A stretch of 33,468 nucleotides of DNA from Oscillatoriales cyanobacterium. GTDB lineage: Bacteria > Cyanobacteriota > Cyanobacteriia > CACIAM-69d. The stretch spans positions 1-33,468 of the forward strand of contig RDXB01000062.1 of the NCBI GenBank assembly GCA_004292515.1. Direction: 5' to 3'. The notes under the pieces are model-generated. The model saw only the letters and a list, made by a program, of their open reading frames with translations. It had not been told where the DNA came from and ran no database searches. Each line of letters begins with the position of its first letter. Position 1 is the stretch's first letter. This document shows positions 1 through 33,468 of the stretch, in pieces. The position numbers were made by a program, and so were the translations under genes.

Positions 1-395
1 TAGATTTCATTCACACTGTGTTCGCAGGTGATCACATCAAATCGATCGGCGGCGAGCTGCTGATCAATCCAGGCCTGCATCGGCGCGGAATAGCGGTGCA
101 ACACGTTCGGCGGTGTGGCGCTCAACCACGATCGGGCGAACCGTTTCAGCTTGCGGGCGATCTGGCGCGGATTGCGGCCCGACGGCGGATCCGGCGGCAA
201 CGGAAACAGCGCCAATTCCTGAATCTCGGCTTCCAGGGCAGCGACATGGGCATCGGTGACGCTGGCATGACGTTGGGCGGCGATCGTCACCGAATGTTGT
301 TGGGCCAAGCGCGCCAACAGGTTATAGGTGCGAATTTCCGTGCCGCCTTTGCTGGGCGGGTAAGGAAAGGTGGAAGAAATGGCTAAAATTCTCAT
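1..395 (-). CDS. Glycosyltransferase family 4, N-terminal part (runs off the left edge)
   Basis: The minus strand reads from an ATG at 395 through the window edge without a stop, giving 131 residues. The start, MRILAISSTFPYPPSKGGTE, is the typical beginning of a GT-B glycosyltransferase: a first beta strand, then a proline-rich and glycine-rich loop before the first helix. Such enzymes move a sugar from a nucleotide-sugar donor to a lipid or polysaccharide acceptor at the cytoplasmic membrane. The C-terminal donor-binding domain is missing, so substrate and exact family cannot be told. The start lies 35 bases from the divergent galE start, so the two probably share a promoter region, which fits a role in sugar-nucleotide or surface glycan metabolism (inference). 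The plus-strand reading frame across the same bases is a shadow. Confidence 0.8.
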   Translation of the reverse strand, partial: MRILAISSTFPYPPSKGGTEIRTYNLLARLAQQHSVTIAAQRHASVTDAHVAALEAEIQELALFPLPPDPPSGRNPRQIARKLKRFARSWLSATPPNVLHRYSAPMQAWIDQQLAADRFDVITCEHSVNEI

Positions 396-430
396 GGCGA
401 TCGCCCCGTAACGTCCGTCGCTGTTTCCCC

Positions 431-1435
431 ATGTCCCACGCTTGCCCCAAACCCACCATTCTCGTGACCGGCGGCGCTGGCTACATCGGCTCCCATACCG
501 TTCTAGCGCTCCAACAGGCAGGCTATCCGGTAGTTGTGCTCGACAACCTCGGCTATGGCCACCGCGAGATTGTGGAATCGGTGTTGAAGGCGGAGTTAAT
601 TGTGGGGGATATTCGCGATCGCACCTTGTTGGACCAGTTGTTTTCCCAGCGGGCGATCGGGGCAGTGTTGCACTTTGCCGCCTATATTTCCGTGGGCGAA
701 TCGGTCAGCGATCCCGCCAAATACTATCGCAACAACGTGGTGGGCACCCTGACCCTGTTGGAAGCGATGCGGGCCGCCCAGGTTCCTCACATTGTGTTTT
801 CCTCCACCGCCGCCACCTACGGCATTCCCCAAACCCCGGCGATCGCTGAGGATCATCCGCAGTTGCCGATCAATCCCTACGGCGAATCCAAGCTGATGGT
901 GGAACGGATCTTGCGGGATTTTGACCAGGCCTACGGGCTGCGATCGGTGATTTTTCGCTACTTCAACGCCGCCGGGGCCGACCCCTCGGGCAACCTGGGC
1001 GAAGATCACCAGCCCGAAACTCACCTGATTCCGCTGATTTTGCTGGCCGCGTTGGGCAAACGGGACAATATCGCCATCTTTGGCACAGACTACCCCACCC
1101 CCGACGGCACTTGCATTCGCGATTACGTCCATGTGAACGATCTCGCCCATGCCCATGTGTTGGGGCTGGAATATTTGCTCGGGGGCGGCGAGTCCACATC
1201 TTTTAATTTGGGCAATGGCAACGGGTTTTCGGTGAAGGAAACGATCGAAGCAGCCAAGGCCGTGACCCAATGCCCAATCGCCGTGGTGGAGCGCGATCGC
1301 CGCCCCGGTGATCCGCCCCTGTTGGTCAGCAGCAGCGATCGGGCCCGCGCCGTCCTCGGTTGGCAGCCGCAATATCCCGACCTAGAGGCGATCGTCTCCC
1401 ACGCTTGGCACTGGCATCAACAGAAGCACAGTTAG
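431..1435 (+). CDS. galE: UDP-glucose 4-epimerase
   Basis: GalE interconverts UDP-glucose and UDP-galactose in the cytosol using tightly bound NAD, supplying galactosyl donors for polysaccharides and glycolipids. The 334-residue protein has the usual length. It shows the Rossmann NAD-binding loop TGGAGYIGSH at residues 13-22, the catalytic serine/threonine pair near 125-126 and the catalytic YxxxK pair (Y150, K154) of the extended short-chain dehydrogenases. The C-terminal part holds the expected RDYVHVNDLA segment and the GDPP segment near the end. The gene diverges from a glycosyltransferase and converges on ureG. Other extended SDR epimerases are possible, but the residue pattern across the whole length is that of GalE. 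Confidence 0.95.
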   Translation: MSHACPKPTILVTGGAGYIGSHTVLALQQAGYPVVVLDNLGYGHREIVESVLKAELIVGDIRDRTLLDQLFSQRAIGAVLHFAAYISVGESVSDPAKYYRNNVVGTLTLLEAMRAAQVPHIVFSSTAATYGIPQTPAIAEDHPQLPINPYGESKLMVERILRDFDQAYGLRSVIFRYFNAAGADPSGNLGEDHQPETHLIPLILLAALGKRDNIAIFGTDYPTPDGTCIRDYVHVNDLAHAHVLGLEYLLGGGESTSFNLGNGNGFSVKETIEAAKAVTQCPIAVVERDRRPGDPPLLVSSSDRARAVLGWQPQYPDLEAIVSHAWHWHQQKHS

Positions 1436-1497
1436 GAACCACATGATCAGGGCCGGGGGCGATTGAGCAGCACTCGGCGATCGGCCACCGTCGCGTT

Positions 1498-1591
1498 TAT
1501 AGTAGCGTCAATCAAAAATGAGACAAATCATGACCTGAAACCTTTATGGGTAAAGGCTTTTATGATCTCATTGCCGACTGGAACTACTATA
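1498..1591. mobile_element. 94-bp fold-back element with TATAGTAG ends (MITE-like)
   Basis: The element begins TATAGTAG and ends CTACTATA, a perfect 8-bp terminal inverted repeat. Further in, the arms keep pairing: AATGAGA plus ATCAT on the left face ATGATCTCATT on the right, and the centre closes as CCTTTA-TGGG-TAAAGG. Almost the whole 94 bp therefore folds into one imperfect hairpin. TA at both outer ends is what IS630/Tc1-mariner type elements leave on insertion, so this looks like a non-autonomous miniature element of that kind (inference). It lies between the convergent galE and ureG genes and could end transcription from either side. It encodes nothing. Confidence 0.6.
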
Positions 1592-1651
1592 GAACACCTA
1601 ATCGCTGTTTTGGGTGGTGGGGAAATGATCGCCGTAGCCCCAGCGGGCCGG

Positions 1652-2272
1652 TTACGGACTCGGAGGGAGTTGCTGCTCGATGAACGTGATGATCTCTGGG
1701 AGACCTTGGCCGGTTTTGAGGTTGCTGAACAGGAAGGGGCGATCGCCGCGCATTTTTTGGGCATCCCGATCCATCACCTGCAAATCAGCACCGACGTAGG
1801 GAGCCAGGTCAATTTTGTTAATCACCAATAAGTCGGATTTAGTGATGCCGGGGCCACCTTTGCGGGGGATTTTGTCGCCAGCGGCCACATCGATCACATA
1901 GAGTGTCAGATCAACCAGTTCCGGGCTAAACGTAGCGGCTAAATTATCACCGCCGCTTTCGACAAAAGTAATTTGGACAGGGCGATCGCTTTGGGCAAAT
2001 TTGGCTTCGAGCTGTTCGATCGCCACTAAATTAATTGAGGCATCTTCGCGGATTGCCGTATGGGGACATCCGCCAGTTTCAACACCCACAATCCGATCGG
2101 GTGAAAGGGCTGCACTCCGCACCAAAAATTGGGCATCTTCTTGGGTGTAAATGTCATTGGTGACCACGGCGAGGCTGTAGCGATCGCACAGGGTTTTGCA
2201 GAGGGCATCCACCAGGGCTGTTTTCCCAGATCCCACGGGCCCGGCAACCCCAATTCGCAATTGACTGGTCAT
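1652..2272 (-). CDS. ureG: Urease accessory GTPase UreG
   Basis: UreG is the SIMIBI-class GTPase that carries nickel and drives its insertion into apo-urease together with UreF, UreH/UreD and UreE. The 206-residue protein shows the P-loop GPVGSGKT at residues 11-18, [10 protein letters not shown] at 39-48, the nickel-binding CPH motif at C69-P70-H71, [15 protein letters not shown] in the switch region and [10 protein letters not shown] as the guanine-specificity segment. Length and order match the family closely. The start follows a weak ribosome site. In many bacteria ureE, ureF and ureG are adjacent; here an unrelated gene and about 1.4 kb of different sequence lie between ureF and ureG. 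Confidence 0.97.
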
Positions 2273-2498
2273 AGTGGTGAGACTAGCTGAAAGGGCAGGA
2301 GCTGAGGGATGAGGGGAAACCCAGATCGAACTGAAGTGCTAAAAGTTGCAGGCGAAATAACGACAGGCACTACCGACTATGCTGCCGACTGTAGTAGGGC
2401 CCTAAGTCAGTCATCATAAACAGATAAAAACCTTTCCACACCAGCAATCTTTTGCCAAAAAGCATCACCTCCTAGGCAATACTCCGACGATTTCTGGG

Positions 2499-3389
2499 TT
2501 AAATCTCACCCATCGCCCGTTCAATTAAGCACCGCGCCACGGTTTGAGTCCCCGTATGCCTGTAATAATTGGTTGTCGCATCCAAGAAGACACCAAGATA
2601 GTTGGATTTATCACTTGGAATCTCTATAACTCGTTGCAGAATGTTGGCCACCTTCTCCGGAGTCAGACAGTACGAGGAGACCAAATTTCCCATCCAACGC
2701 TCAACCCCGTGAAGACTTCGACGAATAAATCCCAACTGACCATCTAGACCAGTCCCCGGAATCAAGGAACTAACGCTCCTAAACACTGGATTTTCGTTCA
2801 AATCGACGGATCTCAATTGGTCGATAGTGCGGCTAGTCTTGAGGATAAAATCTGAACCTAGGGGAACTAGACCATCAAAGCAAACCAAAGCTTCCATCCG
2901 CGTTAAAGCCTCTACATGATAGTCACGCAAAGCTTCTACAAAATAGTCAATACTGTCCCCTGGAATGCCTTGGATTTGGCAAAAAGCGGCGATCTCAACT
3001 GCTAATTTGATTGACAAGTCAATGCTTTGAGATTTTTCTGGCTTAGGAGTGAGATTGGCGAGAGATCCCAAAACGGAAATATTTTTACTGGCTGTATTGG
3101 CTAGCACTGATGTCCCCGCAGCCCTAGAGGCACTATCAACCATTTCATACAGCCATTGCGCCCGTTGATACCCCTGAGATTTGTCGTTGTAGAGGTAGAT
3201 AGCTCGTTCGCCGATTTGCCGAATCAGGGCTGGATCTTCTTCCATCGCCACCTGCTTGATGGTGTTTTCAAAACCCACCCAGTTTTGCCACCGACCTAGA
3301 ACCAAAGATTCTAAGGCATGCAAAACTGAAACTGTCATGCCACTGGTTGGCAGCTCGTTAACTAGTTGATCAATTGGCTTGACCATCAT
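2499..3389 (-). CDS. Unrecognised 296-residue protein between ureF and ureG
   Basis: I do not recognise this family. The product is soluble, without signal peptide or membrane segment, probably mostly alpha-helical (many amphipathic stretches, few glycines), with a short variable segment near residues 105-120. A strong ribosome site, AGGAGG, lies five bases before the second of two consecutive ATG codons, so the start is residue 1 or 2 and translation is likely real. The base composition is more AT-rich than its neighbours, and the region lacks the CGATCG core found throughout the rest of the window, which suggests a different history from the flanking urease genes. It is on the same strand as ureEF and ureG but separated from each by more than 200 bases, so it need not be co-transcribed. 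No role can be assigned. Confidence 0.75.
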   Translation of the reverse strand: MMVKPIDQLVNELPTSGMTVSVLHALESLVLGRWQNWVGFENTIKQVAMEEDPALIRQIGERAIYLYNDKSQGYQRAQWLYEMVDSASRAAGTSVLANTASKNISVLGSLANLTPKPEKSQSIDLSIKLAVEIAAFCQIQGIPGDSIDYFVEALRDYHVEALTRMEALVCFDGLVPLGSDFILKTSRTIDQLRSVDLNENPVFRSVSSLIPGTGLDGQLGFIRRSLHGVERWMGNLVSSYCLTPEKVANILQRVIEIPSDKSNYLGVFLDATTNYYRHTGTQTVARCLIERAMGEI

Positions 3390-3696
3390 TACCTCCTAAA
3401 TTTGACCAATTCAATGGGCGTGTTGATTTCGGTGTGATTATACATTGCTGCATATTCAATAGACTATATTCAACAGACTGTCGTTGCAAAATGGTTTTCC
3501 TCAGATGCTTTTGCCCACTGGTCAAGCACGTCGAAAAATCAAGCAGCACTCGCCTAGAGCCGTCAATGGCTACTGCTAGACTGGCATCATGACTTGGCAA
3601 ACAAGACTGGCTTCTTATTTCCATCACTATTGGTGTTTAGCCCGAGCCAAAAGCTACTTTTCAAACATTTCCTCAGTCCAACTTCTCAGCCAAAAC
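3390..3696. other. Intergenic stretch between ureF and the 296-residue gene
   Basis: No gene is supported here. The minus-strand frame at 3370-3627 has no ribosome site, overlaps the next gene and resembles nothing I know. The stretch contains one copy of a dispersed repeat at 3626-3674 (listed separately) and the ribosome site of the 296-residue gene at its left end. Composition is AT-richer than the flanking ure genes. Confidence 0.6.
3626..3674 (+). repeat. Dispersed repeat, copy 1
   Basis: This copy reads ACTATTGGTGTTTAGCC, then GAGCCAAAAGCTAC, then TTTTCAAACATTTCCTC. It aligns with 20452-20509, which has the same order of words (ACTATTAGTGTTTGGGC, GCCAAAGAATAC, ACTTTCCAGACATCCTC) but nine more bases in the middle. 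A third, partial copy is at 14722-14745. All three are in intergenic DNA and in the same orientation in this window. Confidence 0.55.
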
Positions 3697-4401
3697 TCAG
3701 CTTCTAAACAGGCGGCTGTATTGGGTTTCATGGGTCATGCTGGCGATCGATAGACCCCACCCGCAAGCAAACCAATCCTGATCGGTTTCGGCGGTAGCAA
3801 GCTCCTGAATCTCGGCGATCGCCTCGGCGACATCGGGCCACAAATTGAGTAAGGTTTGTTGGCCTTGGGTTTGACCAATCGGGATTGATCGCACCCCTGC
3901 ACTCACCAAGTTGCTGACCCAAGATTGCAAATAAGCCGTCAACATTTCTGCCGGAGTTAGATGCCAATGGGCGGCCAAACTGGCAAAGGCGATCGCATAG
4001 TTCACTGGCTCTAACCGGAGCTGCACCAAGGTTTCGTCCGGGGGTTGCAAGTCTTTTGCTAGTGTCACCAGCGATCGCCCCATTTGCCAGCTTTGCAACC
4101 GAAATTCTTCCGTTTCTCGCAGGGCCGAAATCCACTGATTCCAGTCATGAATCGCGGCGGAGTTGCCTTGATCGATCGCCTCGCGAGCCTTGACGAGGGC
4201 CACGGCTTCCAGGCGAATGCTGCCCACGCGCAGTTCTTGCCGCAACCAATCGGCCAAATCTGCCGCCGATCGCACCCGGCCCGCTTCCACCAGCGACTCG
4301 ATCGCCTCGGAATAACTGAACGATCCGACCGGCAAGGCCGGACTGGCAAGCTGCAACAGGGCCAACGATCGGGCCGCTTCATGGGTGATGGTGGTGGACA
4401 T
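3697..4401 (-). CDS. ureF: Urease accessory protein UreF
   Basis: UreF is the all-helical scaffold protein that joins UreH/UreD and UreG in the urease activation complex. The N-terminal signature LLQLASPALPVGSFSYSEAI is characteristic, followed by helices carrying VRSAADLADWL and LAAHWHLTPAEMLTAYLQSWVSNLVSAGVRSIPIGQTQGQQ near residues 150-190. I chose the ATG at 4401 (MSTTITHEAARS) rather than the upstream in-frame start at 4440 because the extra 13 residues are not family-like; this start overlaps the end of ureE by 23 bases, typical of translational coupling. Length is then 234 residues, normal for UreF. Confidence 0.94.
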   Translation of the reverse strand: MSTTITHEAARSLALLQLASPALPVGSFSYSEAIESLVEAGRVRSAADLADWLRQELRVGSIRLEAVALVKAREAIDQGNSAAIHDWNQWISALRETEEFRLQSWQMGRSLVTLAKDLQPPDETLVQLRLEPVNYAIAFASLAAHWHLTPAEMLTAYLQSWVSNLVSAGVRSIPIGQTQGQQTLLNLWPDVAEAIAEIQELATAETDQDWFACGWGLSIASMTHETQYSRLFRS

Positions 4402-4939
4402 GGCGATGGGATGCGTGGTGGGGGCGATCGCTTGGGGCATAGGCTCCCGAATCTGGCATAAAGGGCGCGATTTCCTCAGTGACCGTCAAGCCGCGCCGTT
4501 CTAGCAAATCCTTCAGGGTCGGGTCGGGGGCCAGACGCAAATAGTCGATCGCGATTTCCAAAGGTGCATGGCGGTTGCCCAAATGATAGGCCGCTTGCAA
4601 CAGGGCTAAGGGGTCGGTCGATCGCACCGTCAACACCGGTTCCGGTTGTGCCACCACCCAGCAGCAGTCGCCCTCGGCCGTGCGGAGCCGATCGCCCGGC
4701 CGTAGCACCGTGCCCCGGGCCAGTTGCAACCAAGCGATCGTGCCGTCATCTAGGGTCACCTGCCGCCGCACCTTCACACGATCCTCAGCGATCGCAGCGA
4801 GGTGGCGCGGGGATGGCCCAGGCGGCGGTGCATTGGGCGGCATGGGCTGACCTGGGCGATCGACCTGCACAAACACCCAGCGACTGGGGCCCATTGGTTC
4901 ATCAAGGTCGGGTGGCTGACTCAAATTTCCCGGGGACAA
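4379..4939 (-). CDS. ureE: Urease accessory nickel metallochaperone UreE
   Basis: UreE binds nickel as a dimer and delivers it to UreG for urease maturation. In this 186-residue protein the N-terminal domain (about residues 45-105) contains RRQVTLDDGTIAWLQLARGT and LRPGDRL. The C-terminal domain contains AAYHLGNRHAPLEI, with the histidines of the conserved metal site, and the segment ending FMPDSGAY. The tail is histidine-rich (seven His in its last 13 residues), an extra nickel reservoir seen in many UreE proteins. The first 40 residues are proline-rich and atypical, so the true start may lie downstream. It overlaps ureF, forming a minus-strand pair. Urease structural genes are not in the window. 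Confidence 0.92.
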   Translation of the reverse strand: MSPGNLSQPPDLDEPMGPSRWVFVQVDRPGQPMPPNAPPPGPSPRHLAAIAEDRVKVRRQVTLDDGTIAWLQLARGTVLRPGDRLRTAEGDCCWVVAQPEPVLTVRSTDPLALLQAAYHLGNRHAPLEIAIDYLRLAPDPTLKDLLERRGLTVTEEIAPFMPDSGAYAPSDRPHHASHRHVHHHHP

Positions 4940-5001
4940 GGGCGCAACTCCATCAAAACCGGTTGATTAGCCTTCCTAATCTATCGCGCGGCCCCTTGAC
5001 T

Positions 5002-5017
5002 CTCTAGTCCACTAGAG
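5002..5017. promoter_or_regulatory. Perfect palindrome between ureE and the cysteine-rich gene
   Basis: CTCTAGT-CC-ACTAGAG is a perfect 7-bp inverted repeat, followed three bases later by a partial third copy (CTAGAG). It lies about 60 bases before the ureE start and 150 bases before the divergent cysteine-rich gene, where an operator would be expected. No known regulator site is recognised, and short palindromes also arise by chance. Confidence 0.25.
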
Positions 5018-5165
5018 ATCCTAGAGTGAAACTGTTATACCAACTTCGTGCATTGACGCTACTCAAGATTCTTGCCTGACAAGGGTTTCAGCACAGGACT
5101 TGTGGCATCGGTAGTCGAAATTGGGATTAGTCACACTCGCCCTCGCTCGGGCAGGAGAAGTACTC

Positions 5166-5351
5166 ATGACTCAACCGACTTCGACCGCGCAATCGTTTAA
5201 AGGCCGTCGCACGATGAAGATTGTGGGCGCAGTGGCTGCTGTTCTGGCCGTGATCGCCCCGGCCGCTGCCTACGCAGCCGGCTGTGGATGCAATGGTGCT
5301 GGTTCCTGTTCCTGCGGGGCGGACTGTGCTTGTGCCAACTGCGGCAAGTAA
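5166..5351 (+). CDS. Exported metallothionein-like cysteine-rich peptide
   Basis: The 61-residue product starts at an ATG preceded by the ribosome site AGGAGA; an upstream in-frame TTG at 5121 is less likely. Residues 1-38 form a signal-like segment: a polar start with two arginines (R14, R15), a hydrophobic core of alanine, valine and isoleucine, and APAAAYA before the mature part. The remaining 23 or so residues hold seven cysteines (40, 42, 48, 50, 54, 56, 59) spaced CxC-x5-CxC-x3-CxC-x2-C, with glycine, alanine, serine and asparagine between and no aromatic residue. That is a metal-thiolate cluster design. From memory, the spacing equals that of Neurospora crassa copper metallothionein. 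It differs from cyanobacterial SmtA, which has histidines and lacks a signal. Likely role: binding copper or a similar ion outside the cytoplasm (inference). The gene stands alone and is followed by a terminator. Confidence 0.75.
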   Translation: MTQPTSTAQSFKGRRTMKIVGAVAAVLAVIAPAAAYAAGCGCNGAGSCSCGADCACANCGK

Positions 5352-5430
5352 AGCCTGACGCAACACCGTGTCAGATTTGTCAGATCCCTTGTCAAATCCC
5401 TTGCCAGATACGTTGTTTTGAAGTTTGAAG

Positions 5431-5457
5431 AAGGACGCAACTCCAGCGTCCTTTTTT
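5431..5457 (+). terminator. Rho-independent terminator after the cysteine-rich gene
   Basis: The stem AAGGACGC pairs perfectly with GCGTCCTT over 8 bp across a 7-base loop and runs into a tract of six T. It ends the transcript of the cysteine-rich gene about 80 bases after its stop. Because it lies just before the ATG at 5485, it also argues against the longer start at 5425 for the next gene, which would place the terminator inside the coding region. Confidence 0.85.
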
Positions 5458-5484
5458 GCGGCCGATCGCTGGTATGAGTGGATC

Positions 5485-6465
5485 ATGCCTACGGTTTCAG
5501 TGATTATTCCGGCCTACAACGCGGCGGCCACTTTGCCCACCACGCTGGCTTCGTTGCGATCGCAGACCTGGACAGACTGGGAGGCGATCGTGGTTGATGA
5601 TGGCTCCACGGACAGCACAGCGGCGATCGCCCAGCAACTGGCTGATCCCCGGATTCAGGTGTTGTGTTGCGCAAATGGCGGCCAGGCGATCGCCCGTAAT
5701 CGCGGCCTAGCGGTGGCTCGGGGATCGCTGGTGGCCTTTTTGGATGCAGATGATTGGTGGACTCCCGCAGCCCTGGCCGATCGCGTGGCAGCCTTGGCCA
5801 ATCACCCCACGGCGATCGCCGCCTACAGTTGGACAGACTACGTGGACGATCGCAACCAGCTATTGCATCCCGGCTTTCGCGATCGGCACGCGGGCGGGGT
5901 GTTTGGTGCGCTGTTGGCCAACAACTTTATTGAAAATGGCTCGAACCCACTGATTCGGCGATCGGCACTCGATCGCGTGGGGGGCTTCGAGAGTCGCTGG
6001 ATTCCGGCGGAAGACTGGGATCTGTGGTTGCGACTGGCAAAACTGGGTGAATTTGTGCTGATTCCCCAAGCCCAAGTGCGCTATCGGGTCTCAGCAAAAT
6101 CCTCCTCGGCAAATTTACACCGTTTAGAACGGGCTTGCTGTGGGGTGCTCGAACATCATTTAACCGACGCACCGCCGGCCCTGAAAGCGATCGGGCGGTC
6201 GGCTAAGGCGCGGTTCTACAAAGGGCTGGCCTGCAAAGCCCTGACGGCGGGCCCCCGCGATCGCTCAAGGGGTTGGCGATCGGCTCGGTTGCTGGTGTTG
6301 GCCCTTTGGTTTGATCGTGCTCTGGGGCGTGAGGGGCGGTTTTTGGGGATTTTGACGGTTAAGATTCTGCTGACGATCGCCTTGGGGCCAATCTGGGCCG
6401 CGCGGCTGTGGCGGCGGGTGACGGGCGATCGCACCCAGCATGGCGCATCATCCCATCACCCCTAA
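5485..6465 (+). CDS. Family 2 (GT-A) glycosyltransferase
   Basis: The start MPTVSVIIPAYNAAATLPTT is the classic opening of family-2 glycosyltransferases. VVDDGSTDS follows at about residues 36-44, the metal-binding DXD motif is in FLDADDWW near residue 90, and EDWDLWLRL lies in the acceptor region near residue 175. About 326 residues in all. The last 100 residues are basic with two hydrophobic stretches and may sit on the membrane. I take the ATG at 5485 because the frame upstream runs through a terminator hairpin. Such enzymes add single sugars to cell-surface glycans or lipids; the substrate cannot be told. Its stop overlaps that of the convergent ABC exporter by four bases: CTAA gives TAA on one strand and TAG on the other. 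Confidence 0.88.
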   Translation: MPTVSVIIPAYNAAATLPTTLASLRSQTWTDWEAIVVDDGSTDSTAAIAQQLADPRIQVLCCANGGQAIARNRGLAVARGSLVAFLDADDWWTPAALADRVAALANHPTAIAAYSWTDYVDDRNQLLHPGFRDRHAGGVFGALLANNFIENGSNPLIRRSALDRVGGFESRWIPAEDWDLWLRLAKLGEFVLIPQAQVRYRVSAKSSSANLHRLERACCGVLEHHLTDAPPALKAIGRSAKARFYKGLACKALTAGPRDRSRGWRSARLLVLALWFDRALGREGRFLGILTVKILLTIALGPIWAARLWRRVTGDRTQHGASSHHP

Positions 6466-9023
6466 GTTGGCAAATTGAGCTGATCGCCGTGGGTTTCAAT
6501 GATCGCCAGTTGATCTAACAGGGCGATTGCCGTGTCGTAGGCCGAGCGATATTCATGGAGCCGCCCTTCCGGTGCAGAAGCCACCGTGTCCGGCAACAGA
6601 TCATCAATCAGCTCACTGGCCAACACTTCCAACACTTGGGCCAACTGTCGAGCCTGGGGATAAACCACACGGGCGATCGGGCGCTGGCTGCCTTGGCTAT
6701 CCCAATTAGTGAACCCCGTAGCATCCTCCAGCAAATCCAGCGTGGCCAGTAATTGCATGGTGGCGCGATAGGCTTCCTTCAGGGATTCATATTCTTCCTG
6801 GGGGCTGTCCGTCAGGCCATCCGCCAACAGGGCCAAGCTGCCCAGCACCGCATTCAAGCGCGATCGCCCTTCGTAGGACAAGCGCTCCAGCAACACGGTC
6901 GATCGCATCGAAGTCGTGTCGATCAGCGGCTGCCGGCGATCCTTCCAGCCAGATTCTTGGAACTGAGCGATCGCCTCAGTCACCCGCTCTCGCACCGTAG
7001 CGCGCCACACATCTTCAGCCACTTGCTTTTGGAACTCCGCCCCCTCCCGAGTGGCCGCATAGAGCGAAGGCAAGCGGTTTAGAGTCCAGGCCATGATGCT
7101 ACCCGTGTCGCAGCGCACCGGCCCCCCCGTGGCCTCTAGCACACTGAGTTGAGACAGGGTTTCTTCGAGCACCAGGGCCTCCATCGCATTGTTGCAACGG
7201 ACTGTCGATCGCGCTGCCGTTCCCTCCGAAAACTGCACCGCGTAGAGCCGGGCGTAATGTCCTCGTTTGCCCAACAAATCCGTGTGGCTGCCCACCTCCA
7301 CCACCTGGCCCTTGTCGAGCACCGCAATTTGGTCGGCATTTTGGATCGTTGAGAGGCGGTGGGCAATCACAATCACCGTGCGATCGCGGCTCAATTCATT
7401 AATTGCTTGCTGGACTTGGCGCTCCGACACCGTATCCAAGGCGCTAGTTGCCTCATCCAAAATCAAAATATCGGGATCGCGCAGCAAAGCCCGGGCGATC
7501 GCAATCCGTTGTTGTTGCCCACCCGACAGCCGCACCCCGCGATCGCCCAACATGGTGTCGAACTGCTCCGGCAACTCCATGATGAACTCGTAGGCATTGG
7601 CCCGCTTGGCCGCCTCGATCGCCCGCGCCTCCGTGCCGTCAGCACAGCCGTAGAGAATGTTCGACAGCACCGTATTGTTAAACAAAAACGTATCTTGGCT
7701 GACGATGCCCATCGACCCATGCAAGCTCGCCAAGTCAAAGGTGCGTAGATCCTGACCATCGATCGTGATCCGTCCTTGGGAAGGGTCATAGAACCGAATC
7801 ATCAAATCCGCTAGGGTCGATTTGCCCGCCCCCGACGAGCCTACCAAAGCCAAGGTACTGCCCCGAGGAATTCGGAGATTAACGCGATCGAGCACCCGAC
7901 TTTTTTCGCGGTTCGGGTAAGCAAACGACACATTCTCAAAGCAAATATCCCGTCTTAAACCGCTAAAGGTCAGCGCACCATTGGGCACAAAATGCTTCCC
8001 TTCCCGGCTTAAAAACTTGACCATGGCATCAACAGCCGCCGAACACAAAGCCAAATTATTCAGCGCTTTGCCCAAGGTTGTCACAAAGGCAAACACTCGG
8101 GATAGCAAAAATAGATAGGTTAAAAGAATAGTGGCATAGGCTTCGACAGTTCCCGTAAAAACCAGCCGCCCCAAGCCCACAATCGCCAGCAGCGAAGCCA
8201 CAACCAACAGCTCATTAATAGAAGCAACGAACGAACTGAAGGTTTGGGAATTTAAATCAACGCGCTGGCGTTGCAACATCGTTTTAGTTAAACGATCGTA
8301 CTCCATTGATTCACTGCTAGTTGCCTTAATCAATCGAATGCCCGAGATCGCTTCGAGCAGTTCGCTGGTGTAGCGCCGACTGAGCTGCACCCCCTGCTTG
8401 CCATATTCCTTAAGGCGCTTGGCAAATCGCTGATTGCTAATGACAACCAGCAGGGAAAAAATGCCAGAAATAATCGTTAACTGCCAAGAAATTGATACTA
8501 ACAAGCCCACAAATGTCAGCAACGTGACCATGGTGGCGACGATCTGCACAATGGTGTTGATCGTGCCCACAGCACCACTCATTTCTGAGCCGAGCCGCTG
8601 AATCAAATCACCAGCCTTGGTGCGATTGTAAAAGTCTAGACCAACCCCTAGCAGCATTCGAATGCCTTGAAAAGTGGCATCATTGACCAAGGATCGCGAT
8701 AGATGACCACTAACGGCAGTGCTACAAAAAGCTAAAATATTTTTAATTAAAATAGCTACGATGATTGTGGCAATCATTGCAGAAGCACGCTGTGATTCTG
8801 GAAAATGATCAAAGGTTGCCAACAAATTGCGAACTAGATCTGGGGCATCGGCTCCTAGGTCAATTTTTTGACCCAGAAATGCCAGAATTCCCGGCACCAA
8901 AAGGGCAATACTAACACCATTAAAAATGCCGCTCCAGAAGCTCAAAATAATCGTGCTCAGAATCCAGCCCCAATGGTGGACGGAGATGCTGATTAGGAGT
9001 CGGTTACTAGGCGAGAGTTTCAT
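6462..9023 (-). CDS. ABC exporter (TMD-NBD) with C-terminal ComFB-like and degenerate HisKA-like domains
   Basis: Residues 1-330 form a type I exporter membrane domain with six predicted helices. Residues 350-595 form the ATPase: Walker A GSSGAGKST (395-403), signature LSGGQ (499-503), Walker B with DEATSALD (523-530) and the switch histidine H555. This half resembles cyanobacterial HepA/MsbA-type lipid or glycan exporters, which act as dimers. A normal exporter would end near residue 600. This one continues for 250 residues. Residues 608-690 match the ComFB family (NNAMEALVLEE, then MAWTLNRLPSLYAATREG). Residues 710-770 resemble a HisKA dimerisation helix pair, but the phospho-accepting histidine is replaced by tyrosine 717 (LSYEGRSRLNAVLGSL). 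The frame is open throughout. The substrate is unknown; an adjacent glycosyltransferase hints at glycans. Confidence 0.85.
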   Translation of the reverse strand: MKLSPSNRLLISISVHHWGWILSTIILSFWSGIFNGVSIALLVPGILAFLGQKIDLGADAPDLVRNLLATFDHFPESQRASAMIATIIVAILIKNILAFCSTAVSGHLSRSLVNDATFQGIRMLLGVGLDFYNRTKAGDLIQRLGSEMSGAVGTINTIVQIVATMVTLLTFVGLLVSISWQLTIISGIFSLLVVISNQRFAKRLKEYGKQGVQLSRRYTSELLEAISGIRLIKATSSESMEYDRLTKTMLQRQRVDLNSQTFSSFVASINELLVVASLLAIVGLGRLVFTGTVEAYATILLTYLFLLSRVFAFVTTLGKALNNLALCSAAVDAMVKFLSREGKHFVPNGALTFSGLRRDICFENVSFAYPNREKSRVLDRVNLRIPRGSTLALVGSSGAGKSTLADLMIRFYDPSQGRITIDGQDLRTFDLASLHGSMGIVSQDTFLFNNTVLSNILYGCADGTEARAIEAAKRANAYEFIMELPEQFDTMLGDRGVRLSGGQQQRIAIARALLRDPDILILDEATSALDTVSERQVQQAINELSRDRTVIVIAHRLSTIQNADQIAVLDKGQVVEVGSHTDLLGKRGHYARLYAVQFSEGTAARSTVRCNNAMEALVLEETLSQLSVLEATGGPVRCDTGSIMAWTLNRLPSLYAATREGAEFQKQVAEDVWRATVRERVTEAIAQFQESGWKDRRQPLIDTTSMRSTVLLERLSYEGRSRLNAVLGSLALLADGLTDSPQEEYESLKEAYRATMQLLATLDLLEDATGFTNWDSQGSQRPIARVVYPQARQLAQVLEVLASELIDDLLPDTVASAPEGRLHEYRSAYDTAIALLDQLAIIETHGDQLNLPT

Positions 9024-9426
9024 GCCGTTAGGAAAAGTGGCGGTTCAATTTCGCGGAGGCGAAACACACAGAATGGGGGGCAGTAGGGCTGACTAACGGG
9101 CGGCTGACTAACGGGCGATCGAATCCTGCCAGTCTTGCCAGCGTCAAGCTGTTGATTAACCTCGGTTGGTCAGCGATCCATTTCATCCGTTTCACCAGTT
9201 TTACTCACAGGTTTGGGTAAATCTCCGCAACCACGGGGTAATGCACCGGCAAGCGCAGGCTATCAAGGGCGTACATTTTTGCTGAGTCTACAAGATGTTG
9301 CCAACACAAGCACCGATCGCCCATTGCGCTCCAATTCCGGGCGGCTAGGCAAAAACTCAACCCCTGATTGTGGGCAAACAACGGGGCAAACAACGGGGCA
9401 AATGAGGGGGAATCCCTTGGATACAG
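9024..9426. other. Divergent intergenic region between the ABC exporter and the TPR gene
   Basis: No gene is supported; the two frames covering 9205-9486 on opposite strands look like shadows. The stretch holds the upstream regions of two divergent genes and two tiny tandem duplications: CTGACTAACGGGCG (near 9088-9117, two copies) and CAAACAACGGGG (near 9375-9398, two copies), the second just before the TPR gene start. Confidence 0.5.
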
Positions 9427-11352
9427 ATGGCTAGCGAGTCGATCGCCCAGACCCGCGATCAACAGCGGAAATCCCGAATGAGGCAATCGCGATCTGAAGA
9501 GGACAGTACGCCCGCGCGCCCCCCAAGAAGGCGAATTCCAATGCCGACCTCGACCTTGACCTTGACTCTAGCACCGACTTTTGCAGCGTCTCCATCCCTC
9601 GGCAGCTTGCCCCATCTAGCGATCGCCCGTCGCAGGATCGCCCGGGCCGCCACGGTGCGATCGGGTCAGGCGGCGCATCGATCGACCCCACCAGCGCGGC
9701 CAACTCCCGATGCGGACTTGGGCTGGAACCAGGAGCTCTATCAGCGCCTGCGGTTGTCCCTGGGGCTGGGGCTGCGGCGGCAGGCGTTTTTGGCGGTTTG
9801 CGATGATCTGCGTCTACGGGATCAGTTGGTGGGGCGGTTGGCCCGTGAGTTGCCCGCGCCGCAGTTGACCACCCTGTGCCTGGAGCCGCGCCAACCTTGG
9901 CTCACGGAGGCGATCAATGCTCTGGAAGCCACCACAGCTCAACTGGTAGGTCTGGAGCAGTTGACGCGCCAAGCGGCTCGCCTACAACGGCAGTTTTTGA
10001 GTGATTTGGAAACCCTGGCCCAGGAATGGGACGATCGCGACACCAGTTTGCTGTTGTGGATTCCCCGACCTTGGCTCTATGTGATTCGGGATGGGTCTCC
10101 TAGGTTTTGGGGCTGCTGTACCGGCACGTTTGAGTTTGCAGGGAAACCGACCTTGGCGGCCAGCCCCCTAGAGCGTCCGGGTCGATCGGGGGCGATCGAT
10201 CCTGTGACGGGAAAAGGCCCAACGGCCAGCGATCGGGCTTGGGTTGCGGCTTCCTCAGAGTCGCTGGCGGCGCGATCCTCAGCACAATCCCCGTTGGATC
10301 AGTGGGTCACAGAAGCAGCAGCGGCCCGCACCCTCGCAGCCGACCCGGAGGCAACCGCTGACACAGCTCGCCAAGCCCTGGAAACGGCCGTGCAGTGCTA
10401 TCGACAGGCGATTGCCTGGGCCGAAGCCCACCCGACCGCGGCCGCCCCTCGATCGCTCCATTACGACTTGGGGGGAATTTATGGCGAGCTGGCCCGCTGG
10501 AGTGATCCAGCGGCCGCTTGGGAGCAAGCTGTGGGTGCATACCGGGCGGCGATCGGGGATGGCTCCGGTGCAGACCCGGCTTGGCGAGTGGCGGCGCGCA
10601 ATAACCTGGGTACGGCCCTGTGGAGCTGGGCCCGCCATGGCGACCCGATCGCCCGGTTGCAAGGGGCAATTGAGGTCTATCGCGAGGGCTTGCAGGACTA
10701 TGCCTCCCCTGCGGCCGCCAATCTACGGGAGGGCGATCGGCTTCCACCCGATGCCCTTTACGGCACACTGCAAGCTAATTTGGGCACGGCTTATCTCAAC
10801 TTGGCGCAGGTGGATGCCCAAGAACGCTGGTTGCTGTTGGCGGCCAGTGCCTACGAGGCAGCTTTGCCCTACCGCAGCGCCCACGATCGCCCGACCGCCT
10901 ACGCCGCCACCCAAAATAATTTGGGCACGACCTATTGGCAGTTGGGGCAACGACAACAGCCCCTCGACCCGCAGCGCCGCCGCGATTGTTGGCAACGGGC
11001 GGCGATCGCCTACGAACGAGCCTTGAGCATTGATCCCCGTATTGCCGTTGGGTTCGATCGCTTTGCCGCCGCGAGCCAACTGGCCTGGATTCACACGCAA
11101 CTGGCGACCGATGCCTATGGCCAACTCACTGCCGCAGAACAAGCGGCCTGTCTGGATCGCGCCTTTGGAGCCTATTTGCGGTTGTTGGACCTCTGTGGCG
11201 ATCGCCCCGCCCAGCGCGATCGGGCCCTGAATGGCACGGTTGCCACCATCCGCGCCCTCTACCAGCATGTGGGTCTTGGAGCCCAGAGCCGTGCCCTCTC
11301 CAAAATTCCGGCGACCTGGCTGCCCGATGTGATCGATCGACTCTCGCGCTAA
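9427..11352 (+). CDS. TPR-repeat protein with a cyanobacterial N-terminal domain
   Basis: The 641-residue protein has three parts. Residues 1-100 are low-complexity, rich in arginine, proline and threonine, so the real start may be the ATG at 9541. Residues 100-240 carry NQELYQRLRLSLGLGLRRQAFLAVCDDLRLRDQLV and LLLWIPRPWLYVIRDGSPRFW, a module I recall at the head of cyanobacterial TPR proteins and resembling a degenerate NTPase without a Walker A loop. Residues 340-560 hold about four TPR-type helical pairs with the words LHYDLGGIYGELA, AARNNLGTALWSW, LQANLGTAYLNLA and ATQNNLGTTYWQL. TPRs bind partner proteins. The gene stands alone; the partner and process are unknown. A CHAT-domain gene, a family often fused to TPRs, is about 19 kb away, and a link would be speculative. 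Confidence 0.8.
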   Translation: MASESIAQTRDQQRKSRMRQSRSEEDSTPARPPRRRIPMPTSTLTLTLAPTFAASPSLGSLPHLAIARRRIARAATVRSGQAAHRSTPPARPTPDADLGWNQELYQRLRLSLGLGLRRQAFLAVCDDLRLRDQLVGRLARELPAPQLTTLCLEPRQPWLTEAINALEATTAQLVGLEQLTRQAARLQRQFLSDLETLAQEWDDRDTSLLLWIPRPWLYVIRDGSPRFWGCCTGTFEFAGKPTLAASPLERPGRSGAIDPVTGKGPTASDRAWVAASSESLAARSSAQSPLDQWVTEAAAARTLAADPEATADTARQALETAVQCYRQAIAWAEAHPTAAAPRSLHYDLGGIYGELARWSDPAAAWEQAVGAYRAAIGDGSGADPAWRVAARNNLGTALWSWARHGDPIARLQGAIEVYREGLQDYASPAAANLREGDRLPPDALYGTLQANLGTAYLNLAQVDAQERWLLLAASAYEAALPYRSAHDRPTAYAATQNNLGTTYWQLGQRQQPLDPQRRRDCWQRAAIAYERALSIDPRIAVGFDRFAAASQLAWIHTQLATDAYGQLTAAEQAACLDRAFGAYLRLLDLCGDRPAQRDRALNGTVATIRALYQHVGLGAQSRALSKIPATWLPDVIDRLSR

Positions 11353-11817
11353 TGGCTGCCCGATCGATGGGCGATCAATCTCTACTGGCTTCTGTTTGGT
11401 AGTCAAATTGGTAGTCAAATGCAATCTGTCTGAATCAAGGCGCTGGCCAATCCGGCTGGGGTGATGATGCGGATCGCCCCCTAGGTCGATCGCGATCGCA
11501 CCCTCCTGACAGGCGATCAGCGATTCTAATGGGTGAGACGATCCAACAAGACGATCCATGGCTTACCCCATAAGCCTATGGCGGGCGATCAGGAGAATTG
11601 CGATCAGCTCTTGACAAATTTTGTTAACCTGTATCTAAAAATCAAAAATAAGTTAAAATCAGGTTAAGAGAGCTTCCAGCACCCAACTCCCGTTCGCCGC
11701 GATCGCCCAGCCCAACCGATGCCATCAGACCTCGACCCTCTGCTCTAGCATTTTTCGGAAGCTCGCGATCGCCTCTTCGTCCGTTCACACCTCGTGCATT
11801 GACCTGGAGGTTGCCCC
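11353..11817. other. Intergenic region upstream of the DUF7219 gene
   Basis: No gene is supported; minus-strand frames reaching in here are shadows of the TPR gene. The left part holds a small duplication of GTAGTCAAATTG/GTAGTCAAATGC. The right part carries a candidate promoter with an inverted repeat at 11611-11667 (listed separately), an AT-rich segment, and a long leader of about 150 bases before the DUF7219 start. Confidence 0.5.
11611..11667 (+). promoter_or_regulatory. Candidate sigma-70-type promoter with an inverted repeat
   Basis: TTGACA at 11611 is followed after exactly 17 bases by TCTAAA at 11634, a good -35 and a moderate -10 (four of six bases). The spacer contains TTAACCTG at 11624-11631, and its exact inverse CAGGTTAA lies at 11660-11667, just after the expected transcription start. 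Inverted repeats flanking a -10 box are a typical operator layout. It would drive the DUF7219 gene. The regulator is not known. Confidence 0.5.
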
Positions 11818-12078
11818 ATGACCAACCACGCCACCTTTATTGCTCCGCACTCGGTCTATCGCGGTGTGATTCGACCCGAAAATTTGGTGTTCAACGCCAA
11901 CCTGCAAGAGTTTTCCCAGCGGGTCAGCTTTATTTGCAACCTGGAAACGAACGGTAAGTTGTCGCCCGAAGAAGCGTTTCACCAACTGCAAGATCTGTGG
12001 TCTTCGCTAGCTGGTAGCTATGAATCCCTGGGCGTTGGTCAGCAACCGTTTGGTGACTCCAGTGATTCTGCTGCCTAA
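11818..12078 (+). CDS. DUF7219-family small conserved cyanobacterial protein
   Basis: The 86-residue product carries ENLVFNANLQEFSQRVSFIC followed by NLETNGKLSPEEAFHQL, which I recognise from a short protein conserved across cyanobacteria (DUF7219) of unknown function. The start has a good ribosome site (TGGAGG, 8 bases before ATG). It is soluble with no signal or membrane segment, and the C-terminal 20 residues are low-complexity glycine/serine/aspartate. Some database entries for this family carry misleading names from metabolic dehydrogenases; nothing in this sequence supports an enzyme. Confidence 0.8.
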   Translation: MTNHATFIAPHSVYRGVIRPENLVFNANLQEFSQRVSFICNLETNGKLSPEEAFHQLQDLWSSLAGSYESLGVGQQPFGDSSDSAA

Positions 12079-12090
12079 ATTTCATGAGTG

Positions 12091-12115
12091 GGTGATCGCT
12101 GCGATCGCCCACCCA
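12091..12115 (+). terminator. Possible terminator hairpin after the DUF7219 gene
   Basis: TGGGTGATCGC is followed after a few bases by GCGATCGCCCACCCA, so the outer six bases pair (TGGGTG with CACCCA) and the inner GATCGC/GCGATC can also pair. There is no T tract. HIP1-like GCGATCGC palindromes are common here, so the hairpin may be partly incidental. Confidence 0.25.
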
Positions 12116-12190
12116 ATCGGCTAAACCATCACCGCAACGAGCGCTACACTTTGAGCGTGCTCGTGGGCAAACGGTGTGAGGGATTAACCG

Positions 12191-13093
12191 ATGGTGTTTA
12201 CTGATTTTGAACGATCGCGCCAGTCATCGTTGCAACCGTTTCCGAGCGATCGCGCGGCCGCCATTCGGTTGATTGCCCTCGACATCGATGGGACGATCGC
12301 CGGACACAATAATCAAATCAATCCGCCCGTGTTGGCGGCGATTCACGCAGCCCAATCGCGCGGCATTGACGTAACGATCGCCACGGGGCGGATGTATTGC
12401 TCGGCCCGCCGATTCCATCAGCAAGTGGGCACGTCACTGCCGTTGATTGCCTATCAAGGGGCCTGGATTGGCCAACCCGCCCTCGATCAAACCCTGTTGC
12501 ATCAACCGCTAGACCGGGCGATCGCGCGCGAAATTATTGATTTTTTGGAAGATCCGGCCTGGGGCGATCGCCTGTCGCTTCACCTGTATGCGGGCGATCG
12601 GCTCCACATTCGCACCCTCACCCCCGCCAGCGCTGACTATGCCGAGCGAACGGGCGTGGAACCCGTCGTGACGGGGGATTTGCGGCAACTACTTGATCGG
12701 GGCCAAGACCCCACGAAGGTGCTGGCCTTGAGTCCCGATCGCGACTTGACCCGCGACCTGCTCGGCCAACTCCGCCAGCGCTACAGCCGTGATCAGGTTT
12801 ATCTGACCACATCGGTTTCCACCTTTTTGGAAGCGGCCCACCCACAAGTCAACAAGGGCAACGCCGTGCGCTACCTGGCCGAAACCCAACTGGGCCTGCG
12901 ATCGGAACAGGTAATGTTTGTGGGAGATAACTTCAACGACCTAGAAGCCATTACCTATGCTGGTTTGGGCGTGGCCATGGCCGATGCACCCGCACCGGTG
13001 CAAGCGGCGGCCGACTGGGTGGCCCCGTCGGTGGCGGAGGATGGCGCAGCGGTGGCGATTAACTATCTGCTGGGGGCGATCGCTCCGGCCTGA
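12191..13093 (+). CDS. Cof-type HAD-IIB family hydrolase
   Basis: This 300-residue protein is a haloacid-dehalogenase phosphatase of the Cof type. Motif I is DIDGT (nucleophile D31, acid/base D33), motif II is the threonine in IATGRM near residue 65, motif III is lysine 222 in NKG, and motif IV is GDNFND at 245-250, completing the magnesium site. Between motifs II and III lies the larger C2b cap domain. Family members hydrolyse sugar phosphates, nucleotide phosphates or cofactor intermediates; substrate cannot be predicted. The first 22 residues are a non-conserved extension. The stop codon is followed directly by a tandem repeat shared with the end of the convergent VOC gene. Confidence 0.9.
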   Translation: MVFTDFERSRQSSLQPFPSDRAAAIRLIALDIDGTIAGHNNQINPPVLAAIHAAQSRGIDVTIATGRMYCSARRFHQQVGTSLPLIAYQGAWIGQPALDQTLLHQPLDRAIAREIIDFLEDPAWGDRLSLHLYAGDRLHIRTLTPASADYAERTGVEPVVTGDLRQLLDRGQDPTKVLALSPDRDLTRDLLGQLRQRYSRDQVYLTTSVSTFLEAAHPQVNKGNAVRYLAETQLGLRSEQVMFVGDNFNDLEAITYAGLGVAMADAPAPVQAAADWVAPSVAEDGAAVAINYLLGAIAPA

Positions 13094-13163
13094 TTTGGCC
13101 GCCCTAATTTGGCGGTCTTGATTGGGTGGTCTTGATTTGGCGGCCCTGATTGAGCGGCTCATC
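13094..13163. repeat. Degenerate 14-bp tandem repeat, five units, starting at the HAD stop codon
   Basis: Starting on the base after the HAD stop codon, units of 14 bases follow each other: TTTGGCCGCCCTAA, TTTGGCGGTCTTGA, TTGGGTGGTCTTGA, TTTGGCGGCCCTGA, TTGAGCGGCTCATC. The array fills nearly all the space to the end of the convergent VOC gene at 13171. Confidence 0.75.
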
Positions 13164-13170
13164 CCTGGGG

Positions 13171-13554
13171 CTAGGGGCGGCTGACCGGTTCGTACAAAAT
13201 CAGCCAATTGCCCACCGGGTCGATCGCATCCAACTCGCGCCCGTGACTAACCACCCGAATTGCCGATCGCACCGTGGCTCCACAAGCGATCGCTTGGGTG
13301 GTCGCTGCGTCTAGATCAGCCACTTCCAGACAGAGGCCCATCGGCCCGATCGCCTCCGATGCAACCACCTGAAACCGATCGGCTTGATCCGGTTGCGGCT
13401 GAAAAACTCCCAGCCGCAGGCCGCCGACTAGGTGAAACTCCACATAGCCCGCCCCCAGCGATCGCGCCGGTTCACCCAACAGGGATCGATAAAACGTCCG
13501 CAACCGACCATCGGGGCGATCGGCCAGCGCGACCATTGCGCCGTGATAGATCAT
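13171..13554 (-). CDS. VOC (glyoxalase/dioxygenase fold) family protein
   Basis: The 127-residue protein has the paired beta-alpha-beta-beta-beta modules of the vicinal oxygen chelate fold: a first half with RTFYRSLLGEPARSL and YVEFHLVGGLRLGVF, a second with GPMGLCLEVADLDAATTQAIACGA and ELDAIDPVGNWLILYEP. Members include glyoxalase I, extradiol dioxygenases and antibiotic-binding proteins; metal ligands are not clear enough here to pick one. The start lies in an exact 17-bp tandem duplication, so translation may begin at the first ATG (13554) or at the ATG six codons later (13536). It is convergent with the HAD gene and in line with hisH upstream. Confidence 0.8.
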   Translation of the reverse strand: MIYHGAMVALADRPDGRLRTFYRSLLGEPARSLGAGYVEFHLVGGLRLGVFQPQPDQADRFQVVASEAIGPMGLCLEVADLDAATTQAIACGATVRSAIRVVSHGRELDAIDPVGNWLILYEPVSRP

Positions 13555-13570
13555 GCGCCGTGATAGATCA
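13537..13570. repeat. Exact 17-bp tandem duplication over the VOC start
   Basis: TGCGCCGTGATAGATCA occurs twice in direct tandem, at 13537-13553 and 13554-13570. On the minus strand the junction creates the outer ATG of the VOC gene, while the original ATG is six codons further in. It therefore looks like a recent slip duplication that added an alternative start. Confidence 0.85.
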
Positions 13571-13639
13571 AATGACTTAAACCATCAGTCATGGTTGAGC
13601 AATCATGATTCGTATGCCCATACACCCATGCTTACCCTC

Positions 13640-14296
13640 TTAACAAGCCACGCGCGATCGCACGTTAGCTGCAAAATTCGCCAGCAACCGCAGCCCCGAT
13701 CCCGCCGACTTTTCCGGGTGGAACTGCACCGCCATCACGTTGGCACAACCCGAATCCAGCGCCGCACCCTGGATCGCCGCCGTCACGGTTTGGCTACCGT
13801 GGGTGGTGGTGGCCGCCACCATCGCCGGGTCGGCCGGAGCCACATAGTAGGAATGGACAAAATAGACCCAAGGGTCGCGATCGATCCCTTCCCACAGCAG
13901 CGAGTTCGGTTGGGTCAGGGCCAGTTGGTTCCAACCCATGTGGGGCACAGCGATCCCCGGTTCCGGCACAAAGGCGCGCACCGTGCCAGCCACAATCCCC
14001 AAACCGGGTTCCACACCCTCAGCGCTGCTGTCAAACAGCAATTGCAGCCCTAAACAAATTCCTAAAAACGGTTTCCCCTGGGCGATCGCTCGCTTAATCG
14101 GCGCTTCGAGACCGCGATCGCGCAGTTGGCGAATGGCAGGATCAAAGGAACCAACCCCCGGCAACACCACAGCATCGGCGCGATCGATTTCCTTGGCAGA
14201 ATCCGTAACGATCGGCTCAACACCCGCTTGCGTCAGCCCCTTGCAGGCCGAGTGCAAATTGCCCATGTCATAATCAACCACTGCAATGACCGTCAT
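13640..14296 (-). CDS. hisH: Imidazole glycerol phosphate synthase, glutamine amidotransferase subunit
   Basis: HisH hydrolyses glutamine and passes ammonia to HisF, which closes the imidazole ring in histidine synthesis and releases AICAR for purine synthesis. From the ATG at 14296 (MTVIAVVDYDMGNLHSACKG) the protein has 218 residues. The class I amidotransferase triad is complete: cysteine 81 in GICLGLQ, histidine 193 and glutamate 195 in QFHPEKS. PGVGSFDPAI near 46-55 and HSYYV near 148-152 are also typical. I reject the in-frame start seven codons upstream because family members begin at this methionine. hisF is not adjacent. Confidence 0.96.
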   Translation of the reverse strand: MTVIAVVDYDMGNLHSACKGLTQAGVEPIVTDSAKEIDRADAVVLPGVGSFDPAIRQLRDRGLEAPIKRAIAQGKPFLGICLGLQLLFDSSAEGVEPGLGIVAGTVRAFVPEPGIAVPHMGWNQLALTQPNSLLWEGIDRDPWVYFVHSYYVAPADPAMVAATTTHGSQTVTAAIQGAALDSGCANVMAVQFHPEKSAGSGLRLLANFAANVRSRVAC

Positions 14297-14453
14297 AGGG
14301 AGAGAGACTCCTGCCAAGTACCCATTCAGAAAGAAACCGATTAAGCAGAAACTATAACCTATTCCTATTGTAAATTATTTCCTGAAGGGCAATCTGGATC
14401 TCAGTTGAATGCGCCAAGTCCAAGTACCATCAAGGCTTTGATCAGGCTTTGAT

Positions 14454-14502
14454 TTGGCTGAAAGCTGGGAATAGATTTTGGCTGAAAGCTGGGAATAGAT
14501 TT
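14454..14502. repeat. 24-bp tandem duplication
   Basis: TTGGCTGAAAGCTGGGAATA followed by GATTT occurs twice, at 14454-14478 and 14478-14502, with a period of 24 bases. It runs into AT-rich low-complexity DNA made of degenerate GATTTAGA-like words. Confidence 0.85.
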
Positions 14503-14721
14503 GAGTTTGGATTGGAACTTTAGTTCAAGTTTCGATTGAAATTTAGATTTAGAGTTAGACTTGGACTTAGATTTAAATTTTTCTTGACGCATTTTATGGT
14601 GAAAAAGCTGGCGGCAATGGCTGATTGACATTTGCTTTCAGTCTTTACCTCAAACGATTGGTACACCAGGTCACAGATGCGATGAAGCTGTTGGTCGATG
14701 GGAAATGCCCACCCTACAGGC

Positions 14722-14745
14722 TGAAAGATACTTTTCAGACATTCT
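14722..14745 (+). repeat. Dispersed repeat, partial copy 2
   Basis: TGAAAGATACTTTTCAGACA plus TTCT matches TGAAAGATACTTTCCAGACA plus TCCT at 20485-20508 in 22 of 24 bases. Upstream sequence is not clearly shared, so this is a shorter copy of the repeat at 3626-3674 and 20452-20509. The core GAAAGATACTTTC is itself an inverted repeat. Confidence 0.6.
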
Positions 14746-14876
14746 TTTAGGCTCCAGAATTGAAGAATACCCCATTCATTTTTGATCATTTGATCGCAGA
14801 TTAACGGAGGAAAGTTGATGGAACTGCACAGATAATGACATGGGTAATCAACAATCGCTTTCGATGATCGCTTTCG

Positions 14877-15377
14877 ATGTTAATCACCTCTTTTGAAACG
14901 TGGTTGCCAGATCAGGTTACTAATTCGTCTGATGACCTGTTGCAATTGCTCATAGACCGCGCAATCTTGCCCGATCGCGCCCATTGTTTGCGCCGGTTAC
15001 CCGTAGATTTCGATCGCGCCCCGCCGTTGGTGCTGCAAACGATTCAGCAATATCGACCCCGGACAGTGTTGTTGTGTGGGATGGCAGAAGGGCGATCGCA
15101 CCTCAGCCTAGAAGCCCAAGCCCAACATCAGGGTAGTTGCCTGGCCACTACCGTGGATTTACCGACACTGATTCGCCACACCCAATGCAGCCAAATCAGC
15201 ACCGATGCGGGCAATTTTGTTTGTAATTGGCTCTACTACCGCGTGCTGCAATGGGCGCTACTGGAGCGCTACAGCGGCCAGGTTTTGTTTTTGCACGTGC
15301 CGCCCCTGAGCGATCGCAACCGTGAGCCGATTCTGGCAGACGTGCGATTAATCCTCGATCGCCTGGAATCATCCTAG
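14877..15377 (+). CDS. Peptidase C15 (pyroglutamyl peptidase I)-like protein
   Basis: Pyroglutamyl peptidase I removes N-terminal pyroglutamate from peptides in the cytosol. This 166-residue protein is shorter than the usual 200-215 but keeps the catalytic residues: glutamate 71 in LLCGMAEGR, cysteine 116 in DAGNFVCNWLYYRVL and histidine 140 in LFLHVP. The N-terminal TSFETWLPDQVTNSS stands where the family has TGFEPFGG-N-S, so the substrate-pocket loop is altered. I recall such short C15-like proteins in other cyanobacteria. Activity on pyroglutamyl peptides is plausible but not certain. No strong ribosome site is seen before the ATG. Confidence 0.78.
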   Translation: MLITSFETWLPDQVTNSSDDLLQLLIDRAILPDRAHCLRRLPVDFDRAPPLVLQTIQQYRPRTVLLCGMAEGRSHLSLEAQAQHQGSCLATTVDLPTLIRHTQCSQISTDAGNFVCNWLYYRVLQWALLERYSGQVLFLHVPPLSDRNREPILADVRLILDRLESS

Positions 15378-15524
15378 TGGGGCGATCTCAGGGCCGCCGA
15401 TCGCTCGTCAGTTCCCCAAAAGAAGGCGTTATGCTGAGTTTCGGGAATAGCAAACTGCTGATGGACTCCGGCAACTTGATGCATCCTCGACTCGGCTTCG
15501 GCCGCTGGTGATTCAGTAATCAAC

Positions 15525-17027
15525 ATGGATTTTTCAACCGAATTTTCTCTCCTGTTGCGGGCGCGCTATCCGCTGATTTATATCCCCACTGCCGAAGAAG
15601 AGCGGGTGGAAAAGGCGATCGCCCAATGTGCCCAAACCCAGGGCAATCGCGGGGTCTATACCTGGGACTTTGTGGATGGCTACAGCGGCAGCCCCAACGA
15701 TCCGGGAGCAGGCAAGCGCAATCCTCTGCAAGCACTGGAATTTGTCGAGAAGTTCCCAGACTCGGCGGCGGGGGTGTTTATTTTGCGCGATTTTCATCGA
15801 TTTTTAGAGGACATCGCGATCGCCCGGAAGCTGCGGAACCTGGCTCGATCGCTTAAATCCCAGCCCAAAAATATTGTGTTGGTGTCACCACAAGTTCAAA
15901 TCCCCGGTGACCTCAGCGAAGTGCTGACAGTGGTGGAGTTTCCGCTGCCGGCCGCCGATGAGTTGCGATCAGAGGTGCAGCGATTGGCAGCGGCCACCGG
16001 CAGCCAACTGGAAACGCGCGAACTCGAGGAGTTGGTGCGATCAAGCCAAGGACTGTCGCTCGATCGGGTGCGGCGAGTGTTGGGCCGGGCGATCGCCCAA
16101 ACCGGCAGCCTACCCGCTGAAACCGTCGATGCAATCCTCGAAGAAAAGCGCCAATCGATCCGCCAAACCCAAATTCTGGATTTTCAGCCTGCCACGGAAC
16201 AAATGTCCGACATTGGCGGCCTCGACAACCTGAAAACCTGGCTGTTGCGGCGGGGGGGCGCGTTTTCGGAGCGCGCGCGCCAATATGGCCTGCCCCATCC
16301 CCGAGGGTTGCTGCTGGTGGGGATTCAAGGCACGGGCAAATCCCTCACGGCCAAAGCGATCGCCCACCATTGGCACTTGCCCCTGTTGCGGTTGGACGTG
16401 GGGCGGCTGTTTGGCGGCTTGGTCGGCGAGTCGGAATCGCGCACCCGCCAAACGATCCAGCTCGCCGAAGCCCTGGCCCCCTGCATTTTGTGGATTGATG
16501 AAATCGATAAGGCCTTCGCTGGGTCGGGCAGCAAGGGCGACGGCGGCACGGCTTCCCGGGTGTTTGGCACTTTCGTGACCTGGATGGCCGAAAAGCAATC
16601 CCCGGTGTTTGTGGTGGCCACCGCCAACGACATCCAAGCTCTGCCGCCGGAACTGTTGCGGAAAGGGCGCTTTGATGAAATTTTCTTTGTGGGGTTGCCC
16701 AGTCAACCGGAGCGGCGAGAAATCTTTGAAGTTCATCTCAACCGGCTGCGCCCCCACAACCTGAAGGCTTACGATCTCGATCGCCTGGCCTACGAAACGC
16801 CGGACTTTTCGGGGGCGGAAGTTGAACAGTCGATCGTGGAAGCCATGCACATTGGCTTCAGCGAAAACCGCGACTTCACCACCGATGATATCGTGGCCGC
16901 CGTCAGCCAAATTGTGCCCCTAGCGCGCACTGCCCGCGAACAAATCGAAGCCCTGCAACAGTGGGCCGCGGCGGGCAAGGCCCGGATGGCCTCGCGATCG
17001 AGTGGGTTTGGGGGGTTGTCGGCCTAG
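15525..17027 (+). CDS. ycf46: AAA family ATPase Ycf46
   Basis: Ycf46 is an AAA ATPase conserved in cyanobacteria and some red-lineage plastids; work in Synechocystis, as I recall, linked it to growth under inorganic-carbon limitation. The 500-residue protein has an N-terminal RecA-like region without ATPase motifs (residues 1-215; [20 protein letters not shown] at the start). A full AAA domain follows: Walker A GIQGTGKS at 266-273, Walker B ILWIDEID at 321-328, pore-loop-like FGGLVGESE near 296-304 and RKGRFDE carrying the likely arginine finger. Its length matches the family. It is followed 71 bases later by a small SH3 protein on the same strand, which may be co-transcribed. Confidence 0.93.
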
Positions 17028-17098
17028 TCACCCCGGCCCGATTACAGGAGCCTGATTACAGGAGACTGGCCCACGGGTTATTCTGAATCGACCGCTGG

Positions 17099-17578
17099 AT
17101 GGGGGGATCGCAAACGATCGTGCGCTGGTTGTTCAAAGTATTGCGCGGGCTACTCAGCCTGCTTAGTGGCATCGCGATCGCAATCGCCTTCATTGCAGCC
17201 GGGGGCGTGATTGCGGTGCGCTACATCGTCACCCAAATTGCCACTGCCCCGCCCCGGCCAGCCTTCACGAACGATCCCAAACCGGGGGCAATCACAGCAC
17301 CGGCCCCGGCCGCAATTGTGGCAGCTCCAGCACCGGTCGTTCCGTCTCCCTCGCCCTTGCCGCCGGGGTCTTACCGCGCGCGCGTCACCCAACCGATCGG
17401 GCTGGTGCTGCGATCGGCTCCCAATCGATCGGGGGCACGCCTGGGCAGTGTGGACTACAACGATCGAGTGATTGTCTTAGGTAACAGTCCCGATCGGCGT
17501 TGGCAGCAGGTGCGCCTGGGGGAAACGGGCCCCGAAGGCTGGGTGCGCAGCGGCAACACGCGCCGCGTCGATAATTAG
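17099..17578 (+). CDS. Membrane-anchored SH3-like domain protein
   Basis: The 159-residue protein has a single N-terminal hydrophobic segment (about residues 16-47), a proline/alanine-rich linker (50-90) and a bacterial SH3-type domain (92-157; RARVTQPIGLVLRSAPNRSG, DRVIVLGNS, GWVRSGNTRRV). The topology suggests an inner- or thylakoid-membrane anchor with the SH3 domain on the periplasmic or lumen side. SH3b domains often bind peptidoglycan or peptide ligands. It may be co-transcribed with ycf46. The stop is followed within 40 bases by a 15-bp tandem repeat. Confidence 0.8.
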   Translation: MGGSQTIVRWLFKVLRGLLSLLSGIAIAIAFIAAGGVIAVRYIVTQIATAPPRPAFTNDPKPGAITAPAPAAIVAAPAPVVPSPSPLPPGSYRARVTQPIGLVLRSAPNRSGARLGSVDYNDRVIVLGNSPDRRWQQVRLGETGPEGWVRSGNTRRVDN

Positions 17579-17615
17579 CAGTTGATTAGCAGTCAATCAC
17601 GCACGCTGAAGCCTC

Positions 17616-17673
17616 GCCCAGTCAGTCTTCGCCCAGTCAGTCTTCGCCCAGTCAGTCTTCGCCCAGTCAGTCG
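17616..17673. repeat. 15-bp tandem repeat, about four copies, between convergent genes
   Basis: GCCCAGTCAGTCTTC occurs three times exactly and once partially (GCCCAGTCAGTC) from 17616. The array stops two bases short of the stop codon of the convergent zinc-ribbon gene. Confidence 0.9.
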
Positions 17674-17675
17674 GT

Positions 17676-17861
17676 TTAGCGCACTTGGGCGATCGCAATT
17701 CCTGGCGCATAAGCCTCGATCACCCGGGCCGTGAGGGAGCAAGTCACCATCAGATAATCACAGGTGTGGCACTGTGTCCGAACAACGTTGCTGCTGCGGA
17801 TGCGATGGCGCTCGGCGCGGGAACCACAGTTGGGGCAGTAAATCGTTTCTACGGTCAGCAT
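17676..17861 (-). CDS. Small zinc-ribbon protein conserved in cyanobacteria
   Basis: The product has 61 residues from the ATG at 17861, chosen because AGGTGG lies eight bases before it; a GTG four codons earlier is the alternative. It carries a zinc-ribbon of two cysteine pairs, CPNC near residue 9 and CHTC near residue 31, followed by DYLMVTCSLTARVIEAYAPGI. I recognise this from a short cyanobacterial family often mislabelled as replication-restart helicase PriA; there is no helicase here. Function unknown. It is convergent with the SH3 gene. Confidence 0.82.
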   Translation of the reverse strand: MLTVETIYCPNCGSRAERHRIRSSNVVRTQCHTCDYLMVTCSLTARVIEAYAPGIAIAQVR

Positions 17862-18591
17862 TGTTGTCACCACCTAGACAAAAAATTGGGTTAAAAGCGG
17901 AACCTCGGACTGTCACGAATGGCGGCGCTCGCACTTGAGAACGATCGATCGCTTAAGCAACAGCAGTCCAGAAAGAATTAAGGTCGATCGATTTCGTCAG
18001 AGGTCATGCAATAGCGTCTCCAGCCACAGATCCGCCCGCAATGCAATGCGATTTCCAAACAGACCGTCATAAATTGCAACGTGGGATCATTCAGTCAAGT
18101 CCAGCGGCGATCACCACGATCGCCCAGCCAGTAAGTGTTAGGTAAAATGGCTCAACTGACTATCCCTATTCGTCTTCAGTCAACACCACTCCTCAAATCC
18201 AGTGCGATCGCAGAGAAGATTCAGCATCTCGCGGCGACCACCAAAAACCCATCGCGCCGACCAATCATTTAGGTAGCGATCATCCATTGAACGCGATCCC
18301 CAAAGCACAGAATAGTTGGCGGTCTTGAGTCATCTGCGCGTTTTTCATGTCTCAATCATTATGGATTACGGAATTGGGGATCATAGTTTTTAGCAACAAT
18401 TCCTTTCAATTTAAATTAAACGAAACTTCAATTCTTAGCGATCCCCAACAGGTTATTCCTGATCCCAATTTTTTTAGAATTAACTCTATTGCAGACTCCT
18501 CAACGTTTTAAAGACCCCATGACGAACACCGCTCCCAGCCAGGATGTGAACTAGCTGCCTGGAGCGCCTGACCTGTTCGCACCAAAAGCAC

Positions 18592-18615
18592 GACCGAGAT
18601 CCTGCGATCTCGGTC
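18592..18615. other. Perfect 10-bp hairpin
   Basis: GACCGAGATC pairs with GATCTCGGTC across a 4-base loop (CTGC). No T tract follows on either strand, so it is not a standard terminator. With the GCTCC/GGAGC hairpin 30 bases before it, it may be part of a structured transcript, but nothing else identifies one. Confidence 0.4.
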
Positions 18616-18678
18616 ACGTTTACACTCAAGTTTTGGCTAAAGTTATTTCACCCGGACATTCATAAAACTTCAAATTCG

Positions 18679-18870
18679 TTACATTGCGTCAAAAATTTCT
18701 GTTTTCTTAAGATTTGCAATTTTAGAAGAAAGAGTTGAATCACTAGACATATTTTTAAACATCATTTTTTTGACATCTTTCCAGGCAGAAAGTCGCAGGG
18801 TGTTAGGGGATGTCATCATTTCCCAGAGTGAGTCTGAAATCATCGACTTTTCATACCTCAACCGGCGCAA
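18679..18870 (-). CDS. Doubtful 63-residue frame, partly inside a repeat element
   Basis: The frame is AT-rich and lysine/serine/methionine-rich. Its first 22 codons lie inside the 147-bp element at 18804-18949, so any real gene would begin further in, at one of several methionines after residue 18. No clear ribosome site, no recognised domain. It may be the remnant of a gene disrupted by the element. Confidence 0.15.
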   Translation of the reverse strand: MRRLRYEKSMISDSLWEMMTSPNTLRLSAWKDVKKMMFKNMSSDSTLSSKIANLKKTEIFDAM

Positions 18871-18949
18871 CAGGATGCTTGAGCATCTTGCTCCCTACGA
18901 TCTCGGCACGGTGGAATCAGGGTTTCAGACTAATTAATGACGGGCATTA
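18804..18949. mobile_element. 147-bp MITE-like element, copy 1 (diverged)
   Basis: It starts TAGGGGATGTCATCAT and ends AATTAATGACGGGCATTA, an imperfect inverted repeat. Thirty-six bases from its end is GAATCAGGGTTTCAG, which occurs in the same place in copy 2 at 19004-19150. Inside, GAGCATCTTGCTCCCTACGA aligns with CAAGCCCCTTGCCCCTCACG in copy 2. Equal length, shared ends and shared inner words show that the two are relatives. They resemble the ends of an IS5-like element without a transposase (inference). Confidence 0.5.
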
Positions 18950-19003
18950 GCCCTGCGATCGATGTCCTGAAAGACAGAGCCTACGGACTCAAGGGCCGAA
19001 GGT

Positions 19004-19150
19004 TAGGGCGTGTCATCAAATGAGCTTGATTGGGGCTGGAACAACCAACTTTCCTAGCCCAACCGCCCTAGACAATTGGCTCAAGCCCCTTGCCCCTCAC
19101 GATCAAGCAACCTAAGAATCAGGGTTTCAGGGATTTGATGACGGCCCCTA
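19004..19150. mobile_element. 147-bp MITE-like element, copy 2
   Basis: The left end TAGGGCGTGTCATCAAAT and the inverse of the right end (TAGGGGCCGTCATCAAAT) match in 15 of 18 bases. The inner part holds CTCAAGCCCCTTGCCCCTCA and GAATCAGGGTTTCAG. It lies 54 bases after copy 1 in the same orientation. No coding capacity. A word like the inner one (CTCAGCCCCTTGCCCCCTAC) also precedes the dispersed repeat at 20452. Confidence 0.6.
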
Positions 19151-19172
19151 GGACACTCCAAAGAGCATTGGT

Positions 19173-19973
19173 TTAGCCCAGGGACACTGACAAGAGGGAT
19201 GAGCGGGCGATCGAGCTGCTGGTTCCCCCCCGATCGCCCCCATTAGGCGATCGGTTACTGCCGGTCTCATCCCAGGTCAGTTCCAATCGCTCTAAATTTA
19301 AGCGATAGCCCACATTTCGCACCGTTTGGATGGTGCTGGGCTGGCGGGGATCGGCTTCTAGCTTTTTGCGCAGGGACAGCACATGAGTATCCACCGTGCG
19401 CGGATTGTCGATCGACTCTGGCCAAGCCCGCCGTAAGATTTCGGCTCGGCTGAGGGGCATACCGCCCGCTTGGGCCAAGGCGTAGAGCAGGCTGAATTCT
19501 TGGGGTGTCAGCTCGATCGCCCGATCCAACAACCAAACCCGTCGCTGAATTAAATCAATCCGCAACGCACCGTAGTCCAACAAGGCCGGCGAAGAGCGCG
19601 ATCGCCCCCGCCGCACCAGCGCCTGAACCCGCGCCAAAAATTCTTGCATCCCAAAGGGTTTGCGCAGATAGTCGTCTGCCCCTGCCCTCAAGGCCGCAAC
19701 GGCATCGGCTTCACTTGATCGCGCCGAAATCATCAGGATCATCGGCTGCTGCACCTGCTGCAACCAGCTGCATAGTTCCAACCCATCGCCATCGGGCAAA
19801 TCGGGGTCCAGAACCACTGCAACGGGCCGCTGTGCCTGTGCCACATCCCGAGCCTGTTGAAGCGTTGATGCTGGATGGACTGCGTAGCCCAACTGTTGCA
19901 AGTGCCACCCTAGCAGCGATCGCAGGTGTGGATTGCTCTCAACGATTTGAATGCTAATAGGAGCCACAAGCAA
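19173..19973 (-). CDS. OmpR/PhoB-type response regulator with atypical acidic pocket
   Basis: The 266-residue protein has a receiver domain (1-120) and a winged-helix DNA-binding domain (130-228). The phospho-acceptor is D56 in VVLDPDLPDGDG and the conserved lysine is K105 in RKPFG. The usual Asp pair at the end of strand 1 is only E12-S13 (IVESNP), so the magnesium site is weakened, as in NblR-like receivers. The DNA-binding half has ELTPQEFSLLYALAQAG and RTVDTHVLSLRKKLEADPRQPSTIQTVRNVGYRLN. I recall orthologues across cyanobacteria with the same HLRSLLGWHLQQ and LPDGDG words but cannot name the regulon. The last 35 residues are a serine/glycine-rich tail. It is transcribed away from a region with three 11-bp-spaced direct repeats. 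Confidence 0.88.
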   Translation of the reverse strand: MLVAPISIQIVESNPHLRSLLGWHLQQLGYAVHPASTLQQARDVAQAQRPVAVVLDPDLPDGDGLELCSWLQQVQQPMILMISARSSEADAVAALRAGADDYLRKPFGMQEFLARVQALVRRGRSRSSPALLDYGALRIDLIQRRVWLLDRAIELTPQEFSLLYALAQAGGMPLSRAEILRRAWPESIDNPRTVDTHVLSLRKKLEADPRQPSTIQTVRNVGYRLNLERLELTWDETGSNRSPNGGDRGGTSSSIARSSLLSVSLG

Positions 19974-20337
19974 GACCCAACTCGTTGTTGCTCAATGCGG
20001 CAGCAAATTTAAGAGTTACCGCGCAGATTAGCAAGAATTGCCGACAGTATCTGTAGCCGAAACTACGCGCTTTTCGAGATATTCCAAAACTTGCCGCCCG
20101 CCATCCTCAAACATTAGGGGGCATTTTGAGTGGGGGCAATTCAGCGATCGATCCCACGATTGGATTGCGCCTGCCCTTGGGTTGGGGGAACATCAGCTAG
20201 CTATTTCGGGGAGAAATTCCCAATGACTGATTGGCAACCGACTTGCCCGATCGCCTCTCAGAATCGATCGCGGATTGATCCAACGATCGCCCGAACGATC
20301 AATACCACCGACAATGTTCTAGGACGGCAAGTGCACT

Positions 20338-20370
20338 GTTCTCAGGATGTTCTCAGGCTATTCTCAGAGG
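20338..20370 (+). promoter_or_regulatory. Three TTCTCAG direct repeats spaced exactly 11 bp
   Basis: TTCTCAG starts at 20339, 20350 and 20361. The full units are GTTCTCAGGAT, GTTCTCAGGCT and ATTCTCAGAGG. Direct repeats at 11 bp are how OmpR/PhoB-family regulators bind, one monomer per helical turn. The gene for such a regulator starts 365 bases to the left, so autoregulation or control of DUF6761 is conceivable (inference). Confidence 0.4.
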
Positions 20371-20451
20371 ATACCTGAAAAGCCAAAATTGATGCCCTGT
20401 ACATCCCAGCAACCGACATAGACCATAGGCCTCAGCCCCTTGCCCCCTACA

Positions 20452-20509
20452 ACTATTAGTGTTTGGGCTGTGCCAAAGAATACTTGAAAGATACTTTCCA
20501 GACATCCTC
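20452..20509 (+). repeat. Dispersed repeat, copy 3 (longest)
   Basis: Word order: ACTATTAGTGTTTGGGC, TGTGCCAAAGAATAC, TTGAAAGATACTTTCC, AGACATCCTC. It matches 3626-3674 over its whole length except for a nine-base gap, and its second half matches 14722-14745 in 22 of 24 bases. A CAGCCCCTTGCCCCCTAC word just before it also occurs, diverged, in the 147-bp element at 19004. Confidence 0.6.
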
Positions 20510-20650
20510 CCAGAGGGATGAAAATCCAAAATTTTTCTAAAATTTAGCCTCAATTGATCGCCCCTGAAGCTGACCAAACCCCAAATTTCCCTTAAGGTCA
20601 AATTCGTTGCAATCTATACCAGCAACCGCTAGCTGCTGATTCAGACCGGG

Positions 20651-20671
20651 TAAGATAGAGTTAGTTAACTC
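20651..20671 (+). promoter_or_regulatory. Possible -10 box and palindrome before DUF6761
   Basis: TAAGAT at 20651 resembles a -10 box, and GAGTTA-GT-TAACTC at 20658-20671 is a perfect 6-bp inverted repeat just after it. No good -35 box is seen. It would drive the DUF6761 gene from about 100 bases upstream. Confidence 0.3.
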
Positions 20672-20762
20672 CTCTGGGGTTCTTCAACCTCTCATCGCGT
20701 TGCTAGGATGCACAGTCACGCACGCGATTATTCAGTTCTGATGCTCGCACCACAGGAGGCCT

Positions 20763-21017
20763 ATGCTTCAAGATCCTAGAGCCGTCCGCCACTTTCAAAA
20801 AATCGCTGATGCGATCGCCGAACTGTGGAAACGGGGTTACCGCTTTGACGATATGCGGATGTACCTTGACGGTTACTTGGCTGCCCTTCGCTACACCGAC
20901 GATTTAGAAGCGTTTTTGATCAATCGTCTGGAAGAAGAAGCCACCCGCTATCTATACGATCCATCGAACTATGACTTGGCCAGTCCCCAACCAGAACCCA
21001 TCGAAGAGGGTTACTAA
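20763..21017 (+). CDS. DUF6761-family small conserved cyanobacterial protein
   Basis: The 84-residue product reads LQDPRAVRHFQKIADAIAEL then WKRGYRFDDMRMYLDGYLAA, followed by an acidic LINRLEEEATRYLYDPSNYD. I recognise this from a short family widespread in cyanobacteria (DUF6761) without known function. AGGAGG lies four bases before the ATG, a strong start. It is soluble, all-alpha by appearance, with an acidic, proline-containing tail. Stand-alone gene. Confidence 0.85.
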   Translation: MLQDPRAVRHFQKIADAIAELWKRGYRFDDMRMYLDGYLAALRYTDDLEAFLINRLEEEATRYLYDPSNYDLASPQPEPIEEGY

Positions 21018-21209
21018 AGGGGCATCCAACCGAGATTTGCTAAACATCTACAACCTGAATGAACACCCAGGCAATTAACATCTGGTCTAGTGTCTCAAAA
21101 TGGCTGGAAACAGCCCCACATCGCCCCAAAACCAACCGTTAGTCAACCACCCAACCCCTGAAAAACGGCCCAAAACCATCCAAAACCAACCCTTAACAAG
21201 CCCCTACAG

Positions 21210-21737
21210 GTGCCACCATTACCATTGATCTCATCATTTCAGGTTCGATCGGCCCGTCCTGAGGATGTGGCAGCTATTTTTCAGCTCATTGGAAACTTGG
21301 CCGCCTACGAACAACTCAGCCACCAAGTAACTGGTTCACCAGAGCTGTTGCGATCGCACTTGTTTGGCGATCGACCCTTTGCAGAGGCCTTGGTGGCCGA
21401 AACTACAGGAAGCCCCTTGCTAGATGCCTCGCCGACCGGTGAGGCTCATTGCTCGCCCGATCCCACCCTGATTGGGATGGCACTGTTTTTTCATAATTAC
21501 TCGACCTTTCTGACGCGCCCAGGCCTGTACCTCGAAGATTTATTCGTCCTGCCGGATTATCGCAGCCAAGGCGTGGGCAAGGCCCTGCTGCAAGCCACCA
21601 TCGACCTCGCCCGCGATCGACAATGCGGACGGGTAGAATGGAGCGTCTTGGACTGGAATGCGCCCGCGATCGCCTTTTATGAGCGAATGGGAGCCGAGAT
21701 TCTCCCCGATTGGCGCACCTGCCGAGTTTTACTGTAG
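21210..21737 (+). CDS. GNAT family N-acetyltransferase (diamine acetyltransferase-like)
   Basis: This 175-residue protein is a GCN5-related acetyltransferase using acetyl-CoA. The N-terminus VRSARPEDVAAIFQLIGNLAAYEQL, the segment GMALFFHNYSTFLTRPGLYLEDLFVLPDYRSQGVGKALL and the end WSVLDWNAPAIAFYERMGAEIL match the spermidine/thialysine acetyltransferase subgroup. The acetyl-CoA binding R/Q-x-x-G-x-G/A signature is RSQGVGKA near residue 120. A stretch near residues 65-88 (SPLLDASPTGEAHCSPDP) is an insertion relative to the usual length. The start is GTG. Substrate could be a polyamine or an amino acid analogue. Stand-alone, convergent with psbO. Confidence 0.85.
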   Translation: MPPLPLISSFQVRSARPEDVAAIFQLIGNLAAYEQLSHQVTGSPELLRSHLFGDRPFAEALVAETTGSPLLDASPTGEAHCSPDPTLIGMALFFHNYSTFLTRPGLYLEDLFVLPDYRSQGVGKALLQATIDLARDRQCGRVEWSVLDWNAPAIAFYERMGAEILPDWRTCRVLL

Positions 21738-22077
21738 TTGCCCTCAATCAGGCAGAGCAGCGATTTGGAGTTTACAGGCATCCCCTCAGGGGAGTAGCGC
21801 AACCAACTCAAATCATTGGCTTAAAAGTCAAGCGTCAAAAGTTGGGTCAAAGGCTGGGTCAAAAAGTTGGATTAAAAAGTTAGACCAGCAAGTTAGATCA
21901 GTCGGTGGGGTTGAGGTACGTAGCTTGCTTCCCGAAGGGCAACCCAACACCAGCAAAGCTTGCGGCGATCGCGTTGGGGGTTGCCAGCTCAACCCCACCT
22001 ACCGACTGTCAGTCGGCTGCCAGCCCAACCTATGGATCTAGTTACGCCAGTGGATTGCCAACAGAAGCGAGATCACC
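21738..22077. other. Convergent intergenic stretch with repeats (GNAT to psbO)
   Basis: No gene supported. The left part (21822-21898) is a degenerate tandem run of GTCAAAAGTTGG-like words. It runs into the 110-bp fold-back repeat at 21899-22008. A short CAGTCGGCTGCCAGCCCAAC follows at about 22010, resembling one arm of that repeat. Confidence 0.5.
21899..22008. repeat. 110-bp fold-back repeat of the cyanobacterial GGTTGGGTTGAGG type
   Basis: The left arm CAGTCGGTGGGGTTGAG is matched by the right arm, which in inverse reads CAGTCGGTAGGTGGGGTTGA. A second inner pair, GGGCAACCCAAC and GTTGGGGGTTGCC, extends the pairing. The region also holds GTACGTAGCTTGCTTCCCGA. Words of this kind recur in many cyanobacterial genomes in intergenic DNA, so this is probably one copy of a genome-wide family (recollection). 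Confidence 0.65.
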
Positions 22078-22113
22078 AAAAAAAGCGAGATCGCCGCTAG
22101 AGGCAATCCCGCT
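22078..22113 (-). terminator. Rho-independent terminator of psbO
   Basis: Read on the minus strand, AGCGGGATTGCC pairs with GGCGATCTCGCT over 12 bp (two G-U pairs) across a six-base loop, followed by seven T. It lies about 100 bases after the psbO stop, on the right strand, with a textbook shape. Confidence 0.88.
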
Positions 22114-22209
22114 TCTGACACTGATTTGATTCAAACGCTAGATCGGTCTAAGGGACAACCCAGCAGCGGGCATCCCAATCGCGCTTTGAAATCATGTCCT
22201 GCAACCGTT

Positions 22210-23040
22210 CTAGCTTTCGCTGTCAACACGGCCATAGAAACGACCCACAATCTTCAGGTCGCTAGCTTTCTTCGATCCCATATCGGTATCCGAGGGCTGA
22301 TAGCTCACGAAAGTACCGGCGATTTCGTTGGTATCTGCATCCACCTTGGTGATTTGCAGCGAAATGTTACCGATACCAACATCGTATTTCTTGACGTTTT
22401 CCTTAGCGAGTTCTTCGCTATCGGCTTCTCCAGGCAAGGCAACGGCGTTGTCGTAACCACTGGCCAAACCACGACCCTTCGGATCAAGGAACGTGGAACC
22501 GCGATAGGACGGAACGCGGAAAGAACCCTTCAGGTCAGTCGAAGAGGTAATCGCCGACTGGCCCGGTTGGCTGGTGGCGACCAGTTGCTTGACGGTGAAC
22601 AGGAACGGAACTTCTTCGCCGCCGGGTAGAAGCACGGTCGAAGCTTGGAAATCGAAGCCATCGGTTTCGGTGAAGGTCAGCGAACCATCACTGTTGACGG
22701 TCAACGGCCCTTGCACTTGGTCGAGGGAGCTTGTCTTGCGGGTCAGGAGGCGACCTTCAACAAACTCAGCTTCCCGGCGCTTGTTAACGCTTTCTTCCTT
22801 GACGTAGTAGTTGATGGGCTGTAAGCAGAGGGCTTGGATGCTGTAGGCATTGCCCGATTCGAGGGGAATCGAACCGCGCGTAACCGTATCCACATCGGGG
22901 CAATTATTTGCCAAGCCCGTATTCCGGATCTCTTCGTAAGTTAGGGGTCGATCGCTGGCCATTGAGGCATCGCCGCAGGCCGCCGTCAGCACGCTCAGGC
23001 ATACAGCCAGGAGCGCGGCGATCAAAGCTTTATATCGCAT
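22210..23040 (-). CDS. psbO: Photosystem II manganese-stabilising protein PsbO
   Basis: PsbO sits on the lumen side of photosystem II, stabilises the Mn4CaO5 cluster and supports oxygen evolution. From the ATG at 23040 (MRYKALIAALL), with GAGG before it, the protein has 276 residues. Residues 1-22 are a signal peptide ending in LTAAC; the mature part begins near C22 or soon after. LTYEEIRNTGLANNCP is the family signature, and C47 and C72, 25 apart, form the conserved disulfide. A beta-barrel follows with KGSFRVPSYRGSTFLDPKGRG. An upstream TTG four codons earlier is rejected. The gene is monocistronic, with a strong terminator, and has almost no HIP1 cores, consistent with selected codon use in a highly expressed gene. 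Confidence 0.97.
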   Translation of the reverse strand: MRYKALIAALLAVCLSVLTAACGDASMASDRPLTYEEIRNTGLANNCPDVDTVTRGSIPLESGNAYSIQALCLQPINYYVKEESVNKRREAEFVEGRLLTRKTSSLDQVQGPLTVNSDGSLTFTETDGFDFQASTVLLPGGEEVPFLFTVKQLVATSQPGQSAITSSTDLKGSFRVPSYRGSTFLDPKGRGLASGYDNAVALPGEADSEELAKENVKKYDVGIGNISLQITKVDADTNEIAGTFVSYQPSDTDMGSKKASDLKIVGRFYGRVDSES

Positions 23041-23837
23041 GGTGAACCTCAATCTCTAAAGTCTTGCTAAGGTCTCAAGAAATATTAGAAGAAGACTGGG
23101 ACAGGTCTAGCGGCAGCGATCAGCCGTTGCGATCGTTGAGGAGGCCGATAGACGATGGTTGATCGCCTACCAAATGCCCGCTGTTCGATGCGGTGTGCGA
23201 GGCCAGAAAGCTGACTGAAGCGGTGGATTCGCTGTCGCTAGCTGAAGCAACTAGGACGAGTGACCCGGGCGCTGGGGTCGGGCTGTCTGTCATCTCGCTT
23301 TGGGAGGGTTAAGGTCCCGACGATCGCTGAATATACCAACCTAAAGTCCCAATAGAGCATTCTACACGCCTCGGCGACTCAGCCAGCGGCGTAGGCTCCG
23401 GTTGGGGGGATTTTCCCGATCGCTGGCGGGGCCATGGTGGAGTTGGGTCTTGCCATGGCCCCAGAGTTAGACCGCACCAGCCAAGGCTTGCAAGCTGGCT
23501 GCGACCCCCGAAAACAGCTCACCTCAGGCAAACGATGCAGTGAAACCCGCGCGGGACTGTACCATTCTGGACATCAGAAATCGCGCCCGATCGTCCCCCT
23601 GCTTGCCAGAGCAGGCGCGAACTGAGATACAGTTAAGAACAATTTGCGAGCGCAACAAATCGCAATACATATAGCCATCGCAACCACATACTGATCACCT
23701 GTGGAGTCTGACCTTTGCCCATTGCCTGCAACGGTCGATCCCGGGGCACTCAGGCGAGAAGTCTAGGGCAACGACACGATCGCAACTGGGCCGGCCAAGA
23801 CCGATCGTAACCAGCAATTTGAGGCGAGGAGAAACCT
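23041..23837. other. Divergent intergenic region between psbO and the oxoamine-synthase-like gene
   Basis: About 800 bases without a supported gene. Two candidates were looked at and not accepted: a 57-codon minus-strand frame at 23120-23293 (alanine/serine-rich, poor ribosome site) and a 63-codon plus-strand frame at 23434-23625. No tRNA or known ncRNA core was found. GC-rich self-complementary patches near 23370-23430 suggest secondary structure but match nothing known. The region presumably contains the psbO promoter; TAATAT on the minus strand about 50 bases before the psbO start is a possible -10 box. Confidence 0.5.
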
Positions 23838-25118
23838 GTGGAAGTCGTCAAAGAGTACGTCCAGCGCTGGTATGAGAGCGATCTCGATCCAGATGAATAT
23901 ATTTGTCACCGCAAAGAGGGCAACTGGGTCGAAATCGAAGAGGCGACAACGGGTCAACGCTCCGAGGTATTGACGTTTTGCACGAACGATGTGCTGGGTC
24001 TGAACATGAACCCGGCCGTGCGCCAGGCGGCGATCGATTCGATTATTCAGTACGGCACCTCCAACAGCTCCTGCTCTGTTTTGAGCGGGCGCATTGACCT
24101 GCATCGCCAATTGGAGGATGAGATTTCTGACTTCAAGCATTTGCCCCACACGCAACTGTTCATGAATGCCTGGATGGCGATGCAGGCCGTGATTGACGGC
24201 TTCTGCCATTTGGCGATTCAGGTGCCGGGCTTTACCCATGAGCGGGAAACCCTGATCATGTCGGACGTGCTGAACCACGGCTGCATTATTTCGGCCCTGG
24301 CCCACGCGCGCACGCGATCGGGCAAAACCTTTAGCTACAGCCCCAATGTGCGGGTGAAGGCCTATCGCCACTGTGATGCGAAGGATTTGGCCCGCAAGCT
24401 GGAACGGCACGCGCGTCCGGGCGATCGAATCTTTGTGGTGTCTGATGCGGTGTTCTCGATGGATGGGGACATCGCGCCCCTGCCGGAGATGATCGAGGTG
24501 CTCAGTCGCTATCCTGGCTCGGTGTTGCTGATGGATGAAGCCCACGCCAGCGGAGCCTTGGGGGCCACGGGACGCGGTGTTTATGAACACTTTGGCATTT
24601 TGCCCAGCGATGCCATTGCCAAGGGGGTTGTGCCCCTGATCATGACCACCTTCTCGAAGTTTGCGGCCTCAGCGGGCGCGGCGATCAGCACCCATGTGGC
24701 AGAGTTCAAGCCCCTGATGAATGTGTCGCCCACCTCGATCGGGACGATTTCCCTGCCGCCGCCGGCTACGGCCGCTGCCCTGGAAAGTATTCGCCAAGTG
24801 CGGCAACATCCCGAGCTGGTGAAGCGCCTGCAAGACAACACGCGCTATCTGCGATCGCGCCTGGAGGGGGCCAACTTCGAGGTGATGGGCGAAACCAACG
24901 TGTTGCCCACGCTGTTGCCGCCGGACTTGAATCCCAAGTACTTTGCCCGCCAACTGATGGCCGAGCATGGGCTGTGGGTGTCGCCGATCTGGTTTATCGC
25001 CAAGCCCCGAATCCGGATCACGGCCAACGCTCTGCACACCCAAGACGAAATGGATCGGCTGGTGGACGGCATGGTGCAGGTGCGCGACTCGATGTACGCA
25101 GCCAGCAAGTCGGCTTAA
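23838..25118 (+). CDS. PLP-dependent alpha-oxoamine synthase family enzyme
   Basis: The 426-residue enzyme is a fold-type I PLP protein of the BioF/Kbl/ALAS/serine-palmitoyltransferase group, which condense an amino acid with an acyl thioester and lose CO2. The PLP lysine is K274 in TTFSKFAASAG. DEAH at 233-236 gives the aspartate that holds the pyridine nitrogen and its histidine. H147-G148 and SDAVFSMDGDIAPL (202-215) are also typical. After the lysine, most members have a glycine-rich GG; here it is AASAGAA. The N-terminal 45 residues are longer than in BioF. GTG start, with GAGGAGA before it. Nothing around it points to biotin, heme or lipid synthesis, so the product is open. A small conserved protein follows 85 bases later. 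Confidence 0.82.
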   Translation: MEVVKEYVQRWYESDLDPDEYICHRKEGNWVEIEEATTGQRSEVLTFCTNDVLGLNMNPAVRQAAIDSIIQYGTSNSSCSVLSGRIDLHRQLEDEISDFKHLPHTQLFMNAWMAMQAVIDGFCHLAIQVPGFTHERETLIMSDVLNHGCIISALAHARTRSGKTFSYSPNVRVKAYRHCDAKDLARKLERHARPGDRIFVVSDAVFSMDGDIAPLPEMIEVLSRYPGSVLLMDEAHASGALGATGRGVYEHFGILPSDAIAKGVVPLIMTTFSKFAASAGAAISTHVAEFKPLMNVSPTSIGTISLPPPATAAALESIRQVRQHPELVKRLQDNTRYLRSRLEGANFEVMGETNVLPTLLPPDLNPKYFARQLMAEHGLWVSPIWFIAKPRIRITANALHTQDEMDRLVDGMVQVRDSMYAASKSA

Positions 25119-25203
25119 CTCGGCGATCGCCCGGATAGCTGGGTCCCCCAATCACGGGATCGAGCTAGTCTGGGTTGTACTGTTCCCTGACCTAACCCGA
25201 ACG

Positions 25204-25419
25204 ATGACCACACATTTCATTGATGTCGAAATTGACCTAAGCGAGTCGCCGATCGCCCTGCCCCAAGCGATCGAGGCAGAACTGCAAAAACGCGGTGAAC
25301 CCCTGCGCTGGGCGGTGGCTGATGTGGAAGGCGATCGGGTGCAGGTTGAGGCGATCGTCACCACCAAAATCACCACCGAAACCACCACCGAAACTGGGTC
25401 TGAGCTGGTTGAGGCCTAA
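25204..25419 (+). CDS. Small conserved cyanobacterial protein
   Basis: The 71-residue product starts MTTHFIDVEIDLSESPIALP; a longer frame reaching back over the previous gene is not real. AIEAELQKRGEPLRWAVADV then VEGDRVQVEAIVTT suggests a small alpha/beta protein, followed by a threonine/glutamate tail. I recall similar proteins of about 70 residues in other cyanobacteria, without known function. It sits between the oxoamine-synthase-like gene and DUF3326 on the same strand and may share a transcript with either. Confidence 0.75.
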   Translation: MTTHFIDVEIDLSESPIALPQAIEAELQKRGEPLRWAVADVEGDRVQVEAIVTTKITTETTTETGSELVEA

Positions 25420-25445
25420 CTCAGTCCGGCCAGTGGATAGGGACA

Positions 25446-25484
25446 ATGACTAATAACCATGACTAATAATCATGACCGATAGCC
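25446..25484. repeat. Three 13-bp repeats leading into the DUF3326 start codon
   Basis: ATGACTAATAACC, ATGACTAATAATC and ATGACCGATAGCC follow in direct tandem and end exactly where the ATG of the DUF3326 gene begins. Each unit thus begins with ATG, giving four ATGs 13 bases apart. Only the last opens a long frame. No ribosome site is visible in or before the units. Confidence 0.8.
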
Positions 25485-26588
25485 ATGGTGGATTGGGTTA
25501 ACCAAACCCGCCCATTCACGGCGGCCTTAATTGTGCCGACGGGCATTGGCGCGGCGATCGGGGGCTATGCGGGCGATGCGCTGCCGGTGGCGCGGGCGAT
25601 CGCCTCTGTGGTCGATCGGCTCATCACCCATCCCAACGTGTTGAACGGGGCCATGCTCTATTGGCCGCTGCCGAACACGCTCTATGTGGAAGGTTATGCA
25701 CTCGATCGCCTGGCCGCTGGCGATTGGGCTTTGCGGCCCGTACGCCAAAACCGGATCGCTTTGATTTTGGATCGGGCGATCGAGCCGGAGTTACAGCGCC
25801 GTCATCTACAAGCGGCCGATGCAGCGCGGGCCACTTTGGGCATTGACGTGATGGCGGCGATCGCGACCGATCAACCCTTGGGCGTGTCCCTGAAGTTGGC
25901 CCCCTCGGGAGCCTCCTGGGGAACGATCACCCAGCCCGATAGCTTGTTGCGGGCGGCAGCCCGGGCGATCGCCGCCGGGGCCCAGGCGATCGCTGTGGTG
26001 GCCCGCTTTCCCGATGATGAGGGCGATCTAGCGATTGCCTATCGTCAGGGGCGAGGCGTAGACCCGATCGCCGGAGCCGAAGCCGTGATTAGCCACTTGG
26101 TGGTGCGCGAGTTTGGGATTCCCTGCGCCCATGCACCAGCCCTGGCCAGTGGGCCAGCCCTGGCCGATGTGGCTCCCCGAGCAGCAGCAGAAGAGCTGGG
26201 CTACACCTTTTTGCCCTGCGTGTTGGCGGGTTTGTGGCGATCGCCTCAAATTGTGCGCGATCGGGCGGATTGGCAGGCCAGCGACCTGACTGGCGGGGCC
26301 GTGGACGTGGCCATTGTGCCCGCCAGCGCCTGTGGTGGAGCCGCCATCTTGCACTGGGCTGCCACGGGAACCGATATCCTAGCGGTAGAGGACAACCAGA
26401 CAACACTGGATCTCACGCCCGCTGCCCTTGGCATTCGCCCCACCCGCGTGCGATCGTACCTAGAAGCGATCGGCTGGCTGGCAGCCCGACGAGCGGGTCT
26501 GTGGGCCGGGGCCTTGGCCCCCCAGCCAGCCCCCCTATTGCCCCTCCAACTCCAAGATCCTGGCCCAGACCCTCGTGACCCCCTGTGA
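25485..26588 (+). CDS. DUF3326 domain protein
   Basis: The 367-residue protein begins RPFTAALIVPTGIGAAIGGY then AGDALPVARAIA, and has HPNVLNGAMLYWPLPNTLYVEGYALD and FGIPCAHAPALASGPALADVAPRAAAEELGYTFLP, words I recall from DUF3326 proteins, which are conserved in cyanobacteria and plant plastids. No biochemical role is known to me; the glycine-rich start and the conserved GIPCAHAPA segment suggest an enzyme. The tail (345-367) is proline-rich. It is followed 21 bases later by a CPBP protease, so the two probably share an mRNA. The start codon is immediately preceded by three 13-bp repeats. Confidence 0.85.
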   Translation: MVDWVNQTRPFTAALIVPTGIGAAIGGYAGDALPVARAIASVVDRLITHPNVLNGAMLYWPLPNTLYVEGYALDRLAAGDWALRPVRQNRIALILDRAIEPELQRRHLQAADAARATLGIDVMAAIATDQPLGVSLKLAPSGASWGTITQPDSLLRAAARAIAAGAQAIAVVARFPDDEGDLAIAYRQGRGVDPIAGAEAVISHLVVREFGIPCAHAPALASGPALADVAPRAAAEELGYTFLPCVLAGLWRSPQIVRDRADWQASDLTGGAVDVAIVPASACGGAAILHWAATGTDILAVEDNQTTLDLTPAALGIRPTRVRSYLEAIGWLAARRAGLWAGALAPQPAPLLPLQLQDPGPDPRDPL

Positions 26589-26609
26589 CCGATCGCCCCG
26601 TGAACTTCC

Positions 26610-27203
26610 GTGAATGACGACTTTGAGGATCTTGATTTTGAACCCCTCGATCGCGCCCCCCTGCTAGCCACCATTGCCCTAACGGCGTTGGCCTTTTGGG
26701 GTGGCTCCCAACTGTGGCTAACCTTCGGCCAGGTGCAACGCTGGCCCGTCCTCTGGACTTGGAGCGCCGGAGCAATCGGCATTGGACTAGGAATTGGCTT
26801 AACGACCCTCAGTTGGGCCGCCGCCTGTTTGTGGCCTAGCTACCGTCGCAGCACCTACGCCTATCTCAATTGGATAATGCCCTCACTCCGCCCTGCCGAT
26901 GCCCTGTGGATTGGGCTGCTGCCCGGTGCCAGCGAAGAATTATTTTTCCGAGGGGTAATGTTTCCAGCGTTGGGGGCCGATTGGCTCGCCTTACTCGGAT
27001 CGAGCATCTGTTTTGGCTGGCTGCACTTGGCTGGCATGAAGCATTGGCCCTATGCCCTCTGGGCCGGCATCACCGGAGCCATTCTGTGTGGCGCTGCTTG
27101 GTTGAGTGGCAATCTGTTGATACCAACCCTGGCTCACATCACCACCAACGCCCTGGCTGTTCTGCTTTGGCACTACCGTCGATCGACCCGGCCCCCGGTC
27201 TAA
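26610..27203 (+). CDS. CPBP family intramembrane glutamic protease
   Basis: The 197-residue membrane protein has the ABI/CPBP (CAAX-protease) motifs: glutamates 109-110 with R114 in SEELFFRG, histidine 139 in GWLHLAG, and histidine 176 with asparagine 180 in HITTN. About five hydrophobic segments surround them. Such proteins cleave or process other membrane proteins; in cyanobacteria they are numerous and mostly uncharacterised. The first 18 residues are acidic and cytosolic. GTG start, 21 bases after DUF3326, indicates co-transcription. Confidence 0.9.
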   Translation: MNDDFEDLDFEPLDRAPLLATIALTALAFWGGSQLWLTFGQVQRWPVLWTWSAGAIGIGLGIGLTTLSWAAACLWPSYRRSTYAYLNWIMPSLRPADALWIGLLPGASEELFFRGVMFPALGADWLALLGSSICFGWLHLAGMKHWPYALWAGITGAILCGAAWLSGNLLIPTLAHITTNALAVLLWHYRRSTRPPV

Positions 27204-27325
27204 ACCACGCGATCGCCCCATTGCGATAGACTACTAGGGTTGCCAGCGCCCGCCCCCTCGTTGTTACGGTGGTTTGCTGCGGTGGCTGTTCGCGCCGTTT
27301 TTAGCTGTTTCCAAGCTGCTGTACG

Positions 27326-27970
27326 ATGGGTTCCCCCTCTTCGATCGCCGTCCGTGAACTGCCGTTGTTCCCGCTCAACGATCTGGTGTTGTTTCCGGGA
27401 CAACCGCTGCCGCTGCATATCTTTGAGTACCGCTATCGGATCATGATGAACACCATCCTAGAAACCGATCGGCGGTTCGGGGTGTTGATGTCCGATGAAC
27501 AAAGCGGTGAGATTGCCACCATTGGCTGTTGTGCCGAGGTGCTGCGCTATCAGCGGCTACCCGACGGCCGCCTCAAGATGCTGACCCTGGGTCAGCAACG
27601 CTTCCGGCTTCTAGAATATGTGCGCGAAAAACCCTACCGCGTTGGCTTGGTGGAGTGGATCCAAGACGAGTCGCCCAACGAAAATCTCTATGGCTTGGCC
27701 AGCGAAGTCGAAACCCTGCTTAAGGACGTGGTGCGCCTGTCGGCCAAGCTATCCGATCGCGAGATTGAGCTACCGGACGAAATCCCGTCTTTGCCCACAG
27801 AGCTGTCCTACTGGGTTGCTGCCAAGCTCTATGGAGTCGCCGCTGAACAGCAAGCCTTATTAGAAATGCAAGATACGGGTCTGCGCCTGCAACGGGAGTC
27901 GGAAATCCTTAGTTCTACCCGCAGCCACTTGGCCGCTCGCACCGCCCTCAAGGATGCCCTGCAAAGCTAG
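27326..27970 (+). CDS. Lon protease substrate-binding-domain protein
   Basis: The 214-residue protein is made of the N-terminal domain of Lon (LAN domain) without ATPase or protease: ELPLFPLNDLVLFPGQPLPLHIFEYRYR at residues 11-38, FGVLM, EIATIGCCAEVL, DGRLKMLTLGQQRFRLL, then a helical C-terminal part. Stand-alone LAN proteins are conserved in cyanobacteria and plastids, and are thought to bind unfolded or tagged proteins; the partner is not known. The helical end (residues 165-214) is likely a coiled bundle. It ends 12 bases from the convergent Vat-like gene. Confidence 0.92.
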   Translation: MGSPSSIAVRELPLFPLNDLVLFPGQPLPLHIFEYRYRIMMNTILETDRRFGVLMSDEQSGEIATIGCCAEVLRYQRLPDGRLKMLTLGQQRFRLLEYVREKPYRVGLVEWIQDESPNENLYGLASEVETLLKDVVRLSAKLSDREIELPDEIPSLPTELSYWVAAKLYGVAAEQQALLEMQDTGLRLQRESEILSSTRSHLAARTALKDALQS

Positions 27971-27982
27971 TCCATCCCATCC

Positions 27983-28654
27983 CTAGCCCACCAGTTCATC
28001 GGCTGCTTGCAAGGCGGCGAGATCTCCACCACAGATCGCCCGTAAGTTGCGGGTGATCTTTGCGATCTCCCAGTCCCACCACCGGATTTCGAGGAGAGCG
28101 GCGATCGTCTCAGCATCAAAGCGCTGGCGGATGGTCTGGGCTGGATTACCGCCCACCACGGTGTAGGGGGCTACGGATTTGGTGACCACGGATCCCGTCG
28201 CCACGATCGCCCCATCTCCAATCTGCACCCCTGGCATAATCGTTACGCCATAGCCAAGCCAGACATCATTGCCGATCACCGTGTCGCCCTTGTGGGGCCA
28301 ATCGTCCGGCATGGCCGTTTCCCAACCCTGGCCAAACACGGGAAAGGGATAGTTGGTGAACCAATCGGTGCGGTGATTGCCGCCGTTCATAATGAATTTG
28401 CACTGGGCGGCGATCGAGCAAAACTTACCGATGATCAGCCGATCGCCAATGAAGTCGAAGTGGTAGAGCACGTTTTGCAGAAACTGCTCGGGTCCGGCTG
28501 GATCATCGTAGTAGGTGTAGTCGCCTACTAGGATGTTGGGCTGATTGATCCAGGGTTTCAGGTAGACCAAGCGGTCTTGGCCGGGCATCGGGTGGGTTTG
28601 GTTGGGATCAGGGCCAAGGGGCATGGGCACTTGATCGATGGGTGTTTGAGTCAT
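27983..28654 (-). CDS. Vat/CatB-type hexapeptide-repeat acetyltransferase
   Basis: This 223-residue protein matches the xenobiotic O-acetyltransferases (streptogramin A acetyltransferase Vat and chloramphenicol CatB). Typical words are NILVGDYTYYDDP, NVLYHFDFIGDRLIIGKFCSI, the catalytic histidine H94 in MNGGNHRTDWFTNYPF, and GNDVWLGYGVTIMPGVQIGDGAIV followed by VVGGNPAQTIRQRF, forming the left-handed beta-helix. The active form would be a trimer using acetyl-CoA. Chromosomal cyanobacterial relatives are common and are not shown to give drug resistance, so the native substrate is unknown. I take the ATG at 28654. Convergent with the Lon-domain gene, divergent from nth. Confidence 0.88.
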   Translation of the reverse strand: MTQTPIDQVPMPLGPDPNQTHPMPGQDRLVYLKPWINQPNILVGDYTYYDDPAGPEQFLQNVLYHFDFIGDRLIIGKFCSIAAQCKFIMNGGNHRTDWFTNYPFPVFGQGWETAMPDDWPHKGDTVIGNDVWLGYGVTIMPGVQIGDGAIVATGSVVTKSVAPYTVVGGNPAQTIRQRFDAETIAALLEIRWWDWEIAKITRNLRAICGGDLAALQAADELVG

Positions 28655-28660
28655 GAGCAT

Positions 28661-28747
28661 TTGATCTAGAGCACTTGATCTAGAGCACTCAATCTAAGAG
28701 ATCCAGAAGATCCAACCATTCCAACAATAATGATTCCAACAATAATG
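28661..28747. repeat. Two exact tandem duplications in the Vat-nth divergent region
   Basis: TTGATCTAGAGCAC is present twice at 28661-28688, and ATTCCAACAATAATG twice at 28718-28747. Both are perfect two-copy tandems of 14 and 15 bases. They lie between the starts of two divergent genes and could alter promoter spacing. Confidence 0.85.
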
Positions 28748-28791
28748 AAATGACGTTGGCAACTAATTTAGGACAGTGCGGTTAGGAAACG

Positions 28792-29532
28792 ATGCCGGTT
28801 AGTACACGCAAATGGGCGGCCAAACAGCAGGTGGCGATCGAAATTCTCGATCGCCTAAAACTGCTCTACCCCGACGCTAAATGCAGCCTCGACTATGACA
28901 CCCCTGTGCAGTTATTGGTGGCTACGATTTTGTCGGCCCAATGCACCGATGAGCGGGTGAACATGGTCACGCCGGGCCTGTTTGGGCGGTTTCCTGATGC
29001 GATTGCGTTGGCGGGGGCCGATCGCGCGGAACTTGAAGCACTGGTGCGATCGACTGGCTTCTATCGCAACAAGGCCAAAAATATTCAGGGTGCTTGCCAG
29101 GTGATCATCGAGCAGTTTGGCGGCCAAGTGCCCAAGCGGATGGAGGAGTTGCTGTTGCTGCCGGGGGTGGCGCGCAAAACTGCCAATGTGGTGTTGGCCC
29201 ACGCCTTTGGCATCAATGCGGGTGTGACGGTGGATACCCACGTGAAGCGCTTGGCCTACCGGCTGGGCATGACGGACCATACAGATCCCGTGCGAATCGA
29301 GCGGGACTTGATGCGCTTGTTGCCGCAGCCGGACTGGGAGAACTGGTCGATTCGGCTGATTTATCACGGGCGGGCGGTCTGTGATGCGCGCAAACCGGCT
29401 TGCGATCGCTGCGAACTGGCTGATTTGTGCCCCCAGCGAGATCCACCCGACAGCAACAAGCCCCTGGCAACCAAACCCAAGCGATCGCCTAAATCAACGG
29501 CCAAGCCGCCCAAGCCGCCCAAGGCGAAATAG
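28792..29532 (+). CDS. nth: Endonuclease III (base-excision DNA glycosylase/AP lyase)
   Basis: Nth removes oxidised pyrimidines and nicks the resulting abasic site. The 246-residue protein has QLLVATILSAQCTDERVN (40-57), the helix-hairpin-helix LPGVARKTANVV with the Schiff-base lysine K129, the catalytic aspartate D148 in VTVDTHVKRLAYRL, and a 4Fe-4S cluster C197-x6-C204-x2-C207-x5-C213. The final 30 residues are a lysine/proline/serine-rich tail beyond the usual 210-residue enzyme, probably disordered and DNA-binding. Monocistronic by appearance. Confidence 0.96.
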   Translation: MPVSTRKWAAKQQVAIEILDRLKLLYPDAKCSLDYDTPVQLLVATILSAQCTDERVNMVTPGLFGRFPDAIALAGADRAELEALVRSTGFYRNKAKNIQGACQVIIEQFGGQVPKRMEELLLLPGVARKTANVVLAHAFGINAGVTVDTHVKRLAYRLGMTDHTDPVRIERDLMRLLPQPDWENWSIRLIYHGRAVCDARKPACDRCELADLCPQRDPPDSNKPLATKPKRSPKSTAKPPKPPKAK

Positions 29533-29633
29533 CGTCCATTCCCCCGGTTCGCGTGTCAAATCGTTACCGGTTGCCGCCTTGGGGCGATCGCCGATCCTAG
29601 AATGGGATCAAAAAGCACTGAGGGATCGAGCAA

Positions 29634-30098
29634 ATGGCTGCAACAGTTGCCGATGTAATGAGCCGCGACCCGATCGTGGTTCATCGCGAAACCTCCCTGA
29701 CCGAGGTGATTAAGCTGTTGGCCGAACATCGGATCAGCGGTGTGCCCGTGGTGGATCAGGCGGGCCAACTGGTGGGCATTGTGTCCGAAAGTGATTTGAT
29801 GTGGCAGGAAACGGGTGTGGATGTGCCCCCATTCATCACGATTTTGGACAGCGTGATCTATCTCAAAAATCCTTTGCAGTTTGAGAAGGAGCTGCACAAG
29901 GCGCTGGGCAGTACGGTGGCGGATGTGATGAGTGATCATCCCAAAACCACGACTCCGCAAACTTTGCTGCGGGATGCGACTAAGTATCTCTTGGAAGGTC
30001 ATGTGCATCGGCTGCCGGTGGTGGATGAATCGGGAGCGATCGTCGGTATTTTGACCCGAGGCGACATCATCCGGGCGATGGCTGGCGGCTTGCAATAA
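29634..30098 (+). CDS. CBS-pair protein
   Basis: The 154-residue protein is two CBS domains (about residues 4-58 and 95-150), each ending in a GI(V/L)..DLM/DII segment: VADVMSRDPIVVHRETSLTEVIKLL with GVPVVDQAGQLVGIVSESDL, then VADVMSDHPKTTTPQTLLRDATKYLLEGHVHRLPVVDES. CBS pairs bind AMP, ATP or SAM and regulate partner proteins; in plants, relatives (CDCP/CBSX) act on thioredoxin. The linker (59-92) is hydrophobic with ITILDSVIYL. The partner is unknown. An 18-unit repeat array begins 25 bases after the stop. Confidence 0.92.
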   Translation: MAATVADVMSRDPIVVHRETSLTEVIKLLAEHRISGVPVVDQAGQLVGIVSESDLMWQETGVDVPPFITILDSVIYLKNPLQFEKELHKALGSTVADVMSDHPKTTTPQTLLRDATKYLLEGHVHRLPVVDESGAIVGILTRGDIIRAMAGGLQ

Positions 30099-30122
30099 TC
30101 AGTTGACAATCACTCAGCTTTT

Positions 30123-30410
30123 GGCGCAATCTACGGGCGCAATCTCAATCTAAAGGCGCAATCTACAGGCGCAATCTCAATTCACGGGCGCAATCCATGG
30201 GCACAATCTCAATCTAAAGGCGCAATCTCAATCTAAAGGCGCAATCCACGGGCACAATCTCAATTCACGGGCGCAATCTCAATTCACGGGCGCAATCCAC
30301 GGGCGCAATCTCAATCTAAAGGCGCAATCCACGGGCGCAATCCACGGGCACAATCTCAATCTAAAGGCGCAATCCACGGGCGCAATCCACGGGCACAATC
30401 TCAATCTACT
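30123..30410. repeat. Array of 18 tandem units of two lengths (13 and 19 bp)
   Basis: Every unit begins GGCGCAAT or GGCACAAT. Short units continue CCACG or a variant (13 bases); long units continue CTCAATCTAAA or CTCAATTCACG (19 bases). In order from 30123: S L S L S L L S L L S L S S L S S L, nine of each, 9x13 + 9x19 = 288 bases, which equals 30123-30410 exactly. The array fills the gap between the convergent CBS and CHAT genes and its last base is the last base of the CHAT stop codon. There are no spacers as in CRISPR, and the units do not form hairpins. Confidence 0.95.
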
Positions 30411-31747
30411 TACCAAGGGTTGCCAATCACCGAGAAGGCTGCCCAATAGTAGGGGTGAGAGAGAATTTCACGGCCGTTGGCGGCGATATCGGGTGGCAAA
30501 AAAACTGTGCCGCCTCTGGCTCCTGTGCCGCGTAGTTCGTTGCCTTCGATTTGGACTTGTCCCCGCAGCAGGGCGAGTTGGGCTTGGCGCAAGGCCTCGG
30601 ATTTGGTGGGGGCGGTGCGGAGTTGCCGATAGAACTCGTTCATTAGGGCTAGGGTTCCCCGATCGCTCACGTACCAAGTACTGGCGATCGAGGATTTGAC
30701 CCCCGAGGCGATCGCCATGCCCGCAAATCCCAACTCGGCATTGCGATCGCCCACGGCCGTGCGACAGGCACTCAACACCAGCAGTTCCACCGGTCGGGAA
30801 GTCCAATCAATGGTTTGAATTCGATCGAGGGTCAAACGTTCGCGCCAAAACTGGATGTAGGACTGGTCGGGTTTGCCGGGTTTAAATTCCGCGTGGGTGG
30901 CCAGGTGGACGATGCCATAGGAGTTGGCTTGGCGCTCTTGCCGCAGGGTGGCCAGGGTGAACGTCCGGTTTAGAAAACTGCGGCCCGGCCATAGACCGGG
31001 GCGATCGCTGCTGCCGGCGATCGCCTGCAACTCCACCGGCACACCGGGCAGGGCAGCCAGATTACTGGTTTGCTCAAATTCCGATGCGCCCATGGCCAGC
31101 ACGCGCGATCGCTTCAGGTTGCCCGGTTCCTGAGCCAATAAGCTAAAGCCAGGAATGCGGGCGATCGCATATTTTTCAATCAAAAAGCGCTGGCCATCAT
31201 GCATTGCGGCCAAGGGAGCCGATCGCAGCCCATTTCCTAGGCAAAAAATCAGCAAATCGATTTTTTGGTTCCGCAATTGCGACTCGATCGGCGCGATGAT
31301 CCAGTCATGGAGCCGCCGCGCGTAGGGCAAGTAGCTCACGGCATTGCGCTGAATGGGGCTAGTGATTGCGCCGGTTAGTTGCTTGACCGCTTCATCGATC
31401 GCCGCTTGCGATGTACCTGGAATCACCTCAATACGCGGTTCCCCCTCCGCCGTCACCAACACGACTTCCACATCGTTGGCTCGGGGCATGGCGTAAATCA
31501 GTGCCGATCGCTGACCCGTTTGCTGCTCCATCGATCGCAGCTTTTGGGAAATCGCCGCCGCCGAAATCACGCTGGCCGGCAAGTCGCGATCAAAATACTG
31601 TTCGTATTCCCCTTCCCAAAGGGTTTCGATCTTGTTCACCACATTGGCAGGAGTGACGGGATCATCAAGAGAAGCCGCTCGGCCCGGTTGTTCGATCGCC
31701 CCCACCAAGGCCAAGGCCGTGAGTCCAGCGCTCCAGAATCGCATCAT
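30410..31747 (-). CDS. Exported CHAT-domain (caspase-like) peptidase
   Basis: The C-terminal two thirds form a CHAT domain, a caspase-fold cysteine peptidase: the catalytic histidine in VHLATHAEF and the cysteine in LLVLSACRTAVGD, about 43 residues apart, with LGFAGMAIASGVKSSIASTWYVSD and the closing HPYYWAAFSVIGNPW. The N-terminus is a signal peptide (MMRFWSAGLTALALVGAIEQ then PGRA), so the protein leaves the cytoplasm; a start at the GTG 31759 is less likely. Most cyanobacterial CHAT proteins follow TPR repeats; this one has only about 150 residues of other sequence before the CHAT domain. Function is unknown. Sizes: 445 residues from the ATG at 31747. Confidence 0.88.
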   Translation of the reverse strand: MMRFWSAGLTALALVGAIEQPGRAASLDDPVTPANVVNKIETLWEGEYEQYFDRDLPASVISAAAISQKLRSMEQQTGQRSALIYAMPRANDVEVVLVTAEGEPRIEVIPGTSQAAIDEAVKQLTGAITSPIQRNAVSYLPYARRLHDWIIAPIESQLRNQKIDLLIFCLGNGLRSAPLAAMHDGQRFLIEKYAIARIPGFSLLAQEPGNLKRSRVLAMGASEFEQTSNLAALPGVPVELQAIAGSSDRPGLWPGRSFLNRTFTLATLRQERQANSYGIVHLATHAEFKPGKPDQSYIQFWRERLTLDRIQTIDWTSRPVELLVLSACRTAVGDRNAELGFAGMAIASGVKSSIASTWYVSDRGTLALMNEFYRQLRTAPTKSEALRQAQLALLRGQVQIEGNELRGTGARGGTVFLPPDIAANGREILSHPYYWAAFSVIGNPW

Positions 31748-31890
31748 TCGATCACCCACTAAAACTCTCTCCCCTATTCAAACAAGGGAAACAGGCGATC
31801 GTCAGGGCAAGGTAGCAGGCGCGATCAGGAGAGCATGACGAAATTACCATTCGCTGGGTCTGATTCATCCCGCTTCATAAGCCGTTCGCT

Positions 31891-32796
31891 CTAACTGGAA
31901 CGATTTTGTTGGGGGTCGATCGCGTCGCGCAGACCGTCACCGATGAAATTGGCGCTCAATACTGTTAGGAAAATAGCCAGGCCCGGAAAAATAGCCATGT
32001 GCGGCGCGGTTTCCAAAAAGTTTTGGGCATCGTAGAGCATTCGCCCCCAGGTTGGTACATCGGGCGGAAAGCCTAGGCCCAGAAAGTTGAGGGTCGATTC
32101 GGTCAAGATCGCTGTGCCCACGGCTAGGGAGGCTGCGACGATCGCCGGGCCGATCGCGTTGGGCAAAATGTGCCGCCAAATTAACCAGCGCGATCGGGCC
32201 CCCAAGGCATAGGCCGCCAACACAAAATGTCGCTCCCGTAAGGTTAGGAAATTGGCGCGAATCAGCCGGGCCACACTCATCCAATTCAGCCCCCCAATCG
32301 CCCCAATAACTAATAGAAAAATCCCCGTCTCCGGCCCGGCAATCGTCCGCAACGGCTCCCGAAATAGGTAGAGCAACAGCAACAACAATGGCAACTGCGG
32401 CAAGGCCAAAAACAAATCCGTGAGCCGCATTAACAGCCCATCGATCCAGCCGCCATAGAACCCCGCCACCGCTCCGATCGCCGTGCCCAAGGTGACAGCT
32501 ACCAACATCGAGGCCACACCCACCGTCAGGGAAATCCGCCCGCCATGCAACACCCGGGCCAGCAGGTCTTGGCCGCGATCGTTCGTGCCCAGCCAGTGAA
32601 CCAGGCTCGGCCCCTGATAGGCGCGCCCATAGTCTAGATCCGTCGGCGACACTGCATAGAACCAGGGCCCCGCGATCGCCGCCAGCCCGATCGCCCCCAA
32701 AAAAATCAGCCCCACCACCGCCAGCCGATCGCGACAAAACCGCCGCCATGCCATGCCCCAAAGGGATTCGGACGAATTGGACTGAGTGGAAGCCAT
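31891..32796 (-). CDS. ABC transporter permease, OppC/DppC type
   Basis: The 301-residue inner-membrane permease belongs to the oligopeptide/dipeptide/nickel importers: an N-terminal cytoplasmic segment and TM1 (RDRLAVVGLIFLGAIGLAAI), a long external loop with HWLGTNDRGQDLLARVLHG, then five helices. The ATPase-contact loop is ALGARSRWLIWRHILPN, followed by LNFLGLGFPPDVPTWG, both diagnostic of OppC/DppC. It would pair with an OppB-type permease, two ATPases and a binding protein, none of which is in the window. I choose the ATG at 32796 (MASTQSNSSES) over the longer frame from 32862, because the extra 22 residues would run up to the divergent aroK start. Confidence 0.92.
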   Translation of the reverse strand: MASTQSNSSESLWGMAWRRFCRDRLAVVGLIFLGAIGLAAIAGPWFYAVSPTDLDYGRAYQGPSLVHWLGTNDRGQDLLARVLHGGRISLTVGVASMLVAVTLGTAIGAVAGFYGGWIDGLLMRLTDLFLALPQLPLLLLLLYLFREPLRTIAGPETGIFLLVIGAIGGLNWMSVARLIRANFLTLRERHFVLAAYALGARSRWLIWRHILPNAIGPAIVAASLAVGTAILTESTLNFLGLGFPPDVPTWGRMLYDAQNFLETAPHMAIFPGLAIFLTVLSANFIGDGLRDAIDPQQNRSS

Positions 32797-32864
32797 GGCC
32801 AGCGGTACAGAAGTCGATAGGATATGCAGGGTTAGCTTACCCCAATCACTCTGAGACCCCAACG

Positions 32865-33468
32865 ATGACTGATGCGCTGGATTCGATCAATCCCCAACAT
32901 TTTGCGACCCTGTTGCGGGGAACCAGCCTCTATTTAGTCGGGTTGATGGGGGCTGGCAAAAGCAGCACGGGTCGAGCCTTGGCTGAGGTGTTGGGCTATC
33001 GATTCTTCGACACCGATCAACTCATCGAGCAGGTGAGTGGGCGATCAATTCCTGAGCTTTTTGCGAGTGAAGGGGAAGCCGCTTTTCGGGCGATCGAAAC
33101 CCAAGTGCTGGATCAACTCACGCCCTATAAAAACTTGGTAGTGGCCACCGGCGGCGGCATCGTTACCCAACAGCAAAATTGGAGTTACTTGCGCCACGGG
33201 CTGGTGATTTGGCTCGATCCTGAACTGTCCACAATCATCGCGCGGCTAACGGCTGACCCGGCGGAAATTGCCCAACGCCCGCTGCTGCAAACGGCTGATC
33301 CCTTGGCTGAATTAGCGGTCTTGCGCGATCGCCGCGCGCCGCAATATGCCCAAGCCGATGTGCATTTGCCGATCGCCGCCGATCAAACCCCAGAGCAAAT
33401 CGTCTCCAGGGCGATCGCTGCTATCCGCGCCGTCCTGCGCCCCGAAGTCACCGGAGCGATCGAAAATT
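32865..33468 (+). CDS. aroK: Shikimate kinase, 3'-truncated by the window edge
   Basis: AroK phosphorylates shikimate at its 3-hydroxyl in the path to chorismate and aromatic amino acids. The frame is open from the ATG at 32865 to the end of the window (201 codons). It has the Walker A loop GLMGAGKS at residues 26-33, the shikimate-binding DTD at 49-51 with R75 in FRAIE, and the GGG of ATGGGIV at 96-98. The lid arginine lies in AQRPLLQ near 144. A usual length is 170-190 residues, so only a short tail is missing. Divergent from the permease with 68 bases between the starts. Confidence 0.93.
   Translation, partial: MTDALDSINPQHFATLLRGTSLYLVGLMGAGKSSTGRALAEVLGYRFFDTDQLIEQVSGRSIPELFASEGEAAFRAIETQVLDQLTPYKNLVVATGGGIVTQQQNWSYLRHGLVIWLDPELSTIIARLTADPAEIAQRPLLQTADPLAELAVLRDRRAPQYAQADVHLPIAADQTPEQIVSRAIAAIRAVLRPEVTGAIEN

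Follow-up and report, generated by a model that had tools for sequence, protein, structure and literature searches.

A predicted exported seven-cysteine peptide, probably a copper buffer, behind a MerR-type promoter box in one genus of cyanobacteria

Analysis of the window, a stretch of 33,468 nucleotides from an Oscillatoriales cyanobacterium, suggests that a gene for 61 residues (positions 5166-5351, + strand) probably encodes an exported thiolate peptide, induced by metal and probably by copper, that buffers Cu(I) in the periplasm or lumen. Translation of the window DNA gave MTQPTSTAQSFKGRRTMKIVGAVAAVLAVIAPAAAYAAGCGCNGAGSCSCGADCACANCGK followed by a stop, in agreement with a preliminary description of 61 residues with an arginine pair (Arg14-Arg15) in the N-terminal part and seven cysteines (residues 40, 42, 48, 50, 54, 56, and 59) spaced CxC-x5-CxC-x3-CxC-x2-C. 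At the DNA level, the window contains the seven-cysteine pattern a single time, and it was absent from all of 100 dinucleotide shuffles. The cyanobacterial origin of the window is sound, since it holds 74 copies of GCGATCGC, where about 0.8 would be expected, and the source genome contains a plastocyanin gene.

The frame is a real gene, as judged from synteny, the seven cysteines, the cleavage-like site, the ribosome site, and dN/dS. It was found in both other species of the genus that were examined (75% and 73% identity), and the peptide genes of the three species have in common all seven cysteines, the RR pair, the AYA site, and the AGGAG ribosome site. The dN/dS ratio among them is about 0.2 to 0.26; nucleotide differences fall mostly in the third codon position (12/5/20 by codon position), and cysteine codons alternate between TGT and TGC while the residue is unchanged. 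Gene order is also kept, with ureF-ureE divergent from the peptide gene, which is followed by a glycosyltransferase gene and then an ABC transporter gene (Table 1). Antisense coding at the locus was rejected, as stops break the antisense frame in the relatives. The hairpin behind the gene was not flagged by a simple terminator scan. In comparison with its relatives, the window species has about 92 nt extra between promoter and ribosome site (positions 5037-5128), making a leader of about 130 nt. Elsewhere in the window, an ABC exporter (6462-9023, - strand) has a ComFB domain fused behind its ATPase domain, and a 166-residue pyroglutamyl-peptidase-like frame (14877-15377, + strand), which resembles its family only at the front and over a short stretch at the rear, scores below the cutoffs and is possibly degenerate.

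Table 1. Features of the peptide locus (window positions) and of the second unit preceded by the same box
Feature	Position	Strand	Basis or remark
-35 element TTGACT	4996..5001	+	Invariant in three species
MerR-type dyad TCTCTAGT-CC-ACTAGAGA, centered at box position 14.5	5001..5018	+	Alignment
-10 element TAGAGT, 20 bp after -35	5022..5027	+	Alignment; boxes outside the genus
Shine-Dalgarno AGGAG	5153..5157	+	Conserved in three species of the genus
Signal-peptide-like segment, residues 1-37	5166..5276	+	n-region KGRR..K, h-region IVGAVAAVLAVIA, AYA cleavage-like site
Predicted mature 24-residue peptide AGCGCNGAGSCSCGADCACANCGK, seven Cys	5277..5348	+	Sequence, conservation
Hairpin and T-run, likely terminator	5428..5457 (about)	+	Folding energy -16.6 kcal/mol
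ureE, divergent neighbor of peptide gene	4379..4939	-	Synteny conserved
ureF, after ureE	3697-4440		Neighbor annotation
ureG, after ureE/ureF	1652-2272		Neighbor annotation
Family 2 glycosyltransferase, downstream neighbor in all three species	5425..6465	+	Annotation, synteny
Box-driven unit of ~60 nt	L159 (G000:C13:54150), L157 (G001:C1:194553), L161 (G002:C64:43868)		

The preliminary description had named the lack of a homologue with the same seven cysteines in related cyanobacteria as one ground for refutation; such genes exist within the genus, and none was found in 387 other cyanobacteria (3 others of the order and 384 further), where the profile search gave scores to the top candidates of each genome only and a strongly diverged copy could escape it. 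Across the 390 cyanobacteria, only the genes of the genus were convincing for the seven-cysteine pattern; among the matches listed for the exact DNA pattern across genome contigs were low-complexity reading frames. No relative emerged when viral and genome contigs were scanned with degenerate back-translations, and tblastn of plasmids with the peptide gave no match. A 23-codon frame, CGCRNHQTCLCGHECLCPQC, in G021 and G065 lacks a start codon downstream of the stop before it and was set aside as a chance occurrence; weak profile matches (L132-L137) and a family match (L005) were discarded as broken or unrelated frames. The peptide is known from one genus, and deep conservation cannot serve as a check on its function.

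The cysteines have exactly the spacing claimed for them, that of the copper metallothionein of Neurospora crassa, a fungal cytosolic protein without a signal peptide. This protein (1T2Y) was the best match among PDB sequences (phmmer, E 0.046, ungapped, residues 39-60), with 14 of 21 aligned residues identical and a length of 25 residues against 24 predicted for the mature peptide, which shows the arrangement of fungal-I (family 8) metallothioneins, seven cysteines in about 25 residues. A similar filler had been claimed as well: both fillers are of the Gly/Ser/Asn kind, and 7 of 14 noncysteine positions are identical, a weak resemblance (P about 0.016 by filler shuffling). No significant homology was found beyond the short pattern, and regulation is not shared. 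Since no Pfam metallothionein family and no NCBIfam family matches the peptide, and its range is a single genus, convergence on the family 8 pattern, previously mentioned as a possibility, appears likelier than common descent. The peptide also matched the mammalian MT-1 beta domain (1DFT; phmmer, PDB sequences, E 6.2), a cytosolic Zn/Cd/Cu domain with lysine-rich filler, in which the first seven of nine cysteines are spaced as in the peptide. The cyanobacterial metallothioneins SmtA and BmtA (PF02069, family 14) are likewise small and cysteine rich but, in line with the earlier distinction, differ from the peptide in being cytosolic, with a zinc-finger fold and ArsR/SmtB control. The PF02069 (Metallothio_Pro) profile did not match the peptide up to an E value of 10, by which measure it is not SmtA, and a separate SmtA gene (PF02069) is present in the genomes of the genus. 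BmtA of Oscillatoria brevis is reported, in a work cited by PMC4284471, to respond to Cu/Ag and Zn/Cd. MymT of Mycobacterium tuberculosis is likewise small and bacterial; for this copper metallothionein, binding of as many as six Cu(I) has been predicted (PMC7558416). It is set apart by its description as a copper-resistance metallothionein without an export signal like that of the peptide.

Support for copper that is independent of the cysteine pattern came from the promoter. Alignment of the upstream regions revealed a block, TTGACT-N20-TAGAGT, kept in all three species, and the 8-bp dyad within it pairs at 8/8 positions in the window and at 6/8 and 7/8 in the relatives. Metal-sensing MerR promoters have spacers of 19 to 20 bp; the -35 element TTGACT is also found in PpbrA, PmerT, and PzntA (PMC3431237), and the ZntR consensus ACTCTGGAGTCGACTCCAGAGT lies within a 20-bp spacer (PMC1526738). 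The peptide promoter has the features of the MerR metal family, namely, a TTGACT-type -35 element, a -10 element, a spacer of this length, and a central dyad, as in promoters of the ZntR/PbrR/CueR type; it differs from these in its half-sites, TCTMTAG, which represent a cyanobacterial version, and in its target, a metallothionein-like peptide in place of an efflux pump. Each of the three genomes of the genus contains exactly two copies of the pattern TTGACTCTNNAGNNNNCTNNAG, the three other genomes of the order contain none, and a reversed control gave none. Our partial survey of the literature yielded no account of a copper box of the MerR type for cyanobacteria.

A slightly stricter pattern was present in 25 of the 390 cyanobacteria, 22 of them outside the genus (reversed control, 0), and 24 box loci outside the genus were inspected for adjoining genes. 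At 18 to 19 of these, the box adjoins genes for CopZ/CopA-type ATPase, DUF305, multicopper oxidase, Grx-MauE, or MerR proteins: CopZ-like and/or HMA-type P-type ATPase genes at nine loci, MerR at six, Grx-MauE, multicopper oxidase, and Met-rich exported proteins at two each, and DUF305 at one, some loci having several gene types. For the box-linked ATPases scanned, the NCBIfam copper-translocating ATPase was the top or second match. A recognized metal gene was absent at five loci (L214, L216, L218, L219, and L231); at two of these, L218 and L219, in two genomes of one genus (G064 and G176), the box lies about 300 nt before uvrC. The -10 element recurs as well, at the 20-bp spacing: in boxes outside the genus, position 28 is A in 26/26 and position 32 is T in 24/26, both positions lying outside the search pattern. 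The company of the box points to copper, and the copper reading of the peptide, earlier drawn from its cysteines, gains a second footing in a promoter element common to cyanobacterial copper operons. In G212, the box precedes a small exported-looking peptide, MPNQIKFRILVGSLLAGVAALTLVAGSASAEDSGCACCKKMGSMPMPSSISK (L225:1280-1435, - strand), with a divergent MerR gene; this is a second exported-looking Cys/Met peptide, unrelated to that of the window.

Each genome of the genus encodes one MerR_1 protein above threshold, a candidate cognate regulator. This protein, which has the PC...ICP cysteines, shares 48% identity and the two regulator cysteines with the MerR protein of G019, whose gene is divergent from box-copZ-copA. 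The gene of the genus regulator does not lie near the peptide gene and shows no box. Its C-terminal tail consists of short repeats, ALIQQ in G000 and AQSSI in G001 and G002, in differing number (L172:4271-5332, - strand; L166; L167). Zn, Cd, Hg, or Ag may be the inducing metal, given that the regulator carries Cys at a site which is Ser in the CueR type and which has been linked to divalent sensing (PMC3431237), and that box-linked MerR proteins score below every NCBIfam cutoff, with best matches varying among MerR, CueR, CadR-PbrR, and ZntR. This cysteine and these varied matches, the resemblance of the dyad to the ZntR consensus, and the cysteine spacing shared with the mammalian Zn/Cu beta domain would all fit a metallothionein-like peptide, again exported, whose inducing metals, and the metals that it serves, are divalent (Zn, Cd, Hg, or Pb) and not copper. 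We consider this unlikely, because elsewhere the partners of the box are copper ATPases, CopZ-like chaperones, DUF305, and multicopper oxidase and because the genus already has SmtA for Zn and Cd; the regulon context favors copper as the inducer.

Copper genes share the box in other cyanobacteria but not within the genus, which has a single copper-type HMA ATPase and a single small HMA protein (chaperone); no box was found near either of these genes or the MerR gene. Since the single copper-type ATPase lacks the box, the peptide would be a main product of the switch. Behind the second box of each genome lies a unit of about 60 nt, TGCTGCCCAGCCCTAGATCCCAAGATCCTGTCAGTACA[GA]TCTTGTGGGCAGCTTTTTT, which ends in a hairpin and T-run. 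It is nearly identical in the three species, although in G000 its surroundings are not those of the other two; the upstream neighbor is ruvB in two species and another gene in G000. The unit had no match in Rfam and is likely a small RNA under the same switch as the peptide.

Residues 1-37 look like a signal peptide, and the peptide is predicted to be exported, which upholds the signal-like N-terminus of the preliminary description and extends it to all three species. By rule of thumb, the segment has Sec-type features in each of them: a basic n-region, a hydrophobic h-region (a 13-residue core at residues 19-31, mean KD 2.94), and small residues at -3 and -1, with a conserved P-x(3)-A-Y-A directly before the cysteine part. 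Export by the Tat pathway, which had been suggested from the arginine pair, found no support: the pair is conserved, but RR-T-[MI]-K, found in all three species, fits neither RR-x-[FGAVML]-[LITMVF] nor RR-x-phi-phi. Nor is there a lipobox ([LVI][ASTVI][GAS]C), Tyr and Ala occupying positions -4 and -3 of Cys40.

An exported cysteine peptide could oxidize to disulfides, which speaks against the copper reading. A disulfide-bonded peptide with another role, as a signal, bacteriocin-like, surface, or redox peptide, might well be small, exported-looking, cysteine rich, restricted to a genus, and encoded next to a glycosyltransferase; we nevertheless regard such a role as quite improbable, as three CxC pairs, a Gly/Ser filler, and an odd number of cysteines are typical of metal-thiolate clusters and the promoter box is of the metal type. 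The divergent arrangement with ureE-ureF in all three species raises the question of a nickel buffer or a nickel-delivery peptide for urease, to which we give very little credence: the peptide looks exported whereas UreE, UreF, and UreG act in the cytosol, the promoter faces the peptide gene, the box elsewhere has no link to urease or nickel genes, and the all-cysteine CxC pattern has no histidine. For all its conserved synteny, ureE probably lies outside the system of the peptide. That the hydrophobic stretch stays uncut, leaving a cytosolic metallothionein or a cysteine domain on the membrane, would accord with the long n-region (18 residues) and the failure of the Tat and lipobox patterns but is very improbable in view of the P-x(3)-A-Y-A c-region that is conserved immediately ahead of the cysteine domain.

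Exported copper binders of other kinds have been described for bacteria. The Csp1 copper storage proteins resemble the proposed peptide in role, as exported Cu(I)-thiolate stores, but are Tat-exported four-helix bundle tetramers of unrelated fold and size (PMC7558416). CopM (DUF305) of Synechocystis is an exported cyanobacterial copper binder (PMC4894872), as proposed for the peptide, but is larger, has no cysteine cluster, and is under CopRS control in Synechocystis; a DUF305 gene in G040 carries the same box as the peptide gene. Metallothioneins are listed among the exoproteins of marine Synechococcus, with unclear role.

We propose that the MerR protein of the genus would sit on the dyad in the 20-bp spacer and, with metal bound, most likely copper, would twist the DNA and so let RNA polymerase begin transcription of the peptide gene. 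The 61-residue precursor would be exported and cut after AYA, and the resulting 24-residue seven-cysteine peptide would act like a copper metallothionein. In the periplasm or thylakoid lumen, it would enclose Cu(I) in a thiolate cluster and thereby buffer copper that is released or enters there. A broader and more tentative reading, possible rather than probable, is that a bacterial metallothionein which is exported arrived independently at the cysteine pattern of the fungal copper metallothioneins and came, along with a small RNA, under the control of a MerR-type copper box, the genus handling excess copper by a secreted thiolate peptide and not by a box-controlled CopA pump.

The bacterial metallothioneins treated in the reviews consulted are cytosolic, and our partial survey of the literature found no exported metallothionein with a signal peptide. 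If the proposed function is true, an exported one would bring a Cu(I)-thiolate buffer into the compartment in which plastocyanin and cytochrome oxidase acquire copper, the supply of copper to these proteins being an open question in cyanobacteria, and would be a clean convergence on the minimal copper-metallothionein pattern. The textbook model in Synechocystis uses CopRS; with the box, a cyanobacterial copper regulon under MerR control is mapped in a form open to testing.
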